Below are positions 1-64,000 of a DNA stretch of 64,000 nucleotides, piece after piece. The translations under genes and the position numbers were made by a program. The stretch is from Pseudoalteromonas sp. NC201 (GTDB lineage Bacteria; Pseudomonadota; Gammaproteobacteria; Enterobacterales; Alteromonadaceae). Below the pieces are notes generated by a model. The model was given only the letters and a program-made list of their open reading frames with translations, made no database searches and had not been told where the DNA came from. The stretch is from positions 754,486 through 818,485 of the forward strand of contig NZ_CP022523.1 of NCBI RefSeq assembly GCF_002850255.1. The letters run 5' to 3'. The first letter of the stretch is position 1, and the number at the start of each line of letters is the position of its first letter.

Positions 1-356
1 ATGTCCTCGCGATAGCGATTGGTAACAAAACCTAAATGAAATACAGCAACAGGACCAATCCAATGAAAGCTGTCTTCTCTCGCGGGGGTCTTTGCGATGC
101 TATAAATTAAGGTATGTTTGTCATGCTGCGCTAATTTAAAAGCTCTAGCCCAAGGGTAAATAGAAAACTGTCCCTCGAGTTCCGCTGCTTTTAAAATCGC
201 TTTGACCAGATCGGTACTTGAACCTGCAACTTGGTGGTTTTCTATGGTTTGATTGGGTGGAGAAAGTTCCGTAACAACCTGCAATTTAGCCCATAAGGGC
301 AACGGGCTATTCAGCAAAATAAAAAGTAGTAGACGTCCAACAACAGCATTCGTCAT
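1..356 (-). CDS. Periplasmic solute-binding-like protein, cut by window edge
   Basis: Minus-strand reading frame starting at the ATG at 356 and still open at base 1, so only about 118 N-terminal residues are visible. It begins with a signal peptide (basic start, hydrophobic stretch LLLFILL, then a likely cleavage near LWAK). The mature part has the extracellular solute-binding family 3 pattern: a short strand, a loop, a helix with DLVKAILKAAEL, then IYPWARAFKLA, typical of the PAAT-like proteins common in Pseudoalteromonas and Shewanella. These proteins often stand alone without a transporter. A second family member lies directly upstream (376-1116). The ligand cannot be told. Confidence 0.7.
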   Translation of the reverse strand, partial: MTNAVVGRLLLFILLNSPLPLWAKLQVVTELSPPNQTIENHQVAGSSTDLVKAILKAAELEGQFSIYPWARAFKLAQHDKHTLIYSIAKTPAREDSFHWIGPVAVFHLGFVTNRYRED

Positions 357-375
357 TACCAAACAACTCCACACG

Positions 376-1116
376 TTAACGCGTTAATCTATATTTAGCA
401 TAGATGGATTTTATTTTTCCGTCATTAACCATTCGTCGCAAGGCGATATTTATTTCCGTTTGTAGCTCAGTTAGATGAGGCTGCAAGCGCATATGTACGG
501 GTAATCGGCTTATTTCATAGCAAGACTGAAATTTGCGATACTTTGGTTGTTGTGAAATATAGTAGTCTGCTGTCACCGAACCAATCATGATGTAGTCTAA
601 ACGCTCATGTTCAAGCTGTGCGAGCAGTTCTTTCTCCGATACATTTTCATAAACTATGATCTTGTCTTCGCCCAAGTGCGCTTCAAAATTATCGTAACGA
701 TATCCTCTTACTTTGCCGACCAATGCGCCGTAAAACTGCTCAGGCCTATGCTTGCCTACACAGCGAGATTGATACCCAAGCAGTACTTCGGTTGAGAAGG
801 CATAGTCGATGCTGTAAATCCCCGGAACGTCTGCTTCGGCCCGCCACACTTTATTGATCCCAGGTTCAATATCTATTTTACCTTGGTCGAAATAGCGCTG
901 TCCTCTGGCGACAGAGAGCGGCATAAACTCAAATTGGTGTGAAGTCAGTTTTGCCAACTCTTGAAAAATGTCGACAAAAATACCTTTGGGTTTTCCCTGT
1001 TCTTCAAAATAGTAAGGAGGATTAGCACCGTGATAGACCAGTACGGTATAGGTGTTCGCCTGCGCTAAGCCGGTTATTAGCAACAGGGTAAGCATTACTA
1101 TTTGAAAACACCGCAT
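376..1116 (-). CDS. Periplasmic amino-acid-binding-like protein (SBP_bac_3 family)
   Basis: 246 aa with a signal peptide (MRCFQIVMLTLLLITGLAQA). The mature chain has the family-3 solute-binding fold pattern: PPYYFEEQGKPKGIFVDIFQEL near residues 34-55, the hinge region with FMPLSVARGQRYF, and a C-terminal amphipathic helix (MVNDGKIKSIYAKYR). It sits 19 bases upstream of the partial relative at 1-356 on the same strand, so the two are probably co-transcribed. No ABC permease or ATPase is adjacent, so it may be a stand-alone ligand sensor or an orphan. The family is confident; the ligand is unknown. Confidence 0.8.
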   Translation of the reverse strand: MRCFQIVMLTLLLITGLAQANTYTVLVYHGANPPYYFEEQGKPKGIFVDIFQELAKLTSHQFEFMPLSVARGQRYFDQGKIDIEPGINKVWRAEADVPGIYSIDYAFSTEVLLGYQSRCVGKHRPEQFYGALVGKVRGYRYDNFEAHLGEDKIIVYENVSEKELLAQLEHERLDYIMIGSVTADYYISQQPKYRKFQSCYEISRLPVHMRLQPHLTELQTEINIALRRMVNDGKIKSIYAKYRLTR

Positions 1117-1268
1117 CGCAATCTTCAGGCTAAAGTAAAGGTATCTTCATAATATGCATGATTTTTAAGCGATGCAATTAATCCTTTCCTGATACCGTAT
1201 CGAGATAAATACATGAGAGTGATTATTTGTCACAAGCTATAAATATGGTGAATATTGCTTATATTGAA

Positions 1269-1282
1269 AATTGTCGACAATT
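1269..1282. promoter_or_regulatory. Palindromic operator 1 of the prp locus
   Basis: Perfect 14-base palindrome AATTGTCGACAATT in the 243-base gap in front of the GntR gene. A related site (1323-1334, ATTGTCTACAAC) lies 54 bases further on. GntR/FCD regulators such as FadR and PdhR bind short palindromes with this type of spacing, so autoregulation by the product of 1360-2037 is the natural reading. That binding is inferred. Confidence 0.5.
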
Positions 1283-1291
1283 TGCGGCGAG

Positions 1292-1317
1292 GCTGGTTGA
1301 CGTGCGCGTCAACCAGC
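1292..1317 (+). promoter_or_regulatory. Perfect 11-bp stem-loop between the two operators
   Basis: GCTGGTTGACG, loop TGCG, then CGTCAACCAGC: a flawless 11-bp stem with a 4-base loop. It lies between the two GntR-type palindromes and 43 bases before the gntR start. No T-tract follows, so it is not an ordinary terminator. It could be a 5'-UTR stabilising hairpin or a third protein-binding palindrome. Confidence 0.5.
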
Positions 1318-1322
1318 ACTAT

Positions 1323-1334
1323 ATTGTCTACAAC
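1323..1334. promoter_or_regulatory. Palindromic operator 2 of the prp locus
   Basis: ATTGTCTACAAC matches the first palindrome at ten of twelve positions and ends 26 bases before the regulator's start codon. Two similar sites in tandem are consistent with cooperative repression by the FCD-domain GntR regulator; binding is inferred. Confidence 0.4.
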
Positions 1335-1359
1335 TTAAATTACTAAGACTGGCTAACTA

Positions 1360-2037
1360 ATGATGAGCTTTTTTGACGAGCAAGCGGTTACTTCTTCTGA
1401 TAAAGCATTCTTTCGTATGCGAAAGGAAATTGTAGAAGGTGAAATAGCGGCAGGTTCTAAGCTCAGCGAAATGGAATTGTCGACAAAGTATGAAGTCAGC
1501 AGAGCGGTTGTTCGCGAGGCAATTAATCGCTTGGAGTCATGTCACCTAGTTGAACGTAAAGCCAATGTAGGGGCGCGCGTTGTTACTCTCACACCGGAAG
1601 GGCTGATGGAGCTTTATCAGATCCGTGAAGCACTAGAAGGGATGGCGGCAAGGCTTGCAGCGCAGCACATGACTGACACTGAAATTCAAGACTTAGAAGG
1701 TTTGTTGTCGAGTCAATTCGATGAAGTCAAAAACCAACATTCTTATTATCAAGAAGCGGGCGATCTCGATTTTCATTACCGCATTATTCTTGGCAGTAAA
1801 AATGCGAGTCTTATCTCTATGCTAGTCAATGGACTGTACCACTTGGTACGTATGTATCGTGTGCAGTTAGGGATGGCCGGTCCCCGCGTCACCACGGCAT
1901 TTGACGAGCATAAACATATCGTTCGTGCGATCAGTAACCGCGATCCTGAACTGGCAGAAATACTGATGCGTCGACATATTCAATATTCTAAAAATAATAT
2001 CGCAACCAAGTTAGCAAGCAATCAATCACACTTTTAA
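1360..2037 (+). CDS. GntR-family (FCD) regulator of the methylcitrate operon
   Basis: 225 aa. The N-terminal winged helix spans about residues 12-75 ([41 protein letters not shown], the GntR signature). The C-terminal all-helical FCD domain begins near [17 protein letters not shown] and carries the D/H-rich metal and ligand residues ([21 protein letters not shown] near the end). It is 14 bases upstream of prpB on the same strand and so probably forms part of the operon. In many proteobacteria a GntR/FCD protein, rather than a sigma-54 PrpR, controls this pathway, probably sensing 2-methylcitrate. A double ATG opens the frame and no strong ribosome site is visible. Confidence 0.85.
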
Positions 2038-2051
2038 GAGAGAGCATCATC

Positions 2052-2930
2052 ATGAGCGCAGGAAAAAAATTTCGTGAAGCATTAAAAGCCAATAAACCGC
2101 TTCAAATCGTCGGCACTATCAACGCATATAGCGCTATGATGGCAAAGAAAATCGGTCATCAAGCTATCTATCTTTCTGGTGGTGGCGTTGCTAATGCATC
2201 TTATGGTTTACCTGACTTAGGAATGACATCTCTAAATGATGTAATTGCAGATGTAAGTCGCATTACCTCGGCTTGTGATCTACCTTTAATGGTCGACATT
2301 GATACTGGATGGGGCGGCGCTTTCAATATCGCAAAAACCATCCGAGATATGGAAAAAGCAGGTGCCGCTGCGGTACATATGGAAGATCAAGTAGCGCAAA
2401 AGCGTTGTGGTCACCGTCCAAATAAAGAAATCGTGTCGACAGAAGAAATGGTTGACCGTATTAAAGCAGCAGTTGATGCGCGCACCGATCCTGACTTTTT
2501 CATTATGGCAAGAACAGATTCGTTTGCACAAGAAGGGCTAGAAGCGGCAATTGAACGTGCAAAAGCTTATGTTGCAGCAGGCGCTGATGGCATTTTTGCA
2601 GAAGCGGTACAAACTGAAGAACACTATCGCGCATTCAGCGAAGCACTTGATGTGCCCATCCTAGCGAATATCACTGAGTTTGGTAAGACAGAACTTTGGA
2701 ACAAAGCTGAGCTAGGTGAGTGGGGCGTAGATATGGTGCTATACCCATTGAGTGCGTTCAGAGCGATGAACAAAGCGGCGGAGCTGGTGTATCAGTCTAT
2801 TTTAGAAAATGGGGACCAGAAAGCGGTACTCGATACCATGCAAACCCGAATGGATTTGTATGATTACCTTGGCTATCACGATTATGAGCAAAAGCTCGAT
2901 GCATTATTCGCCGAAGGTAAAAATAAGTAA
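2052..2930 (+). CDS. prpB: 2-methylisocitrate lyase
   Basis: 292 aa, the usual PrpB length. It cleaves 2-methylisocitrate to pyruvate and succinate in the last step of the methylcitrate cycle. The isocitrate-lyase-superfamily signature KRCGH(R) with the catalytic Cys is at about residues 117-122. The Mg-binding residues follow the pattern DIDTGWGG and MEDQ. AGAGAG just before the start serves as ribosome site, and the gene begins 14 bases after the regulator. The C-terminal [17 protein letters not shown] matches PrpB rather than MceB-like carboxyvinyl mutases. Identification is very secure. Confidence 0.95.
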
Positions 2931-2938
2931 AAATTAAA

Positions 2939-2961
2939 GCTGTTGAGGGTTGCTCAGCAGC
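2939..2961 (+). promoter_or_regulatory. Intercistronic stem-loop prpB-prpC
   Basis: GCTGTTGAG and CTCAGCAGC pair around a 5-base loop (9 bp with one G-U) in the 77-base gap between prpB and prpC. No T-run follows. It probably tunes mRNA stability or relative expression rather than stopping transcription. Confidence 0.4.
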
Positions 2962-3007
2962 ACAAAATATCAATACCCAGCAGGTAAAAAATTCAGGAGA
3001 CAATAAT

Positions 3008-4129
3008 ATGGCTAAAGTACTAAGTGGCGCGGGCCTTCGTGGTCAAGTAGCAGGAAAAACAGCACTATCAACGGTAGGTAAGTCGGGCTCAGGTTTGACT
3101 TATCGTGGCTACGATGTAAAGGATCTAGCTGAAAATTGTCAGTTTGAAGAGGTGGCTCACCTTATCCTTAAAGGTAACTTACCAAATCAAGCTGAACTAG
3201 ACGCTTATAAAAGCGAGCTAAAAGCAATGCGCGGTTTGCCGCAGGCATTAAAAGAAGTATTAGAACGTATTCCTGCTGACGCACACCCAATGGACGTATT
3301 ACGTACGGGTTGTTCAATGCTTGGTAACCTTGAAGGTGAAGCAAGTTTTGATGAACAAGGTAAAGTAACCGATCGCATGCTAGCAAGTTTCCCAAGCATT
3401 ATTTGTTACTGGTATCGCTTTAGCCATGATGGCGTTCGTATCGATGTAGAGACGGATGACGACTCAATCGGTGCACACTTCTTACACTTATTGCACGGCG
3501 AAAAACCAAGTGAGCTACATGAGCGTGTGATGCACGTATCACTTATCCTTTATGCAGAGCACGAGTTTAACGCGTCGACCTTTACAGCTCGTGTTTGTGC
3601 CTCAACGCTTTCTGATATGCATTCATGTATTACTGGTGCAATTGGTTCTCTACGTGGTCCACTTCACGGTGGCGCAAACGAAGCGGCAATGGAAATGATT
3701 GAGCGCTTTGAATCTGCGGATCACGCAGAGCAAGAAATGATGGGTATGCTTGAGCGTAAAGAAAAGATCATGGGCTTTGGTCACGCTATCTATTCAGAAT
3801 GTGACCCTCGTAACGAAATCATCAAACGTTGGTCTGAAAAACTAGCGGCAGATGTGGGTGATACGGTACTTTACCCTGTATCTGTACGCTGTGAAGAAGT
3901 CATGTGGCGCGAGAAAAAACTATTCTGTAATGCTGATTTCTTCCATGCATCAGCTTATAACTTCATGAAGATCCCGACTAAATTGTTCACACCAATCTTT
4001 GTTATGTCACGCTTAACAGGTTGGGCTGCACACGTTATGGAGCAGCGCGCAGATAACCGTATCATTCGTCCATCGGCGGAATATACTGGCGAGGAGCTAC
4101 GCCCAGTTCCAGCCATATCTGAGCGTTAA
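3008..4129 (+). CDS. prpC: 2-methylcitrate synthase
   Basis: 373 aa type-II citrate-synthase fold. It condenses propionyl-CoA with oxaloacetate to 2-methylcitrate. Visible landmarks are LTYRGYDVKDLAE near the N-terminus, the active-site region RGPLHGGANEAAMEM (catalytic His), MGFGHAIYSECDPR (second His) and the C-terminal Arg-rich RIIRPSAEYTGEE. The short length and the location between prpB and acnD separate it from GltA. A clear ribosome site AGGAG stands 6 bases before the ATG. Confidence 0.95.
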   Translation: MAKVLSGAGLRGQVAGKTALSTVGKSGSGLTYRGYDVKDLAENCQFEEVAHLILKGNLPNQAELDAYKSELKAMRGLPQALKEVLERIPADAHPMDVLRTGCSMLGNLEGEASFDEQGKVTDRMLASFPSIICYWYRFSHDGVRIDVETDDDSIGAHFLHLLHGEKPSELHERVMHVSLILYAEHEFNASTFTARVCASTLSDMHSCITGAIGSLRGPLHGGANEAAMEMIERFESADHAEQEMMGMLERKEKIMGFGHAIYSECDPRNEIIKRWSEKLAADVGDTVLYPVSVRCEEVMWREKKLFCNADFFHASAYNFMKIPTKLFTPIFVMSRLTGWAAHVMEQRADNRIIRPSAEYTGEELRPVPAISER

Positions 4130-4203
4130 TCGAACACTGTTCGAATCTATTCTGGCGGTCGCCATGGCCGCCTGTTCTCCGTCACCGATTGTTGGAAGTT
4201 GTT

Positions 4204-6798
4204 ATGAATACTCAATTCCGTAAACGTTTACCTGATTCTGAGCTTTGCTATTACGATACAAAAGAAGCGGTAGAAGCCATCAAACCAGGTAGCTACGAGA
4301 CTTTACCTTATACCTCACGCGTCCTTGCTGAAAACTTAGTACGCCGCGCTGAGCCTGAAAAACTCAATGATTATCTTGAACAAATTATCGAGCGTCGTCG
4401 CGATTTGGACTTTCCGTGGTTTCCTGCTCGCGTGGTTTGCCATGATATTTTGGGTCAAACTGCGCTAGTCGACCTTGCGGGTTTGCGTGATGCTATCGCT
4501 GAAAAAGGCGGCGATCCGGCTAAAGTCAATCCAGTCGTACCGACTCAACTGATTGTGGATCACAGCTTGGCTGTAGAGCACGCCGGTTATGAAGAAGATG
4601 CATTTGAGAAAAACCGCGCGATTGAAGACCGTCGAAATGACGACCGTTTTCATTTTATCAACTGGACCAAAACGGCATTTAAAAACGTTGATGTGATCCC
4701 GCCAGGCAACGGTATTTTGCACCAAATCAATTTGGAAAAAATGTCGCCAGTTATTCAAGCGCGCGACGGTGTTGCCTTCCCTGACACGCTTGTTGGCACC
4801 GACAGCCACACGCCACACGTTGATGCACTCGGTGTTATTGCCGTTGGTGTGGGTGGCCTTGAAGCAGAAAGCGTGATGCTTGGCCGTGCTTCATACATGC
4901 GATTGCCGGATATTGTTGGGGTTGAAATCATTGGCAAACGTCAACCGGGGATCACCGCAACGGATATCGTACTGGCGATCACTGAGTTTTTGCGTAAAGA
5001 GCGCGTCGTTTCTAGCTACTTAGAATTCTTTGGTGAAGGTACGCAAGATCTTAATTTAGGTGACCGTGCGACAATTTCAAACATGACACCAGAGTATGGT
5101 GCAACCGCGGCCATGTTCTACATCGATGAACAAACCATTGATTATTTGAAGCTCACAGGCCGTGATGACGAGCAAATAAAGCTGGTGGAAAAATACGCTA
5201 AGCTGACAGGACTTTGGGCTGATTCTTTACAAAACGTACAGTACGAGCGTGTACTTAAGTTCGATTTGTCGACGGTGACGCGTAATATTGCAGGTCCTTC
5301 AAATCCGCATCGCCGCGTTGCAACTAACGACCTTGCTAATCAAGGTATCGTTAAAGAGATTGAAGCGCCAAAAGATGGTTTGATGCCAGATGGTGCCGTG
5401 ATCATCGCTGCTATCACCAGTTGCACTAATACCAGTAACCCACGTAACGTAGTTGCCGCAGGCTTACTGGCCCGTAATGCCAATAAATTAGGTCTTGCTC
5501 GTAAGCCTTGGGTGAAAACGTCTTTTGCACCGGGGTCAAAAGCAGTACGTTCTTATATGGAAGAGGCAAAGCTTCTACCTGAGCTTGAGCAGCTCGGTTT
5601 TGGTGTTGTTGCCTTTGCTTGTACGACTTGTAATGGCATGAGTGGTGCACTTGATCCGAAAATTCAACAAGAAGTGATTGACCGTGATTTATATTCAACG
5701 GCAGTGTTATCGGGTAACCGTAACTTTGACGGTCGAATTCACCCTTACGCAAAACAAGCCTTCTTAGCTTCACCACCGTTGGTTGTGGCTTATGCAATTG
5801 CAGGCACCGTGCGCTTTGATATTGAAAATGGTGTCTTAGGTCGTGACCAAGAGGGCAATCCGGTCACGCTTAAAGATATCTGGCCAAGCGATGAAGAAAT
5901 CGATGCGGTGATCAAAGAAAGCGTAAAACCAGAGCAGTTCCGCGCCGTTTATGAGCCAATGTTTGACCTCACGGTAGACTATGGTGAAGACAACGACCCA
6001 CTTTATCAGTGGCGTCCAACGAGTACCTATATTCGTCGTCCTCCTTATTGGGAAGGGGCACTCGCGAGCGAGCGTACCATGAAAGGCATGCGTCCATTAG
6101 CGATTTTAGGCGACAACATCACGACGGATCATTTATCGCCATCGAATGCGATTTTGGCAAGCAGTGCGGCGGGTGAGTATCTGGCTAAAATGGGCTTACC
6201 AGAGGAAGATTTCAACTCATACGCGACACATCGAGGTGATCACTTAACGGCGCAGCGTGCGACATTCGCCAACCCCAAACTGTTAAACGAAATGGTGGTA
6301 GAAAACGGTGAAGTAGTACAAGGTTCACTGGCGCGTGTTGAGCCTGAAGGCAAAGTCACCAGAATGTGGGAAGCCATCGAAACCTATATGGAGCGTAAAC
6401 AGCCGCTGATCATCGTTGCAGGCGCAGATTACGGCCAAGGCTCGTCTCGTGACTGGGCTGCAAAAGGTGTGCGTTTGGCTGGAGTTGAAGTTATCGCAGC
6501 AGAAGGGTTTGAGCGTATTCACCGTACTAACTTAATCGGTATGGGTGTACTACCGCTTGAGTTTAAAGCGGGCACTACCCGTAAAACGCTTGAACTTGAT
6601 GGTACAGAAACCTATGACGTTGAGGGGGAACCGGCACCAGGTGCTACATTAACTCTCGTAATTAACCGTCAAAGTGGTGAGCGTGTAGAGGTGCCTGTGA
6701 CTTGTCGATTAGATACCTTTGAAGAAGTATCTATTTACTCTGCAGGTGGCGTGTTACAACGCTTTGCTCAAGACTTCCTCGAAGCGGAAGGCGTATAA
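4204..6798 (+). CDS. acnD: Fe/S-dependent 2-methylcitrate dehydratase, AcnD type
   Basis: 864 aa aconitase-superfamily protein. I start it at the ATG at 4204, with GGAAG 5 bases upstream, rather than at the TTG at 4189. The [4Fe-4S] ligands are in ITSCTNTSNP and FACTTCNGMSGA. GADYGQGSSRDWAAKGVRLAGVE is the C-terminal swivel-domain signature. AcnD dehydrates 2-methylcitrate to trans-2-methylaconitate, which then needs the isomerase PrpF. The prpF gene follows with only 2 bases between, which fixes this as AcnD rather than AcnA. It replaces PrpD in this organism. A GC-rich inverted repeat (GGCGG...CCGCC, 4153-4172) sits in the gap after prpC. Confidence 0.95.
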   Translation: MNTQFRKRLPDSELCYYDTKEAVEAIKPGSYETLPYTSRVLAENLVRRAEPEKLNDYLEQIIERRRDLDFPWFPARVVCHDILGQTALVDLAGLRDAIAEKGGDPAKVNPVVPTQLIVDHSLAVEHAGYEEDAFEKNRAIEDRRNDDRFHFINWTKTAFKNVDVIPPGNGILHQINLEKMSPVIQARDGVAFPDTLVGTDSHTPHVDALGVIAVGVGGLEAESVMLGRASYMRLPDIVGVEIIGKRQPGITATDIVLAITEFLRKERVVSSYLEFFGEGTQDLNLGDRATISNMTPEYGATAAMFYIDEQTIDYLKLTGRDDEQIKLVEKYAKLTGLWADSLQNVQYERVLKFDLSTVTRNIAGPSNPHRRVATNDLANQGIVKEIEAPKDGLMPDGAVIIAAITSCTNTSNPRNVVAAGLLARNANKLGLARKPWVKTSFAPGSKAVRSYMEEAKLLPELEQLGFGVVAFACTTCNGMSGALDPKIQQEVIDRDLYSTAVLSGNRNFDGRIHPYAKQAFLASPPLVVAYAIAGTVRFDIENGVLGRDQEGNPVTLKDIWPSDEEIDAVIKESVKPEQFRAVYEPMFDLTVDYGEDNDPLYQWRPTSTYIRRPPYWEGALASERTMKGMRPLAILGDNITTDHLSPSNAILASSAAGEYLAKMGLPEEDFNSYATHRGDHLTAQRATFANPKLLNEMVVENGEVVQGSLARVEPEGKVTRMWEAIETYMERKQPLIIVAGADYGQGSSRDWAAKGVRLAGVEVIAAEGFERIHRTNLIGMGVLPLEFKAGTTRKTLELDGTETYDVEGEPAPGATLTLVINRQSGERVEVPVTCRLDTFEEVSIYSAGGVLQRFAQDFLEAEGV

Positions 6799-6800
6799 CC

Positions 6801-7976
6801 ATGAGTCAATTTAAGCCGCAAATTAAAATTCCCGCCACTTATATGCGTGGCGGCACCTCTAAAGGGGTGTTCTTTAATTTAACAGATTTACCCGAGTACG
6901 CGCAGCAACCGGGTGAAGCGCGAGATAACTTGCTGCTACGTGTGATTGGCAGCCCAGATCCCTATGGTAAACATACCGATGGCATGGGCGGTGCAACTTC
7001 CAGTACCAGCAAAACCGTGATCTTAAGTAAAAGCGACAAAGCCGACCATGACGTGGACTACTTATTTGGTCAGGTTGCTATCGACAAACCATTTATTGAT
7101 TGGAGCGGAAACTGTGGCAATTTAACGGCTGCGGTGGGGGCATTTGCAATCAGCAATGGCTTAGTCGATGCGAATAAAGTGCCAGAGAATGGTGTTGCTG
7201 TCGTTAAAATCTGGCAGGCGAATATTAGCAAAACCATAGTAGCGCATGTTCCAATCAGCAATGGAGAAGTGCAAGAGACGGGCGACTTTGAACTGGATGG
7301 CGTAACTTTCCCAGCAGCAGAAGTGGTGGTTGAGTTTATGGATCCAAGCGACCCAGATGTTGATATGTTTCCGTCGGGCAATCTCGTCGATACGTTAACT
7401 GTGCCTGATGAAGGCACCTTTGAAGTGACCATGATAAGTGCCGGGATCCCAACGCTTTTCTTCCGTGCTTCCGATTTAGGTTATGAAGGTACAGAGTTAC
7501 AAGAAGCAATTAATGGAGACCCAGCTGCACTAGAGCGATTTGAAAAGTTCCGTGCTTATGGCGCAGTTAAAATGGGTTTAATAGGTCATATTGACGAAGC
7601 GAAAGTTCGCCAACATACCCCAAAAATTGCCTTCGTTGCACCTGCTAAATCTTATGCTGCGTCGAGCGGTAAAGCGGTGGCAGCCAATACCATCGACTTA
7701 AACGTTCGCGCCTTATCTATGGGTAAGTTGCACCATGCGATGATGGGAACTGCCGCTGTGGCGATAGCAACCGCGGCGGCAATTCCTGGCACCCTAGTTA
7801 ACGAAGCCGCTGGTGGTGGTGATCTTAACTCCGTGACCTTTGGACATCCGTCAGGCACCTTAAAGGTTGGCGCTGAAGCACTGCAAGAGTCTGGTCGTTG
7901 GCAAGCTAAAAAAGCCGTCATGAGCCGCAGCGCTCGCGTGCTAATGGAAGGCCGAGTTCGCGTCCCAGAGGCGTAG
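6801..7976 (+). CDS. prpF: 2-methylaconitate cis-trans isomerase
   Basis: 391 aa PrpF family. It isomerises the trans-2-methylaconitate made by AcnD to the cis isomer for hydration by aconitase. Family signatures are MRGGTSKGVFF at the N-terminus, DGMGGATSSTSKT, DWSGNCGNLTAAVGAFAI (catalytic Cys region) and FGHPSGTL near the C-terminus. It starts 2 bases after acnD and is the last gene before a hairpin terminator. Presence of both acnD and prpF completes a PrpD-independent methylcitrate cycle. Confidence 0.95.
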   Translation: MSQFKPQIKIPATYMRGGTSKGVFFNLTDLPEYAQQPGEARDNLLLRVIGSPDPYGKHTDGMGGATSSTSKTVILSKSDKADHDVDYLFGQVAIDKPFIDWSGNCGNLTAAVGAFAISNGLVDANKVPENGVAVVKIWQANISKTIVAHVPISNGEVQETGDFELDGVTFPAAEVVVEFMDPSDPDVDMFPSGNLVDTLTVPDEGTFEVTMISAGIPTLFFRASDLGYEGTELQEAINGDPAALERFEKFRAYGAVKMGLIGHIDEAKVRQHTPKIAFVAPAKSYAASSGKAVAANTIDLNVRALSMGKLHHAMMGTAAVAIATAAAIPGTLVNEAAGGGDLNSVTFGHPSGTLKVGAEALQESGRWQAKKAVMSRSARVLMEGRVRVPEA

Positions 7977-7991
7977 CTCCATACTAAATTA

Positions 7992-8018
7992 AAGGCTCTG
8001 TTCCCAAGAGCCTTATTC
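7992..8018 (+). terminator. Terminator of the prp operon
   Basis: AAGGCTCT and AGAGCCTT form an 8-bp stem around a 7-base loop, starting 15 bases after the prpF stop and followed by ATTCTCT. The T-tract is poor, but position and stem fit the operon end. Confidence 0.6.
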
Positions 8019-8124
8019 TCTACATAAGAAAACTCCCGAGTTGTTGCTTGGTCGTTAAGGTGTGCCTGTCATTCGGCTTCTTCTTTGATTTCCACCATGC
8101 AGACTTGAAATTCATAAGGACGAT

Positions 8125-8724
8125 ATGATGTTTGAAGCTTTACTTTCTGTGGCAATCACAACCGCGGTGTTACTTGGTTCACCCGGTCCTGCGCCACTTG
8201 CGCTGGCTGCAACGGGGGCGAGTCAAGGTGTTAAAAAAGGTTTCCCGTTCTTAGCAGGTATTTTGGCAGGATTGCTTGTTGCGGTGATCTTTGCAGCCAC
8301 TGGAATTGCAGGGTTACTGGTTAGTCATCCCCAAGTGGCGCTTGTACTCAAATGGCTTGCAGCCGCCTACTTAATTTATGTTGCCTACAAAATTGCAGCA
8401 AACAACGCTGCGCTTGGCAATGCAGGTACGCAGCTACCGAGCTTTAAAGATGGGTTTATTCTTAACCTCCTCAACCCCAAAGCCTACGCGGCTTGTATCG
8501 CTATTTTTGCGACGACTTCGGTGCCGGCAAGCTCAAACCTAGTTGCTACGCTACTTGCCGCTAGCGTGTGCTACGTGGTGGCGATAGTGGTCGACACAAT
8601 GTGGCTGGTATTAGGTGGTGTGATTTTTAAAACACTGAATGATGAGACCGTACTTAAACGGATCCGAATTGGTTTTGCGTTGACTTTGGTTGTGCTCGTT
8701 CTTTACGGGCTATTTGTCGTTTGA
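8125..8724 (+). CDS. LysE/RhtB-family exporter
   Basis: 199 aa with about six hydrophobic segments. The LysE-family landmarks are GSPGPAPLALAATGASQGVKKG at the N-terminus and KDGFILNLLNPKAYAACIAIF in the middle. Family members export amino acids or their derivatives through the inner membrane. It begins with a double ATG after AAGGACGAT and is preceded by the prp terminator, so it is a separate unit. The substrate is unknown. A second, unrelated LysE protein lies at 26707-27315. Confidence 0.85.
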   Translation: MMFEALLSVAITTAVLLGSPGPAPLALAATGASQGVKKGFPFLAGILAGLLVAVIFAATGIAGLLVSHPQVALVLKWLAAAYLIYVAYKIAANNAALGNAGTQLPSFKDGFILNLLNPKAYAACIAIFATTSVPASSNLVATLLAASVCYVVAIVVDTMWLVLGGVIFKTLNDETVLKRIRIGFALTLVVLVLYGLFVV

Positions 8725-8808
8725 GGTTGATGGGAAGTCACAGGCATAGCTTTTAGACTTGAATAGATGTAATAATCTGAGTTATGCAACCGTCACTCAG
8801 AAAAGCCA

Positions 8809-9414
8809 ATGATCGCCCCACCAGATGAAAACAACGTCCCCATAAGTGACATCCGTGTTGAATTTTCGGACTCGGCATTTGCTTTGAGAACGTTAAGAGC
8901 GGGTGAATATCAACGGTTGGAGCGTCTGTTTTCGCTTAGATATGGTGAAGAGTACGATGCCGAAGAGTTATTAAAGTTACGACAACAAAGAGTGCTAGTA
9001 CCTTTTTTACAAGCAGCTGAAGATAAATCAAAGCACTGTATTTGTGTGCGGCAAACTCAAACGCGCGAAATGCTTGGCATGATCTTAATTACAGTCGATG
9101 ACTCAGCGGCCAAAAAAGTGCTGGTAGAAGAGAGTTGGTTTATCCACGATACTCTGTTCGACAAGGTGTTTTGTTTATTCGTGACAGAGTATTTGAATAC
9201 GCTAGGTTTCGCTTTGGTTGAATTTAGAGTCGACGAGCGTAATGATTTAGTACGCCGGTTGGTTGAGCAACTTGGTGCGTGTTTTGATGGCATATTACGT
9301 CGTGCAGGTGTTTATCGGAACGAGTGCTTCAACCAAGCTGTGTACTCTATTTCTCAGGAAGAGTGGCAGTGCGTTGTTCCTCTGTATTCTATTTACAAAG
9401 CATTGCCACAATAA
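8809..9414 (+). CDS. GNAT-like acyltransferase (tentative)
   Basis: 201 aa without signal peptide or membrane segment. The pattern FALRTLRAGEYQRLERLF, then a strand-rich middle (REMLGMILITVDDS) and the tail YLNTLGFALVEFRVDERNDLVRRLVEQLGACFDGILRRAGVYRNECFNQAVYSI resembles a RimJ/RimL-type N-acetyltransferase: conserved family positions in the last third, with R/D-N-x-x-R-R-L-x-E-x-L-G. It is oriented with the LysE gene, 84 bases downstream. The acetyl acceptor is unknown. Confidence 0.55.
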   Translation: MIAPPDENNVPISDIRVEFSDSAFALRTLRAGEYQRLERLFSLRYGEEYDAEELLKLRQQRVLVPFLQAAEDKSKHCICVRQTQTREMLGMILITVDDSAAKKVLVEESWFIHDTLFDKVFCLFVTEYLNTLGFALVEFRVDERNDLVRRLVEQLGACFDGILRRAGVYRNECFNQAVYSISQEEWQCVVPLYSIYKALPQ

Positions 9415-9480
9415 TAATGAAGCTTAAAGTGTGCATTTATGGAAAGTAAACCAAAGTATCGGCTGGGTCCGTTAGCGCGA

Positions 9481-11082
9481 CTAGCTCGGCAACTTGATAA
9501 TGATGCATGTTCCGGAATTAGATTCTGTTTCACACTCAATTACGCCATTAAAATACTGAGTGACAATAGCGAGCGCAACACTTAGCCCTAAGCCTAGGCC
9601 TTTTTGTGTGCGATTACCGACAACAAAAGGATCAAATACTTTATCTTTGATTTCATGTGGAATACCGCCGCCGTTGTCCGTGACTTTAATCGTATATCCA
9701 AGTTTTGAGGCTTGAGCCGATATAATCACACATGGGCTTCGCACTGAGTTATCAGCAAAGGCGTGGTAAAACGCATTTTCTATTACAGGTTGGAAAACCT
9801 GCTGTAACAATCTCTCTGGGGCGGTGATAGCAAGTGCTTCGGGAATATCTAAAGTAATATCAATATGTGGGTGTTGATTGGCAAGCTCGCTCACACAGTG
9901 TGCGATAAGCGGTTGTAAGTAAACTGGCTTTACTTCTCCTTCAAATCCAGTATTGGTGATGATTTTGAGCTTGTCGATAATACCGGTTATCCGCTCGGTA
10001 CTATTGACGACGAGCTTGGCACAGCTTTCGATATTTTCTATCGAATGCAATAAAGCAGACTTAGCTATTTCATTTTTATTTACCCTTTGTCTTACCCCTT
10101 CAACAAGCAATAGTTGGTTACTGGAAGCGGTCATGGCGACGCCAATCGGCGTGTTAATCTCATGGGCAAGTCCTGGGATCAATCGCACCAGCGTTGCTGA
10201 CTTTTCGGCGTTTATCAGGCGTTTTTGAGTCTCACTGAGTTCACTGATCGCGTGATTAAGTGCTTTGTTTTTTTCTATTAACTCTTCAGTTTGGCTTTTT
10301 ACCTCCGTATTTAGATAATCAATAATACTTTTACGGATGGCCGAACGAGAGTTGTACAACGTGATGAGGCTAAGTAATAGCAAGATAAAGCAAACAAACG
10401 CGGCACCATAATAGGATTTTACCTTTTTATTGCTGCTTGCAAGGAGTGAGCTGAAATCCTGCTCTCTGCGTTCTAAAAAGGCATTGATGTGCGTCATTAT
10501 ATGTACTTTACTTTGGAGGTAAGCCTCGCTGTACAAAATCTTGAGGGCCTGTTGATTTTTCCCTGTTGCCACGAGTTCAAAGGCTTCACGCTCAAGTGAC
10601 ACGAGTGCTTCACTTTTATCCTCTGCATTTCGCAACATAGTTAATTCATCCGTAGAAACTCCGTTTTCTAATAATAATGTCAGTAGCGCTTTTGGTGCTT
10701 CTTTTTCAAATGGCGCCTGACCCTCTTTGACCAGCAACATGTCCCAATAAACGCGGTGCAAATGCTTAGGGCGAGGGGAAGTGCCGTTACGGATAGTTAA
10801 GATCTCATCAAAAAATTGCTTAAACTTAGGGTTGCCTGTGGCGGCATAAGCCCGCGCCATCATGGTGAGTTGATCTGAGCTGAGTCTTAACTCTTGGGAT
10901 AAACGAACAAGATTAAAATTTTTTCCTATTTCTTGCTCTTGCGCTTCTTTATTGACGAATGCTAAAAATGTGAACACCACAGAAAGAAAAAAAAGCAGCA
11001 TGGAGAGCGCTGATATATGGTAGAAGTACTTAAAGCTAAACGACTGACTTGGGTGAAGTATGTTGCTTTGACTGGCTGCCAT
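9481..11082 (-). CDS. Membrane sensor histidine kinase
   Basis: 533 aa from the ATG at 11082; a GTG at 11112 would add ten residues and neither start has a clear ribosome site. Transmembrane helices at about residues 22-45 and 225-250 enclose a periplasmic helical sensor of about 180 residues. A coiled coil follows, then the H-box LIPGLAHEINTPIGVAMT, N-box VIENAFYHAFA, G1 VTDNGGGIPHEIKDKVFDPF and G2 GLGLGLSVALAIVTQ. There is no receiver domain and no adjacent response regulator, so it is an orphan kinase of the kind that ends in a plain HATPase domain. The signal is unknown. Confidence 0.85.
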   Translation of the reverse strand: MAASQSNILHPSQSFSFKYFYHISALSMLLFFLSVVFTFLAFVNKEAQEQEIGKNFNLVRLSQELRLSSDQLTMMARAYAATGNPKFKQFFDEILTIRNGTSPRPKHLHRVYWDMLLVKEGQAPFEKEAPKALLTLLLENGVSTDELTMLRNAEDKSEALVSLEREAFELVATGKNQQALKILYSEAYLQSKVHIMTHINAFLERREQDFSSLLASSNKKVKSYYGAAFVCFILLLLSLITLYNSRSAIRKSIIDYLNTEVKSQTEELIEKNKALNHAISELSETQKRLINAEKSATLVRLIPGLAHEINTPIGVAMTASSNQLLLVEGVRQRVNKNEIAKSALLHSIENIESCAKLVVNSTERITGIIDKLKIITNTGFEGEVKPVYLQPLIAHCVSELANQHPHIDITLDIPEALAITAPERLLQQVFQPVIENAFYHAFADNSVRSPCVIISAQASKLGYTIKVTDNGGGIPHEIKDKVFDPFVVGNRTQKGLGLGLSVALAIVTQYFNGVIECETESNSGTCIIIKLPS

Positions 11083-11218
11083 GTATTCAACGTTGTTAAG
11101 ACTCGAATACACAAAGTATAGTTAACCTAAGCTCGGAATAACAATTTGTTCTCTGGCCGTTGTCATCCCTCGTTCTGGTTGGTCGTTCTAGGCTTTTGTC
11201 ACTTTGCCGAAGTGAGAA

Positions 11219-11251
11219 AGCAGCCAAATGGCTATCAAGTATTTGGCTGCT
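11219..11251 (-). terminator. Terminator of the alcohol dehydrogenase gene
   Basis: AGCAGCCAAAT and ATTTGGCTGCT form a perfect 11-bp stem. Read on the minus strand it follows the adhP stop by 8 bases and runs into TTTCTC. A good intrinsic-terminator candidate. Confidence 0.7.
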
Positions 11252-11259
11252 CGATGGGT

Positions 11260-12273
11260 CTAGTCGAAAGTAAGTACGATCCTGCCGTTAATGTCGCTAT
11301 TGAGCATATCGTCAAATATATCGTTGATTTGCTCAAGTGGCTTGGTTTCAATAATGGCCTTTACCTTGCCCTCAGCGGCAAACTGCAAGCATTCAGTGAG
11401 ATCTTGACGGGTACCAACGATGCTGCCAACAACACTGATACCTTTAAGAACGGTATCAAATATAGGAATAGGCATTTCCTCTGGTGGTAAGCCAACGAGC
11501 ACGCAAGTACCGCCTCGCTTCACGCTGTTAAATGATGTCGTAAAGGCAGGCTTTGAGACCGCTGTACAAACTACGGCTTGGACTCCACCTAGCTTATTTT
11601 GCATCAACTCTGCGGGATCGCTCTGCTTAAAGTCGATACATAAATCGGCGCCAAGCTCTTTTGCTAGTGCTAACTTTGATTCGCCAGTGTCAACTGCAAC
11701 TACATTAAGCCCCATTGCTTTGGCGTATTGCACTGCTAAGTGACCAAGGCCTCCTACACCAATAATGGCAACCCATTCACCGGGTTTAGCTTTCGATACT
11801 TTTAGTGCTTTATAGGTGGTGACGCCCGCGCAGAATAGAGGAGCGGCATCGACAAATGACAAGCCTTCGGGGATTTTTACCACGTAGTTGGCATCGGCTT
11901 TACAGTACTGTGCGTAACCGCCGTCGACGGAATAGCCGCTATTTAACTGCTCTGGACATAAGTTTTCGTCGCCTTTTAGGCAGTGTTCACAATGACCGCA
12001 GGCGCTATGAAGCCAAGGTACACCGACTCTATCACCAACGGCTAGATGTTTAACATCGTCAGCTTTTGCGATAACAGTACCCACACCTTCGTGACCAGGC
12101 ACTAGTGGTAATTTAGGCTTAACTGGCCAGTCACCATGACAGGCGTGTAAGTCGGTGTGACAAACACCACAGGCGGCTATTTCAACGATGACCGACCCTT
12201 GTGTAAGTTGCGGTTTCTCAATTTCTTGAATTTCTAACGGTTGTTTAAATTGGTGCACTAACGCTGCTTTCAT
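11260..12273 (-). CDS. adhP: Zinc-dependent alcohol dehydrogenase, AdhP type
   Basis: 337 aa from the ATG at 12273, chosen because AAGGAG stands 7 bases upstream; the frame is open further 5' without support. Catalytic zinc ligands lie in [16 protein letters not shown], with GHEGVG. The structural zinc site is the four-Cys pattern [15 protein letters not shown]. The Rossmann motif [17 protein letters not shown] binds NAD(H). This is the tetrameric bacterial AdhP class that interconverts ethanol and short alcohols with aldehydes. It is a single-gene unit with its own terminator. Confidence 0.9.
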
Positions 12274-12418
12274 CTTTTTGCTCCTTGATTGAGTCGATGG
12301 TAGCTTAGCAGCTATAACCAGAAACAACTTGATCCGAAACAATGAATAAGATGAGAGTAAACAAAAATGGCGAGCACAATGCTCGTCATATCATTAATTG
12401 GTTATAAAAAGTAAGTCG

Positions 12419-12529
12419 TTACTTCCTGCTACGTAACAGCGCAAATGGTGCTGCTAGTAGTATCCAAGATAGTGAGTCACTTGAAGGTTTTAATGTTGGA
12501 TCTGGTGTAGGTGCTGTCGAAATGATGAA
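12419..12529 (-). pseudogene. Relic of a protein C-terminus with a sorting-type tail
   Basis: Reading the minus strand from 12529 gives 36 codons to a TAA at 12419, with a stop just upstream and no start codon. The translation is Pro/Thr/Ser-rich (STAPTPDPTLKPSS), then a hydrophobic stretch (SWILLAAPFALL) and a basic end (RSRK). This Ser/Gly-small-residue, hydrophobic helix, Arg/Lys layout is that of the GlyGly-CTERM/rhombosortase-type tails on secreted proteases of this order. The rest of the gene is absent, so it is probably a leftover of a deleted secreted protein. Confidence 0.4.
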
Positions 12530-12674
12530 TTAAGCGCTACTTTTATATTGTTGATTCAAACTAGAAAACCGATCACGGTGAGTTGATTTAAGGTTTTTAT
12601 TGCAAATATATACACTCTATTTTTAAATGATACTTTAATAAGAATAAGTACTTAATACAACAGCGTTTTATATC

Positions 12675-13976
12675 ATGGGAAAGCATATGGATCTAAATAG
12701 CTTTAAAAGCAGGTGTTTAACAGGAATTTTCGCTGCAAATAAGGAGTCTCCTGAACTGACAACTTTGTTTGACGAGTTTGTCAAATTCTTTGGTACACTG
12801 AGTGGAGTTGATACTCAGTTTGATATGAATGATTGGAGTAGTGTTCATACTGAATATGGTGTTGCTATTTCTCCTGTTCAGGCAGCTAAATGCTCTCAAG
12901 AACTGCTGCGCAGTTTGATTTTTATGCAAGGTGTAAAAGCGGCTATCGAAGATAAACAGCGAGAAGGGTTATCTGAAGTTCATATTTTATACGCAGGCAC
13001 TGGTCCTTACGCCACGTTGCTGCTTCCATTGTTAGCACTACATCCCAACCTTCCTGTTAGGGCAACCCTGATTGACATACATCCAGAAAATATAGCTGCG
13101 GTAAAAAAGTTAATTGATGCTTTTGATGTAGAGCACCGTATCGAACGCTTGGTTTGTTGTGATGCGTTAAAATGGCAGGATGAAGAAAAATGTAGCTTTG
13201 ATATCGTGATTTCAGAAACGATGACAGCATTACTAAAAAGAGAGCCACAAGTTTGGATCTTCAAGCACTTATTTCCCTACCTAAAAGAAGACGGTATTTT
13301 GATCCCTGAGTCTATCGCGTTGTCGGCAATGTTAAATAGAAAAGGGGAGCAAATACACGTTGGAGAATTTTTTAACTTACAGAAGTCTTCGGTACAGAAG
13401 CTCAGCCGTGGTGACGATACGTTATTACGTGGGGAGTTGATTATCCCGGATAGCCACCAGCCTGGAGATGGCTTTAAGTTGCAAACGGATATTATAGTCT
13501 ATGGCCATTATGTCCTTGGTGAAAATGAATGCAGCCTCAATATTCCTTTTACTATTCCATGTGAGGCGACAAATTTATCTGCTGGCGCTATTGTTAAATA
13601 TGAGTACACCAATTATGAATCTCCTGAGTTTGTGTTCAACTTCCCAGCATCGCCGCGTTTTGTGCAAGATAATCACCTTGCACCAATAGATGAACAGGGG
13701 AAGCTTGGCCTTGTCGGAATAAAAAGTGCTTTTCAGCATTCTCAGCTCATCAAGTATGGTAAGAATGTGGCAATGCCTGAAAATATTTGGTTATGTCAGC
13801 AAGCTTTATGTGAGGCTTGTGATATATCACTCCAAGATTGGCTATCGCAACTTTATCAGTCAGCTACATTAGAAGTTTTTGAAGCGTGGCTGATCGAGCA
13901 AGAATCGAGGTTACAGGATAGCCTTTTCATTAATGAACTTAATTCAAAGCTCTTACTTAACTATAAAAGCGAATGA
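12675..13976 (+). CDS. SAM-dependent methyltransferase, PRMT-like layout
   Basis: 433 aa. A Rossmann methyltransferase core occupies about residues 90-220: motif I is HILYAGTGPYATLLLPLL, the acidic ribose-binding end of strand 2 is ATLIDIHPENI, and FDIVISETMTALLKREPQV resembles the SE-containing loop of protein arginine methyltransferases. It is followed by a beta-rich domain (about 240-330) as in PRMT-type enzymes. The substrate is unknown. The first ATG (12675) has no ribosome site, whereas the ATG at 12687 has GGGAAAG upstream, so the protein may be four residues shorter. It heads a run of small same-strand genes. Confidence 0.65.
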   Translation: MGKHMDLNSFKSRCLTGIFAANKESPELTTLFDEFVKFFGTLSGVDTQFDMNDWSSVHTEYGVAISPVQAAKCSQELLRSLIFMQGVKAAIEDKQREGLSEVHILYAGTGPYATLLLPLLALHPNLPVRATLIDIHPENIAAVKKLIDAFDVEHRIERLVCCDALKWQDEEKCSFDIVISETMTALLKREPQVWIFKHLFPYLKEDGILIPESIALSAMLNRKGEQIHVGEFFNLQKSSVQKLSRGDDTLLRGELIIPDSHQPGDGFKLQTDIIVYGHYVLGENECSLNIPFTIPCEATNLSAGAIVKYEYTNYESPEFVFNFPASPRFVQDNHLAPIDEQGKLGLVGIKSAFQHSQLIKYGKNVAMPENIWLCQQALCEACDISLQDWLSQLYQSATLEVFEAWLIEQESRLQDSLFINELNSKLLLNYKSE

Positions 13977-13977
13977 G

Positions 13978-14422
13978 ATGCTCACATTAGTTCAAGGGGT
14001 TTTTTACACAACTTCCAGCTTTGAGCAAAATGGAGAATGCGGATGATTATAAGGAATTTATCTTGAGCAATTCGCTGCTTGTTCATCAGCAGTTATTTTC
14101 TGAGCCCAACATACACTATTTAACAATCCACTCAGATAGTGAAATAGTTGGCTTTATAATTTTAGCCGTTGAACCAGAACTGAAAAGTGTTGAATTTTGC
14201 CGGATTGTGGTTGCTAAAAAGGGATTGGGAATAGGGCAAGAAGCGATAAATCAGATGGAAAAATACGTGTTAGAGGAGTTGCGTACAACGCGAGTTTGGC
14301 TAGATGTTTTTGCAGATAATACGCGAGCGCAGCACATATACCAAAAGCTTGGATATCAGCAGTTCGATACGATACCTTACGACAATAAAATCCTGTTAAT
14401 ATTCGAAAAGCACTTACACTAA
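13978..14422 (+). pseudogene. GNAT acetyltransferase with a frameshift in a G4T6 run
   Basis: The long frame (from 13991, ending 14422) encodes a GNAT core: FTQLPALSKMEN..., EIVGFIILAVEPELKSVEFCRIVVAKKGLGIGQEAI (acetyl-CoA loop), then DNTRAQHIYQKLGYQQF. The N-terminal start is missing from this frame. An ATG at 13978 in the neighbouring frame gives MLTLVQG before the run GGGGTTTTTT (13996-14005). Removing one base there joins the two parts into a normal N-terminus (MLTLVQGFFTQLPAL). Possible readings are a sequencing or homopolymer error, a phase-variable gene, or a broken gene; initiation at the in-frame ATG at 14030 would lose the first strand. Its stop overlaps the next start (TAATG). Confidence 0.6.
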
Positions 14423-15021
14423 TGTCTAAATCAAGTAACGAAAATTATCAAAAATGGTTAGCTGTATATGGGCGGTTGGTGGACTTCTCACTTGAGGATT
14501 GGCTTCTTATGGCTCCGTATATAAAAATCGGTCATATCACAGCCGATACGATGCTATTCGAACAAGGTGAGAAAATCTCGAGTGTTTATTTCTTATTAGA
14601 TGGTTATGGACGTTATTTCTACCTAGATGAAAAGGGTAATGAACGGAACAAATCTCTGCTACAGAAGGGCGGGGCATTCTCTTGTTTATCTTGTTATCTA
14701 GAAGAACAGCCGAGTCCATTTTCAACGCAAACGCTAACAGACTGTGTTATTGCCGAAATTCGCTATGCTGACTTAGTCACTGTATCTGAGCAAAACCTCA
14801 ACTGGGGACGGTTTGTGCGCAAAATTTATGAACAGTTAGTGCTTAAAAAAGAGAAACGCGAAGCGGCGTTACTCCAGTTAAGTGCAAAGGAAAGGTACTT
14901 ACGCTTTATCACAGAAAATCAAGCATTAAGCCGCTCGGTTGCTTTGCGCCATATCGCAATGTACCTTGGGATCACGGATGTATCGCTGTCGAGAATTAGA
15001 AAAGAGCTTGGCTTAACATAG
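14422..15021 (+). CDS. Crp/Fnr-family regulator
   Basis: 199 aa. The cyclic-nucleotide-binding-like beta roll covers about residues 20-120 (MLFEQGEKISSVYFLLDGYGRYFYLDEKGNE). The C-terminal helix-turn-helix contains KERYLRFITENQAL and HIAMYLGITDVSLSRIRKEL. There is no Cys cluster, so it is not an oxygen-sensing FNR. Family members of this length commonly respond to unknown small effectors. The start overlaps the stop of the preceding acetyltransferase gene by one base, so they are translationally linked. Confidence 0.8.
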   Translation: MSKSSNENYQKWLAVYGRLVDFSLEDWLLMAPYIKIGHITADTMLFEQGEKISSVYFLLDGYGRYFYLDEKGNERNKSLLQKGGAFSCLSCYLEEQPSPFSTQTLTDCVIAEIRYADLVTVSEQNLNWGRFVRKIYEQLVLKKEKREAALLQLSAKERYLRFITENQALSRSVALRHIAMYLGITDVSLSRIRKELGLT

Positions 15022-15091
15022 GTTAAGGCATAGCAACAAAATTCGCATTACCTTATCTCTAATTATTGTTCTAAAGGTAAGGAATAACATC

Positions 15092-15538
15092 ATGAAAAAG
15101 CTACTGCCTCCTATTTTACTGTTTTTATTTGTCATATTGATGCCTGTGGTGTGTTGGTTGACTGCTGCACCACATTTTATTTATTACCCTTTCAATCTGT
15201 TAGGGTTAATACCGATTGCTTTGGGGTTTGCACTGGCCAAGTCGGGCAGCATGATATTCGCGAGGGAAGAAACCGATATTATGACTTTCAATAAGCCTGA
15301 TAAATTAGTGGAGGCTGGGGTATTTCAATATACCCGCAATCCCATGTACCTAGGTTTTGTCATTGCATTACTAGGCTATGCCGTATTAATCGGTGGTGCA
15401 CTCGTGTCATTTTTGTTTGTGACTGCTTTTTTACTTATTGCCGACAGATGGTACATTCGATTTGAAGAAAAAATGATGGAACAAACTTTTGGAGATGCCT
15501 ATTTACGCTATCAAAGGAGAGTGCGTCGTTGGCTTTAA
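15092..15538 (+). CDS. Isoprenylcysteine-methyltransferase-like membrane enzyme
   Basis: 148 aa with four hydrophobic segments. The family signature is GVFQYTRNPMYLGFVIALLGYAVLIG and the C-terminal FEEKMMEQTFGDAYLRYQRRVRRWL, as in ICMT/PEMT-type (NnrU-like) methyltransferases. Bacterial members have few defined substrates. AAGGTAAGGAATAACATC precedes the ATG and gives a ribosome site. It lies 70 bases after the Crp/Fnr gene and may belong to the same transcript. Confidence 0.75.
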   Translation: MKKLLPPILLFLFVILMPVVCWLTAAPHFIYYPFNLLGLIPIALGFALAKSGSMIFAREETDIMTFNKPDKLVEAGVFQYTRNPMYLGFVIALLGYAVLIGGALVSFLFVTAFLLIADRWYIRFEEKMMEQTFGDAYLRYQRRVRRWL

Positions 15539-15562
15539 ACATCCAGCATAAATAAGGGTTAA

Positions 15563-15724
15563 ATGGTGCAAGATATTGATTATTCAAAATCCCTACAAAC
15601 AATTGTTGGAAAAGTGGTTAGGGTGTATCAATCTGGAGATATGCTTACCCAAGATCATCAACCTCAGCGACTTAATATTGAGTTAAACGACGCGCAACAG
15701 GTCGTGCGTATGTGGTGGGGATAG
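15563..15724 (+). CDS. I78-family peptidase-inhibitor-like small protein
   Basis: A 53-aa gene too short for routine calling. The ATG at 15563 is preceded by AAGGG at 5-9 bases. The translation contains TIVGKVVRVYQSGDMLTQD followed by QPQRLNIELNDAQQVVRMWWG at the very end. This matches the I78 inhibitor pattern (G near the start, T-x-D, RLNIxLD, then V-x-R and a terminal G). Family members such as Aspergillus elastase inhibitor block serine proteases. No signal peptide is visible, so if functional it would act in the cytoplasm. The usual Cys before the last Gly is Trp here. Confidence 0.6.
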   Translation: MVQDIDYSKSLQTIVGKVVRVYQSGDMLTQDHQPQRLNIELNDAQQVVRMWWG

Positions 15725-15795
15725 CCCCACCCAGTTTGTATATTGATTGATGAAGATGATGTATTTCGTCCAATAAAATGACTAAAGGTAACAAG

Positions 15796-16080
15796 ATGCA
15801 TATTGGCCTAGTTAAGGTATTTTTTGTTTTAGCCACGTTCATGAGCCTAACTATTTATGCCGCTAGCTACGATGAAATAACAGATATTGATGCGCTAGCG
15901 GCGCATTTTGATGAGCCCACTTTTGAACAACACTTCTTAGAAGAAGACATGGAGTTCATTTGGTTTTACTTTAAGGATATTGACCATTCCTTTTTAGTTA
16001 ATATCGAAACGGGAGAGGTCTGCCATCATTTTAAAGGCAAAAAGAGAGAGTCTTGTTTTCCGGCAAGTTATTTTGAGTAA
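15796..16080 (+). CDS. Small secreted protein of unknown function
   Basis: 94 aa from the ATG at 15796, preferred over 15778 because AAGG lies 8 bases upstream. The signal peptide is IGLVKVFFVLATFMSLTIYAAS. The mature part is acidic, with two Cys flanking a basic stretch at the C-terminus (VCHHFKGKKRESCFP) that could form a disulfide. I do not recognise a family. It sits between the I78-like gene and a DUF1289 gene on the same strand. Confidence 0.55.
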   Translation: MHIGLVKVFFVLATFMSLTIYAASYDEITDIDALAAHFDEPTFEQHFLEEDMEFIWFYFKDIDHSFLVNIETGEVCHHFKGKKRESCFPASYFE

Positions 16081-16100
16081 ATCTATTTAAAGGAGCAGCG

Positions 16101-16304
16101 ATGTCACACTCAAGTTGTAATTTGGTCCAATCTCCTTGCATCAGAAAGTGCTGTTTGGATGATAAAGATGTGTGCTTAGGCTGCTTTAGGACGTTGGACG
16201 AAATCACCAGCTGGACAAGTTACAGCGAAGATGAAAAGCTCAAAGTCTTAGCGCATTGTACGAGGCGCAAACAGCAACATGCTCAGAAATATAATAGGAA
16301 TTGA
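16101..16304 (+). CDS. DUF1289 family protein
   Basis: 67 aa with the DUF1289 signature SPCIRKCCLDDKDVCLGCFRTLDEITSWTSYSEDEK, i.e. four Cys in CxxxC and CxGC arrangement followed by a conserved tryptophan. The cluster suggests a small metal- or Fe-S-binding protein; no function is established. AAAGGAGCAGCG immediately upstream is a strong ribosome site. It starts 20 bases after the previous gene. Confidence 0.85.
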   Translation: MSHSSCNLVQSPCIRKCCLDDKDVCLGCFRTLDEITSWTSYSEDEKLKVLAHCTRRKQQHAQKYNRN

Positions 16305-16351
16305 CCTCTCTATAATGACAAAGCAAAAATAGCTCAGCTTTTGTCTCGCTT

Positions 16352-16368
16352 TTGGCACAGTCATTACT
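16352..16368 (+). promoter_or_regulatory. Sigma-54-type promoter of the exporter operon
   Basis: TTGGCACAGTCATTACT resembles the -24/-12 consensus (TTGGCACN5TTGCT) with a GG-N10-AC layout, one base off the usual GC. It precedes an operon that encodes its own sigma-54 activator (20887-22269), which supports the assignment. Only the sequence match and context support it. Confidence 0.5.
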
Positions 16369-16375
16369 GTAGTCG

Positions 16376-16393
16376 TGTCTCATTTTCGAGACA
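16376..16393. promoter_or_regulatory. TGTCTC-N6-GAGACA palindrome, candidate activator site
   Basis: A perfect 6+6 inverted repeat just downstream of the sigma-54-like promoter. A further TGTCTC half-site lies upstream at 16342-16347. These could bind the operon's NtrC-type regulator; a location downstream of the promoter is unusual for an enhancer but possible. Confidence 0.4.
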
Positions 16394-16504
16394 TGCTTTA
16401 TCGGGTATTATCTTAATTTATTTTTATGTTATTGATTTATAATTAGAAAAAGTTTGGCCTGAAATTTGATTCATCAACTGTATTCTCAAAGTGGAGTACA
16501 AAGT

Positions 16505-17755
16505 ATGGATATAAAACTGGCGAAAACAAAGCGCATGCCGATTAAGAAGCTCGCGTTGCTTGTAATTGTGCTACTTGTGGTCGGTTTGGTGTTTTTTGCC
16601 AAAGCGTATACCCAAAGTGCATCAAACGTGGTTTTCCAAGAAGAGTTAATCGTTGCTACAGTCCAACAGGGCGAGTTTGAACTCAGTGTTAAGGGACTTG
16701 GTAGTCTTGCATTGGAGAAACGCCATTTGGTTACTAGTAGTAGTGGCGGCAAAGTAGTTGAAGTGCTGGTTAAACCGGGTGAAATGGTCACTCAAGGTAC
16801 GCTACTTGCTCGGCTTGAAAACCCATCACTGCGCGAAGCGCTCATTCAAAAACATAGCCAACTTACCAAAATTTCAGCACAACATGAGGCCGAACTTGCA
16901 GAGTTAAAGGCCAAAGTGCAAGAGGCCCACACCGCACATCATGATGCTTTGTTGGGTTATAAAGCAGACAAAATTCAGTGGCAGGCGCAAAAAACCTTAA
17001 TAGAAAAGGGCAATAGCACGATCTCTATGCTTGATCATCAACGCAGCGAGTTTGCAATGCAGCGTAGTCAAAAGCAAGTGGAGTTACAGCAAGCTAGGGT
17101 TGCCACTCAGCAACAAGTACAGCAGGCAAAAGCCAAAGCGCAGCTGGCTGAGCAAGCAAGCCTACGATCCGAAATTAAGCTACTTGAAGAGAATATCGCA
17201 GCGCTTGATGTGCGCTCGCCAATCACTGGACAAATTCAGGATGTGCTGATTGAAGTGGGCATGCAATTGTCTAATACCAGTTCAGTTGCAGAGGTGGCAG
17301 ATCCGCGTTTGCTGGTTGCTAAGATAAACATCGCGGAACTAGATGCGCCGCATGTACAAGTTGGGCAGTCGGCTACAATCGATACTTACACTTCGCGTTT
17401 TAACGCCATCGTAAAACGTGTTTCCCCAAAGGTCACCAATAGCCAAGTTGAAGTGGAGCTGAGCATTGAAGGCACTTTGCCAAGAGAAGCCAGAGATAAA
17501 CTTAACATTGAAGGGGTTATTGTAACGAGCTATAAACCCGAGGCTATATTCGTCGCAATACCGGCCAATGCCATTGCAAATAATCAAGCGAGCGTGTTTG
17601 TTGTTAATAAACATCTCGCGACGAAAAAAACGGTTAAATTTGGTCAGCGTTCGGTAAACTACATCGAAGTGCTTGAAGGCCTTAATAAAAATCAAACTAT
17701 CATTATTTCCGATATGGAAAAGTATACTCAAGATAGCCAAGTGCTAGTGCGTTAA
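16505..17755 (+). CDS. MacA/HlyD-like periplasmic adaptor of an ABC exporter
   Basis: 416 aa from the ATG at 16505 (GGAG about 9 bases upstream), avoiding a TTG at 16466. One transmembrane anchor is near residues 12-32 (IKKLALLVIVLLVVGLVFFA). A lipoyl-like half follows (GKVVEVLVKPGEMVTQGTLLARLENP), then a long coiled-coil hairpin rich in Gln, Lys and Ala, the second lipoyl half (DVRSPITGQIQDVLIEVGMQL) and beta-barrel domains. It is 12 bases before the ATPase gene. It would link the inner-membrane pump to an outer-membrane channel not encoded here. Confidence 0.85.
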   Translation: MDIKLAKTKRMPIKKLALLVIVLLVVGLVFFAKAYTQSASNVVFQEELIVATVQQGEFELSVKGLGSLALEKRHLVTSSSGGKVVEVLVKPGEMVTQGTLLARLENPSLREALIQKHSQLTKISAQHEAELAELKAKVQEAHTAHHDALLGYKADKIQWQAQKTLIEKGNSTISMLDHQRSEFAMQRSQKQVELQQARVATQQQVQQAKAKAQLAEQASLRSEIKLLEENIAALDVRSPITGQIQDVLIEVGMQLSNTSSVAEVADPRLLVAKINIAELDAPHVQVGQSATIDTYTSRFNAIVKRVSPKVTNSQVEVELSIEGTLPREARDKLNIEGVIVTSYKPEAIFVAIPANAIANNQASVFVVNKHLATKKTVKFGQRSVNYIEVLEGLNKNQTIIISDMEKYTQDSQVLVR

Positions 17756-17767
17756 CAGGACACTATT

Positions 17768-18484
17768 ATGAACTCAGTCATTCAACTTAATAACATCAAA
17801 AAGCGGTTTCAGACGGATGAAATTGCAACTCAAGCACTAGACGGTATTAATCTCGTGGTAGAGCCCGGCGAGTTTGTGGCTATCACGGGACCTTCGGGGT
17901 GCGGCAAGTCTACGTTACTGTCAATTTTGGGCCTGATTGATGAGCCAAGTAACGGCGAGTATTTTATCAGCGGTAACCAAGCATTTAATTTGAGCTCAGA
18001 CGAGCGTGCTCATATTCGCGCTAACCATATAGGCTTTATTTTTCAGGCATTTAATCTTATCAGTGATTTAAATGTACTTGAAAATGTCATGTTACCGCTG
18101 ACTTATATCGGCGGCATTAGCCAAAAAGAAATGGAGCAAAAAGCCAAAGATGCACTGGCGATGGTGGGGTTAGAAAACCGAGTAAATCATTTTCCCTCTC
18201 AACTTTCAGGTGGTCAGCAACAGCGGGCCGCAGTTGCAAGAGCGTTGATTAACAGCCCCGACCTCATTCTCGCCGATGAGCCGACTGGTAACTTAGACTC
18301 AAACAATGCCCAGCAAGTGCTAGGGTTGTTGAGCGAGCTTCATGCAGCTGGCAAAACGATATGTATGGTAACGCATGATATTGAATCAACGACCTACGCC
18401 AGCCGGGTGATCTCAATGCTTGATGGCAATATTTTACGAGATAAAAAGCAGCTTGACCGTGTAAGTAAAGTCGTTGGAGCTTAG
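17768..18484 (+). CDS. ABC transporter ATPase, MacB/LolD type
   Basis: 238 aa with Walker A GPSGCGKSTLL, Q-loop FIFQAFNL, signature LSGGQQQRAAVARAL, Walker B LILADEPTGNLD and the switch VTHD. The sequence follows the LolD/MacB/FtsE class that powers mechanotransmission pumps rather than import. It ends with a TAG one base before the permease start at 18486. Energises export through the permease and adaptor genes on either side. Confidence 0.9.
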   Translation: MNSVIQLNNIKKRFQTDEIATQALDGINLVVEPGEFVAITGPSGCGKSTLLSILGLIDEPSNGEYFISGNQAFNLSSDERAHIRANHIGFIFQAFNLISDLNVLENVMLPLTYIGGISQKEMEQKAKDALAMVGLENRVNHFPSQLSGGQQQRAAVARALINSPDLILADEPTGNLDSNNAQQVLGLLSELHAAGKTICMVTHDIESTTYASRVISMLDGNILRDKKQLDRVSKVVGA

Positions 18485-18485
18485 T

Positions 18486-20882
18486 ATGGGATTACTTTTA
18501 GATTTTCGCTATGCGCTGAGAAACATCGCAAAATCAATGCGATTTACGTTATTGATGATGTTTATTATGGTTGGTAGTTTGACCATATCATTGATTGGCT
18601 TTAATTATATTTATACCGTGGCATTCTCACATAGCCAAGTAGGGAATGGCAGCTCTGAAATCAGGATCTTCAAGGTTCGCAACCCTATCAGCACGCAAAA
18701 TCGATTTGAATATAGCATGCTGCCACAACTACGAGAACTTGATGAAGTTAAGCAACTTGAGGAGTGGCTTTATATTGCACCTGTGAGTGTTTGGGTAAGT
18801 GACGCTGAGCGAGGAAATCATTATCGAGGCTCCTATGTTGATGAGCGCTTTTTCCAGTTTATGGATATTAAGCCTGAGCTCGGGCGATTTTATACCGCTG
18901 AGGACTTTGTGGGATCAGCTCAAGATGTAGTCGTGATTTCAGACTATCTATGGTCGCATTTATTCCAAGGTAGCGAAGATGTTATTGGGCGTACGATGAT
19001 CGTTGATCAAAAGCCCTACGAGATAATCGGCGTGATGCCCAAACGTAATAACTTCCCGATATTTTCTAAACTCTGGCTACCGCTTAAAGGTAATAACGCA
19101 GCACCTGCTGATGCTATTGATATTATTTATAAGATGCCAAACGAGGTGGTAGAGTCAAAGCTAGAGCAACGCTTAAGTTTATTCTTCACTGACTACGCGA
19201 AGCAACGCGCTAGTCAGTCAGAGCTCGAGGTGGATAAAACAGTTCGAGTTGAATCAATGACTTTAGTAGAATACAACACTGATGGTGAGGCGATATTTGT
19301 ATTTACCCTATTTATGATAGGTATCGTACTCATTTTGCTTATTTCCTCAATCAACATTAGTAACTTACTCTTTGCCAAAATAATCGAGAGACAAAAAGAA
19401 TCGGCTATTCGTGCCGCGATTGGTGCGAAAAAATTAAGAGTTGTTCAGCAGCATGCTTGTGAGGGCTTTATTTACTGCTTTAGCAGTTGGGTAGTGGCGC
19501 TATTGCTAACGGATCTCGGTTTGCGGGCATTGAACTTTGTTATTAATATGATGATTGGTGGCAAAATGCCGTACTGGTGGTATTGGCAATTAAATACCAT
19601 CACTATCTTGGTGTCATTGTTGTTGATAAGCTTTGTATTTACTATTGCTGTGCTGTTACCTGCAGTGAAAACCGCTAACTTTAACATCAATGATGTACTG
19701 CGAGACGGCACGCGAGGTGCAACCGGCAAACAGGCTGGATTGATGTCAAAACGGCTATTGTCTTTGCAGGTGACTTTAGTGAGCTTTATGTTGATGGCGT
19801 CGAGCACCATAGGTTATGTGATGTACTCTATGGCGGGAAACATCGACGGAGAGACTCTCAAAGGGGTGCATTCCACTGAGCTGCAATTTCAAGCTGAAAA
19901 CGAATTTTCGAGTGATAAAGCGGTCGAAATGGCAAGCGCGTTGGTTGTGGGTATGACACTGGATCCTGCTTTTAAAGAAGGGCGCGTGTATCAGCGTGAG
20001 ATTGAACTTGATGTGCAAACAAGCGAAGGCGAAGTCTACACCGATAAAATCATAAATATTGAAGCTGTAACTCATCTTTTCAAGCGCGAACTGCAAAGCG
20101 GCAGAAACTTTACCGCACAAGACAACACAGAAGCGGCACCCGTGGTGATCATTAGTCAGTCTCTCGCAAAGGCTTTGTTTGGCAGTGAGGAAGTATTGGG
20201 GCGCTCACTGATGTTACGTGATGCAAAATGGCCAAGTGCTAAAATAATTGGCATAGCAGTGGATGAAATGAGCGTTGTCGCCAGTGAACGTCGTCATGAG
20301 GTCTATTTTAGTTTTCGTCAATATGCGCCAAAGGATAACGCAATGGCGGTTAAATTCGTCACTGAACTGCCGCCAAGCCAAAGTTACGAAGCGTTCTATC
20401 GCGTGTTAGGTAGGCTTTCAAGTAAGCTCGAAACTAGCTATGTTTTTGATCACTACGACAACCATCGCTCTATGATGGGGGCATTCACTAGCATCATTTA
20501 TGTGTTTTTGATTGTGGGTGGATTTGCCTTAACGCTTTCTTTAATCGGCATTTATGCCATGGGCCTTAGTAATATTAATAAATCTAGCTATGAAATAGGC
20601 ATCCGCCGTGCGCTTGGCTCCAAAGATCGCCAGATCATGTTGTTATTTATCAAGAAAAATCTAACCCATACCGTTATAGGGCTGACTATTTCTGCATTAA
20701 TTTTCTATATCTTGTGTTATCTTGCTGTAGACTTTTTCCGTGGTATTGTGCCGTTTAGTGTTATGTTTGGTGCGGGTAGCATTACTTTGCTACTGGTATT
20801 TGTTGCGGTATGCCTTGCGCTTTATATCCCGGTGAAACGCAGCATAAAAGTCCAACCTGCGGTTAGCTTAAGAATGGAATAA
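18486..20882 (+). CDS. ABC transporter permease, MacB/FtsX tandem type
   Basis: 798 aa from the ATG at 18486. An N-terminal helix (about 20-42) is followed by a large periplasmic MacB-like domain (about 50-260), three helices (about 275-395), a second helix-plus-periplasmic unit (about 420-650) and three final helices. The FtsX motif appears twice (KESAIRAAIGAKKLRV and YEIGIRRALGSKDRQI). This duplicated 8-helix layout is that of the separate permeases that work with a LolD-like ATPase and HlyD-like adaptor. Substrates of related systems include peptides and peptide antibiotics; here unknown. Confidence 0.85.
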   Translation: MGLLLDFRYALRNIAKSMRFTLLMMFIMVGSLTISLIGFNYIYTVAFSHSQVGNGSSEIRIFKVRNPISTQNRFEYSMLPQLRELDEVKQLEEWLYIAPVSVWVSDAERGNHYRGSYVDERFFQFMDIKPELGRFYTAEDFVGSAQDVVVISDYLWSHLFQGSEDVIGRTMIVDQKPYEIIGVMPKRNNFPIFSKLWLPLKGNNAAPADAIDIIYKMPNEVVESKLEQRLSLFFTDYAKQRASQSELEVDKTVRVESMTLVEYNTDGEAIFVFTLFMIGIVLILLISSINISNLLFAKIIERQKESAIRAAIGAKKLRVVQQHACEGFIYCFSSWVVALLLTDLGLRALNFVINMMIGGKMPYWWYWQLNTITILVSLLLISFVFTIAVLLPAVKTANFNINDVLRDGTRGATGKQAGLMSKRLLSLQVTLVSFMLMASSTIGYVMYSMAGNIDGETLKGVHSTELQFQAENEFSSDKAVEMASALVVGMTLDPAFKEGRVYQREIELDVQTSEGEVYTDKIINIEAVTHLFKRELQSGRNFTAQDNTEAAPVVIISQSLAKALFGSEEVLGRSLMLRDAKWPSAKIIGIAVDEMSVVASERRHEVYFSFRQYAPKDNAMAVKFVTELPPSQSYEAFYRVLGRLSSKLETSYVFDHYDNHRSMMGAFTSIIYVFLIVGGFALTLSLIGIYAMGLSNINKSSYEIGIRRALGSKDRQIMLLFIKKNLTHTVIGLTISALIFYILCYLAVDFFRGIVPFSVMFGAGSITLLLVFVAVCLALYIPVKRSIKVQPAVSLRME

Positions 20883-20886
20883 TAAT

Positions 20887-22269
20887 TTGAAAAAGGTGTT
20901 AATAGTAGACGACTCGCTTGATATTCAGGCGAGTCTGAAGTTTTTACTTGAGGATGAAGGCTATGCTTGCCATGGTGTGGTGACACCAGACGCAGCATTT
21001 GATTATGTCAGTACACAGGAAGTGGACTTGGTGCTATTGGATATGAACTTTACCCATGACACCACCAGTGGCAAAGAAGGGTTGGCGGCGATTGCTAAGC
21101 TCATTCAAATAGATCCGCTTTTACCCATTGTGGTGATGACTGGTTGGGCGACATTAGACCTTGCCGTTACTGCCCTAAAGCAAGGAGCGGCCGATTTCAT
21201 TGAAAAGCCATGGGATGATGAGCGCCTTGCTCATAGCATCAAAGTACAAATCGAGAAGCGAGCTGACAGACAACATTTAGCGCGGCTATCTGCTGAAAAC
21301 GAACGCCTTAAACAGCCCCAACAAACGATCAACTTTGTTACGCAAAGTGAGAAAAAACAGCGTGTGCTGACACAGCTCACCCAGTTGGCACAAAGCGATA
21401 TGAACATCTTGCTGACCGGTGAAAATGGCACAGGAAAGAGCTATTACGCACAGTATGTACACGAGCATTCAAGTCGTGCTGGTGGCAGTTTTATTTCGAT
21501 TAATATGGGGGCAGTGAGCGACGAGCTATTTAACTCTGAGTTATTTGGCCATAAAAAGGGGGCATTTACTGATGCGAAAGCAGATCGAGTGGGTGCATTT
21601 ACACTCGCAAGTAATGGCTCGTTGTTTTTAGATGAAATTGCCAATTTATCTTTGCAATCTCAAGCAAAGTTGCTTCAAGTGTTAGAAGAGCGGAAGTACG
21701 CGGCGGTTGGCAGTCACAAAGTTTTGGATAATACTGCGAGAATAATTTCTGCCACCAACTGCCAACTTAATGAAGCGATTGCCAATAACCAGTTTCGCCA
21801 AGATTTATATTATCGATTAAATACTATAGAAGTAGAAATACCGCCTTTAAGAGCGTGCCCAGAGGATATCTTGCCATTAGCAAAGCGTTTTTTAATGCGC
21901 TTCAGTCAAGATTACAAAAAATCACCACCAATCATTATGCCTTGTGCTGCTAAAGCACTGAGTGCTTATGACTTTCCTGGCAATGTAAGAGAGCTTAAAC
22001 ATATGATGGAGCGCGTGGTATTTACATGTTCAAACGCCCGAGTATTTGCCAGCGATTTGGCGCTCAGTCCCACACCGCACTCAGCGTTGCAATCGGTGAA
22101 TACTGCTACTGTGAGCACATCAGAAAATCACGATTTAACGCTGGATGAAATTATTGAGCAAGCACTATTTAAAAGACTGGAATTTCACGGTGGTAATGTA
22201 TCAAAAGCGGCGAAGAGCTTGGGACTATCGCGCAGTGCGTGGTATCGCAAAATGGATAAATATGAGTAG
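20887..22269 (+). CDS. NtrC-family sigma-54 response regulator
   Basis: 460 aa starting at TTG (20887), 4 bases after the permease. Receiver domain residues 1-120 with phospho-acceptor Asp in DLVLLDMNF and the Lys in FIEKPWDD. The AAA+ domain (about 150-390) has Walker A GENGTGKSY, Walker B GSLFLDEI and the sigma-54 contact loop GAFTDA in place of the canonical GAFTGA. The C-terminal Fis-type helix-turn-helix is GNVSKAAKSLGLSRSAWYRKM. It probably activates its own operon at the promoter at 16352. The loop substitution is seen in some family members and may weaken or alter sigma-54 contact. Confidence 0.9.
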   Translation: MKKVLIVDDSLDIQASLKFLLEDEGYACHGVVTPDAAFDYVSTQEVDLVLLDMNFTHDTTSGKEGLAAIAKLIQIDPLLPIVVMTGWATLDLAVTALKQGAADFIEKPWDDERLAHSIKVQIEKRADRQHLARLSAENERLKQPQQTINFVTQSEKKQRVLTQLTQLAQSDMNILLTGENGTGKSYYAQYVHEHSSRAGGSFISINMGAVSDELFNSELFGHKKGAFTDAKADRVGAFTLASNGSLFLDEIANLSLQSQAKLLQVLEERKYAAVGSHKVLDNTARIISATNCQLNEAIANNQFRQDLYYRLNTIEVEIPPLRACPEDILPLAKRFLMRFSQDYKKSPPIIMPCAAKALSAYDFPGNVRELKHMMERVVFTCSNARVFASDLALSPTPHSALQSVNTATVSTSENHDLTLDEIIEQALFKRLEFHGGNVSKAAKSLGLSRSAWYRKMDKYE

Positions 22270-22282
22270 GAGATAAGCAAGC

Positions 22283-23539
22283 TTGTTTTATCGATTTGGA
22301 CACTGGTTGTTAAGTGCATTACTACTCGTTATTGCTAACGTTCTGCTCCTTGTGCACAATTACCCGGTTGCACTCGTTATATTGCTAGATTTGGTATTTG
22401 CGCTGTGTTTTGCACTGCTCACTTATAAATATAGCTCTACAAGACAAAACACTATTAATCTCATTGATACCTTGTTGATATCGCTTCGCCAAGGCGATTA
22501 TGCTCTAAGAGCGGCACATGGCAAAGACGCACAATTATATTCAACGGTGGAACACTTAAACGCGCTTGCACAAACCATGCAAGCCGATCAGCGAGCGCTG
22601 GCAGAGCAAAGCGACCTGCTAAAGCAAATCATTGAAAAGCTTGATTGTGCACTTATCGTGTTTGACAAACAAAGCGTTGCATTTGCCAACAGCTACGCTG
22701 AGCGCACCTTTTTTGACTGTTACAAAGACGATGCTTGGCGCTGGTTTCAGTCATTACAAGCTCAGCAAAAACAAGGAAAGGTTTCGGTGATGCTTGACGG
22801 TACCGAGCATGCTTTTTTGCTTGAACACGACAGCTGCTACATTGCCAATAAACCTCACACTTTACTGGTTTTAAAACAGCTCGATAGTATTTTATATCAA
22901 CAAGAAAAAGACGCCTTACAGCGGTTTGTCCGTATTTTAAGTCACGAGATCAATAACACCATAGCGCCGATTGGTACGATAGCTCGCAGCCTAACCAAGC
23001 GCCTAGACCGTGAGTTAGATTTAGAAAGGTTTACTAGTGGGCTGTCACTCATCAACGAGCGCGCCAATTACCTTAAATCTTTTATGGGCAACTATGCCTC
23101 ACTTGCCAAATTACCTCCTGCGCATAAGCAGATTGTTGCACTCAGTGAGTTTTGCACTCAGCTACAAAGTATCTACCCTCAGCTAAAGGTAGAAAGCACA
23201 GCGGACCTGCTCGGTTTTTTTGATACGAGTCAAATCAAACAGGTGCTTTGCCATCTTATTAACAATGCCCAAGAAGCGTGCACACCTTCGCCAGAAGTCA
23301 CACTCAACATCACCCCCGATGCAGACAAGTTAGCGTTTACGGTCACAGATACAGGCCCCGGTTTTTCCAACCTAAACGAAGCTGCTGAAGCATTTTACAC
23401 CACCAAAGCTGATGGCAACGGCATAGGCCTTATGCTCTCTCGCATTATTATTGAAAACCACGGTGGACAACTCAAACTAGGCAATAACTCAAGCGGTGGT
23501 GCAAAAGTCAGTTTTAGCGTAGAGCGGGGTGGGAGTTGA
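22283..23539 (+). CDS. NtrB-like membrane histidine kinase
   Basis: 418 aa starting at TTG (22283) with AGGAG about 10 bases upstream. Two transmembrane helices at about residues 5-47 have almost no periplasmic loop, so it senses within the membrane or cytoplasm. A PAS-like segment covers about 115-200. H-box is RILSHEINNTIAPIGTIA; N-box LINNAQEA; G1 VTDTGPGF; G2 GNGIGLMLSRIIIENHGG. It is the partner of the preceding response regulator. Such kinases of efflux operons often sense the transported compound or membrane stress. Confidence 0.88.
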   Translation: MFYRFGHWLLSALLLVIANVLLLVHNYPVALVILLDLVFALCFALLTYKYSSTRQNTINLIDTLLISLRQGDYALRAAHGKDAQLYSTVEHLNALAQTMQADQRALAEQSDLLKQIIEKLDCALIVFDKQSVAFANSYAERTFFDCYKDDAWRWFQSLQAQQKQGKVSVMLDGTEHAFLLEHDSCYIANKPHTLLVLKQLDSILYQQEKDALQRFVRILSHEINNTIAPIGTIARSLTKRLDRELDLERFTSGLSLINERANYLKSFMGNYASLAKLPPAHKQIVALSEFCTQLQSIYPQLKVESTADLLGFFDTSQIKQVLCHLINNAQEACTPSPEVTLNITPDADKLAFTVTDTGPGFSNLNEAAEAFYTTKADGNGIGLMLSRIIIENHGGQLKLGNNSSGGAKVSFSVERGGS

Positions 23540-23683
23540 GTGCTGAAAGTAACAAGCAAAAAACGAAGACACCCAGTGTAATGTATTCAAAATAATTAGT
23601 GAAAGAGTACAAGTATGAAGCGGGTCGCAGGGTGAAAAATTTGAAAGACTTTAATAAAAAAACAACATTAATAAGGATTGTTT

Positions 23684-25198
23684 ATGACATCACGATGCAT
23701 TTTATTGGCATTTGCACTAGCTAGTACAATTGTGTTTGCAACTCCACATAATGGTTCGTTCGACCCAGCTAAGGGAACTTGGCAGAACAAAGATGAAGAT
23801 GGTGATGGTGTGTTAGACGAGCATGATGAGTTTCCATTTGACAGTCAACGCGCTCGTTATCCCGAAATTGTCGAGATTGAACCTAATGATAACCCCAGCA
23901 ATGCGGTAAAAGTTGCGCATCAACTTCCGTTTAAAGTAAAAGGGGTTATTTCAAATGCGGGTGATAATGGTGATTTGTACCAATTTAGTGCAAACAAGGG
24001 CGACTATATCTCAGCTCGCATTACCTATAGCTCCGATAATTTTAAGCCTAAAGTGTATTTTTCCGAGCAAGGTGGTTTTGTGATCAACTCATCGCAGATC
24101 CATACCCATAGCGCACTCAAAATGGCGCATATCCTGACTAAAATACCCCATGACGGAAAATTCAATTTGAGCGTCATTGATGATTTTTCGGGTGGCGCGC
24201 CGGACTATTCCTATGAAATTTACGTATTTAAAGATAAGGACACCGACGGTATTGATGATCATGCAGAATATGCAATTGGTGTTGAACCAACTCGTATTGA
24301 TACCGATAGAGACTCTATCCATGACTTCTATGAGTATTATGTAAAGCAAGGCGCTACACTCGATGAGGACAATAACGGGGTAATTAACTTATTAGACTTA
24401 GACAGTGATGGCGACGGCATTAGTGATGAGCGCGAAGGCTCAGGAAATGCAGATCAAGATGATAAATTAAACTTTTTGGATCTTGATTCTGATAATGATG
24501 GAGTCGCGGACGCCGACGAAAAACTCAACGCGAAAGGGTGGCCTGAAGACTCTGACAAAGACGGGGTTGAGGATTTTATCGATCTAGATAATGATGGCGA
24601 CAAAGTGTTAGATATTTATGACGCTGAGCCGTATGAGCGAGTACGAGGCTTTAGATTAAGCGACTCACCAAGTGTACAAATATCCTCTCAAGCCGGCTAC
24701 TACAATGGCTATTCATTACCTCGAATTTATCGTATCGGCGATAGTGTTGTATTTACTGGTGATGACTTTGCCGGGCTGGAGAACCCAAAAGTGGTTATCT
24801 ATAACGGTGAAGAAATTTATAATATCGCGCCAACATCGCACACTAACTCAGAGCTAATCTTTGAGCTCAATCTACCATTTCGCAAATATAAGGCATTTAT
24901 TTACACTCGAAATAAGCGTTCTAATGAAGTGCGATTAAGCCCATACAAAGCGGGTTCACCGTTAATATTTGGATATGCCTCAATCAAAGTTCAAGAAGGT
25001 GAGCAATATGAGCTTAAGGGAGTGGGGTTTGATGATAAAACCCGCATCATAATGGGAAATAAAACACTTGTTCCTTCAACTCATACACCATCTAGTCTTA
25101 CATTTACTATACCAACTGGTATAACAAAAGGCATATTACAATTAACGAATAATGTTGGAACGAGCAATAAGGTTCGGTATCGGGTGCAAGCACGCTAA
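23684..25198 (+). CDS. Secreted protein with PPC, thrombospondin type-3 and IPT-like domains
   Basis: 504 aa from the ATG at 23684 (AAGGA 7 bases upstream). Signal peptide ends near ATIVFATP. Residues about 37-50 hold one Ca-binding DEDGDGVLDEHDEFP loop. Residues about 60-165 look like a PPC domain (EPNDNPSNAVKVAHQLPFKVKGVISNAGDNGDLYQFSANKGD). A run of Asp-rich D-x-D-x-DG thrombospondin type-3 repeats follows to about residue 315. The C-terminal half has two IPT/TIG-like segments. No catalytic domain is seen. It is probably an extracellular calcium-binding adhesin or scaffold. A hairpin repeat of the dispersed family lies directly downstream. Confidence 0.75.
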   Translation: MTSRCILLAFALASTIVFATPHNGSFDPAKGTWQNKDEDGDGVLDEHDEFPFDSQRARYPEIVEIEPNDNPSNAVKVAHQLPFKVKGVISNAGDNGDLYQFSANKGDYISARITYSSDNFKPKVYFSEQGGFVINSSQIHTHSALKMAHILTKIPHDGKFNLSVIDDFSGGAPDYSYEIYVFKDKDTDGIDDHAEYAIGVEPTRIDTDRDSIHDFYEYYVKQGATLDEDNNGVINLLDLDSDGDGISDEREGSGNADQDDKLNFLDLDSDNDGVADADEKLNAKGWPEDSDKDGVEDFIDLDNDGDKVLDIYDAEPYERVRGFRLSDSPSVQISSQAGYYNGYSLPRIYRIGDSVVFTGDDFAGLENPKVVIYNGEEIYNIAPTSHTNSELIFELNLPFRKYKAFIYTRNKRSNEVRLSPYKAGSPLIFGYASIKVQEGEQYELKGVGFDDKTRIIMGNKTLVPSTHTPSSLTFTIPTGITKGILQLTNNVGTSNKVRYRVQAR

Positions 25199-25233
25199 AA
25201 AATAAAGAACGATAGTAGACCAAAGAAGATTAA

Positions 25234-25285
25234 GACACCCACCTCAAAGAAAGAGAAAAAACGGTTAAAGTTTGTCGTGGGTGTC
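25234..25285. repeat. Dispersed hairpin repeat, copy A
   Basis: GACACCCAC (25234-25242) and GTGGGTGTC (25277-25285) are perfect 9-base inverted arms with a 34-base A-rich interior, followed by AGCCA. The same arms and flanks recur at 26625-26677 and 29141-29193, and in truncated form at 26113-26153. The copy sits 35 bases after a gene end. Bases 25290-25540, before the broken gene that follows, are AT-rich and show nothing else. Confidence 0.7.
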
Positions 25286-25540
25286 AGCCATTTCCTTTTC
25301 GAATCACGATTAATGATTTAGTCGCTATTTGTATCGGACGCTATTTCCATGATTGCTAATGAGCACTGCCCGTATTTTTCCTCATTTATGTGGCTTGATA
25401 TTTTTATGTTTCATTACTATTTTTATTTTTTTAAAAAATGAATGGGTTTGAATTGATTTTATTTTGGTTTTTGTGTTTGTATTAAGTGTGGTTGGGTTTG
25501 CTATAGAGTTTTTTATAATTATAAATTGTTGAGAGTTATT

Positions 25541-26097
25541 ATGGAAGTTGCTTTTAAAATAATTGAGTTAGGAATAGTAGTGTTTACTCTGTTTTTTGCT
25601 TGGAAACTTTTTTATTTTTCAAAAAAATCAGGAGGAGGATTCTCCTTCAAAGTGAGGGAATTTGTTGAATTAAAAGTTGAACCTTCAAAGGTCGTTGTTT
25701 AAAAAGGAGTGAAAAGAGAAGCTGAGTTGGATAAAACAGACAAACTTCCAGCAGACTATGTTTATCTAAATCATATAGTATTCTTAAGAGGGCATAGACA
25801 GGCTGAATTCCAGTCTAGAACCGGCTTAAATGGAATTCCACATTGTGATATTCGTGTTATTCTTAAATCGTATTATAAAGGTGCATTGGAAAATGTTAAA
25901 TATGTAGAGTGTTTCTTACATAAAAGCTACCAGAGACTATCCAATGCAGATCACAAAAGTCGAATAATTTTCTGCTAAAAGAGCTGATATATGGAGAATA
26001 TGTACTCCAAGCAAAAGTATACTTAAATGACAGGCCAGAACCTATTCTATTACAGCGTTATATCACATTAGAGCATAACGGAAACTTTAATAGCTGA
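25541..26097 (+). pseudogene. Broken membrane-anchored protein gene (stop plus frameshift)
   Basis: From the ATG at 25541 the frame encodes a helix (IIELGIVVFTLFFAWKLFYF) and SKVVV, then meets TAA at 25700. It continues in the same frame (KGVKREAELDKTDKLPADYV...) to 25978. A +1 shift near 25960 restores coding to a TGA at 26095 (NNFLLKELIYGEYVLQAKVYLNDRPEPILLQRYITLEHNGN). The three pieces read as one protein of about 185 residues with an N-terminal anchor and a soluble beta-rich domain. I do not recognise the family. AAAGGAG before the GTG at 25709 could allow reinitiation. It is either a decayed gene or carries two sequence errors. Confidence 0.55.
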
Positions 26098-26112
26098 CTT
26101 CCAATTCGAAAC

Positions 26113-26153
26113 CGCACCGCTCAAGGAGATACAGATTTGTGGTGGGTGTCGGC
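26113..26153. repeat. Dispersed hairpin repeat, truncated copy D
   Basis: CACCGCTCAAGGAGATACAG followed by TTTGTGGTGGGTGTCGGCC keeps the left-arm remainder, the CTCAAxGA-ATACAG core and the right arm GTGGGTGTC of the family, but has lost much of the interior. It lies 16 bases after the end of the broken gene. Confidence 0.5.
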
Positions 26154-26281
26154 CGTTTATGGGAGCTAAGTAAAGGTGGTGCGCAAATTTAATTTACAGT
26201 TACGGCTGTGTGTTAATAAAATGAGATGACTAGCCGCATGTGGAAGTCATTATTTCTATACAACCTAGGAGAAGGAAACGA

Positions 26282-26593
26282 ATGGAAGTAGTCGCAAGAA
26301 GGATCTCAAAAATATCTCTATTAAAAATTTTATTCATTGGCTTTACCGTTAGTATGAGCATTTTAACCACTTGTTTTGGGATCGCAGCATTATTTGGTTT
26401 TAATACAATAGAGTGGTTTGGTGAATATAAAACAGGTATTGAGGGTGTTTTTTATGGTGTCTTAATGGGACCAATATTCGGAGCTATTTTATCATGTATG
26501 TCATGGGTAGCTATAACTCTAGGGCTTTGGGTATACTCCTTTTTTAACCCTATAAAAGTCTCTTTTAGGCATGTTATTGAACACCAAGAATGA
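26282..26593 (+). CDS. Small two-helix membrane protein of unknown function
   Basis: 103 aa from the ATG at 26282, preceded by AGGAGAAGGAAACGA; an earlier GTG at 26240 lacks a ribosome site. Two transmembrane segments are evident: ILFIGFTVSMSILTTCFGIAAL and FYGVLMGPIFGAILSCMSWVAIT followed by LGLWVYSFF. The N-terminus is basic (RRISKISLLK), suggesting a cytoplasmic start. I recognise no family. The gene is flanked on both sides by members of the dispersed hairpin repeat. Confidence 0.6.
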   Translation: MEVVARRISKISLLKILFIGFTVSMSILTTCFGIAALFGFNTIEWFGEYKTGIEGVFYGVLMGPIFGAILSCMSWVAITLGLWVYSFFNPIKVSFRHVIEHQE

Positions 26594-26624
26594 CAAAACC
26601 ACCAAAAAGACAACAAAATGACAA

Positions 26625-26677
26625 GGCACCCACCTCAAAGATACAGCCAAAAACGGTTCAGGTTTGTTGTGGGTGTC
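26625..26677. repeat. Dispersed hairpin repeat, copy B
   Basis: GGCACCCAC (26625-26633) and GTGGGTGTC (26669-26677) are the arms; the interior has CTCAAAGATACAGCCAAAAA. Flanks AAAATGACAAG and AGCCATTATC are shared almost base for base with copy C 2.5 kb away. It lies 31 bases after a gene end and before the convergent LysE gene. Confidence 0.7.
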
Positions 26678-26706
26678 AGCCATTATCCTTACTACCTACT
26701 CATTTG

Positions 26707-27315
26707 TTATTTCACTATCCAAGGCACTATGACATGGTCATAACCAATGCTTAAAGACACGTAGACTAATAGCGCAGCCATTACTAAGTTAAAAGCTTTA
26801 AAATACTTGGGATCGGAGATCTGTTTACCCATCATTGAACCCACTATCGAATAGCTAGTGGGGGCTCCGAATGCAAGTACAGCAAGGAGCATTGACCATA
26901 TGACAACGGCAATGCCGGTAATGCCAACGCTTGGAAACTGAATGGTAGAAACCGGCAACGTTGCGATTAGCGCTTTGGGGTTGAGTAGCTGCATGAAAAG
27001 TCCGTCTCGAAAGCTCAACGATTTGGCCGCACTTCGCTTATCACAGAGCTCAACGTTAGCATGTGCCACTTTCCAAGCAATATATAGAATATAAAGGCAC
27101 CCAGCCAAGCTGATAAAAGGCAGTAGCTGTGGATTAATAAACTTGAGCCCGACAATCCCTAAGATAACGAACAAGATGAACATTGCCATTCCAACACCGG
27201 CGAAAAAACCGAGATGAACACGCGTCTGTTTGTTTAGACCACTATGTAGACCAAGCAAGTTGATAGGCCCAGGGGTATACATTACCCCGATAGCATAGGC
27301 GAAAATTTCTGACAT
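26707..27315 (-). CDS. LysE-family exporter
   Basis: 202 aa with six predicted hydrophobic segments. The family landmarks are MYTPGPINLLGLHSGLNKQ at the N-terminus and FRDGLFMQLLNPKALIATLPV mid-chain. It exports amino acids or related compounds. It lies 37 bases downstream of an AraC regulator on the same strand, an arrangement seen often for LysE/AraC pairs, so the regulator probably senses the exported compound. Substrate unknown. Confidence 0.85.
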   Translation of the reverse strand: MSEIFAYAIGVMYTPGPINLLGLHSGLNKQTRVHLGFFAGVGMAMFILFVILGIVGLKFINPQLLPFISLAGCLYILYIAWKVAHANVELCDKRSAAKSLSFRDGLFMQLLNPKALIATLPVSTIQFPSVGITGIAVVIWSMLLAVLAFGAPTSYSIVGSMMGKQISDPKYFKAFNLVMAALLVYVSLSIGYDHVIVPWIVK

Positions 27316-27352
27316 GATTTACTACTCCGATATAAGCAGTCGACGAGCTAAG

Positions 27353-28180
27353 CTAACGGCCCAACTGCAACTGAAATTGTTTTGGTGTCATGCCAAATAC
27401 GCGTTTAAAGTTACGATTTAAGTGACTGGCATCAGCAAAGCCGGACTCTACCGCTGCGGTGGTGGCGCTACGGCCTACAAGTAGCTGTTTGCGAGCATAG
27501 TTGATACGACAATTCAAAACATACTGGTGTGGAGTTATGCAAAAGTGTTCTCGAAAAGCTCGAATAAAGTGATATTTAGACATATTGGCGACATCAGCGA
27601 TGTCATCAACCGAAATATCGTTGGCAAGATTCGCCAATATATAGTCTTTAGCTCTTAGTACTAAAATTTCAGCCCTTGTTTTACGAAGTGGTAACTCTAA
27701 ACAGCCATGCAAACGAACCAATGATTGAGCCAACTGAAACAAGGCGGCTTCGTGCTCAATTTTGGAGTAGGATCGTCCCAAAAGTTGCTGAGATATGGTA
27801 AGAACTTGATAGCGCAACAGTGGGTCATTGAACAAGGTGTCGTTAAGTCTTAGTACTGTTTCTTGTTTATAACCAAGAGAGCGAAACAGTGGTTGCAATT
27901 CTCTTGGGTGCACGTAAAGCATCACATATTCTAAGCTGTGTTCGCCCCCAGAATGACCATCATGGATATCTTCGGGATTGAAAAGCATTACGCAGCCAGG
28001 CTGACTTTTATAAAAAGCACTGCGACAGAAAAAGTCTTGTCTGCCTTTTAGAGTGAGCCCGATCGAGTACTCTTCATGAGCATGTTTGGTGTAGGTGAAA
28101 TCACTCATGGTTGCGCTCAGCATGGACACATCATCCTGCTGAGCACTATGGGTATATATAAAGTGATTATTTTTACTCAC
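27353..28180 (-). CDS. AraC-family transcriptional regulator
   Basis: 275 aa. An N-terminal cupin-like sensor (about 1-150) contains YTKHAHEEYSIGLTLKGRQ and GCVMLFNPEDIHDGHSG. The C-terminal double helix-turn-helix (about 175-270) contains ISVDDIADVANMSKYHFIRAFREHFCITPHQYVLNCRI and the signature ESGFADASHLNRNFKRVFGMTPKQF. It is co-directional with and just upstream of the LysE exporter and probably controls it. Confidence 0.9.
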   Translation of the reverse strand: MSKNNHFIYTHSAQQDDVSMLSATMSDFTYTKHAHEEYSIGLTLKGRQDFFCRSAFYKSQPGCVMLFNPEDIHDGHSGGEHSLEYVMLYVHPRELQPLFRSLGYKQETVLRLNDTLFNDPLLRYQVLTISQQLLGRSYSKIEHEAALFQLAQSLVRLHGCLELPLRKTRAEILVLRAKDYILANLANDISVDDIADVANMSKYHFIRAFREHFCITPHQYVLNCRINYARKQLLVGRSATTAAVESGFADASHLNRNFKRVFGMTPKQFQLQLGR

Positions 28181-28310
28181 ACTCCCTCCTTCTGTTTGAG
28201 CACTTTTGCAAAACTACCAAGTCAATATATTCAAGCTATCAATAAAAAACTTGAACGAAATTGCTGATGTATCCACTACAGAGTTTGCTTAATACTCTTC
28301 ACAAGGAAAC

Positions 28311-28394
28311 TTAGTTAACCCAGGCTTTGGTCATTAAACCTATCAAATAAATCACAATCGATGCAAAGCCAAAGAACAGAGGTGATTCAACTGC
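28311..28394 (-). pseudogene. Possible C-terminal relic of a membrane protein
   Basis: In the 310-base gap between the AraC and lipoprotein genes the minus strand reads 27 codons between two stops, ending ESPLFFGFASIVIYLIGLMTKAWVN. This is a convincing transmembrane tail with a polar end but no start codon. A 28-codon frame on the plus strand (28361-28447) overlaps it, so the assignment is uncertain. Nothing else is visible in this gap. Confidence 0.25.
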
Positions 28395-28490
28395 TTACCC
28401 ATTACGGGAAAATATTTGATACCATAGCAGCCAACGAAGGTTAGCATGTCGTTAACCGAATATATATTGAAGGTCGGAAATTTGCCCCTA

Positions 28491-29036
28491 ATGAAACATC
28501 TTAAAATATTTGCCGTAATAATCGCAGTGCTTATTTTCAGTGGCTGCGCCGCCCACATTCAAGAGACAAGTAAAACAGCGAATAGAGCTGTAGGGAACAC
28601 GCCACAAAATGTATTTTTGGATATTACTTCATCGCACTCAGTTTCTAAAAGTAAGTCACTTTCTAACAGCATTAATGAGCTAAAAGCACTAATAGCCAAA
28701 GACTTTAATGGCAGTATTGTTGAGTCTGGAAGTGCAGCTCAAGCACCTTTATCAGTCGAGATCACCATCGAGCACTTTCGTTATGTGTCTGGATTTGGCC
28801 GCTTTATGGTAGGTGTAATGGCGGGTGATGCCGAGCTGAAGCTCAATGTAAAGCTAATAAACACTGACACTAACGAGGTCGTTGGTGAGTCGATACTAGA
28901 TACTCGATCTGAGTTTATCGAAGGCATTTTTGGTGCAACTACTTCTAGGCAGCTTGAAGCAGTATCTAAGAAAGTGGTGAGTATGATTGGCGCGGTGGAG
29001 CGCGAAGGTAAAACTGATAATACCGCTAACTCTTAG
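28491..29036 (+). CDS. DUF4410-like lipoprotein
   Basis: 181 aa from the ATG at 28491; the lipobox FSGC gives an N-terminal lipidated Cys followed by Ala, predicting outer-membrane sorting. The mature part has the DUF4410 pattern: PLSVEITIEHFRYVSGFGRFMVGVMAGDAELKLNVKLINTDTNEVVGESILDTRSEF, i.e. GxxR...G...AGxxxLxVxVxLxDxxTxxVVG. Function of the family is unknown. The upstream Shine-Dalgarno is weak. A hairpin and copy C of the dispersed repeat follow it. Confidence 0.7.
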   Translation: MKHLKIFAVIIAVLIFSGCAAHIQETSKTANRAVGNTPQNVFLDITSSHSVSKSKSLSNSINELKALIAKDFNGSIVESGSAAQAPLSVEITIEHFRYVSGFGRFMVGVMAGDAELKLNVKLINTDTNEVVGESILDTRSEFIEGIFGATTSRQLEAVSKKVVSMIGAVEREGKTDNTANS

Positions 29037-29082
29037 TCGATATTGAAGTTCCAAATACTCAAAGAAACCTAGTTTTTGACGA

Positions 29083-29112
29083 TGGGGCTCCTGTATACCC
29101 TTTTGAGCCCCA
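29083..29112 (+). terminator. Hairpin after the DUF4410 lipoprotein gene
   Basis: TGGGGCTC and GAGCCCCA pair as an 8-bp stem, 47 bases after the stop. The T-run lies in the loop rather than after the stem, so termination efficiency is doubtful. Confidence 0.45.
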
Positions 29113-29140
29113 CTGATGCGCATTACCAACAAAATGACAA

Positions 29141-29193
29141 GACACCCACCTCAAAGATACAGCCAAAAATGGTGGAAGTTTGTTGTGAGTGTC
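29141..29193. repeat. Dispersed hairpin repeat, copy C
   Basis: GACACCCAC (29141-29149) and GTGAGTGTC (29185-29193), with the same interior CTCAAAGATACAGCCAAAAA as copy B and the same flanks. One arm base differs (G to A), reducing the stem by one pair. It lies after a gene end like the other copies. Confidence 0.7.
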
Positions 29194-29421
29194 AGCCATT
29201 ATCGTCACGCTAATAACAGCTTCTGATAGTGCTAAAGTGGCTCGCATACAACACACACCTAGTTAATTGGTGAGCTAATTGTACTGTGTGGATTTAGCTC
29301 ACAAACGGCTCGTTGTGTCGTAATATTTCAGTATTTTTACATGCGGTTACACTAAACTAAAATTAGTGGAATGTTTCAAAATGAGGGAGATATCAGGTTG
29401 AACGTAAAATTGATTGTGTAG

Positions 29422-29991
29422 TTAGTCATGAGAATTACTTGCCAGCTCGCCTTTTAGTAGCTCCTTAAAAAGCCGCTCGCGTGAAATTCTAATCATGTAT
29501 TCCAAGCTTCTGGGAAGTTCGTCATCCGGAATTGTCTGATAATCTTGGTAGGTATGTGTGAAAATTCCTTCAAAGTCATCAGCCATCCCGGAATTCATTC
29601 CAGCCGCTATCAGCGCCTTTTTATTGTCTTTGATTTCCTCTGCGATGGAGTAAGGGGCTAAACGTAAAGCTTGCATAAAAGCATCTTTGTCTCCCTCGTA
29701 AAAGTAGTAATTGCCTTGCATTGCTTCAAAGCAACGCTTGCTGTAGAAATCGAATACATTTTGAAGGTTGGCGAGAGCTATCTGCGCAGATATATGCACC
29801 CTATTTTTGTTTTCTTCTTGGGCGTGTGAAATAACTATCTGCGCGAACGTAATTAATAGGATCGAGGAAAGAAGTACAATTCCGAGCTTAGTAGGTCTGT
29901 GGCGCTCCTTGTTCCAACACTCATAAGAGCCAGCAAGAATACCAAGAACTGCCATTGCAAGAGGTAATGCGTACGCAAGAAAGCTGAACAT
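29422..29991 (-). CDS. Membrane protein of unknown function
   Basis: 189 aa with two N-terminal transmembrane helices (FSFLAYALPLAMAVLGILAGSYE and LGIVLLSSILLITFAQIVIS) and a soluble helical C-terminal domain of about 130 residues (NLQNVFDFYSKRCFEAMQGNYYF...). I recognise no family. It stands alone; a hairpin-rich, gene-free stretch follows on its upstream side. Confidence 0.55.
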   Translation of the reverse strand: MFSFLAYALPLAMAVLGILAGSYECWNKERHRPTKLGIVLLSSILLITFAQIVISHAQEENKNRVHISAQIALANLQNVFDFYSKRCFEAMQGNYYFYEGDKDAFMQALRLAPYSIAEEIKDNKKALIAAGMNSGMADDFEGIFTHTYQDYQTIPDDELPRSLEYMIRISRERLFKELLKGELASNSHD

Positions 29992-30257
29992 AATGGTTAA
30001 AAATCCGAGTCAAAGAGCAACTTGGTCTGTTTATACATAAAGCCGCCTCTATTTCATACATTATATATTTATAGCACTTATTCAGCTTTATTGACTGCAT
30101 ATTTGGCACTAGCTCTGGCGAAACTATTGCCGCATCGTGCGGGTATGCTATGAGATCATCACCTTCTCTACACATTAACTCAGAACCTTCGCTAGCTATC
30201 TCCTTGGCAGGGCGGGATCGAACTTTGAATTGACGACAATTGGTATTTTATGAGCTG

Positions 30258-30277
30258 ATTGCGCATCGCAATTTTTT
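30258..30277 (+). terminator. Intrinsic terminator without an obvious upstream gene
   Basis: ATTGCG, loop CAT, CGCAAT, then a run of T: a compact textbook terminator on the plus strand. No plus-strand gene precedes it, so it may end antisense transcription into 29422-29991 or an unrecognised small RNA. Confidence 0.5.
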
Positions 30278-30296
30278 AAGTCGTTACAATAAGCAT

Positions 30297-30400
30297 CATC
30301 ACACACATAGAGAAATAACAAAGACATATATGGACGCTCAGCTGCTGTCAAGTAATACTCATCCAACAAGGTTGTTTTAACAGCCTTGTTGCTTCTTTTA
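30297..30400 (+). ncRNA. Candidate small RNA ending in a strong terminator
   Basis: A TACAAT box at 30285-30290 could be a -10 element; about 65 bases later a 12-bp stem with a 4-base loop (30364-30391) is followed by CTTCTTTT. No reading frame fits between them. A transcript of about 100 nt is plausible. The -35 match is poor, so this rests mainly on the orphan terminator. Confidence 0.3.
30364..30400 (+). terminator. Strong intrinsic terminator
   Basis: CAACAAGG-TTGTT pairs with AACAG-CCTTGTTG (about 12 bp, one G-U) and is followed by CTTCTTTT. It lies 87 bases after the previous orphan terminator in the gene-free stretch before the IS element. Confidence 0.6.
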
Positions 30401-30559
30401 TTTATCTCTCATTTACTATTTGTATGTATTGATAAACAGTCACTTTGAGTCACCCTAAATAAGGTGCTGCTCTGACATATATTCGGGCTTAACTGACTTT
30501 CAGCGCCCCTAATGAGTTTCGAACCTAGCCACCCAAAAAGTAGAATACACCCACGCGGC

Positions 30560-30719
30560 ATTGAATGCCTTGCCTATAACGGGTTTAACTAGGTAGGTTT
30601 GACCTTTTGTTCATCGTTATGTTTACAGCAATGAGAATATGGCTATCAAGGGCTCATAAACACCCACTCGGGCTCGAGGCCCTTGTCACGACCGGGCTCC
30701 TTAATAGCCATAATTTGAG
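30560..30719 (-). ncRNA. Structured 3' noncoding part of the IS, candidate bridge/seek RNA
   Basis: Downstream of the transposase stop on the minus strand lie about 160-240 structured bases: a GGGCTCGAGGCCC-type hairpin (near 30675-30690) and GGCATTGAATGCC (30571-30583). IS1111-group elements encode their target-choosing RNA in the 3' noncoding end. Location and structure fit, but the RNA boundaries are a guess. Bases 30000-30257 and 30401-30560 contain no gene I can support. Confidence 0.35.
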
Positions 30720-31751
30720 TCATGATTGCGCCTCACTTTGTGTATATTGGGCTTTATAAGGTTCATTTCTTTGTAGCAATATCCACATTAAGCGAGCCAA
30801 TCGGTGGGCCGTGGCCACCACCGCTTTATTTTTACCGCGACGTTCTACCAATGCGTTGATCCATTTGTTTAAATCATCCTGCTTTTTGTGCGCATGATTG
30901 ACCACTGTACGGGCACCATGAATGAGTTGTTTTCTTAGATAACGATCACCTCGTTTGGTGATCCCTCCCATCTTATTGGTTTCACCCGAAGCATATTGAC
31001 GTGGTGTGATCCCAAGCCACACAGCCAACTCCTTTTTATTAGAAAATGCTTGCCCTTTATCTATTGTGGCACTCAATGCCGATGCGTTGATAATCCCAAT
31101 TCCGGGGATGGATTGGATAATTTGAGCAGCTTGGCTCTGTTCATTAAACTGCTTAAATTGTGCCTCTACATTTTTAATATTGGCGTCTAACTTTTGCATT
31201 TCTTCATAAACGTCTCTGAGGAGTAGATTTAAAGCTCCATGTAAATTACGGTTGAGCAGATCAGCAATGGTTGCACGAAAAGACTTTAAGCTCTTTTTGA
31301 TGACGATGCCAAATTCAAGTAACAAACCACATGTTTGGTTGATGCAGGCGGTTCGATTATGTATGAGCCGCTCCCGATAGCGATGTAGTGCTAGGATTGC
31401 TTGTTGATGCTCTGTTTTTACAGGAACAAAGCGAATGTTAGGTCGAAGGCTCGCTTCATAAATCGCCATACAATCATTTTTATCGTTTTTATTGCCACGG
31501 ACAAAAGGGGTAACATGTTGCGCAGGGATAAGCTGAACTTGGTGCCCAGCTTGTAAGCAGTACCGCCCCCAATAATGAGACGTTGAGCATGATTCCATAA
31601 CAACATTACAAGCAGGTAATTGGGTCAATGTTTGCAAGAGCTTTGCTCTATCTAACCTTCTGGAAAAACATTTATTACCTTGCTTATCAAACGATAAAAG
31701 TTGGAATACATTTTTTGCTAGATCAATTGAAAGCGTGCTAACGTTATTCAT
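30720..31751 (-). CDS. IS110-family (IS1111 group) transposase
   Basis: 343 aa from the ATG at 31751, chosen for AGGAGA 8 bases upstream. The N-terminal DEDD RuvC-like domain shows SIDLAKNVFQLLSFD (first Asp), VVMESCSTSHYWGR (Glu) and VRGNKNDKNDCMAIYEA (Asp pair). The C-terminal Tnp_20 domain has IIQSIPGIGIINASALSA, WLGITPRQYASGETNKMGGITKRGDRYLRKQLIHGAR with the catalytic Ser. Full length and intact, so potentially active. This family recombines through an RNA-guided mechanism and leaves little or no target duplication. An imperfect 12-base inverted repeat (31752-31763 with 31812-31823) flanks the 5' leader. Confidence 0.92.
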   Translation of the reverse strand: MNNVSTLSIDLAKNVFQLLSFDKQGNKCFSRRLDRAKLLQTLTQLPACNVVMESCSTSHYWGRYCLQAGHQVQLIPAQHVTPFVRGNKNDKNDCMAIYEASLRPNIRFVPVKTEHQQAILALHRYRERLIHNRTACINQTCGLLLEFGIVIKKSLKSFRATIADLLNRNLHGALNLLLRDVYEEMQKLDANIKNVEAQFKQFNEQSQAAQIIQSIPGIGIINASALSATIDKGQAFSNKKELAVWLGITPRQYASGETNKMGGITKRGDRYLRKQLIHGARTVVNHAHKKQDDLNKWINALVERRGKNKAVVATAHRLARLMWILLQRNEPYKAQYTQSEAQS

Positions 31752-31921
31752 GATGGACTCTCCTAATAACTGTGTTTGCAACTATCAGTTTGGCGCATTG
31801 ACGCCGATTTGGGAGCGTCCATCTCATCACCCACCACATTAATTTTATGCGGAGCAAGCATACAAGATGAGACTAAGTGCTTTTATGTCTCTCTAAAATA
31901 GTGTCATTTTTCAGAGGGAGG

Positions 31922-31958
31922 GGTCTACAGGATACATGAGTAATGTGGCCTGTAGACC
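31922..31958 (-). terminator. Hairpin at the end of the S9 peptidase gene
   Basis: GGTCTACAGG and CCTGTAGACC are perfect 10-base arms around a 17-base loop, 34 bases beyond the S9 peptidase stop on the minus strand and close to the IS. There is no T-run. It may be a terminator or mark an insertion boundary. Confidence 0.4.
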
Positions 31959-31991
31959 TCAAGCCAGGTTATCGAAATAAGCAAATGACGT

Positions 31992-34025
31992 TTACTTCTT
32001 ATATTTTTCAAACCAAGCTAGGGTATGTTCAATCTTACTGATCATCCGAGAAGGACGGCCTGCAATTCCATGTGGCGCACCTGGAATTTTGACCAGTACA
32101 GAATCAATTTTACGCAGCTTAAGTGCTTGGTAGAACTGTTCGGTTTCGGCCATTGGCGTGCGCAAGTCTTCTTCACCCGTCATTAGCATGGTTGGGGTGG
32201 TTACATTGCCAACGAGCGAAAGCGGTGAGCGTTGCCAATAGTGTTCCATATGCTCCCATGGCATACCTGGGAATTGCGTTGGAATTTGACCAAGGCCACT
32301 GTCAGCGGTAAGCACTTTACTCAGCCAGTTGATCACAGGCTTTACGACAACAGCAGCGTTGAAACGGTTAGTTAAGCCAATTGCGTAGGCTGTTGCGATA
32401 CCACCTGCAGAACCGCCAGCAATAAACAGATTATCTTTGTCGATAAAGCCTTTCTCAAGCATAGCGTCTACCCCTGAGTTATGATCGGCAAAGTCTTCTT
32501 TCGAGCTGTATTTGTACTTGAGCAACATCGCAAAGCGTTCGCCGTAAGAGCTGCTGCCTCTGTGATTGTCGTAAAATACCACATAACCTTCGGCGGCATA
32601 ACGCTGTAATTCTGCTGAGAAATGGGGGCCGTAGGCTAAGTGTGGACCACCGTGAATTTCTAGTAGTAATGGATATTTTTTGTTTGGGTCAAAATTTGGT
32701 GGCGTAATATACCAGCCCTGAATTTTCTCCCCGTCGAACGACGAGCTATACGTGATCTCATGCACTTTACCAAGGGTTTTATGTGCAAGTAGGTCTTCGT
32801 TAAGGCGGGTTAATTGCGCTACTTTGCCTTTTCTTGTCGTGATTGCGATGTCAGCAGGGCGCTCACTCGAACCCTGAGTAAAGGCAATTTCTCCATCAAA
32901 GTTAGCACTAAATTCACCGCTTAGATAAGGGCGACCAAGGGTTGTGCCTGAGAGCGTATCTGTGATGTCGGTAATTTTGCCTTTTGTGGTGATGCTCGCG
33001 AGCTTTCGCTTGCCGTGGTCATCGTACGTCATCGCCAGTCTATCACTGCTAATCCAAGTTGGGTTTTGGATTGAGCGGTCGAAGTCTTTGGCAATCATGT
33101 GGGAGGTTTTGTCCTGCCAATCCATGATATTCAGCTTGCTATTACGGTAAGGGTTTAGCGCATTCGATGCACTAAGATAAGCCAGATGTTTACCATTTTC
33201 GGAAAAACTAGGTGCGTACTCACGACCAGGAGCCGACGTAAGCTGGGTGATATTACGGTTAAAATCAACTTCGAATAAGTCGCCTTCTAGGCGCTTGTAT
33301 TCCCAGTCTGCAATACGGTTTGCTGAAAATACAATGGCCTTAGCATCTGCTCGCCACGCGAGTTTCCCACTATGGTGATAATTACCAGAGGTTAATTGGC
33401 GCGGCGTGCCGCCTTCACTCGGTAACACGAAGATCTGGCGATAGCCCGGTTTGATAAGGCCTCGGCCATCTGCTTGGTAGTAGGCTTTGTCGATAACAAT
33501 GGCAGAGTCGGACCACTTCGCGCCTTTTGGTTTTTCTGGCATCTTGGCAATGACTGCTGGCTTTTCAGCAACCTTTTGGCTAAAAGCCAGCCATTTGCCA
33601 TCTGGTGACCAAGTTAAGCCACTGATCCCAGATTGCAACTGTGTAAGTAGTGCCGTACGGTTTTGAGCAAGATAATGTACATGAATTTGTGTGCTGCCAG
33701 ATACATTGCTCACAAAGGCGATTTTGCTACCATCCGGCGACCAGCGAGGTTGACTGTAATTGTTTTCATCAGAGAAGAGTGGTGATTGTGCGCCTGATTT
33801 CGTATCGACCAGCCACAGGTTTTGTCGCTTAGCATCTTTCATCACGTCATTATTGTTACGCACATAGACAACTTGAGTACCATCCGGGGATATTTGTGGG
33901 TCGTTTGCATATTCCAGTTCAAAAATGTCTTTAGCCTGTAATCCGACCTCAGTTTGTGCTAGTGCTGGCAATGCAGCGCAAGCCAGTAAAGTGCAAATAA
34001 GCGTCCGTTTCAATTCAAAAGGCAT
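31992..34025 (-). CDS. Secreted S9-family prolyl oligopeptidase / acylaminoacyl peptidase
   Basis: 677 aa. Signal peptide LICTLLACAALPALAQ. Residues about 35-400 form a beta-propeller with TolB/WD-like repeats (DPQISPDGTQVVYVR, QPRWSPDGSKIAFVS, GLTWSPDGKWLAFS). The C-terminal alpha/beta hydrolase domain has IHGGPHLAYG, nucleophile Ser in GGSAGG (GGSYGG in most relatives), catalytic Asp in MTGEEDLRTP and His in PGAPHGI. It degrades peptides in the periplasm or outside. The Tyr-to-Ala change next to the nucleophile is common in one subgroup. Single-gene unit. Confidence 0.88.
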   Translation of the reverse strand: MPFELKRTLICTLLACAALPALAQTEVGLQAKDIFELEYANDPQISPDGTQVVYVRNNNDVMKDAKRQNLWLVDTKSGAQSPLFSDENNYSQPRWSPDGSKIAFVSNVSGSTQIHVHYLAQNRTALLTQLQSGISGLTWSPDGKWLAFSQKVAEKPAVIAKMPEKPKGAKWSDSAIVIDKAYYQADGRGLIKPGYRQIFVLPSEGGTPRQLTSGNYHHSGKLAWRADAKAIVFSANRIADWEYKRLEGDLFEVDFNRNITQLTSAPGREYAPSFSENGKHLAYLSASNALNPYRNSKLNIMDWQDKTSHMIAKDFDRSIQNPTWISSDRLAMTYDDHGKRKLASITTKGKITDITDTLSGTTLGRPYLSGEFSANFDGEIAFTQGSSERPADIAITTRKGKVAQLTRLNEDLLAHKTLGKVHEITYSSSFDGEKIQGWYITPPNFDPNKKYPLLLEIHGGPHLAYGPHFSAELQRYAAEGYVVFYDNHRGSSSYGERFAMLLKYKYSSKEDFADHNSGVDAMLEKGFIDKDNLFIAGGSAGGIATAYAIGLTNRFNAAVVVKPVINWLSKVLTADSGLGQIPTQFPGMPWEHMEHYWQRSPLSLVGNVTTPTMLMTGEEDLRTPMAETEQFYQALKLRKIDSVLVKIPGAPHGIAGRPSRMISKIEHTLAWFEKYKK

Positions 34026-34358
34026 ATCGCCACCTTCAATATAATTTTTATGTGGGCTTCATAGTTATTCAGGTGTAATTCAATGTCACCTAATACGCGA
34101 TAGAATGAAATAAAAACTCGGTGTATCAAATGAAGGGGAGTGTAAGAAGGTTGTTTACGAGAGACAAAGAATAGTTCTGCTGGATACAATGCGTACCTGT
34201 GAATTATCCGTCGTTCATTAACTTGATTTTGGTATGATCTACGTGGCGCTCTGGTCATGACGCAACAATAACGTAAAACTGTCATATGAGTGACGTACCT
34301 AACATAAGGATTTTTCAGGTTAAATAGCGTCAATAACCGTATTAAGTATGCATTTGCG
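34026..34358. other. Gene-free interval
   Basis: About 330 bases between the S9 peptidase start and the diguanylate cyclase stop, both on the minus strand. It must contain the peptidase promoter and leader. I see no convincing gene, repeat or strong hairpin. Confidence 0.4.
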
Positions 34359-35348
34359 CTATTCAGGCTCTACTCGTATGCAGTTTCTACCTGCTTTTTT
34401 CGCTTGGTATAGGGCTGAGTCAACTCGCTTTAGCATCTCAGATAGGTCTTGACCATCTTGTAAACTGCCTACGCCAAAACTGGCAGTGATCTTGTGTGGG
34501 CAGGATAATTGAATGGCTTCAATCGCTTTACGGATCCGCTCTGCTACTTTCTGTGCATCGTTGAGATAGGTGTTGGGGCACAAGATAAGAAACTCTTCAC
34601 CTCCCCAACGAGATGCGATGTCCGTTGACCTTAGACTATTTTGAATTTCCTGCGACACACGCACCAGCACTTCATCGCCGATATGGTGGCCAAACCTATC
34701 ATTCACTTGCTTAAACAGATCTAAGTCTAGAATAATCGTGCTGAGGGGGAGCCCGTTAGTTAAACACTCGGTCGTTTCCTTGTGTAGTGCCTGATTCATT
34801 TTCCGACGATTGTATAAATTGGTTAGTTCATCCTTATTCGATAGCACTTCCAATTGCGCGGCCTTGACTTTATCTTGTGTGACATCCAGCATCAGGCCAA
34901 TTGAATTAAGTGGTTGGCCAATGCCGTTTAGTAGCGTTTCACAGTGGTGTCTTACATAAAGTGTGGAGCCGTCAGCTCTAGTTACAACATGCTCAAATGT
35001 GGTGCTTCCACCGTGAACAAAAACATTGTGGAGCTGCTGTTTTATTGCTAGCTCGGCGCTTGGATCTAGTGCATTGATAAAGTCGTCCCACTGTGTAATG
35101 GCTTCGCCATCAATACCGAGCATGGCAGCAAGTTTATCGCTCATTTTAACGCTGTAGATTAGGTGGTTAAGCCGCCACGTACCGACATTAGCAAGCTTTT
35201 GAATATCCAGCAGAGCTTTTCTGTCGTATTCGTTCTCACGTAACCTTTGTTGCAGCTTGTGGTTTTCTATTTCTAACGCCAGAACTTCATCTTCAAGTTT
35301 AGTAATTAGATCTGCGTCATCCGATTTAGATGGAAATACTTCGCTCAT
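34359..35348 (-). CDS. Diguanylate cyclase with PAS domain
   Basis: 329 aa. An N-terminal coiled coil (about 10-45) is followed by a PAS domain (about 50-165; LANVGTWRLNHLIYSVKMSDKLAAMLGI) and a GGDEF domain (about 170-328) with active GGEEF (RWGGEEFLILCPN). The inhibitory site RSTD lies before it with the usual spacing, so product feedback by c-di-GMP is expected. No transmembrane helix: cytoplasmic. The start is 28 bases after the MetE-like gene's stop, so they may be co-transcribed. Confidence 0.9.
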   Translation of the reverse strand: MSEVFPSKSDDADLITKLEDEVLALEIENHKLQQRLRENEYDRKALLDIQKLANVGTWRLNHLIYSVKMSDKLAAMLGIDGEAITQWDDFINALDPSAELAIKQQLHNVFVHGGSTTFEHVVTRADGSTLYVRHHCETLLNGIGQPLNSIGLMLDVTQDKVKAAQLEVLSNKDELTNLYNRRKMNQALHKETTECLTNGLPLSTIILDLDLFKQVNDRFGHHIGDEVLVRVSQEIQNSLRSTDIASRWGGEEFLILCPNTYLNDAQKVAERIRKAIEAIQLSCPHKITASFGVGSLQDGQDLSEMLKRVDSALYQAKKAGRNCIRVEPE

Positions 35349-35376
35349 GCATAGTCCATTGGCTAATTCAATTTTT

Positions 35377-36462
35377 CTACGAACGTGTATTGAGTGCTTC
35401 TTCGGCCATTTGTGTGCCGACTAGTCGCGATTTTATTTTTTCATATACGATTTCTCTGGTTGTTGAAATATCATCAGCGAATGGCGAAAAACCGCAATCA
35501 TCACAAGTGCCTAGCTGTGGAATAGGAATAAATTCACTCGCCAGTAACACGAGATCTCGTACGGATCCGGGGCTCTCAATTTCGCGACTATTCGGGTTAA
35601 TCACGCCAATAAATACACGTTGGAAGGGCTTGAGGATGCTGCCTATCAGCTTCAGGGTTTTCTTGGGGTTCTCTTCACCTCTAAGTGCAACGTAGAAGCT
35701 TCCTGCATTAATGTCGAAAAGCGTAGGCAGCAGGTATTTATAGTCAATGTCGGCGCTATGAGTTGCATCAATATCAGCACCCGGACAGGTATGAATACCA
35801 ATTCGTTGCCTTTCGCTATCACTAAATTGGGCGAGACATTTATTGATTAGCTCAACAAAGGACTTGAGGGTCTGACCTGACGGGTCTAGTTTTAAAGACA
35901 GCCTAGCTTCCGTAAAGTCAATTTGTACTTTATGTGCACCCAGTGCTAAGCAGCGTTTTACTTCGCCAACATGCTCAGTTATCAAATCACTGATAAAACT
36001 TTCGTGATCGTAATTTTCAATTCCGTGAGAAGGATAAACTAAGCTCAACATTGAAGGAGAAATAACGGCTTGTTTGACGGGCACAGTTGCATGTTTGAGT
36101 GCGAAAGCGAGAAATTCATCCGCCGTATGTTGATAGCGAAATGGCGGTACTTTAAGGTGTGGCGCAAAGACCCGAGAGTGACCATCGTTAAAATCAACGA
36201 GCAAGCCCTGATCTGAGTAGCAAGGTGAATCGTGTAAGCAATAGTGAGCAAAACCATCAAACTTTCTTTGCTCGCCATCACTGACGATCTGACAGCCAAT
36301 CGCTTCGAGCTCTTTTATCACTTGTTGTGTTTCACGCTCTGCAATTTCGTTTAAAACTGCGTAACTTATCTTTCCTTGCTTATAGTCCCTGTAAGCGCTT
36401 ATTAAACAGGGATTTCGAGGAATTGATCCGATTTGTTCGCTGGGGATCTGGAACCGCGCCAT
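35377..36462 (-). CDS. MetE C-terminal-domain-like protein
   Basis: 361 aa related to the catalytic domain of cobalamin-independent methionine synthase and its single-domain relatives. Zinc-ligand motifs are HTCPG (His and Cys) and GTCDDCGFSPF (Cys); VSDGEQ, IDFTEA and VGVIN-like VFIGVINPNSREIESP complete the family pattern. It lacks the N-terminal MetE domain. The true methyl donor and acceptor are unknown; it is distinct from the MesD homologue at 37913-38953. It precedes the diguanylate cyclase gene. Confidence 0.7.
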   Translation of the reverse strand: MARFQIPSEQIGSIPRNPCLISAYRDYKQGKISYAVLNEIAERETQQVIKELEAIGCQIVSDGEQRKFDGFAHYCLHDSPCYSDQGLLVDFNDGHSRVFAPHLKVPPFRYQHTADEFLAFALKHATVPVKQAVISPSMLSLVYPSHGIENYDHESFISDLITEHVGEVKRCLALGAHKVQIDFTEARLSLKLDPSGQTLKSFVELINKCLAQFSDSERQRIGIHTCPGADIDATHSADIDYKYLLPTLFDINAGSFYVALRGEENPKKTLKLIGSILKPFQRVFIGVINPNSREIESPGSVRDLVLLASEFIPIPQLGTCDDCGFSPFADDISTTREIVYEKIKSRLVGTQMAEEALNTRS

Positions 36463-37038
36463 CGTAGTCTACCTTCTCGAGTTGCTTATTCTAAGTAAAA
36501 CGATAAAAAGCCATAAATAATCAAATAAATGTGCGCTTATAGCAATCCAGTTACTTTGTCTGTTTTACAAACGCACAAGCGCCAATGTGAGTATAGGATC
36601 AAATAGATATAATCGCCTTGATTACATGGGATTTTACCTGATGAGATAATCTTTGGTGGGTGCTTTTGAGTGAGACAAGGAGGTGATTTGAGGCTAACTT
36701 TAAAAATAATGAGTTAGCTTCTCTTTTATCTAAATTTCAGATTGAAAACAAACTGACTTATGAGAAGGCCATTTTATCCGTACTTTTCAAGTCAAAAAAG
36801 CGTGTTAGGTGAAGGGGGAAATAGCGGATTTATTAAGTGTATGAAAGCAAATGAAAATTGATAATATTTTTAGTAGATGTTCGTAAGCAATGAGAGTATT
36901 TCTTGCCCTTTAGAGTTTCAAATGCTCTTTCTGGGTTTATATAGCACCTTTACTTCCCAGCCGTTAATTAACGGTAAGCTACTTAAGATTATCGTATTAT
37001 CTCCTGAGCTTGGTCGGGTAAGAAGCCACTTACTTCCA
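36463..37038. other. Gene-free interval
   Basis: About 575 AT-rich bases between the MetE-like gene start and a minus-strand gene end. No convincing reading frame; a GGTGGGTG string near 36655 vaguely resembles one arm of the dispersed hairpin repeat but has no partner arm. Confidence 0.4.
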
Positions 37039-37614
37039 TTACGTCATTGCCCAAAAACGGACGTTTTTTTGTAGTGTTTCAATTGCTTTAATGATTTGCC
37101 AATCTTTTGAGAACTCCATGTATATTGCTTTTCCTTCCGTTTTAATAACAAGCCCATAATAGAGTTGAGTGGGTGCAGATTTCCCGCCATCTTCCAAAAA
37201 TAAGATTAGTCTGGCTTTGGTTCTGGCTCTTTTCTCTTGTGATTCAAAACTGATTGACCTTAAAATTAAATCACTACCATAGGCTAAATAAGTTGGTTTT
37301 AAGGTGAAGCTCTCAGAATTCATTTCATTATTATTTATTGTTATTTGAAGTATTTCATTGCCCGTGTAGGGGATTGACCGGCTTGTATCTCCGATAGCGT
37401 ATTTAGCACCATCCTCGTATTCAGCATCTATTCTTTTGTCTAGTTCTGCGTTCTGGATTATGGCACGTAATGTACTTTTTTGTACGTCATCCAGACTAAG
37501 TGCTTTTAGAGTTGTAGTTTGAACATACAAATTTCTTTCGGTATCTAGATCCCGCGCTTTACTCTGGGCGTTATGTACACAGAGTAAAAGTAATAGGAGG
37601 GCAGTAGTTTTCAT
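37039..37614 (-). CDS. Secreted protein of unknown function
   Basis: 191 aa with a signal peptide (MKTTALLLLLLCVHNAQSKA). The mature part has alternating polar and hydrophobic strands (ILQITINNNEMNSESFTLKPTYLAYGSDLILRSISFES, then RARTKARLILFLEDGG), consistent with a small beta-sandwich domain. I do not recognise a family. The gene stands alone between two MetE-like genes; a 298-base gap follows towards mesD with nothing evident. Confidence 0.5.
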   Translation of the reverse strand: MKTTALLLLLLCVHNAQSKARDLDTERNLYVQTTTLKALSLDDVQKSTLRAIIQNAELDKRIDAEYEDGAKYAIGDTSRSIPYTGNEILQITINNNEMNSESFTLKPTYLAYGSDLILRSISFESQEKRARTKARLILFLEDGGKSAPTQLYYGLVIKTEGKAIYMEFSKDWQIIKAIETLQKNVRFWAMT

Positions 37615-37912
37615 ACAAATGATATCCTTATTGCGTCATTAGCTTGTAGATACTAACACCTGTTTAGCAAGTATAAACCTTATTTCTTGGTTGCATTAGG
37701 CTTGATGGTTTAACTTATAAATTAGAGAATAGATTATATGGATGCTCCAATGATAACAAGAGCGAGTAGAAGTTACCTGGTGAGTTTAAGTAATAAACCG
37801 TCGTACTGAACACTGATTAAGGTTGTAAAGCCGCACCACCTATCATTCCTTGAAGGCGGCACATAATTTAGGTTTTGTTTAGCAGCTAAAACTGTTGTTA
37901 ATTCAGTATTTA

Positions 37913-38953
37913 TCAAGCTGATTTTTTGGCTAATAGCTCTTGGCGCACAAGTTCAGCCCCTGCGCTCAATGCAGCGAGCTTGCCTCTTGCCACTTCACGA
38001 GAAAGTGGTGCCATACCGCAGTTAGTGCATGGGTAGAGTTTGTCGGCGTCAACAAACTCAAGCGCTTTGCGTAGTGTGTTGGCAACTTCTTCTGGCGTTT
38101 CGATGGTGTTGGTTGCAACATCAATCGCACCAACCATCACTTTTTTACCACGGATCAACGCTAACAAGTCGATTGGCACGTGAGAGTTATGGCACTCTAA
38201 AGAGATGATATCGATATTGGATTTTTGTAGCTTAGGAAATGCCTCTTCATATTGACGCCATTCTGATCCTAAGGTCTTTTTCCAATCGGTGTTAGCTTTA
38301 ATGCCGTAACCGTAACAGATATGCACAGCGGTTTCGCATTTGAGTCCTTCAATAGCACGTTCAAGCGCCGCAATGCCCCAGTCGTTGACCTCATCAAAAA
38401 AGACATTAAACGCCGGTTCGTCGAATTGAATGATATCGACTCCAGCAGCTTCCAGCTCTTTGGCTTCTTGATTAAGGATCTTAGCAAATTCCCACGCTAG
38501 CTTTTCACGGCTTTTGTAGTGGTCATCATACAGCGTATCTATCATCGTCATCGGACCTGGCAATGCCCATTTGATAGGTTTGTCTGTTTGGCTGCGTAAA
38601 AACTTGGCATCTTCAACAAAAACCGGCTTTTGGCGAGATACAGGGCCCACCACGGTTGGAACACTGGCATCATAGCGGTCGCGAATTTTTACGGTTTGAC
38701 GCTTCTCAAAGTCCACACCGCTTAGGTGTTCAATAAAAGTGGTTACAAAGTGTTGACGGGTTTGCTCGCCATCACTCACGATATCAATTCCGGCAAGTTG
38801 TTGCTCTTGCAAAGCAATGCGTAGCGCATCGTTTTTGCCATCAATAAGCTCGTCGCCCTCTAGTTTCCAAGGTGACCATAGGGTTTCTGGCTGAGCAAGC
38901 CAAGCGGGCTTAGGTAAACTGCCAGCAGTAGACGTTGGTAATAGTGTTTTCAT
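37913..38953 (-). CDS. mesD: Folate-independent methionine synthase, MesD type
   Basis: 346 aa from the ATG at 38953 (the frame is open further upstream into mesX). Single catalytic MetE domain: TAGSLPKPAWLAQPETLW, GIDIVSDGEQTRQHFVTTFIEHLSGVDF, QFDEPAFNVF, zinc ligands in VHICYGYG and LYPCTNCGMAPLSREVARGKL. It lies 28 bases downstream of a DUF1852 gene, the pairing known for MesD-MesX core methionine synthases, which methylate homocysteine without folate-polyglutamate or B12 and need MesX. The methyl donor is not established. Assignment depends on that neighbour. Confidence 0.8.
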   Translation of the reverse strand: MKTLLPTSTAGSLPKPAWLAQPETLWSPWKLEGDELIDGKNDALRIALQEQQLAGIDIVSDGEQTRQHFVTTFIEHLSGVDFEKRQTVKIRDRYDASVPTVVGPVSRQKPVFVEDAKFLRSQTDKPIKWALPGPMTMIDTLYDDHYKSREKLAWEFAKILNQEAKELEAAGVDIIQFDEPAFNVFFDEVNDWGIAALERAIEGLKCETAVHICYGYGIKANTDWKKTLGSEWRQYEEAFPKLQKSNIDIISLECHNSHVPIDLLALIRGKKVMVGAIDVATNTIETPEEVANTLRKALEFVDADKLYPCTNCGMAPLSREVARGKLAALSAGAELVRQELLAKKSA

Positions 38954-38981
38954 AATAAATGCTGTTCCATATTCCCGTTGA

Positions 38982-39959
38982 TTATAAAGCGTAATTTGCA
39001 GACCACTGCTCAAGTACGGTTTGGTAAGGCTTGATGAAATGCTCTTCTGCAAATCGACCTTGTGCAATCGCCAACTGGCTGCGCTCTTCGCGGTCATAAA
39101 CAATCTGTGTTAATGAGTGATCTAGGTTTTTTAAGTTTGGCTGATAGCACTTGCCTGCAACCGCATTGGCGTTGTAAATCTCAGGGCGGTAGATCTTTTG
39201 GAATGTTTCCATAGTGCTGATGGTGCTGATCAACTCCAGATTGGTGTAATCATTCAGTAAGTCACCAAAGAAGTAAAAAGCCAAAGGTGCAACGCTATTT
39301 GGTGGCATAAAGTAGCGCACCTGTAAGCCCATCTTTTTGAAATATTGCTCAGTTAATGATGACTCATTTGGCTGATATTCAAAGCCAAGCACAGGGTGCT
39401 GATTTTCAGTGCGGTGATAGGTTTTATTATCCGATACACTTAAGCAAATCACCGGTGGCTTACTAAAGTGACTCTTGTAAGCTTCTGAATCGACAAAGTA
39501 TTTAAATAGCTTACCGTGTAAGTCGCCAAAGTTAGCTGGGATGCTGAATTTAGGTTGATCTTTATTATGATCAAGCAATAGCACGCTAAAATCATAGTCA
39601 CGTACGTAAGATGAGAAGTTGTTACCAACAATTCCCTCAATGCGTTCATTGGTTTTGTGGTCAACAATATTGGTTTTTAACACCTCAATTGACGGGAAAG
39701 TTTGTCCACTGCCTGCAATATCCATATCAACTGAGACTATCTCAAGCTCAACAGAATAACGGTCGCCTTTTGGGTTATCCCAGTTAGCCAATGCGTTAAA
39801 GCGATTATCAATCATCTTTAAGGCATTGCGTAAGTTTTGCTGGCGGCTTTCGCCTCTTGCCAAGTTAGCAAAGTTAGTGGTGATCCGCGTGCTGTTTGAC
39901 GGATGGTAATTCTCGTCAAGACGAATGCTCTTAATAGTGAAAGTAAACTCGTTATTCAT
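38982..39959 (-). CDS. mesX: MesX (DUF1852) partner of MesD
   Basis: 325 aa DUF1852 protein, full length. Conserved stretches include FTIKSIRLDENYHPSNSTRITTNFANLARGESRQQNLRNALKMIDNRFN at the N-terminus and RFAEEHFIKPYQTVLEQW at the end. It is the first gene of the mesX-mesD unit. Genetic work on other bacteria showed MesX is needed for MesD activity, probably supplying or generating the methyl donor with oxygen. No signal peptide or membrane segment. Confidence 0.88.
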   Translation of the reverse strand: MNNEFTFTIKSIRLDENYHPSNSTRITTNFANLARGESRQQNLRNALKMIDNRFNALANWDNPKGDRYSVELEIVSVDMDIAGSGQTFPSIEVLKTNIVDHKTNERIEGIVGNNFSSYVRDYDFSVLLLDHNKDQPKFSIPANFGDLHGKLFKYFVDSEAYKSHFSKPPVICLSVSDNKTYHRTENQHPVLGFEYQPNESSLTEQYFKKMGLQVRYFMPPNSVAPLAFYFFGDLLNDYTNLELISTISTMETFQKIYRPEIYNANAVAGKCYQPNLKNLDHSLTQIVYDREERSQLAIAQGRFAEEHFIKPYQTVLEQWSANYAL

Positions 39960-40123
39960 GTTCTTTAGGTATCCAATTCTAATGCTGACGAGTTCGGCAA
40001 TTCCGTTTCACTGCGATAAACAGATATCCACGGGGACGCAGTGAGAGTGCCGAACATTAAGTGATATGAGATTTATACGTGGATCACAAGATGAAGAAAA
40101 ACGGTTTTATTTCACATAAAACA

Positions 40124-40136
40124 TGAGTCTGATTCA
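40124..40136. promoter_or_regulatory. MetR-like site upstream of mesX
   Basis: TGAGTCTGATTCA is one base from the MetR consensus TGAA-N5-TTCA and sits inside a longer palindrome CATGA-N7-TCATG (40122-40138), 165 bases upstream of mesX. Methionine-pathway control is plausible. No tandem MetJ box was seen. The rest of the 460-base gap shows no gene. Confidence 0.35.
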
Positions 40137-40423
40137 TGAGTTACAAAAATAGATGCCGCTTATTGAGTCGCATATGCAGAAAATATGAGCAATTGTAGAA
40201 TGAAACTCATTGGAAATCTGAAAGTCTAGACTGCTAAATGTCTAAGTTGCATTTGTTTCAAGTAAAACGTGAGGAATATTCAAGGCTTATCTAAGTCAAA
40301 AGCACCAATGGCAAAGCGTAATGTTGTTATACTCGCAGCGCTTAGGTGGCACAAAGGCTAAAAGCAACGCCCATATTGCTCACTTAGGTGATTGCGCCTC
40401 AATTAAAAGAAGAGATAAGTGGA

Positions 40424-41233
40424 ATGAGTGAGTTGATTTTGTTGTTTGTGTATTGTGCACTACTCGGTAGTGTTGTTGGCTTTTTAGCCGGGTTGTTAGG
40501 TATTGGCGGTGGGCTGGTTATTGTTCCGGTGCTGAGCAGTATTTTATTGTACTTTAACGTGTTACCGCCGGAGCAAGTGGTGATAGCCGCTGTAGCGACA
40601 TCGCTGGCATCCATTTTATTTACTTCTACCTCATCGGCAATCGCGCATCATAAAAATGGCAATGTACCGTGGGATTTAGCGCCGTGGATAATGACGGGCG
40701 TTGCACTAGGCGCGCTTATCAGTGGTTTTTTGGCAGCGCTATTACCCGAAAACGCAGTGCGCATTGTATTTGCAGTAAGTGTGGTATTGATAGCAATAAA
40801 AATGTTTTATAGCAGTAAAAATGAGAGCTCAACCCAAAGGCAGCTGCCAAATAAAGGCATACTTACGGTATTAACGACGATCACAGGTGGTTTATCTGCC
40901 ATGATAGGCATTGGCGGTGGAGCGCTTTTGGTACCGCTGTTGACGTTTTTCTCTGTTGATATGAAAAAGGCCATAGGATGCGCCTCTGCATGTGGCATTG
41001 TTATCGCGCTCTTTGGTTCCGTTGGCTACATTAGCTCGGGCAGTGCGCACTTTGCACTTTCGGATGGTTTCGCCGGATTTGTTTATTTGCCAGCCCTATT
41101 AGGAATTGTGTGCACGTCTTGGTTCACCGCTCCAATGGGGGCTAAAGCCACGCATCATTTGCCTGTTGCCACGATTAAAAAGGTATTTGCTGTGCTACTG
41201 TTAGTGATGGCTGTGAATATGGCGGTGAATTAA
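40424..41233 (+). CDS. TauE/SafE-family sulfite/anion permease
   Basis: 269 aa from the ATG at 40424, which starts directly at the first helix; a GTG at 40388 would add 12 polar residues. About eight transmembrane segments in two repeats, each with the family motif: GFLAGLLGIGGGLVIVPVL and GGLSAMIGIGGGALLVPLL. Family members export sulfite, sulfoacetate or other organosulfur anions. No sulfur gene is adjacent, so the substrate is open. Confidence 0.85.
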   Translation: MSELILLFVYCALLGSVVGFLAGLLGIGGGLVIVPVLSSILLYFNVLPPEQVVIAAVATSLASILFTSTSSAIAHHKNGNVPWDLAPWIMTGVALGALISGFLAALLPENAVRIVFAVSVVLIAIKMFYSSKNESSTQRQLPNKGILTVLTTITGGLSAMIGIGGGALLVPLLTFFSVDMKKAIGCASACGIVIALFGSVGYISSGSAHFALSDGFAGFVYLPALLGIVCTSWFTAPMGAKATHHLPVATIKKVFAVLLLVMAVNMAVN

Positions 41234-41240
41234 GTACTTT

Positions 41241-41273
41241 TGAGCCAAAACGAACTATGGCGTGTTTGGCTCA
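41241..41273. terminator. Hairpin between convergent genes
   Basis: TGAGCCAAA and TTTGGCTCA are perfect 9-base arms in the 55-base gap between the convergent TauE/SafE and Ntn-hydrolase genes. A T-run is lacking on both sides, so it would be a weak bidirectional terminator. Confidence 0.5.
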
Positions 41274-41288
41274 GAAGCTCTGCTAATC

Positions 41289-42353
41289 TTACTTTTTGAA
41301 CGGATCTTCGGTTGGTTCAAAATGCTTGTTTAACTTGCCATTTCTGGTGCTATTGATGTACTCCCCAGATGGATCTTCGCTTATCAGTGTGAAGGCACTG
41401 ACTGGCGATTCAAAGTTAAAGTTTGTCAATTCCACCCAAGCAACATGAGGCGTGCGGGCATTGCAAAAGTAATAGGTTTGGCTCCTATGCGCTGCAACGG
41501 TTGTCCACAAGGTATTAGATATATTTGGGCTGGCACTGCTTGTAAAATTATAGCCAAGGGGTACTGATGCACTTGCAGCAACCGAGCGAGCCTGTGCAAG
41601 GGCATCATGCTCATCGTTTGGTAAATCTAAGTGATTAAGATAAAACGCAGCGCGTTCGAATCTATCGGTTGAGTATGGACCGCCAGGGATCGTATGGCTC
41701 GGCTGACTGTTTTTATCACTCCATTGCCACAGCCAATAATCATTAATCCTTAGCTGATCTTCATAACTTGGTTCATTGGTAACAACGCGATAGTTAGCGC
41801 TGTGATGGATCTTAAAAACCCCATTCTCAACTTCGATAATGGCTGAATCGCCACTGATATCCGACACTATCAAATGCAATGCTGCGGTTTTACCTTCACT
41901 GTTAGGTACTTCTGCACCAACGATCTGAATTTCTTGTTTGCTGAATACGTCAACGACTTCCTTGACGAGTACAAATTTGTCTAATACATACTGCAACCAT
42001 CTCAGTACGCTCAGCTGCTTTTTACTTTTGCATGCTGATTTACCGTACGTCGCGCCTGAGTCGTACAATACATTTGCGACAAGCCCCATAGAGTTCATGC
42101 CATCGGAGGCTGCCCAGCCGCTGCAATCATCTCCTACCATAGCGACCACACTACTATAGGAAGATGTCCATGTAAGTGGGTTGCGAGTTTTCTCGCTTGC
42201 TATTGCCTCTAGCTCAGAAACTGGCTCAAGCCCCGATTTTTTTAGTCCTTTTTCAAGTACAAACAAGCTGGTAGGTAATATAAACATCCAGTCCATATTT
42301 CTGGCAGTAGCCAAATATGCTCTGTTCCAGTTATTAAAAACTCTAGTACACAT
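41289..42353 (-). CDS. Choloylglycine hydrolase / penicillin V acylase-like Ntn hydrolase
   Basis: 354 aa. The N-terminus MCTRVF exposes Cys2 as the autocatalytic nucleophile after Met removal. Other family residues: RNMDWM (Arg and Asp), a GMNSMGLVANVLYDS loop, VTNEPSYEDQL with the conserved Asn, and a late Arg near YINSTRNGK. Family members hydrolyse linear amide bonds in bile salts, penicillin V or acyl-homoserine lactones. No signal peptide is seen because Cys2 is at the start. A role in quorum-signal turnover is possible but not shown. Confidence 0.85.
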   Translation of the reverse strand: MCTRVFNNWNRAYLATARNMDWMFILPTSLFVLEKGLKKSGLEPVSELEAIASEKTRNPLTWTSSYSSVVAMVGDDCSGWAASDGMNSMGLVANVLYDSGATYGKSACKSKKQLSVLRWLQYVLDKFVLVKEVVDVFSKQEIQIVGAEVPNSEGKTAALHLIVSDISGDSAIIEVENGVFKIHHSANYRVVTNEPSYEDQLRINDYWLWQWSDKNSQPSHTIPGGPYSTDRFERAAFYLNHLDLPNDEHDALAQARSVAASASVPLGYNFTSSASPNISNTLWTTVAAHRSQTYYFCNARTPHVAWVELTNFNFESPVSAFTLISEDPSGEYINSTRNGKLNKHFEPTEDPFKK

Positions 42354-42628
42354 AACAACCTCACAAGAAAATTAAATATCCTTTTGATGAGTGGTTTCTC
42401 ATCAACCTACTGATTCATACTAGGCTTTGAAAAAGGCTAAATACATTACAGAAAGTTACAGTGCATTACAGGAGTGGTAAGTCAGTAACTATTAGCGTGA
42501 AAAACTAATGATTCGACAAGTATTCGTCTCGGGTTCCCTAAAACAAAAGTGGTGTGAGGTTAGTAGAATGAGTATATTTTCAAGAATTGGGTTAATTGCT
42601 ATCAGGTATGACGTTTAGAGGAAATGGG

Positions 42629-43114
42629 ATGATAAGAGAGATAACTCGGGAAGATTTTGAGTCGTTTTGGCCAACGTTTTCAGAAGTGATCCAAGCGCAA
42701 GAAACGTATGCATTTGACTCAAATATGAGTATAGATCAGGCATTTTTACTTTGGTGTGAAACGCCGCTCAAAGCTTTTGCATATGTTGAAAATGGGCAAG
42801 TACTTGGCAGCTATTATTTGCGACAAAATGCGATGGGTCCGAGTAGCCACATATGTAACTGTGGTTACATGGTGTCGAGTTTGGCTCGTGGTAAAGGAAT
42901 TGCACGGCTGATGTGCGAACATTCCCAGCAGCAAGCGTTAGCGCTGGGGTTCGAAGCCATGCAATTTAATAGTGTGGTATCGACCAATGAACTGGCGATT
43001 AAACTATGGCAAAAGCTTGGTTTTACCATTATCGGCACCATTCCCAAGGCATATAAACACGGGAAATTGGGTTTGGTAGATAGCTATGTTATGTATAAAT
43101 GGTTGGCTGATTAG
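42629..43114 (+). CDS. GNAT-family N-acetyltransferase
   Basis: 161 aa from the ATG at 42629 (GAGGAAA 4 to 10 bases upstream). GNAT core: IREITREDFESFWPTFSEV at the start, acetyl-CoA loop LARGKGIARLMCEHSQQQALALG, then NEFV-like VVSTNELAIKLWQKLGFTIIGTIPKAYKH, the typical motif B. It resembles phosphinothricin/L-amino-acid acetyltransferase-type enzymes. Single gene. Confidence 0.88.
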   Translation: MIREITREDFESFWPTFSEVIQAQETYAFDSNMSIDQAFLLWCETPLKAFAYVENGQVLGSYYLRQNAMGPSSHICNCGYMVSSLARGKGIARLMCEHSQQQALALGFEAMQFNSVVSTNELAIKLWQKLGFTIIGTIPKAYKHGKLGLVDSYVMYKWLAD

Positions 43115-43146
43115 AGTGGATAGGCGCTAAACTAACGTGGCGAATG

Positions 43147-44010
43147 TTATTTTGCGCAGTCGATCAGTATTTGTTTACTGCGCATAGTCTTAAGTAAAAA
43201 GCTGATAAGCCGCTTGACGTTGGGTATGGATTTTTTTGTTGGATGGGTCAGGATCCATAAATCTGCATAGTGCTCACTCGCTGGTGCAAATTCAATTAAA
43301 TTAGGAAAATGCCTTGCAATATAGTGCGCCCCTCTGATCATACCAAGGCCTTTGGATGCAGCCTGATGACGCAGCACCAAATCTTCAATTGATAGAGAAA
43401 CTGGGGCGGTTGGATAGGGTGTATCAAGTAGCCAAGTCGGTCTTTCTGTTACGCTGGCGGTTATCCAAGAAACGCTTTCACTCGTGCGGTTATCGAGATA
43501 GTCTTTATGCATGAAGTAACCAAGTGAAATCGGAAATAGCCGGTGACCAACTAAGTGCTCATCCGGAACGTGAGAAGCTCGGATCACGACATCGGCTTCT
43601 GATTTCTCTAGATCGGAAAGTGCATAGGTAGTATTAATCGACAGCGTGAGGTAAGGATTGTTTTGCTGAAATTCATGTAATTCGTCTAACAAGACAAACT
43701 GCAAAATCGCTGGGGGGATAGATAAGTTTATTTGTTGCTTTAACTGCTTAACCGAAGTGTTAATTTGGCTTAAATGAGGGACAAGGCTGGCTTCCATGTT
43801 TTCAGCGGCACTGAGCAGCTGCAGTCCCAATTCAGAAAACGAGACTTTGCCTTGCGAAAGCATGCATATATCAAGACTAAAGCGTTGATTTAAAGCATGT
43901 AGTCTACGAGATACCGTCGTGTGGTTTACACCTAGAACTTTGGCCGCACCTCTGAGTGTATTAGCACGTTTTAATGCAAGCAGTAATTGAAAGTCGTCCC
44001 AGTTTTCCAT
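43147..44010 (-). CDS. LysR-family regulator
   Basis: 287 aa from the ATG at 44010; a TTG at 44037 is less likely. The N-terminal winged helix MENWDDFQLLLALKRANTLRGAAKVLGVNHTTVSRRLHALNQRF is typical of LysR proteins, followed by an effector domain with INLSIPPAILQFVLLDELHEFQQNNPYLTLSI. It ends at the junction with convergent gene 42629-43114. The SnoaL-like gene lies immediately upstream on the same strand. Confidence 0.88.
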   Translation of the reverse strand: MENWDDFQLLLALKRANTLRGAAKVLGVNHTTVSRRLHALNQRFSLDICMLSQGKVSFSELGLQLLSAAENMEASLVPHLSQINTSVKQLKQQINLSIPPAILQFVLLDELHEFQQNNPYLTLSINTTYALSDLEKSEADVVIRASHVPDEHLVGHRLFPISLGYFMHKDYLDNRTSESVSWITASVTERPTWLLDTPYPTAPVSLSIEDLVLRHQAASKGLGMIRGAHYIARHFPNLIEFAPASEHYADLWILTHPTKKSIPNVKRLISFLLKTMRSKQILIDCAK

Positions 44011-44037
44011 GCCTACAACACCAAAGTTTAGATGCAA

Positions 44038-44502
44038 TTAAAGTAAAGTGTTTTTCGCATCATGTACAGCGAACGCAGATATTTTCCATTCACCATCAAC
44101 TAAATAGACGTAATAGCTTGCGCCTACTTTATTAAAAAGTGCGCCTGATTGGGTGTATCGCTCAGCGATGTTGCTCACTAACGCAATATTTTTATCAAGA
44201 AAATGAATACTGACCTTGCTCCACTTTACGTGACTGACACCTTGTTCTTTCAGGCGTGTTAAGAATACTTGCACCTGTTTATTCATTTGCGTTTGTGTGA
44301 TCACGCTCGGCTTTGAACTTGATGACATTAACATAAGCGTATCTGTGTACAGTTGAGGACTGGTTGGTAAATCACCAGTTTGCAGATAATGGTTGTATTT
44401 ACTCATGTAGCTGTCGAACAGTTTATTGATTTTAGCTGTGTCCGTTTCTGCCAATAACTGGCTACTAAAAGTAAATAAAATAAACAGGATAGCGGCTCTC
44501 AT
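44038..44502 (-). CDS. Secreted SnoaL/NTF2-like protein
   Basis: 154 aa from the ATG at 44502 (GGAG 9 bases upstream). Signal peptide AAILFILFTFSSQLLAE. The mature chain has the NTF2-like cone pattern: a helical start KINKLFDSYMSKYNHYLQTGDLP, then strands IHFLDKNIALVSNIAERYTQSGAL and SYYVYLVDGEWKISAFAVHD. The DUF4440-like family includes isomerases and binding proteins. It directly precedes the LysR gene, so they may share a transcript. Confidence 0.65.
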   Translation of the reverse strand: MRAAILFILFTFSSQLLAETDTAKINKLFDSYMSKYNHYLQTGDLPTSPQLYTDTLMLMSSSSKPSVITQTQMNKQVQVFLTRLKEQGVSHVKWSKVSIHFLDKNIALVSNIAERYTQSGALFNKVGASYYVYLVDGEWKISAFAVHDAKNTLL

Positions 44503-44790
44503 AAGATGTTGCTCCAAGTCAGTTTTTTATGAGTCTAGCAGGCAAAAGCTGGTTTTATGTGGATTATTATGTGCTTGCTATGTTGCGCTTACGCACCGTC
44601 TGGAAGGCTTGTAAAGTGTATTTTGCGGTGTTCCGGAAGTGCTACAAGTCTTATAAGAATGTCCCACTTTCGATACACCATCAACGTAATAGTTGAAGGA
44701 ATTTATATTTAACCTATTGTTTTTTATCGCTATATATTTTGGCATGTAAGTTGATTGACTCAACATGTATAAAAACAACAAGGATTAATT

Positions 44791-46284
44791 ATGAAAAAGT
44801 TTGTCTTGTCTGCCATTACTTCAGCCGTATTAATGTTGAATAGTATGAATGTGCAAAGCTTTGAAGATGACCGAGCACAATTGTTAGAAGCTTACTTTAC
44901 ACACTGCGAACAAATAAAGTTATGCAATGGCAGCGTCTTAGTTGCAGAAAATGACGCCATACTTTTCCAAAGAACGATGGGAGAGGTTAGTCACGCTAGT
45001 GAAGAGCTGCTAGGGACTCAACATCAGTTTGATATTGGTTCTATTTCAAAGCAGTTTACCGCTATCGCGATCATGATGCTTAAAGAGCAAGGCAAACTGA
45101 AATTTGAAGATCCCGTTTATTTATATATTCCTAACTTTCCATATAAAGATATTAAAATCAATCAGCTATTAAACCACACTTCTGGTGTGCCAGATATGAT
45201 GCCTTATATCTCGGACTTGTATCGTCAAGGAAAAGTGGACTCCAGCCTTGATCAAAGTTTTTTATTGAGTGTGCTGCTGAGTGAGCAACCTGCATTAATG
45301 TTTAAACCGGGTGAGCAATTTAAATACAGTAATACTGGTTATGTTGTACTTGCAAAGGTCATTGAGTCAGTATCTAGATTGCCGTATAGCCAGTTTCTTC
45401 AACAGCAAGTATTTTCACCCCTTGGTATGCATTATACAGTTAGTCGAACCAAGTTGACGGAAAAGAAAATAACAACTCGTGCATATGGGTTTCGTCGTCA
45501 CTTAAATGATAAGAAGCGCGCCTTTGATCAAATTCCTTTCTTTGATGTTGAGGGGATGGGCGGGATCTATTCAACGACTCAGGACTTGTATAAGTGGCAC
45601 TTAGCGTTAAGCAATAATAAACTTATTTCGAAGGAAACTTGGCTGCAAGCGCTGCAGCCGACCACAACATTAGACAACAACACCAAACAGTACGGTTATG
45701 GATTCATGTTAAAGGCTGATGCCTATGATCATCCCAAGTTTGGCCACAGTGGCCACTGGCGAGGTTTTAAGTCGATTTACAGCCATCAATTGGATGATAA
45801 TAGAACGATTATTCTATTAACAAATAATGGTCAAGATGACGTTGTCGATGAGAATGAAAAAGCGGTAGAAGCCATTTTAGCGATGAAACCATACCCTCAA
45901 GTAAAACAACCTATTTCAGCAGTTCTTTATAAGATGTTTACCCAAGAGGAACCTGCTGAGGCGAGAAGTCAATATAATCGCCTCAAGGCCGATAGGTATA
46001 ACGATTATGATTTTTCAGAAGCGCAGTTGAATGACTTGGGATATGCGCTTTTGGGAGAAGAGAAAAATGCCGCTGCTATTGCTGCATTTGAGCTAAACGT
46101 TGAAGCATTCCCTAGTTCAGCCAATGGGTTAGATAGTCTCGCAGAGGCACTGATTGCCGATAATCAACTAAAACGTGCAAAGGCGATTTTAAAACAGGCA
46201 ATTGTACTTGACCCTAACCTCGAATCTGCAAAGCAGCAACTAGCGAGTTTAGAAACACCTGTAAGTACGAAAAATTCGCTGTAG
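44791..46284 (+). CDS. Secreted serine hydrolase (class C beta-lactamase/DD-peptidase-like)
   Basis: 497 aa. Signal peptide FVLSAITSAVLMLNSMNVQS. The beta-lactamase-like domain (about 25-370) has the nucleophile motif SISK (IGSISKQFTAIAIMML), the YSN triad (FKYSNTGYVVLAKVIE) and HSGHWRGF in place of KTG. The C-terminal 110 residues carry TPR-like repeats (ALLGEEKNAAAIAAFELNVEAFPSSANGLDSLAEAL). This class covers esterases, D-aminopeptidases and PBPs rather than true resistance enzymes. Single gene, strong ribosome site AAGGA. Confidence 0.85.
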   Translation: MKKFVLSAITSAVLMLNSMNVQSFEDDRAQLLEAYFTHCEQIKLCNGSVLVAENDAILFQRTMGEVSHASEELLGTQHQFDIGSISKQFTAIAIMMLKEQGKLKFEDPVYLYIPNFPYKDIKINQLLNHTSGVPDMMPYISDLYRQGKVDSSLDQSFLLSVLLSEQPALMFKPGEQFKYSNTGYVVLAKVIESVSRLPYSQFLQQQVFSPLGMHYTVSRTKLTEKKITTRAYGFRRHLNDKKRAFDQIPFFDVEGMGGIYSTTQDLYKWHLALSNNKLISKETWLQALQPTTTLDNNTKQYGYGFMLKADAYDHPKFGHSGHWRGFKSIYSHQLDDNRTIILLTNNGQDDVVDENEKAVEAILAMKPYPQVKQPISAVLYKMFTQEEPAEARSQYNRLKADRYNDYDFSEAQLNDLGYALLGEEKNAAAIAAFELNVEAFPSSANGLDSLAEALIADNQLKRAKAILKQAIVLDPNLESAKQQLASLETPVSTKNSL

Positions 46285-46406
46285 TAACAGTTGTCTTGGC
46301 CAAATCGCAGCTGCTGGGTGAGCTATCATGCTAGCAGCTAAGCGCGTCATTTTTATAGTTTAGTGAGCTTCAAACTGAACGTGAACTCAGTCTGACTAGA
46401 GGTTAG

Positions 46407-47386
46407 TTGCCAATTAGCTATGGCTTTGATGAATATACTCAGCCTATGCTTTTAAGCCACGGAATAACATCCATTAGTGATGCTCGCGTATATTGGCAGC
46501 GCGGCCAATTAGATACTTGGCAAAAGCTACAAGCGGATGGTGTTTTGAAGATGCGAGCCAGCTTGGGCTTATGGGCTTATCCGGAAGCAAGTGATGAAAG
46601 CCAAATTAGAGCGCTTAAATCGTTTCATAATACGACGCCAAATAGCTTATTAGAAGTCGACCAAATAAAGTTTTACATGGATGGTATTTTGGTGAATACC
46701 ACTGCGGCAATGAAAGAGCCTTATAAAGTAGATTGGCTTAAGCTCGATGGTAACCGTGGAGTGAATTATTTTACCCAAGCTCGATTAGAGAAATATATAA
46801 AAGTATTGGAGCCTAGTGGCTTTGACTTTAACATTCATGCAGTTGGCGACAGAGGAATACATGAAGCGTTAAATGCTATTGAAGCAGCCTCTAAAGGAGT
46901 TGCTCGGCATCGCCTTACACATGTAGAAGTTGTTGATCCTGAAGATTACAAGAGGTTTTCTGCGTTGGGTGTGATAGCAGATGCACAAGTCGCAGGAGAA
47001 TTTACTCAACCGCATCATTGGCAAGAAATGCAACCACTGTTAGGCCGCGAGCGGGCAGATCATTTGGTTCCAATTAAAAGCCTAAGTGAAAATGGTGCGA
47101 TGCTCACGCTGAGCAGCGATTGGAATGTGAGTACGCTTAATCCTTTTATCAGTATCGCGAATGCAATTACTCGACAGCCTGAAGCAACTCATTAGAACAA
47201 GCAATCGCAGCCTACACAATAAATGCTGCGTACGCGATGCGACAAGAAGACATTGTTGGAAGCCTCGAGGTTGGAAAGCTTGCTGACTTTATTGTGTTAG
47301 ACCAAAACCTATTCAATATATCATTCGAAGAAATAAAAGTGACCAAAGTTACGCAAACGTGGATCCATGGAAATCAGGCCTTTTAA
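46407..47386 (+). pseudogene. Decayed YtcJ-like amidohydrolase
   Basis: The open part (46407-47195) encodes the middle of an amidohydrolase-3 family enzyme (MLLSHGITSISDARVYW, IKFYMDGILVNTTAAM, FNIHAVGDRGIHEAL, LTHVEVVDPED, LTLSSDWNVSTLNPFISIANAITRQPE). It has no N-terminal metal-binding HxH half and no start or signal. After 47195 coding resumes in another frame (SNSLEQAIAAYTINAAYAM...EVGKLADFIVLDQN...) to a TAA at 47384. About 250 N-terminal residues are missing and some residues before the shift are deleted. It is inactive as it stands. Confidence 0.75.
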
Positions 47387-47513
47387 CGTGGGGCTAATGG
47401 CTTGACTGTTCATAACCAGTCGAGAATCAGCAACAATGTAGTGCGGGATTTCGGATTGAAATAGAAGTAGCAACCCTTACTCTATGGTCTAACTCAAACC
47501 GTTAAGGATTGTT

Positions 47514-48506
47514 ATGACTTCACTTGCTAACATGCCATTTTCTTTGCTCGAATTAAGCCCGATGAAAGAGCAAGATACCGTTTCACAAACCCTCGCTAAC
47601 AGCGTGGCTTATGCGCAAAAAGCGGATGAACTTGGCTTTAAACGCTTTTGGATGGCTGAGCATCATAATATGCGTGGCATCGTCTGCGCAGCAACCTCCG
47701 TATTGATAGGGCATATTGCCGGACACACTCACAATATTCGGGTAGGGGCGGGTGGCGTGATGTTGCCAAACCATCCACCGTTAGTCGTCGCTGAGCAGTT
47801 TGGCACCTTAGAAAGCCTCTATCCAGGCCGTATTGATTTGGGATTAGGGCGCGCGCCTGGCAGCGATCCTATTACCAGCCGAGCACTACGTCGCGATGAG
47901 AGACGTGCGGAGCAATTTGACGATGAAGTTGCTGAATTACAAGCCTTGCTCGGTCCTTATGACGGTAGATCCTCGGTGCGTGCCATTCCGGGCGAAAACA
48001 CCAAGGTACCAATCTGGTTGCTTGGCTCGAGTCTTTATAGTGCCCAGCTCGCCGCAAAGCGAGGTTTACCTTATGCATTTGCGGGTCATTTTGCGCCACG
48101 ATTCGTGCATGATGCTATTGCGCTTTATCGCCGCGATTTCCAACCATCAAAGGTGTTAGATAAACCTTATGTAACGCTTGGCTTACCGGTAGTTGCAGCC
48201 GATACCGACGAACAAGCGCAGTATTTAGCTACCACGTCAAAGCAACGTATCCTAGCGTTGATGCGAGGCCAGGCGTTATGGTTGAAACCCCCCGTTGATT
48301 CGATGGAGGGTCTATGGAATGCCCAAGAGCAAATGCAAGTCGACAGCTTTTTAGGCCTATCTGTGGTTGGAAGCCCCGCGACTGTCCACCATAAACTCAG
48401 CATGATTAAACGTGAGTTAGCGGTCGATGAGTTTATTTTTACCAACGATTTATACGAGCTAAGTGATAGAAAACATGCGCTTGAAATCTTGGCGAGCTTA
48501 ACGTAA
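47514..48506 (+). CDS. LLM-class flavin-dependent oxidoreductase
   Basis: 330 aa luciferase-like monooxygenase of the MsnO8/YhbW-type subfamily. Features: SLLELSPM at the N-terminus, KRFWMAEHHNMRGIVCAATSVLIGHIAGHT, IRVGAGGVMLPNHPPLVVAEQFGTLESLYPGRIDLGLGRAPGSD (flavin-phosphate site), and VVGSPATVHHKL near the C-terminus. AAGGATTGTT precedes the ATG. Substrate unknown; uses FMNH2 supplied by a reductase elsewhere. Confidence 0.9.
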   Translation: MTSLANMPFSLLELSPMKEQDTVSQTLANSVAYAQKADELGFKRFWMAEHHNMRGIVCAATSVLIGHIAGHTHNIRVGAGGVMLPNHPPLVVAEQFGTLESLYPGRIDLGLGRAPGSDPITSRALRRDERRAEQFDDEVAELQALLGPYDGRSSVRAIPGENTKVPIWLLGSSLYSAQLAAKRGLPYAFAGHFAPRFVHDAIALYRRDFQPSKVLDKPYVTLGLPVVAADTDEQAQYLATTSKQRILALMRGQALWLKPPVDSMEGLWNAQEQMQVDSFLGLSVVGSPATVHHKLSMIKRELAVDEFIFTNDLYELSDRKHALEILASLT

Positions 48507-48582
48507 AAGTCTGAGTGCGAAGGCAGTACTTAAGAGAAGGTTTGCGGTACACTGCGAGTTAAAAATTTACAGGGAACGAAAG

Positions 48583-48789
48583 TTGAAAACGATTTGGTTG
48601 TGTATCCTTTCTCTACTTATTCTGCCTTTATGTCGGGGCGAAAGAAATAGCGCGGACCTTTGATGACGCCCCATTACCGGGGAGTAAGTTGATGTCAGGT
48701 ACGGAAAAAACGACGCTCCGTGATGAAAATGAAGCACTAAGGTACTAGAAGCTAAACTTGCTGAGCTCGGGGTGTTTAAATCACCCTGA
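48583..48789 (+). pseudogene. Truncated, frameshifted polysaccharide deacetylase relic
   Basis: A TTG at 48583 with AGGGAACG upstream starts a signal peptide (KTIWLCILSLLILPLC). After a one-base shift near 48640 the next frame reads KEIARTFDDAPLPGSKLMSG, the first motif of NodB-type deacetylases (TFDD). Another shift near 48745 gives VLEAKLAELGVFKSP and then a stop. Only about 65 of some 290 residues remain. The gene was probably cut by the adjacent repeat element or a deletion. Confidence 0.55.
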
Positions 48790-48828
48790 ATAATAAGTTC
48801 AGCGAGTCAATATTTGCAGTAACAACTA

Positions 48829-49091
48829 GGGCCTGTTGATCTTTGCTGTTTGATTTTTGTTCTTCTGAGTTTGTTTTGGTCGCGACGCTCGACTTGCCGC
48901 CTAGTAATCTAGGCAAAAGTTGAGCAACAATGAACAAAGCGCACTCAGGTGAACCCAAAGGGCAGCGCTTGATTAGCATTTCTACTGTGTTATCGCCTGA
49001 CTCACATAGAATAACTATGCTACGCAGGCTCTGCCTTGTACAAATACCAATCAAACTGCTGCAAAAACAAACTTGAAAGGTAAACAGGCCC
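48829..49091. mobile_element. MITE-like element with GGGCCTGTT terminal repeats
   Basis: GGGCCTGTT (48829-48837) and AACAGGCCC (49083-49091) are perfect inverted ends, flanked by TA on both sides as a likely 2-base target duplication. The 263-base interior has no transposase; its minus strand reads in part like eroded coding sequence. The ends resemble IS5-type (IS427 group) elements, so it is probably a deletion derivative mobilised in trans. It lies between the deacetylase relic and the Nudix gene. Confidence 0.6.
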
Positions 49092-49103
49092 TAAGGAAAA
49101 ATA

Positions 49104-49514
49104 ATGGATCAAGTCGTACGCGTCGGGGTTGGCGTGGTAATAATGCACGATAATAAAATTTTGCTTGGTGAGCGCATCGGCGCTCATGGCGCACATACTT
49201 GGGCAACCCCTGGTGGCCATTTAGAGTATGGAGAGGACATTGAGGCATGCGCGATAAGAGAGGTGCATGAAGAAACGGGGCTAGATGTTGTAAACGTTGA
49301 AAAGCTTGGTTTTACTAATGATTATTTTGCCAATGAGCAGAAACATTATGTCACTCTGTTTGTCATGGCAAGGTGCGATACTCATGATGCAGAAGTTAAA
49401 GAGCCAAATAAATGCAAACAATGGCAGTGGTTTTCGCTTGATGAATTGCCGCAGCCCCTATTTTTGCCTTTGGTGAACTTTTTAGAAGAAAACAACACAC
49501 TTTATCAAGGCTAA
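49104..49514 (+). CDS. Nudix hydrolase
   Basis: 136 aa with a complete Nudix box GGHLEYGEDIEACAIREVHEETGLDV, giving Mg-dependent cleavage of nucleoside-diphosphate derivatives. The strand pattern around VRVGVGVVIMHDNKILLGERIGAHGAHTWATPGG and CKQWQWFSLDELPQPLFLPL is MutT-like, similar to members that sanitise or hydrolyse pyrimidine nucleotides. It begins 13 bases after the MITE end; AAGGA upstream serves as ribosome site, so the element may contribute its promoter. Confidence 0.9.
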   Translation: MDQVVRVGVGVVIMHDNKILLGERIGAHGAHTWATPGGHLEYGEDIEACAIREVHEETGLDVVNVEKLGFTNDYFANEQKHYVTLFVMARCDTHDAEVKEPNKCKQWQWFSLDELPQPLFLPLVNFLEENNTLYQG

Positions 49515-49544
49515 TCAAGGCTAAAATGGTAATTGGGGCACAGC

Positions 49545-49985
49545 ATGGAAGAAATAGTCGTTAGATATATTCACTTTCTCGGTATTTTATTTTTGGCATC
49601 GACGCTCGCGATTGAAAACGTGTTACTCTCTAAATCAATGAGTAGTCAGAGTATTAAGCGGTTAGCGGTAGTTGATGGCTTGTATGGTGTCAGTGCGCTG
49701 GTAACACTTGGCGCGGGGTTAACGTTGTGGTTTGTAGTTGGCAAGCCCAGTGAGTTCTACACTAAAAATCCGATTTTCCATGCCAAAGTCGGACTATTTT
49801 TGTTAATCGCTTTGCTGTCTATCATTCCGACTGTGTTTTTATTGAAGCACCGTAATACAACAAAAGATAATTTATTTGTGCCCCAGCGTATTATCGTCAT
49901 TAAAAGGCTAGAAATGCTGTTACTTTTAGTTTTACCGCTACTTGCTGCACTTATGGCAAGAGGCTATGGGTTGCCCTCATCATGA
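49545..49985 (+). CDS. DUF2214 family membrane protein
   Basis: 146 aa from the ATG at 49545 (GGGG 6 bases upstream). Four transmembrane segments: YIHFLGILFLASTLAIENVLL, LYGVSALVTLGAGLTLWFVVG, FHAKVGLFLLIALLSIIPTVFLL and LEMLLLLVLPLLAALMARGYG. Conserved His/Tyr positions near helix 1 match DUF2214, a haem-membrane-protein-like family of unknown role. Its stop overlaps the VOC gene start by four bases (ATGA). Confidence 0.8.
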   Translation: MEEIVVRYIHFLGILFLASTLAIENVLLSKSMSSQSIKRLAVVDGLYGVSALVTLGAGLTLWFVVGKPSEFYTKNPIFHAKVGLFLLIALLSIIPTVFLLKHRNTTKDNLFVPQRIIVIKRLEMLLLLVLPLLAALMARGYGLPSS

Positions 49986-50398
49986 AACAAAATATTGTAA
50001 ATATTGCGCTCGTCGTCAAAGACTACGATGAAGCCATCGACTTCTACGTCAATAAACTAGGTTTTGAATTAATAGAAGACACCTATCAACCCGAGCAAGA
50101 TAAACGCTGGGTGGTGGTAGCACCGCCTAATTCACATGGTACGGCGTTACTACTTGCCAGAGCTTCTACGCCAGAGCAGCAGGAGTTTATTGGTGATCAA
50201 GCTGGTGGGCGGGTATTTTTATTTTTAAATACCGATGATTTCTGGCGTGATTATGAGCGCATGACATCTATTGGCATTCGGTTTATTCGCGAGCCGCAAG
50301 AGCAAGATTATGGCACGGTTGCTGTATTTGAAGATCTCTATGGCAACCGCTGGGACTTATTGCAGCTAAACCCTGATCACCCTTTGGCAAAGAGATGA
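49982..50398 (+). CDS. VOC/glyoxalase-family protein
   Basis: 138 aa with two beta-alpha-beta-beta-beta modules: IVNIALVVKDYDEAIDFYVNKLGFELIEDT and RVFLFLNTDDFWRDYERMTSIGIRFIREPQEQDYGTVAVFEDLYGNRWDLLQ. The metal positions (Glu in the second half, EDLYGN) are those of the vicinal-oxygen-chelate superfamily. Its start overlaps DUF2214 and its stop overlaps the DUF1275 gene (ATGA), so the three are translationally coupled. Exact reaction unknown. Confidence 0.88.
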   Translation: MKQNIVNIALVVKDYDEAIDFYVNKLGFELIEDTYQPEQDKRWVVVAPPNSHGTALLLARASTPEQQEFIGDQAGGRVFLFLNTDDFWRDYERMTSIGIRFIREPQEQDYGTVAVFEDLYGNRWDLLQLNPDHPLAKR

Positions 50399-51054
50399 TC
50401 TCTAAGTTACCAAAATGGGTTGAGATCGGCGCTTTTATATTGGCGCTCGTCGCAGGATTTGTGAATGCAATCGGCCTACTTAGCTTTGAGCACCAATCCG
50501 TTTCTCATTTATCCGGCACTGCGACTATGCTCGGAACTAGTTTTTTAGGTGGCAGCCTTAAAGAAACCCTGCACTTATTTGGAGTGTTACTCGCGTTCTT
50601 GCTTGGCTCTGCACTTGCAGGGTTTTTGCTGCATGGCACCACGTTAAGGCTTGGCAAACATTATGATACCGCGTTGGTGCTCGAAGCCATGTTGCTTACC
50701 GTGTCTCTCGTCTTACTGATGCAAGGCTCATTTTATGGTCATTTTTTTGCCTCCGCGGCTTGTGGACTACAAAACGCATTAGCCACCACGTACAGTGGAG
50801 CTGTGGTGAGGACAACCCATGTAACAGGAATATTCACCGACTTAGGGCTGATGATTGGGGCATTGTTTAGAGGCGAGCCTTTGGATACCAGAAAAACAAA
50901 ACTGTTTGTGTTGATCATTTCAGGGTTTGTGGCAGGTGGCGTGTTGGGCGCTTGGCTTTACAACAAGTTTCACTTTCAGGCGCTGTGGTTACCTATAACC
51001 ATCTGTTTGCTAATTGCTGGTGTTTACCGCTTTGCGCTTAGGGATAAGGGGTAG
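50395..51054 (+). CDS. YoaK-like DUF1275 membrane protein
   Basis: 219 aa with six or so transmembrane segments. Family signature: ALVAGFVNAIGLLSFEHQSVSHLSGTATMLG at the N-terminus and ACGLQNALATTYSGAVVRTTHVTGIFTDLGLMIG in the middle. The DUF1275/YoaK family has no firm function. It is the last gene of the Nudix-DUF2214-VOC-DUF1275 cluster. Confidence 0.88.
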   Translation: MISKLPKWVEIGAFILALVAGFVNAIGLLSFEHQSVSHLSGTATMLGTSFLGGSLKETLHLFGVLLAFLLGSALAGFLLHGTTLRLGKHYDTALVLEAMLLTVSLVLLMQGSFYGHFFASAACGLQNALATTYSGAVVRTTHVTGIFTDLGLMIGALFRGEPLDTRKTKLFVLIISGFVAGGVLGAWLYNKFHFQALWLPITICLLIAGVYRFALRDKG

Positions 51055-51090
51055 CACACCGCTGTGTTGACGTATCTTGGTTTGGATTAT

Positions 51091-51345
51091 TGACTACTTA
51101 ATCGACATCGTATACATTGGCGCGCGATTTTAATTTGGATCTTTCCACGATGTTTTACATCCTATTTAAGAATTTTGTTAGAAGGCTTTGCTCCGCGCAT
51201 TAACACGATGAAGTGTTGCTCGGAGCTTACTTTCTAAATCTTCATCAGAGACATTGGCGACTACCTGAATAAAGGTGGGCAGCGGCAGTGTATCTGATGA
51301 TTGGAAAGACGAAGCCGGCGATGATACTTCATCGCCGGCTTTTTT
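51091..51345 (+). ncRNA. Candidate small RNA or leader upstream of the MFS gene
   Basis: A promoter-like pair TTGACT-N17-TACATT (51091-51119) is followed after about 190 bases by an almost ideal intrinsic terminator (51312-51345). No plus-strand frame fits. On the minus strand 51178-51300 reads as a possible protein tail (VVANVSDEDLESKLRATLHRVNARSKAF), so the stretch could instead hold a gene relic. Confidence 0.35.
51312..51345 (+). terminator. Strong intrinsic terminator 1
   Basis: AAGCCGGCGATGA and TCATCGCCGGCTT form a perfect 13-bp stem with a 4-base loop followed by six T. One of the best terminators in the window, 258 bases after the last upstream plus-strand gene. Confidence 0.85.
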
Positions 51346-51385
51346 GTGCCCGAAATTCAGTGGCACACGTTTTCGAAATTTTTTG

Positions 51386-51426
51386 AAACGGGAGGTCGGT
51401 ATTACAGCCGATCTCCCGTTTTTTAT
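51386..51426 (+). terminator. Strong intrinsic terminator 2
   Basis: AAACGGGAGGTCGG pairs with CCGATCTCCCGTTT (14 bp with one G-U), followed by further T. It stands 45 bases after terminator 1 and 149 bases before the MFS start. A GTGCC...GGCAC hairpin lies between the two. Confidence 0.8.
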
Positions 51427-51574
51427 GGATGTAATTTAATGAACTTGATTTTAAAAGGCCTGATAATGTCAGGCATTAACCTAAACAAAGACCAACTTAA
51501 TATTGGCTTTATTTCTTATGCTTTGCTCATTACTAGCAAGGTAAACGTTTGCTGCGCAAAAAAGGGGTAATGAG

Positions 51575-52711
51575 ATGTTATTGACTTTATTACTCGCCTT
51601 TATTGCGTTTTTAGCCGGGGCCGATGAGCTGATGCTTGGGCCTATTCTTGAGCCTATTGGACTCGAATTAGGTGTAAAGCCTGAGCGAGTTACACTGTTT
51701 ATTACCACTTACAGCGTTGCCCTAGCGATTGTGGCTCCGCTATTTGGGGCGCTCTCGGATAAAGCAGGGCACCGCGCTATCATCTTACCTGCAATAGTGG
51801 TTTTTGGTGGTGCCTCCATCGCGACAGGGCTTGTCACTTCATTTAAGTGGGGCTTAGTTGCTCGTGTGATCACGGGGATTGCCAGTGCTGGCATGCTCCC
51901 GATTGCGTTTGCCATCGCGGCAAGCTCTGGTGGAGATGCGCTCAAACGGATCGGTTGGGTGCAAGCAGGCTTAACTCTTGGCATGATCTCAAGTCCTGCG
52001 TTTGGCGCGTTTTTAACGCATTTAATGTCGTGGCGAGCGGCTTTTGTTGCACTCGGGATCGCCACTTGGGTTGTGGCGTTATTACTTACCGTAAACCGCC
52101 GTGCGATCCCAAGTGACAAAGCTGGAGAAGGCACCAAGATATCAGTCAAGCTATGGCAAATCCCCGGTGTTGTTGGCGCATTACTTACCATGTGTATCGG
52201 TTTAGGTGGTGGTATTGGTTTGTTCAATTTGGTTGGGCAGCATTTACGAGATACACAAGCACTGTCAGTGTGGTTTATTGGTGTACTGTATGCCTTATTA
52301 GGCTTAGTGAGTGTTGCTGGAAACCTGATGATGCCAAAACTCGCAACCCACTTTGAAAGTGGGCGGCAGGTCATGCGTGCGTCATTGGTCGTTTGCCTCA
52401 TTGCCAGTAGCGGGCTTTATTGGTATCAAGGTATCTCTCTCATACCGTTATACTTTTTGATGACACTTTGGGCATTGGCTGGCGGCATTGGTTCACCGGC
52501 ATTACAGGCATATATTTCAGAACTTTCGCCTGCACATCGTGGTGTACTTATCTCACTGGCCATGAGCATGATGCACATTGGTGTGGCGATTTGGTCTGCC
52601 GTCGCAGGTTTTGCTTACAGCCTTGGTGCGGCTGCAATGGCGCTGCTTGCTATTATTTTGTTTAGTCTTGCCATTTTGTGTTTACGCCCCGTAAAAGGCG
52701 CATCAGTTTAG
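51575..52711 (+). CDS. MFS transporter
   Basis: 378 aa with about twelve transmembrane segments. MFS signature after helix 2: LFGALSDKAGHRAI; DHA1-type features LVARVITGIASAGMLPIAFAIAAS and GLYALLG. Family members export drugs, sugars or metabolites. AAAAGGGGTAATGAG provides the ribosome site. It follows two tandem terminators, so expression may depend on read-through or on its own promoter between 51430 and 51570. Confidence 0.88.
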   Translation: MLLTLLLAFIAFLAGADELMLGPILEPIGLELGVKPERVTLFITTYSVALAIVAPLFGALSDKAGHRAIILPAIVVFGGASIATGLVTSFKWGLVARVITGIASAGMLPIAFAIAASSGGDALKRIGWVQAGLTLGMISSPAFGAFLTHLMSWRAAFVALGIATWVVALLLTVNRRAIPSDKAGEGTKISVKLWQIPGVVGALLTMCIGLGGGIGLFNLVGQHLRDTQALSVWFIGVLYALLGLVSVAGNLMMPKLATHFESGRQVMRASLVVCLIASSGLYWYQGISLIPLYFLMTLWALAGGIGSPALQAYISELSPAHRGVLISLAMSMMHIGVAIWSAVAGFAYSLGAAAMALLAIILFSLAILCLRPVKGASV

Positions 52712-52732
52712 GAGGTAACTAGTACCAATTAG

Positions 52733-52917
52733 CCTTAATACTTGCTCAATTTTAAGGAGCAAATCTGACGCTAACGGCGTTAAAAATTTCTCATTTAGAA
52801 CAACTGAATAGCAAAATTTTCGCCCTGCCTACATGGATGTAGGTACCTTGGCGGTAGCGGTGTTATCGACAAGATTCTCTCGCCTCAAAATTGGAAGCTG
52901 AATTAAGCGAGTTGGTA
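52733..52917. mobile_element. MITE-like repeat, about 185 bp
   Basis: Starts TACCAATTAGCCTTAAT and ends ATTAAGCGAGTTGGTA, imperfect inverted ends, with internal hairpins CCTACATGGATGTAGG and TAACGGCGTTA. Short elements of this kind are commonly scattered between genes of Pseudoalteromonas and Vibrio. It has no coding capacity. The following 270 bases contain the Fur box of the next gene and nothing else evident. Confidence 0.5.
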
Positions 52918-53022
52918 TGCCAGCCTGCATATTCAATTGAACACGAGTGCTTTTGATTGAGTAGAAATGTTTTAATCTGTGTGGACTTTCATTAGACGAA
53001 ATAAATTGCTAGTATCATTTTT

Positions 53023-53041
53023 GATATTAATTCTCATTTTC
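53023..53041. promoter_or_regulatory. Fur box upstream of the haem gene
   Basis: GATATTAATTCTCATTTTC matches 14 of 19 positions of the Fur consensus GATAATGATAATCATTATC. It lies 149 bases before a HemS-like gene, which is expected to be iron-repressed. Confidence 0.6.
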
Positions 53042-53189
53042 ATTTGCTTTGGGTTTCATGGTATTTGCAAAGTTGGTACATGGTTTGATCGGATGATGTT
53101 GCGTCTATATATGTGAGCACTGTAAATCAACAACTTGTTTTCTTTCTTTGCCAAATGGGTGGTTAAGCTAGGTTCCTTGTGGAGGAAAT

Positions 53190-54257
53190 ATGGAACAACT
53201 TATTCAAGATTATAAAATGCTACTAATCGGAGAGCCTAACATTAGGCCCATTGTTGCGGCTATGCAGCTAGGTGTGAGTGAAGCTGAGTTGCTAAACGCA
53301 CAGCTGGATGAGCCTGTTACGTCTCGAGTTACCAGATTAGATGAGCATAAAATCGCGGATTTATTAAAAGGATTTAAAAAGCTTGGAAAAGTGATGGCTT
53401 TGACTAGAAATGGCTCTGTGGTGAGCGAGATAACTGGTTTGTATGAAAAGCTCTATGTTACAGGGCACAGTAACAAACTTAGTGCCGTGGCCATCAATCC
53501 AGGAGGGATTGATCTGCGGCTTTTCTTGCACAAATGGAAAAGTGTATTTCTTGTTGAAACGGATAAGCATACTAGTTTTCAATTTTTCGATGAAAATGGT
53601 CGCGCTGTACATAAGGTATATATGACTGCAGACGCCGACTTTAACGAGTTTGTGAACCTTAAAGCACGCTACCAGCTAACACATAGTCACAAGTTGGATG
53701 TAACGCCTTTTGAAGTCCTAGATACTAATATTAGGGACTTGAGTACTGCGCAACTAGATGATTTTAGGTCGCAGTGGGGCGAGTTAAATGATGTCCATCA
53801 TTTTCCAAAGCTTTTAGAGACATATAACCTTGAACGCTTGCAGGCCCTTGAAATCGTTGGCTCACCATGGAGCTTTGAGCTACAAAGCTTTGACCTTGCA
53901 GATATATTTCAGCAAGCAAACATGTTTAAGCAAGAGATTATGGTATTCGTTGGCAATCCAGGTGCGGTACAGATCTTCTCTGGAAAGGTTGAAAACCTCA
54001 AACAAGTTGGCCCTTGGTTTAACGTATTAGATCCTGAGTTTAGCCTGCATATAAAAGCAGACGACCTAACCCGCGCGTTCGTGGTCAGAAAACCCACGGA
54101 TAACGGCAATACTGTGGTTACCTCTATTGAGTTTTTTGATGCCAATCGCGAGACTGTATTAACGCTGTTTGGTCGCCGAATTGAAGGCAAAAAACAAACC
54201 GATGAGTGGCAGGCGCTATGTGAGCGATTGATCCATAAAGGACGGGTTGCGGCGTAA
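53190..54257 (+). CDS. HemS/ChuS-like haem-degrading protein
   Basis: 355 aa, the full length of the HemS/ChuS/ShuS family, with two repeated halves. The second-half axial ligand motif DVHHF (His near residue 203) is present, and the first half contains the matching TRNGSVVSEITGLYEKL and INPGGIDLRLFLHKWKSVF. These cytoplasmic proteins bind haem and release iron or store it. GGAGG stands before the ATG. No TonB receptor or haem permease is adjacent, so it depends on uptake genes elsewhere. A Fur box upstream fits iron control. Confidence 0.9.
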   Translation: MEQLIQDYKMLLIGEPNIRPIVAAMQLGVSEAELLNAQLDEPVTSRVTRLDEHKIADLLKGFKKLGKVMALTRNGSVVSEITGLYEKLYVTGHSNKLSAVAINPGGIDLRLFLHKWKSVFLVETDKHTSFQFFDENGRAVHKVYMTADADFNEFVNLKARYQLTHSHKLDVTPFEVLDTNIRDLSTAQLDDFRSQWGELNDVHHFPKLLETYNLERLQALEIVGSPWSFELQSFDLADIFQQANMFKQEIMVFVGNPGAVQIFSGKVENLKQVGPWFNVLDPEFSLHIKADDLTRAFVVRKPTDNGNTVVTSIEFFDANRETVLTLFGRRIEGKKQTDEWQALCERLIHKGRVAA

Positions 54258-54302
54258 TACTTGAGCTATAGAAAAGCTATCCTCTACAATCAGCTAAATT
54301 GA

Positions 54303-54331
54303 AAAGGGCTCTATAAAAGAGCCCTTTGGTT
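54303..54331. terminator. Bidirectional terminator
   Basis: AAAGGGCTCT and AGAGCCCTTT form a perfect 10-bp stem with a 5-base loop between the convergent HemS-like and dioxygenase genes; T-runs follow on the plus strand and A/T on the other side. Confidence 0.8.
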
Positions 54332-54333
54332 TT

Positions 54334-55110
54334 CTAGTGCCAAATAGGCGTGACTTCTGAGACCAAAATTATTCGTTTAGAGACGGTATTTTGCTGCACA
54401 TTCTCCATTCTTGTCGCCATTGCACTATGGCAAAGTGGGCGGGAAGTACCACGTTGACACTCGTCCATAATCACGCCTGACCCCACTGGTAATTCAGCAA
54501 AGAGCCGAAGATCTTGGGTACTGACATTATCTATAGGGGTGTTTACCGCGACACCGTCAGCTATCACAAACTCCCCGCCTGATACATTCTCTCTGGCCAG
54601 CGTAAGGATTGAGGTAATCGTTTGATGACTTAACCCGTCGAAATGAAGCGTATTTGGGGTTACTAAGCAATCCGCATGAGGTGTCGGATAATAGCCAATA
54701 AACTGATGCTCAACATGGTACGACGGTGCTGGAATTGAATGTTGGATCAAAAATTCAGTCAGCGCTGCTATTACTGGGTGGTTGCAAATCAATGTACCGT
54801 CAGTGCAATGTGTTATTGCTTTGAACCATCTTTGTTTACCCCCTGCGTCCGGGTTTAGTTGTTGAGACAAGCCGTAAACATAGTATTGGCCTCCTTGTCT
54901 ATTTTCGGGGCTGATAAGGTGAGTGTTAGCGTCCTTGACGGTATAGCGCACGATACCTCTTGCATTTTGGCCGGATGGAATATAGGTGTCTAAGCCTAAT
55001 TCAGGTTCTACCTGCTTCAGTAACGACTCAATATCTTGTCGTGAACCAACGTTTAAATTTGGCAAAGAATATTGGCAGAAACCATTTCTTAACAATGTAG
55101 TTTTAGTCAT
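54334..55110 (-). CDS. 2OG-Fe(II) dioxygenase, free amino-acid hydroxylase-like
   Basis: 258 aa from the ATG at 55110 (AGGAG 8 bases upstream). The same frame is open to ATGs at 55173 and 55215; the one at 55173 also has a GGGGTG ahead. The PF10014-type pattern is visible: YHVEHQFIGYYPTPHADCLVTPNTLHFDGLSHQTI with the iron-binding HxD (HFD), and a C-terminal Arg after the second His (CHSAMATRME). Relatives include isoleucine 4-hydroxylase (IDO) of Bacillus. It probably hydroxylates a free amino acid. The gene-free upstream interval 55111-55773 contains no other gene I can support. Confidence 0.7.
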   Translation of the reverse strand: MTKTTLLRNGFCQYSLPNLNVGSRQDIESLLKQVEPELGLDTYIPSGQNARGIVRYTVKDANTHLISPENRQGGQYYVYGLSQQLNPDAGGKQRWFKAITHCTDGTLICNHPVIAALTEFLIQHSIPAPSYHVEHQFIGYYPTPHADCLVTPNTLHFDGLSHQTITSILTLARENVSGGEFVIADGVAVNTPIDNVSTQDLRLFAELPVGSGVIMDECQRGTSRPLCHSAMATRMENVQQNTVSKRIILVSEVTPIWH

Positions 55111-55773
55111 CTTTGATTCTCCTATCTGTCTTTGTTGATTTGTTTTCTTAAAAATTTCAATAAGCTTTTTCATATTCACCCCATCTGATGTGTTTTGGTA
55201 TTTATAGGTTTTCATTTAACTGTATGATTGTGAAGGAAAAATAAGGAATAAAAACGGAATGGGAACGGAAATTTATAGTGGTTTTATAAGTGAGTTATTT
55301 ATTACGTTGCTAAGCTTTGATGTCTAGATAGGGGCAGTGAGCTTTGTGAACAGCCTTCAGTAAATTGCAAATTATAGAAGGTTGCCAATTCAAACCCGCA
55401 TTGCATCCAGGAATGATATTTCTGCAATTTTGTGCCAAGCGATAGGGGTGGTTATTTCTACCTTGACAGACTTGTCCGGCAATGAATTTGCGTCTGGTTT
55501 CGCTGACAAAGTCCGATTGATAAATGTGCAGAACAGTTAGTTAGCTAGTATCGGTATGATTTTAAATAATTTTATTTCAGTGCCAAGTAATGGTCGTTGA
55601 TATTCACAATGATGCAAGTTACCGAATGGTAGTTACCTTCATAATTTATATTTAAGTAACAAAGTGAAAATAGATTTGAAAATTGTGTTCTAATTGTATA
55701 GAAATGTAATCTAAATGTGGTTTTTAGATCTGTAAGTGAGATTTTTGATATGCCTAAGGGTAAGGAGCGCGAA

Positions 55774-56202
55774 ATGGAACAAGTTTATAACTTTGCGGAT
55801 GAGGTGCAATTAGAGTCCTTAAGGCAGCTGATTGTTGAGAAGATTAATCAAAACGGACTGTCCGAGCAGCAAGTTACAGACAGTGCTTACATGAGTGATA
55901 GAAGTCTTCGCAATTATAAGACGGAAGGCTACTTAGCCAGTTTAGCGCCACTCTCGTCATCGACGGTAAGTAAGCTAAAGAATCTATTGACTGCGCTTAA
56001 TATTGAGCCTGAAGAAGCGCTGGAATACCACCAAAAGCGAATAGAAAATCAACAAAACAACCACCACTCAGACCCTACAAATCAAAATGGCCAGCAAAGC
56101 AATGCTCAGTTTCAAGGGTGTACCTTTAACGGCGGGGCGAATGCACCAAATGTTATCACTGGTAATAGGGATATTACGCTTAATTTTGGTGCTAAAGATT
56201 AA
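55774..56202 (+). CDS. HTH-like protein with C-terminal amyloid-type motif (system gene 1)
   Basis: 142 aa from the ATG at 55774, which has AAGGAG 6 bases upstream; GTG (55717) and ATG (55750) upstream lack support. Residues 10-85 look like a helix-turn-helix domain (ESLRQLIVEKINQNGLSEQQVTDSAYMSDRSLRNY...). Residues 90-115 are an Asn/Gln/His-rich linker. The C-terminus (residues 126-139) has NVITGNRDITLNFG. The next gene's N-terminus has the closely similar AVIQGNRDVQVNNYF. Such paired short beta-prone motifs, one at the end of a sensor and one at the start of its partner, are the hallmark of bacterial amyloid-signalling pairs. Role as DNA binder or adaptor is inferred. Confidence 0.65.
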   Translation: MEQVYNFADEVQLESLRQLIVEKINQNGLSEQQVTDSAYMSDRSLRNYKTEGYLASLAPLSSSTVSKLKNLLTALNIEPEEALEYHQKRIENQQNNHHSDPTNQNGQQSNAQFQGCTFNGGANAPNVITGNRDITLNFGAKD

Positions 56203-56345
56203 AGGTAATCTTAAATTCTGATAAGGGGTGGCTTAACCCTGAAAATGTAAGCTAGTTAGAAGCTTGTATCTCTATAACGAAGTGCTCGTTTTTAGAAGCT
56301 ATTAAGGTTTAATTACTTCTTTTTTATATTTAAAAGTGATTTTAT

Positions 56346-58547
56346 ATGAGTGCGGATCCAAAGGAAGCGGAAGCTGGTTCAAGCATTGGCATCGAAACCA
56401 ATGCATATGAGAATGATGTTCCTCAGCAACTGAGCCAGTTTGATAGTAGTACGTTTGAAGAGGCCGTGATCCAAGGGAACAGAGATGTTCAGGTCAATAA
56501 CTATTTTTCAAACGCTGATAAGAAACCACTGAAGTATGAAGCACTTCAGTTAAGAACGTTTCCAAAAATTGCGAGTAATGAGGTCATTTTAGATGACATC
56601 AAGTTAGCCGAACTTAACAACTTCCTCGTTTGTCACAATTGGCTGATTATTGGAAAAAATAACGAGAATGCCTTTTATCTCTCAGAGGCTATCGCTGCTG
56701 CTTTACAGCACACCGACATATCATCTTACTACATACGTCACAATTCATGTCGAATGACTGAGTATTTAGAAGCAAGATTTCCTTACGTAGAAAGTCAACA
56801 CGCTTATGTTATTAGGCAACCAATAGAAGACCTAGAAAGTTTCGAGCGCTTTATCGAAACCCGTGAAAATCTAAATGCACTGACGTCTAAACTAAAAGCA
56901 CGTAAGGCAACGCTGCTTATGGTATTGGATAGTAAAGGCGATAGTGACTGTCCTAGAAGGATCCAGGAATACCTGCGTTTCAACTCTGTAAGTTCTATGC
57001 TTGGTTATTGGCAGCCTGCAGTTCACTTTACACATGACCCATTACCTGTGGCAGCACTAGATAACGACGACTGGTTGGACTGTTTAGTTATTACACTAAC
57101 TTGTTGGTTTAACAATATGCCACTGGTGTTGTTTCAAAATGCAATTGCTAAGGCATTTGACCATAAATTAAAACAAGCTAAAGAAATAGGAGAAGGAGTC
57201 GAAGCGTTAACTCATGCTTATGCTCGTTGGCAGCAAGATCCTGATGCGTTTTTAAAATTAGCTGGGCTTGAGCTCACATCACCGTCGGGCTTAGGTATTT
57301 GTTGTATCAGGCTAAGTTCGATTAAGCAGGCAAGCGTATATCGAGAAAAGTTGCTTACAAACAATCCATTCCAACTAGCTGTACTCTCGCCAATTATTGA
57401 GGAAGTCATTTTTGATCAGGATATAACAAATGAACTCATTGACATAGATGCACTTTTTTCAGACCTCGCCTACTTCTACTTAAAGCTTTCTGAAGTCGGG
57501 GTAATTACTATTGACAGTGACTACCTATTAAAATTATTTGAACGTTATCGTCAGTGTCCAAATTCAAAAATAATTCATTTTATCTCATTTGTTAGGGCGC
57601 TCTCTTATCAAGATAGATTCAAAATAGCCATCGATGAATTTATTTATCAACTACTAGGGCAAGTGGAAAAGAAAGAGAAAGATTTAATATCTATTTCAGA
57701 CTTAGAAATTCATATTGACAACTGGGTGCCAGTATTTAAATCAACCTATGAAAATAAGCTTAAAGAGATGGTGTGTGATTTCAAAAATCACCTCTATTTT
57801 TTGTTTAATACTCTAGCCTATTCAATTGAATTTGAAAGTGAGTCTGAAGTTTTGTCATTAGAGTATATATTTTCTAAAAGCTATGAGCTTGGGTTGGATA
57901 AGAGTAAGAAATGTCCTAGCTTTGCGCTGCTTCGCTACTATTTTTCAGGGTATTTATATAGCGACTCCTTTCACTTATTAAAAATACTAAAAAGTATACC
58001 TTCCGATAGTGAGAAGTGTGTTTTAACTTTAATGATTGTGAGACTTTTTGTTTTTAGTCTTATGCATCGTGTGTTAGAGGGAAATAACCAAGTTGATGAT
58101 AAGGCTACCTCCTACTTGATTACGTTAATGTTTGAAGAGGGGGCGGAAGAGTTAATTTACCAATTGCTCGCGATGCCAAGTTTGAGCGAAAGTCTAAAGA
58201 AGAGAAACATCACAGCATTTTTAACCACATCAATTTATATAAAGCAAACGCTGCTCCAAGCGCAATATATCACCGATGAAAGCGAATATGAGCATTACGA
58301 CATGATGCTTACGGAGTTAAATGAAAAATTCAAACGATTGAATCAATTGTTTGCCATTGCTTGCACCAGAAAACAGTACGAGCAAATTAAAGCAGATTTA
58401 AGAATTCAGCGAGATAAGGCGGTAGAGCAGTACAGAAATTGTAGATCAGATAAAGAGTTGAGGATGCTACTAAAGCTAAAAAAAGGCGTGTTAAGCGAAG
58501 CTATTAAACAATTTAAAAAACCTAGAAGAGAATCCTACCATGCATGA
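56346..58547 (+). CDS. Large protein with N-terminal amyloid-type motif and degenerate NTPase domain (system gene 2)
   Basis: 733 aa. Residues 1-39 are acidic and disordered. Residues 40-54 hold AVIQGNRDVQVNNYF, matching the C-terminus of gene 1. Residues 95-200 have a STAND/P-loop-like layout: a hydrophobic strand LIIG followed by KNNENA, where a Walker A loop should carry GK[ST], and ATLLMVLDSKGD as a Walker B-like strand. Key nucleotide-binding residues are missing, so it is probably inactive. The remaining 500 residues are helical, repeat-like, and end in a basic tail. No signal peptide. I recognise no named family. The start lacks a good ribosome site; the stop overlaps gene 3 by 8 bases. 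Confidence 0.6.
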   Translation: MSADPKEAEAGSSIGIETNAYENDVPQQLSQFDSSTFEEAVIQGNRDVQVNNYFSNADKKPLKYEALQLRTFPKIASNEVILDDIKLAELNNFLVCHNWLIIGKNNENAFYLSEAIAAALQHTDISSYYIRHNSCRMTEYLEARFPYVESQHAYVIRQPIEDLESFERFIETRENLNALTSKLKARKATLLMVLDSKGDSDCPRRIQEYLRFNSVSSMLGYWQPAVHFTHDPLPVAALDNDDWLDCLVITLTCWFNNMPLVLFQNAIAKAFDHKLKQAKEIGEGVEALTHAYARWQQDPDAFLKLAGLELTSPSGLGICCIRLSSIKQASVYREKLLTNNPFQLAVLSPIIEEVIFDQDITNELIDIDALFSDLAYFYLKLSEVGVITIDSDYLLKLFERYRQCPNSKIIHFISFVRALSYQDRFKIAIDEFIYQLLGQVEKKEKDLISISDLEIHIDNWVPVFKSTYENKLKEMVCDFKNHLYFLFNTLAYSIEFESESEVLSLEYIFSKSYELGLDKSKKCPSFALLRYYFSGYLYSDSFHLLKILKSIPSDSEKCVLTLMIVRLFVFSLMHRVLEGNNQVDDKATSYLITLMFEEGAEELIYQLLAMPSLSESLKKRNITAFLTTSIYIKQTLLQAQYITDESEYEHYDMMLTELNEKFKRLNQLFAIACTRKQYEQIKADLRIQRDKAVEQYRNCRSDKELRMLLKLKKGVLSEAIKQFKKPRRESYHA

Positions 58548-60675
58548 AAGCATCTCTAATTTGAGCAACTTAATCAGAAAAGTCGATACTAACTTTCACA
58601 ATCCGAGAGTTCATGGAGAAGGATTTGTTGTCACTTGGAATAAGAAAACCAACCAAATCGTAACCAAGCAAGGTTTGCTATCTGATTTATTTAATAAGAA
58701 ACATTATGAATATTTCTTTGTTAAATCTCATACAAAACCAATCGTCATTAGCAAAATTCCATTTGAATGGCATGAAGGTGCAAGTGAGATTGCACTAGAG
58801 TTTTACGCTACCTTTCAGCTTAAAATTACAGATCAAACTGAAGCACATAAGTTAGTCGAAATCTTGAGTATGTCAGGCACGCCGGAAAAAGGATTATTTA
58901 ATTTAATAGATAAGCACCTGCATCACTGCATGTCGAAAATGTATAAGAAATGCTTGGACTCACAAAATAGCAACTTATTGGATGAGTTTTATCAGCAAGA
59001 GCTACAGCGTGGAGAAAGCAGTGAATTAAACACTTCGGTGTGCGAGCAAATGCAGCAAGAATTAAAAGGAATGGATTTTAATATTGGCTTTACGTTGCGT
59101 AATGCACCAGAGCGATATGCCGAATTTAAATATAGTACCAAGATAAAAGAAACGGGCTTAGAAGTAACGTCCGAATGTCAAATGACATTGAATAACTATC
59201 AAGCCTATCGCAAGTCTGAAATTAGCGATATCGAGGGGGTGGTAGCACACATGAAGGCGGGTATTGAGAGAGCAATCCGTCAGCATATTTTGGGCAAATC
59301 TGAAATGGATCTGCTGAGCAACTTCAAAACGGCAACGAGTCAAGACGTCTCTATCTCCGATCAGGTTAAAAATAGTGTTAAGCAACAAGCTACTGCGATT
59401 GGTTATGAACTTAATTCATTTCATACATTACCAAACATTGCTCCGCTGAGGTTATTAAATGGGTTGATGCTCACGTTTGATAAAGAAGATGGCGCATTTA
59501 AAACGGGGATGTTTGGTAGCCGTGTACGGTTAAATATTCGCATGGAAGTTAAGGCGAAAGAAGGAGAGTTTGAGAAATACCGTCACTTATTTGCAAGTAG
59601 TGAAAACGACAATCAGATTGATTTGTTAGCAATAACGCAAGCGCAAATTCTCGACAGAATAAAAGTATTAGTACACGACATTTGCAAAGAAGTGATGTTG
59701 AATGACAAGTTTAATCATTACAAAGCATTAAGTCAGTTTGAAGAATTAATCCGGCCTCAACTTGAAGATGAAATTGGCAAACGATTAAGTGAACAACATG
59801 GCTTGGTGGTAAGTATTAAGTCACTTATGGCAGTTGAATCTGAAGATGCCATGAGGCTTGAAGAGCTAAGAGGTAAAAAAATACCAATCCAATTTAAGCA
59901 TTTTTTTGGTGGACAAGACGGGATTGGTGCCGAGTATTCATTCAGTGGTGCATTTGAAGTGCTCGGTCTAGTCGTCAGTGACGCCGGTGGTGAACATAGT
60001 TGGGAAACGTTTGAAAAATGGGATTTTGGTTACCGAATTGATTCTCCTGAGCGTCATACCAACACCGCCCTTAAAGGGAATGACGATAGAGTCTGTAAAA
60101 AATTGGCGATTGAGAATGAACTAGATGATATAAAACAGGAAGTTATTAGGCTTTTCAAGGCATCAACATTACTTATCCCTTCCATTACGCTTTGGGTGAA
60201 TAAACGCGAGTATAACGCAAAGTTACAAGATGAATTGCTCAGTGAGGTATCGGCTCTGTTGAGGCGCAGCCGAGGAATGGATCTACTGATTGAAAGACTA
60301 GAAATTAAAGACGAAAGCCTGATCCAAGCGCAGCTTGATAGTCGAGATCGTAAGCTCAAATCAATTGCCGATGTCGATAGTATGCGTTTAGAGCAGCGTT
60401 TAGTTGATTTAAAACAAAGCAAAGACGAAAAGCAAAAGCTTGCGGACGAAGTTACAGAAAGAAGATTGAGTTTCCTGCGCGACAGCGATGATTTTGAGGA
60501 CTTACTAGACGAAAAAGAGCGTATCGAAAATGATTACCGTCATTTAAATACTAAAGAGTCGACCATAGAAGAGCTACTGCCAGCCCCTAACAGCCATGCC
60601 TCGAGCGATATCGAAGAATTAGCTGATGTACTTACTAAATCCAATAACCAGTGGGAAACGAACGATGAAAAGTAG
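58540..60675 (+). CDS. Multi-module SPFH/Band-7-like protein (system gene 3)
   Basis: 711 aa, no signal peptide or transmembrane helix. Four successive modules end in similar motifs: about 80-190 (GMDFNIGFTL), 195-300 (IGYELNSFHTL), 308-432 (HGLVVSIKSLMAVE) and 447-590 (RGMDLLIERLEIKDE). Each has a beta-rich half and a long helix, as in SPFH/stomatin/flotillin domains. The first 70 residues (GEGFVVTWNKKTNQIVTKQGLL) resemble the Band-7 entry strand. The tail (595-680) is a charged coiled coil. SPFH proteins build ring-like scaffolds at membranes. It overlaps both neighbours (8 bases upstream, 11 downstream), so expression is coupled. Tandem modules in one chain are unusual. Confidence 0.6.
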   Translation: MHESISNLSNLIRKVDTNFHNPRVHGEGFVVTWNKKTNQIVTKQGLLSDLFNKKHYEYFFVKSHTKPIVISKIPFEWHEGASEIALEFYATFQLKITDQTEAHKLVEILSMSGTPEKGLFNLIDKHLHHCMSKMYKKCLDSQNSNLLDEFYQQELQRGESSELNTSVCEQMQQELKGMDFNIGFTLRNAPERYAEFKYSTKIKETGLEVTSECQMTLNNYQAYRKSEISDIEGVVAHMKAGIERAIRQHILGKSEMDLLSNFKTATSQDVSISDQVKNSVKQQATAIGYELNSFHTLPNIAPLRLLNGLMLTFDKEDGAFKTGMFGSRVRLNIRMEVKAKEGEFEKYRHLFASSENDNQIDLLAITQAQILDRIKVLVHDICKEVMLNDKFNHYKALSQFEELIRPQLEDEIGKRLSEQHGLVVSIKSLMAVESEDAMRLEELRGKKIPIQFKHFFGGQDGIGAEYSFSGAFEVLGLVVSDAGGEHSWETFEKWDFGYRIDSPERHTNTALKGNDDRVCKKLAIENELDDIKQEVIRLFKASTLLIPSITLWVNKREYNAKLQDELLSEVSALLRRSRGMDLLIERLEIKDESLIQAQLDSRDRKLKSIADVDSMRLEQRLVDLKQSKDEKQKLADEVTERRLSFLRDSDDFEDLLDEKERIENDYRHLNTKESTIEELLPAPNSHASSDIEELADVLTKSNNQWETNDEK

Positions 60676-61303
60676 AAAAAACCTTGTTGCTGCTTCAATC
60701 ATGACAGCTTTGCTATCCGGGTGTGCAATGACTGACGACACTAAAACTCGAGCTGAGGGAGCATCGACAGGTGCACTCATTGGTGGTGCGCTTGGTTTGG
60801 TATTAGGTGACAATAAGCAAGCCGCTATGATTGGTGCATTGATTGGTGCTGTTGCCGGTGATCTTTATGCCAAGAGTGTGGTTAAGAAGAAGCAGGATTA
60901 CGCTAATACTGAGTTATATATGCAAGATGTGATTAAAGGGGCACAAGAGAAACTTATCGCAGCAAAAAATGAAAGAGAAAAAATTCATTTGGAAATAGAA
61001 GGTTATACCGCGCAGTTAGAAAGCATTGAGGCAGAGTCTCAAAAACGCAGTGCTGAGTATAGTAGCTTAGAAACGCAAAAAGATAGTCTGTCTAAAGCGG
61101 TTTCCAAGTCAGCTAAGTTAGTCGAGATATTGACTGAAGAAATTCAGTACCAAAAGGACGTGCTGGCACAAGAAAGAGAAACCGTTTCTGTGCAATTAGC
61201 CTCACATAGTGAAACGGTTATTCAACAACTTCTTGCTGAAAAGAACGAGCTAGAAGTCATGCAAGCCCAGCTAGCTTCATTAGATAGACGGAAATTATAT
61301 TAA
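60665..61303 (+). CDS. Glycine-zipper coiled-coil lipoprotein (system gene 4)
   Basis: 212 aa from the ATG at 60665 (GGGAAACG just upstream), overlapping gene 3 by 11 bases. Lipobox LLSGC gives Cys20; the following Ala predicts outer-membrane sorting. Residues 32-66 are a glycine zipper (GASTGALIGGALGLVLG, AAMIGALIGAVAG), as in oligomeric outer-membrane lipoproteins and pore-like assemblies. From 76 to the end is a coiled coil rich in Glu, Lys, Gln. I recognise no named family. Its stop codon ends one base into the next start (61303). Confidence 0.7.
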   Translation: MKSRKNLVAASIMTALLSGCAMTDDTKTRAEGASTGALIGGALGLVLGDNKQAAMIGALIGAVAGDLYAKSVVKKKQDYANTELYMQDVIKGAQEKLIAAKNEREKIHLEIEGYTAQLESIEAESQKRSAEYSSLETQKDSLSKAVSKSAKLVEILTEEIQYQKDVLAQERETVSVQLASHSETVIQQLLAEKNELEVMQAQLASLDRRKLY

Positions 61304-61791
61304 TGCTGAAGCGGGTTATATATTGCTTGTTTTTGTCTTTGCTAGCAGGTTGTAAGACGACAGGTGATCCGACAACTGGTGGGTTGTATGGATGGAGCGA
61401 AGAAAAAGCAAAGCAACGACAGGCACAGCTAAACCGAAGAGTAGTGGATATCGAAGCTCAAATGAATGCGATTGAGGAAGAAAATCAAGAGCTTGAAAGT
61501 GACAAGGTACAACTAACACAGTTGATAGTAATACAAAGTGAGAAGTTAAACGCTTTAATTGCAAGCCATGATGCGTTGCTGGATAAGATAGAAACATACA
61601 AAGGTCTTGAACATATTAATCAGACAAAAATTAGCCAGCTGAAAACACGTTACCCATGGCTCGGCCTGAGTCGAGAGGAGGTATTGAGACAATTTCAGGA
61701 AGCGGCAAGCGAATCACGACAACAGCAAATGCTAAACCAGCTAGAGAGTGAGCTTGAATCACTAGCACAAGAAATAGATATGATACTTTGA
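61303..61791 (+). CDS. Coiled-coil lipoprotein (system gene 5)
   Basis: 162 aa. Lipobox LLAGC gives Cys17, followed by Lys, predicting the outer membrane. Residues 35-100 and 125-160 form coiled coils (QLNRRVVDIEAQMNAIEEENQELESDKVQL). No enzymatic motif. Start overlaps the previous gene by one base. Together with gene 4 it would give two long periplasmic coiled-coil rods anchored to the outer membrane. Confidence 0.65.
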   Translation: MLKRVIYCLFLSLLAGCKTTGDPTTGGLYGWSEEKAKQRQAQLNRRVVDIEAQMNAIEEENQELESDKVQLTQLIVIQSEKLNALIASHDALLDKIETYKGLEHINQTKISQLKTRYPWLGLSREEVLRQFQEAASESRQQQMLNQLESELESLAQEIDMIL

Positions 61792-61800
61792 GTAATGTAG

Positions 61801-62787
61801 ATGTCGATTAAACCAATAAAAGCACAATATTATTGCAACAATATAGAACACTGCAGCAATGCTCGGGCGCATAAGTTATTTACTAAATCATATGCCAACA
61901 AGTGTGGTGTTTGTGCTCAGCCATTACTGTTTGCGCGTTGGCATTTTTCGTTTGTCACTTCCTTTAGTTGGGTACTTTGTTTATCAACATTGGCAGCGCT
62001 ATCTTATCCATATTTTTTTCCTAAAGAATATGAAAATATTACTTTTTCTGGTGTGAAGACTGAAGTTCAAGAGTCTAATGCCGTTGTGGAAGTTACTATT
62101 CATCGAACAACAGGCATTGATTTAGTACAACAGATAGAGTTGATAACAGAAGATGGTACTGCAAAAGCAGCTGAGGACTATCGAGCCCTTGATATTGCTT
62201 TACAGTTCCAGCCTGGTGAAGTGCAAAAATCAATAAATATTCCTATTATTCCTGACTCCGATGTCTATGAAAACAATGAAATGTTTTACATTAAGCTGAA
62301 AAATGTGAAAGGGCAGCCGTCACATATCGTGATGATTGTCGAAGCTGGAGTAAACAAAGACTTAGTGGAAAAAAGCAGCCTTTTGGTAAGTAACCTTTCA
62401 GCTCTTGCAGCGGACCTTTCGAATGATTTGAAACAGCTTGAGATCCTTGGTAACTATCTGTCAACCAAAGAAAATCCAAAGGCGAACTTGGTCAAGAATT
62501 ACCGTAATACTCAAGATAATATTCAAAGAGCGAGAGAAAAATACATCGTTCTTTTTAATGAAGCTTTAGATTTGGACCCTAATGTTTTGAGAAATGCATT
62601 GGATTCCCACCTTGAAGCGCTGAAAAAACAACAGTTTCATACTCAATATGAAGCAACAACTGTGATGAAAGCTCAGTTACTTGACTACTTGAGTTCCAGA
62701 GTTTCTAACTCGCCTAAGTGGCTCGAGGAGTTAGGTGAGGTAGTAAAGCTTGAAGTGAAAGCAAATAACAATGGTAGTGTTATCTAA
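61801..62787 (+). CDS. Zinc-ribbon, transmembrane, Calx-beta protein (system gene 6)
   Basis: 328 aa. Residues 12-38 form a treble-clef/zinc-ribbon (Cys12, Cys18, Cys35, Cys38). One transmembrane helix spans about 47-72. Residues 82-175 match a Calx-beta domain: VQESNAVVEVTIHRTTG, TEDGTAKAAEDYRAL and the calcium-loop end VYENNEMFYIKL. Residues 185-328 are helical and coiled. The natural topology is zinc ribbon in the cytoplasm, Calx-beta and helices in the periplasm, so it can join the SPFH/HTH side to the lipoproteins. It starts 9 bases after gene 5 and ends the operon. Confidence 0.7.
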   Translation: MSIKPIKAQYYCNNIEHCSNARAHKLFTKSYANKCGVCAQPLLFARWHFSFVTSFSWVLCLSTLAALSYPYFFPKEYENITFSGVKTEVQESNAVVEVTIHRTTGIDLVQQIELITEDGTAKAAEDYRALDIALQFQPGEVQKSINIPIIPDSDVYENNEMFYIKLKNVKGQPSHIVMIVEAGVNKDLVEKSSLLVSNLSALAADLSNDLKQLEILGNYLSTKENPKANLVKNYRNTQDNIQRAREKYIVLFNEALDLDPNVLRNALDSHLEALKKQQFHTQYEATTVMKAQLLDYLSSRVSNSPKWLEELGEVVKLEVKANNNGSVI

Positions 62788-63354
62788 TCTGAGTTGCTTA
62801 TTTATTGGGCTAACTTTCAACTAAGCCAATGGGCAGCGCACTCAGCGCTGCTGCATACTCCCCATCAACAGAAGTGAAAATCGAGAGAACTTTTGTTCAT
62901 TATTCGATGAGTTAGCAATAGCTCATTGAAGCACCCTCAAATACTGCGAGCCTTTGGTTTACGGTGTTTAAGTTCAACCATTACATCGAACTACAATATT
63001 TACCTGTAAAACTTTCAAACAAAACGATTGCTGACTAAAGAGCTGGCAGAGGGTTGTCTGTAGCTGACGTTTGTAAAAATACAGAGCTAATTTGAGATCC
63101 TTTTATATCAAGTGCTACAAGTAGCACCTTGCTTTACTTCCAATCTATTTCCTATTTCTTTCCTAATCCATTAACTAATTGATATTAAATAGCTTATTGG
63201 TTTGTGAATTTTCCAAATATCGGCCTCTGGCATCTGCCATTATCGCCTTAACCTTATGTCTATCGGGCAAACAAGCAAACGCCTGATGTAAGGTGAACTC
63301 TGGCTGCAGACAGATTTTACCTCTCCTTTAAAAACAGAATGAGAGGAATTTACT
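62788..63354 (+). other. Gene-free interval with a hairpin after the six-gene operon
   Basis: About 570 bases. GCAGCGC-ACTCA-GCGCTGC (62833-62851) forms a 7-bp GC-rich stem 46 bases after the last gene of the system; no T-run follows, so termination is uncertain. The rest shows no supported gene. Confidence 0.45.
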
Positions 63355-64000
63355 ATGTCTTTTAAAATAGAAGCATGTAATTTAAATAATATTGATGTCG
63401 CAGTTAAAACGTTGAAAGAAAACTATGTGGAAAACTTTCCAGCTATCAGAGTTACTAAAGATAAAATCTTAGGTAAAGGTATTTCTCTATACCTACTTAG
63501 TGATATAAGCCAAGTTCCACATAATCCAATAGCGACTTTTGGACTGAGCAGTGCGTATGACGATGAAGATGTTTGGAAAGAAGTAAGGGCATCATTAAGC
63601 GATGACTTTGACCCTAAAAAGGATGCAGTTGTAGGCCAGCTTAGTATATCGAGTAAAGATGTCGCAATTACCAGAGTCGTTTATGGTCTGTTATTAGATA
63701 AAGCACAACAGATGGGTTATGAGCGGTTGTTTTTTATCCTGAGAGGAAATGTTGATTTTTATAAAAAGTTATTTAACGCTATACTGATTAAAAGTGATTG
63801 CAACTATGATATTGGGGTTGATAGAAAAATATCTGCTCTAGTTGTTGAAACGAAAGAGATAAAGCAAAGGGGCCTTCGCTTCCTAAATCGAAACTTATCA
63901 TCTTGCTTTAATAAGAGTGATAGTCTAATTAAAAGGGAAATTATGAATAAATCTCATTGGGATGAATATAGTAGTGCATTTGACTCTATTATTACTCCAC
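63355..64000 (+). CDS. GNAT-like protein fused in frame to a possible methyltransferase, cut by window end
   Basis: ATG at 63355 with AGAGG 8 bases upstream; open to the window end (215 codons). Residues 1-150 follow a GNAT pattern: NPIATFGLSS, GQLSISSKDVAITRVVYGLLLDKAQQMGYERLFFILRGNVDFYKKLF. At codon 197 (63943) an internal Met begins MNKSHWDEYSSAFDSIITP, which resembles the start of class-I methyltransferases and is in the same frame. It may be one bifunctional protein or a read-through pair. Family calls are tentative. Confidence 0.5.
   Translation, partial: MSFKIEACNLNNIDVAVKTLKENYVENFPAIRVTKDKILGKGISLYLLSDISQVPHNPIATFGLSSAYDDEDVWKEVRASLSDDFDPKKDAVVGQLSISSKDVAITRVVYGLLLDKAQQMGYERLFFILRGNVDFYKKLFNAILIKSDCNYDIGVDRKISALVVETKEIKQRGLRFLNRNLSSCFNKSDSLIKREIMNKSHWDEYSSAFDSIITP

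Follow-up and report, generated by a model that had tools for sequence, protein, structure and literature searches.

The closest described counterparts of the locus reported here are the bacterial amyloid NLR signalosomes with BASS motifs (Dyrka et al. 2020, as presented in the available parts of PMC7889193, PMC8086366 and PMC12261475), the iSTAND and iSTAND2 systems of Kaur et al. 2020 and 2021 (PMC7159879, PMC8195603), and the BrxB protein of BREX (PMC12839542). Inactive STAND modules are proposed, in the accessible portion of PMC8195603, to be nucleic-acid receptors. Within a 64,000-nucleotide stretch of Pseudoalteromonas sp. NC201 DNA, hereafter the window, ORF calling gives six co-directional genes (55774–62787, + strand) which we read from their sequences, with about even confidence, as a conflict system of the amyloid type that is coupled to the envelope and probably serves defence. 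A search of the literature revealed no description of such a cassette.

All six genes lie on the + strand. The first, g1 (55774–56202; 142 aa), is in the effector position and specifies a probable XRE-like HTH domain (residues ~10–98) followed by a C-terminal tag (56095–56184, residues 108–137, core VITGNRDITLN), which aligns locally with that of g2. The latter (56346–58547; 733 aa), in the receptor position, has an N-terminal tag (56424–56498, residues 27–51, core VIQGNRDVQVN), and its fold would comprise an eroded P-loop-like region and a long helical part. The tandem SPFH-like protein g3 (58540–60675; 711 aa), so described from family-level profile evidence, ends in a coiled coil. It is followed by g4 (60665–61303), a glycine-zipper lipoprotein with a lipobox and coiled coil [Pfam Gly-zipper_Omp, 5e-7]; g5 (61303–61791), a coiled-coil lipoprotein in which the lipobox precedes a TTGDPxxGGLxGW signature; and g6 (61801–62787), which has zinc-ribbon-like cysteines at its N-terminus, one transmembrane (TM) segment, a Calx-beta domain [8.3e-21] and a helical C-terminus. 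ORF calling confirmed the spacing given in a first-pass annotation of this DNA: overlaps of 8, 11 and 1 bases at g2/g3, g3/g4 and g4/g5, and 9 bases between g5 and g6. Gene g1 is separated from g2 by 143 bases. Rfam and tRNA scans gave no match, and a promoter and terminator scan was uninformative.

The six genes occur uninterrupted in three further Pseudoalteromonas strains (L005, L020 and L021). The complete set is also present in P. aurantia and on a Caballeronia replicon, there as 3+3 convergent genes, and g2/g3-like genes were found in four genomes of another class, three with the envelope module (TM protein and two lipoproteins) beside them and three with a TIR gene. That annotation had named unlinked genes in other genomes as the outcome that would speak against a single unit; linkage is instead kept in these distant genomes, with altered orientation. 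The distribution is rare and sporadic, and because the single scan of genome contigs gave one relative the census counts as a sample. Since the cassette block is more identical to two relatives (99.0% and 95.4%) than is their flank (86.8% and 85.4%), we read this as cassette exchange.

No relative was found among phage records searched with g3, nor among viral contigs searched with the g3 profile and g1. In plasmid records matches to g3 were limited to P. piscicida 2515 and Caballeronia and those to g2 to P. piscicida; the g3 proteins of L016 and L018 had none, and the Caballeronia effector retrieved itself only. A third plasmid match of Caballeronia g6, in Anabaena, was rejected as a partial Calx-beta match, and G480 [8.2e-4 over 71 residues] was dropped as coiled-coil noise. 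A Shedu gene adjoins the Caballeronia copy [SduA, 4.2e-166]; immediately beside the window copy we identified no known defence gene, and PADLOC gave no convincing match to the six window proteins.

The tags of g1 and g2 align locally with a score of 46, which was reached by 5 of 5000 shuffles and by none of 172 other ORF N-termini. The amyloid-motif pair of the first-pass annotation is supported in that the two tags behave as a matched pair. The tag boundaries were set by eye once the likeness had been noticed, and effectors were excluded from the background N-termini. For the Caballeronia and G597 pairs neither composition-keeping shuffles (0/5000) nor other ORF N-termini (0/172) reached the score, and for G613 none of 169 N-termini did so. 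Over six loci the cognate pairing (sum 250) ranks best of 720 assignments, and it also comes first among 24 assignments in every one of three subsets holding one member per lineage. Judged by these alignments two of the six pairs are weak: that of P. aurantia is not significant (1181/5000 shuffles, 17/172 ORFs) and that of G505 is marginal (262/5000, 2/172), a non-cognate receptor outscoring the cognate one for both tags.

Housekeeping functions are known for SPFH proteins and for glycine-zipper lipoproteins. One might therefore see in the cassette an envelope-stress or membrane-organisation operon, its scaffold, TM protein and lipoproteins serving envelope upkeep, with g1 an ordinary XRE-type regulator and the likeness of the tags no more than common N/G/Q-rich low complexity; the regulator-like character of g1, its 143-base offset and the two weak tag pairs agree with this. 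We nevertheless regard it as unlikely, given the sporadic occurrence of the cassette, the few or no composition-keeping shuffles that equal the window, Caballeronia and G597 pairs, and the nature of the tagged protein in other lineages. A terminal tag is carried by a neighbouring protein in 9 of the 10 loci, and the domain attached to it varies, being XRE-like HTH in the window, HetE-N/BELL-like in Caballeronia [HetE-N 0.0021, below cut-off] and TIR in three genomes [TIR_2 3.8e-30 in L016; 8e-6 in L018, just below cut-off]. The presence of TIR and HetE-N/BELL-like domains in the role of g1 makes a conflict function much likelier. The earlier reading is upheld in part, in its linked unit and its matched tags; the strongest evidence, namely that effector domains are swapped between loci, could not be seen from the window.

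The window g1 itself has no BELL, TIR or CHAT domain but the HTH-like one, for which a Pfam scan found no HTH family at E up to 1 and a model compared with XRE/lambda-repressor-like HTH folds gave middling scores. The gene is intact in L005, L020 and L021, with a dN/dS of 0.07 relative to L021. For G511 an effector was sought in L009, L056 and L057 and not found; the L056 candidate (best score 40) was an implausible ORF and was rejected.

The first-pass annotation described g2 as an inactive NTPase. The Walker A motif is indeed missing from all seven g2 proteins scanned; in the window its expected site, assigned tentatively from a conserved place in the alignment, is 56640–56693 (+ strand), WLIIGKNNENAFYLSEAI. 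The NTPase-type fold is a matter of inference, as is a relationship of g2 to STAND proteins with eroded nucleotide-binding motifs. Window g2 had no library match, neither NB-ARC/NACHT nor any other Pfam domain was found in g2 of the window, Caballeronia, G511, G505 or G613, and a PDB profile search with g2 returned nothing credible. Homology between window and Caballeronia g2 was undetectable (profile E 0.85; no Pseudoalteromonas–Caballeronia BLASTP match), and the best cross-lineage profile values, 0.0013 and 0.023, are close to a g2–g3 control of 0.0048. It is the fastest-changing large component, with 35% identity to P. aurantia versus 69% for g3.

Such rapid change is what one would expect of a recogniser, and it counts for a second alternative in which g2, as an eroded STAND-like protein, detects invader nucleic acid or protein in the cytoplasm. 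The signal would then pass outward to the membrane, where the SPFH-like protein together with the TM protein and the lipoproteins would provide output or protection. The receptor role proposed for inactive STAND modules (available text of PMC8195603) and the G613 locus, in which TIR, g2 and g3 are present but no envelope module is, are in keeping with this. We hold it to be distinctly improbable, however, as the STAND fold of g2 is itself conjectural, the tagged effectors already provide an output, and a swapped TM head, zinc ribbon or kinase-like, fits a relay.

The envelope module was present in 9 of the 10 loci; in G613 (L018) none lay within the 19 kb read. Its glycine-zipper lipoprotein is related across lineages by profile at 3.3e-17 or better, and g6 matches its Caballeronia counterpart at 1.1e-26. 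For the second lipoprotein, homology to the other class (1.6e-7, 5.1e-7) was not above lipoprotein-1-versus-2 controls (6.3e-7, 7.3e-7) and was not accepted; we relied instead on the GGL signature after the lipobox, which is shared by the aurantia and Caballeronia copies and reads DPRQGGLLG in L016 and L017, the L009 copy falling outside the pattern. The zinc-ribbon/Calx-beta protein is not the universal component it had been taken for: besides G613, three other-class genomes have in its place a TM protein that is not related to it and whose head is weakly kinase-like [Pkinase, E 0.017 in L016; L009 without a Pfam kinase match]. That g1–g3 and g4–g6 are two independent modules, adjacent by chance or through a common island, might be argued from their opposite strands in Caballeronia and three other-class genomes and from G613, which carries the g1–g3 part only, but is very improbable in that adjacency is kept in 9 of 10 loci despite the change of orientation and both lipoproteins are retained where the TM protein family is swapped.

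The g3 protein probably consists of SPFH-like domains in tandem. Its homology across lineages is evident from profiles (1.8e-31, 3.9e-6, 4.7e-6 and 5e-27). Band_7 was never above cut-off, with no match in the window or Caballeronia proteins and 23.4 bits in L016 (cut-off 23.6), 20.1 in L018 and 15.2 in L017, single stretches giving 12.7 and 12.9. Compared with genuine SPFH domains, the family profile aligns at four successive places (E 0.0032, 0.019, 0.031 and 0.23; probability ≤10%); none of 60 shuffled profiles reached the top score, the reversed profile gave 16.0 against 32.8, and the g2 control gave 0.87. The SPFH yardstick used 14 of 22 rows. Of those dropped, four were below cut-off, two of these lying within g3 itself; two were close to contig ends, one was partial and one was long. 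An internal repeat is seen in the whole family (8.5e-4), more weakly in the other class (0.0048), and is absent from the window-side proteins alone (0.57). No membrane segment was predicted, and PDB sequence searches with the g3 profile and with P0003 returned nothing credible. A g3 model built on an alignment of two rows had a mean pLDDT of 34.8 and did not serve for any search.

Returning to the envelope-coupled conflict system, we suggest that disturbance of the envelope, for example by phage adsorption or DNA entry, would be sensed by the lipoproteins and by the TM protein through its periplasmic part; the cytoplasmic head of the TM protein might relay the signal to the SPFH-like scaffold, which would collect g2. 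The clustered g2 tags could then seed a cross-beta fibre, on which the effector tag would be templated, and the crowded effectors would be activated. In the relatives these effectors are TIR enzymes or carry a HetE-N/BELL-like domain that perhaps acts on membranes. Because the window effector is probably a DNA-binding HTH protein its output may be transcriptional. Taken further, and here we judge the whole to be unlikely, the cassette could typify a class of immune machine not described before: an amyloid signalosome that spans the envelope and works without a nucleotide switch. Two lipoproteins of the outer membrane and a linker in the inner membrane would trigger a platform of tandem SPFH domains, which would nucleate a prion-like fibre. 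In Pseudoalteromonas the fibre target would be a DNA-binding protein, and the cross-beta signal would act as a switch of transcription or of DNA occupancy rather than kill directly.

If this is correct, prion-like effector coupling is independent of nucleotide-switch NLR receptors, can be connected to the cell envelope, and extends beyond the filamentous bacteria of its original description. SPFH-like proteins would gain a role in bacterial conflict systems, and a single chassis would accept swappable effectors (TIR, HetE-N/BELL-like, HTH). Sensing of envelope attack and amyloid control of transcription would become testable questions. The six-gene set spans 7 kb and is transferable to laboratory E. 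coli; confirmation would broaden the range of bacterial immune signalling.

As to known systems, the TIR proteins of L016 and L018 match ThsB-type PADLOC models of Thoeris [3.1e-10; 6.7e-5], the best model for that of L016 being another candidate, PDC-S66 [2.1e-23]; unlike Thoeris and other TIR defence, the cassette TIR carries at its N-terminus a tag that matches the one of g2, and it adjoins g2/g3. As to the SPFH/Band 7 proteins (HflK/HflC, QmcA, stomatin, flotillin), the g3 family profile gives low-probability matches to SPFH domains at four successive places, but g3 would hold several copies in one protein, with no predicted membrane segment or above-cut-off Band_7. In the iSTAND systems and with BrxB, too, a multi-gene system of the conflict type includes a large protein whose nucleotide-binding motifs are eroded, as far as the available texts describe them; a scan of the six genes of the cassette and three that flank them found none of their MoxR, vWA and BREX partners, and SPFH-like or lipoprotein partners go unmentioned in the accessible portions of PMC8195603 and PMC12839542, while in that of PMC7159879 they occur only in the reference list. 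The amyloid NLR signalosomes, as portrayed in part of PMC7889193, resemble the cassette in their adjoining genes and in pairing a small effector, tagged at one end, with a large receptor that bears its short tag N-terminally; effector domains of the TIR and BELL-like kinds recur in the cassette relatives, where the tags vary by locus and mostly match within it. Unlike these signalosomes, so far as that source depicts them, the cassette has a receptor without Walker A or an NLR domain match, places a probable HTH at the effector position in Pseudoalteromonas, and adds a tandem SPFH-like partner and a lipoprotein envelope module.

The six open reading frames stand as the first-pass annotation described them, except that the lipobox of g4 puts the start of that gene at 60665. 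The glycine zipper of the g4 lipoprotein and the Calx-beta domain of g6 (a zinc-ribbon-like transmembrane protein) both score above Pfam cut-offs. The same scan gave no domain above cut-off for g1 (the small tagged protein in effector position), g2 (the large protein in receptor position, tagged at its N-terminus), g3 or the second lipoprotein, g5, and scans of the six proteins against PADLOC, NCBIfam and PHROGs added no identifying match. Among named records the closest is Pseudoalteromonas piscicida 2515 (99.6% over 12.5 kb, on a 1.3-Mb replicon). All six genes are intact in each of three other Pseudoalteromonas strains (L005, L020 and L021), and dN/dS against L021 is 0.04–0.14 for all six; L005 and L020 offer too few changes for an estimate. 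From about 55.6 kb onward the window is 99.0% identical to L020 and 95.4% to L021, well above the preceding flank (86.8% and 85.4%, respectively), so that on the simple reading the cassette block would have been recently exchanged.

Ten loci were counted: the window, the three strains above, P. aurantia S3788 (L010), Caballeronia sp. M1242 (L004) and four in genomes of another class (L009, L016, L017 and L018). P. aurantia has all six genes in unchanged order. In Caballeronia the tagged protein, g2 and g3 share one strand and meet g6-g5-g4, which run on the opposite strand, tail to tail. The four genomes of the other class carry g2 and g3: in three (L009, L016, L017) a divergent block encodes a transmembrane protein and two lipoproteins, one of them with a glycine zipper, and L018 has only a tagged TIR protein, g2 and g3, no second lipoprotein being found in this 74%-complete genome (G613). 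In L016 the head of this transmembrane protein shows weak likeness to a kinase (Pkinase 0.017); in L009 it has no kinase match. Profile comparisons gave 1.8e-31 for g3 between Pseudoalteromonas and Caballeronia, 3.9e-6 and 4.7e-6 to the other class, and 5e-27 between the latter and G613, which fails directly against Pseudoalteromonas and Caballeronia (0.3, 0.014). The glycine-zipper lipoproteins compare at 3.3e-17 or better and g6 with its Caballeronia counterpart at 1.1e-26; no relation was found between g6 and the kinase-like transmembrane protein.

The Caballeronia copy is adjoined on one side by a Shedu SduA gene (4.2e-166, PADLOC) and on the other by a gene named from sequence as a 615-aa GHKL-like ATPase (L004 14367–16214, minus strand; no PADLOC match at E 0.01). 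S41 peptidase genes adjoin the cassette in two other-class genomes, L009 (4625–6073, plus strand; named from sequence) and L017 (801–2171, minus strand; Peptidase_S41 9e-23, Pfam), and possibly belong to that version of it. In both Pseudoalteromonas species the cassette is followed by genes named from sequence as a GNAT-methyltransferase fusion and a LuxR-like regulator (window 63355–63999 with stretch L019 2841–4836; L010 14646–16656); with short methyltransferase-region matches set aside, five of the 60 genus members have the fusion, all three cassette holders among them. Further downstream both species have a lipoprotein-like protein of about 1370 aa and a TraT-like lipoprotein, again named from sequence (L019 8524–13558; L010 16666–21697), and the cassette site is therefore conserved. 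One slot downstream of the cassette is occupied by a 981-aa gene, perhaps restriction-related (L019 5236–8181, plus strand), which matches PADLOC only weakly (mad8, 0.0019); the alignments to L005, L020 and L021 lack this stretch. Elsewhere in the window, genes named from sequence include an IS110-like transposase (30720–31781, minus strand) and an apparent 2-methylcitrate operon (prpB, prpC, acnD, prpF; 2052–7976, plus strand).

The cassette is real, rare and conserved. Searches detected g3 in three genomes among 119 close relatives, its own being one of them, in 1 of 325 across the order (its own), and in 2 of 369 across the class, where the second match was judged false and rejected as a relative. 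Across the phylum it was found in 2 of 398 (its own and G511, of the other class), and in 4 of 48 genomes of that class; a second phylum draw centred on G505 returned the identical four (4/398). The same three genomes as for g3 carry g1 among 99 searched.

A Walker A motif is lacking in all seven g2 proteins by motif scan; isolated GK[ST] occurs at other positions in two. In their alignment a hydrophobic strand leads into a polar turn, and further on a second hydrophobic strand ends in Asp; this pattern may mark an eroded P-loop domain followed by a long helical part. Profile comparison of g2 gave 1.8e-5 inside the other class, 0.0013 and 0.023 outside it, and 0.85 for Pseudoalteromonas versus Caballeronia, the best g2–g3 control being 0.0048. 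The weak point of the family is g2, its equivalence resting on place, tag and the missing Walker A, short of proven common descent.

Tandem SPFH-like domains in g3 are likely, not proven. Band_7 falls just below cut-off in L016 (7e-5; 23.4 bits versus 23.6) and is weaker in L018 (7e-4) and L017 (0.023); Pfam gave no such match in the window or Caballeronia, and for single g3 stretches the scores were no higher than 12.7 and 12.9 bits. The family profile meets roughly the same stretch of genuine SPFH domains at four successive places (E 0.0032, 0.019, 0.031 and 0.23; probability at most 10%), with an internal repeat at 8.5e-4. The top score, 32.8, was reached by none of 60 column-shuffled profiles, against 16.0 for the reversed profile and 12.2 for the g2 control.

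The tags vary from lineage to lineage but mostly match within any one of them, which suggests cognate recognition between effector and g2. When local scores were tabulated for the six effectors against the six receptors, the cognate sum (250) came out highest of the 720 assignments; in three subsets, each taking a single member of every lineage, the cognate assignment was likewise the top of 24. The best receptor is the cognate one for four of six effectors; those of P. aurantia and G505 score higher with another. Shuffles reached the cognate score in 5 (window), 1181 (P. aurantia), 0 (Caballeronia), 262 (G505), 0 (G597) and 35 (G613) of 5000, and other ORF N-termini did so in 0, 17, 0, 2 and 0 of 172 and 0 of 169, in that order; tag boundaries were picked by eye, which favours pairing somewhat. 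By analogy with published motifs the tags may be amyloid.

Direct support covers the gene set, its linkage, exchange of the effector and transmembrane protein, tag pairing in most loci and the lack of a Walker A; the direction of the signal, the fibres, the scaffold and the trigger we infer. The lipoproteins and transmembrane protein would form an envelope sensor, whose cytoplasmic head would signal to a g2/g3 assembly; g3 would collect g2, and the crowded g2 tags would template that of the effector, which would then act. One rival takes the genes for an envelope-stress operon whose regulator is an ordinary one (g1 of the window looks XRE-like). We favour a conflict role over housekeeping because the effector is exchanged, the cassette occurs sporadically and a Shedu gene lies beside the Caballeronia copy; nothing in this evidence points to phage as the trigger. 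Alternatively, sensing might occur in the cytoplasm, with the envelope as target. Adjacency of two modules by chance is the last rival.

A full-text literature search, with subscription journals mostly outside it, found no published description of the gene set. We compared the cassette with bacterial amyloid signalosomes (PMC7889193, PMC8086366, PMC12261475), inactive-STAND systems (PMC7159879, PMC8195603) and BREX BrxB (PMC12839542). Among these the cassette is best filed as a variant of the amyloid-coupled conflict systems. That it works as an envelope-coupled conflict system of this type, probably in defence, is evenly balanced, and an envelope-spanning amyloid signalosome working without a nucleotide switch seems to us unlikely; both gradings give full weight to the SPFH stretches that fall below threshold, to the g2 controls and to the weakness of two tag pairs. 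The receptor of amyloid-coupled systems is an NLR NTPase, which g2 does not match, nor does g1 of the window match their effectors, but paired tags and exchanged effectors are common to them and to the cassette family.
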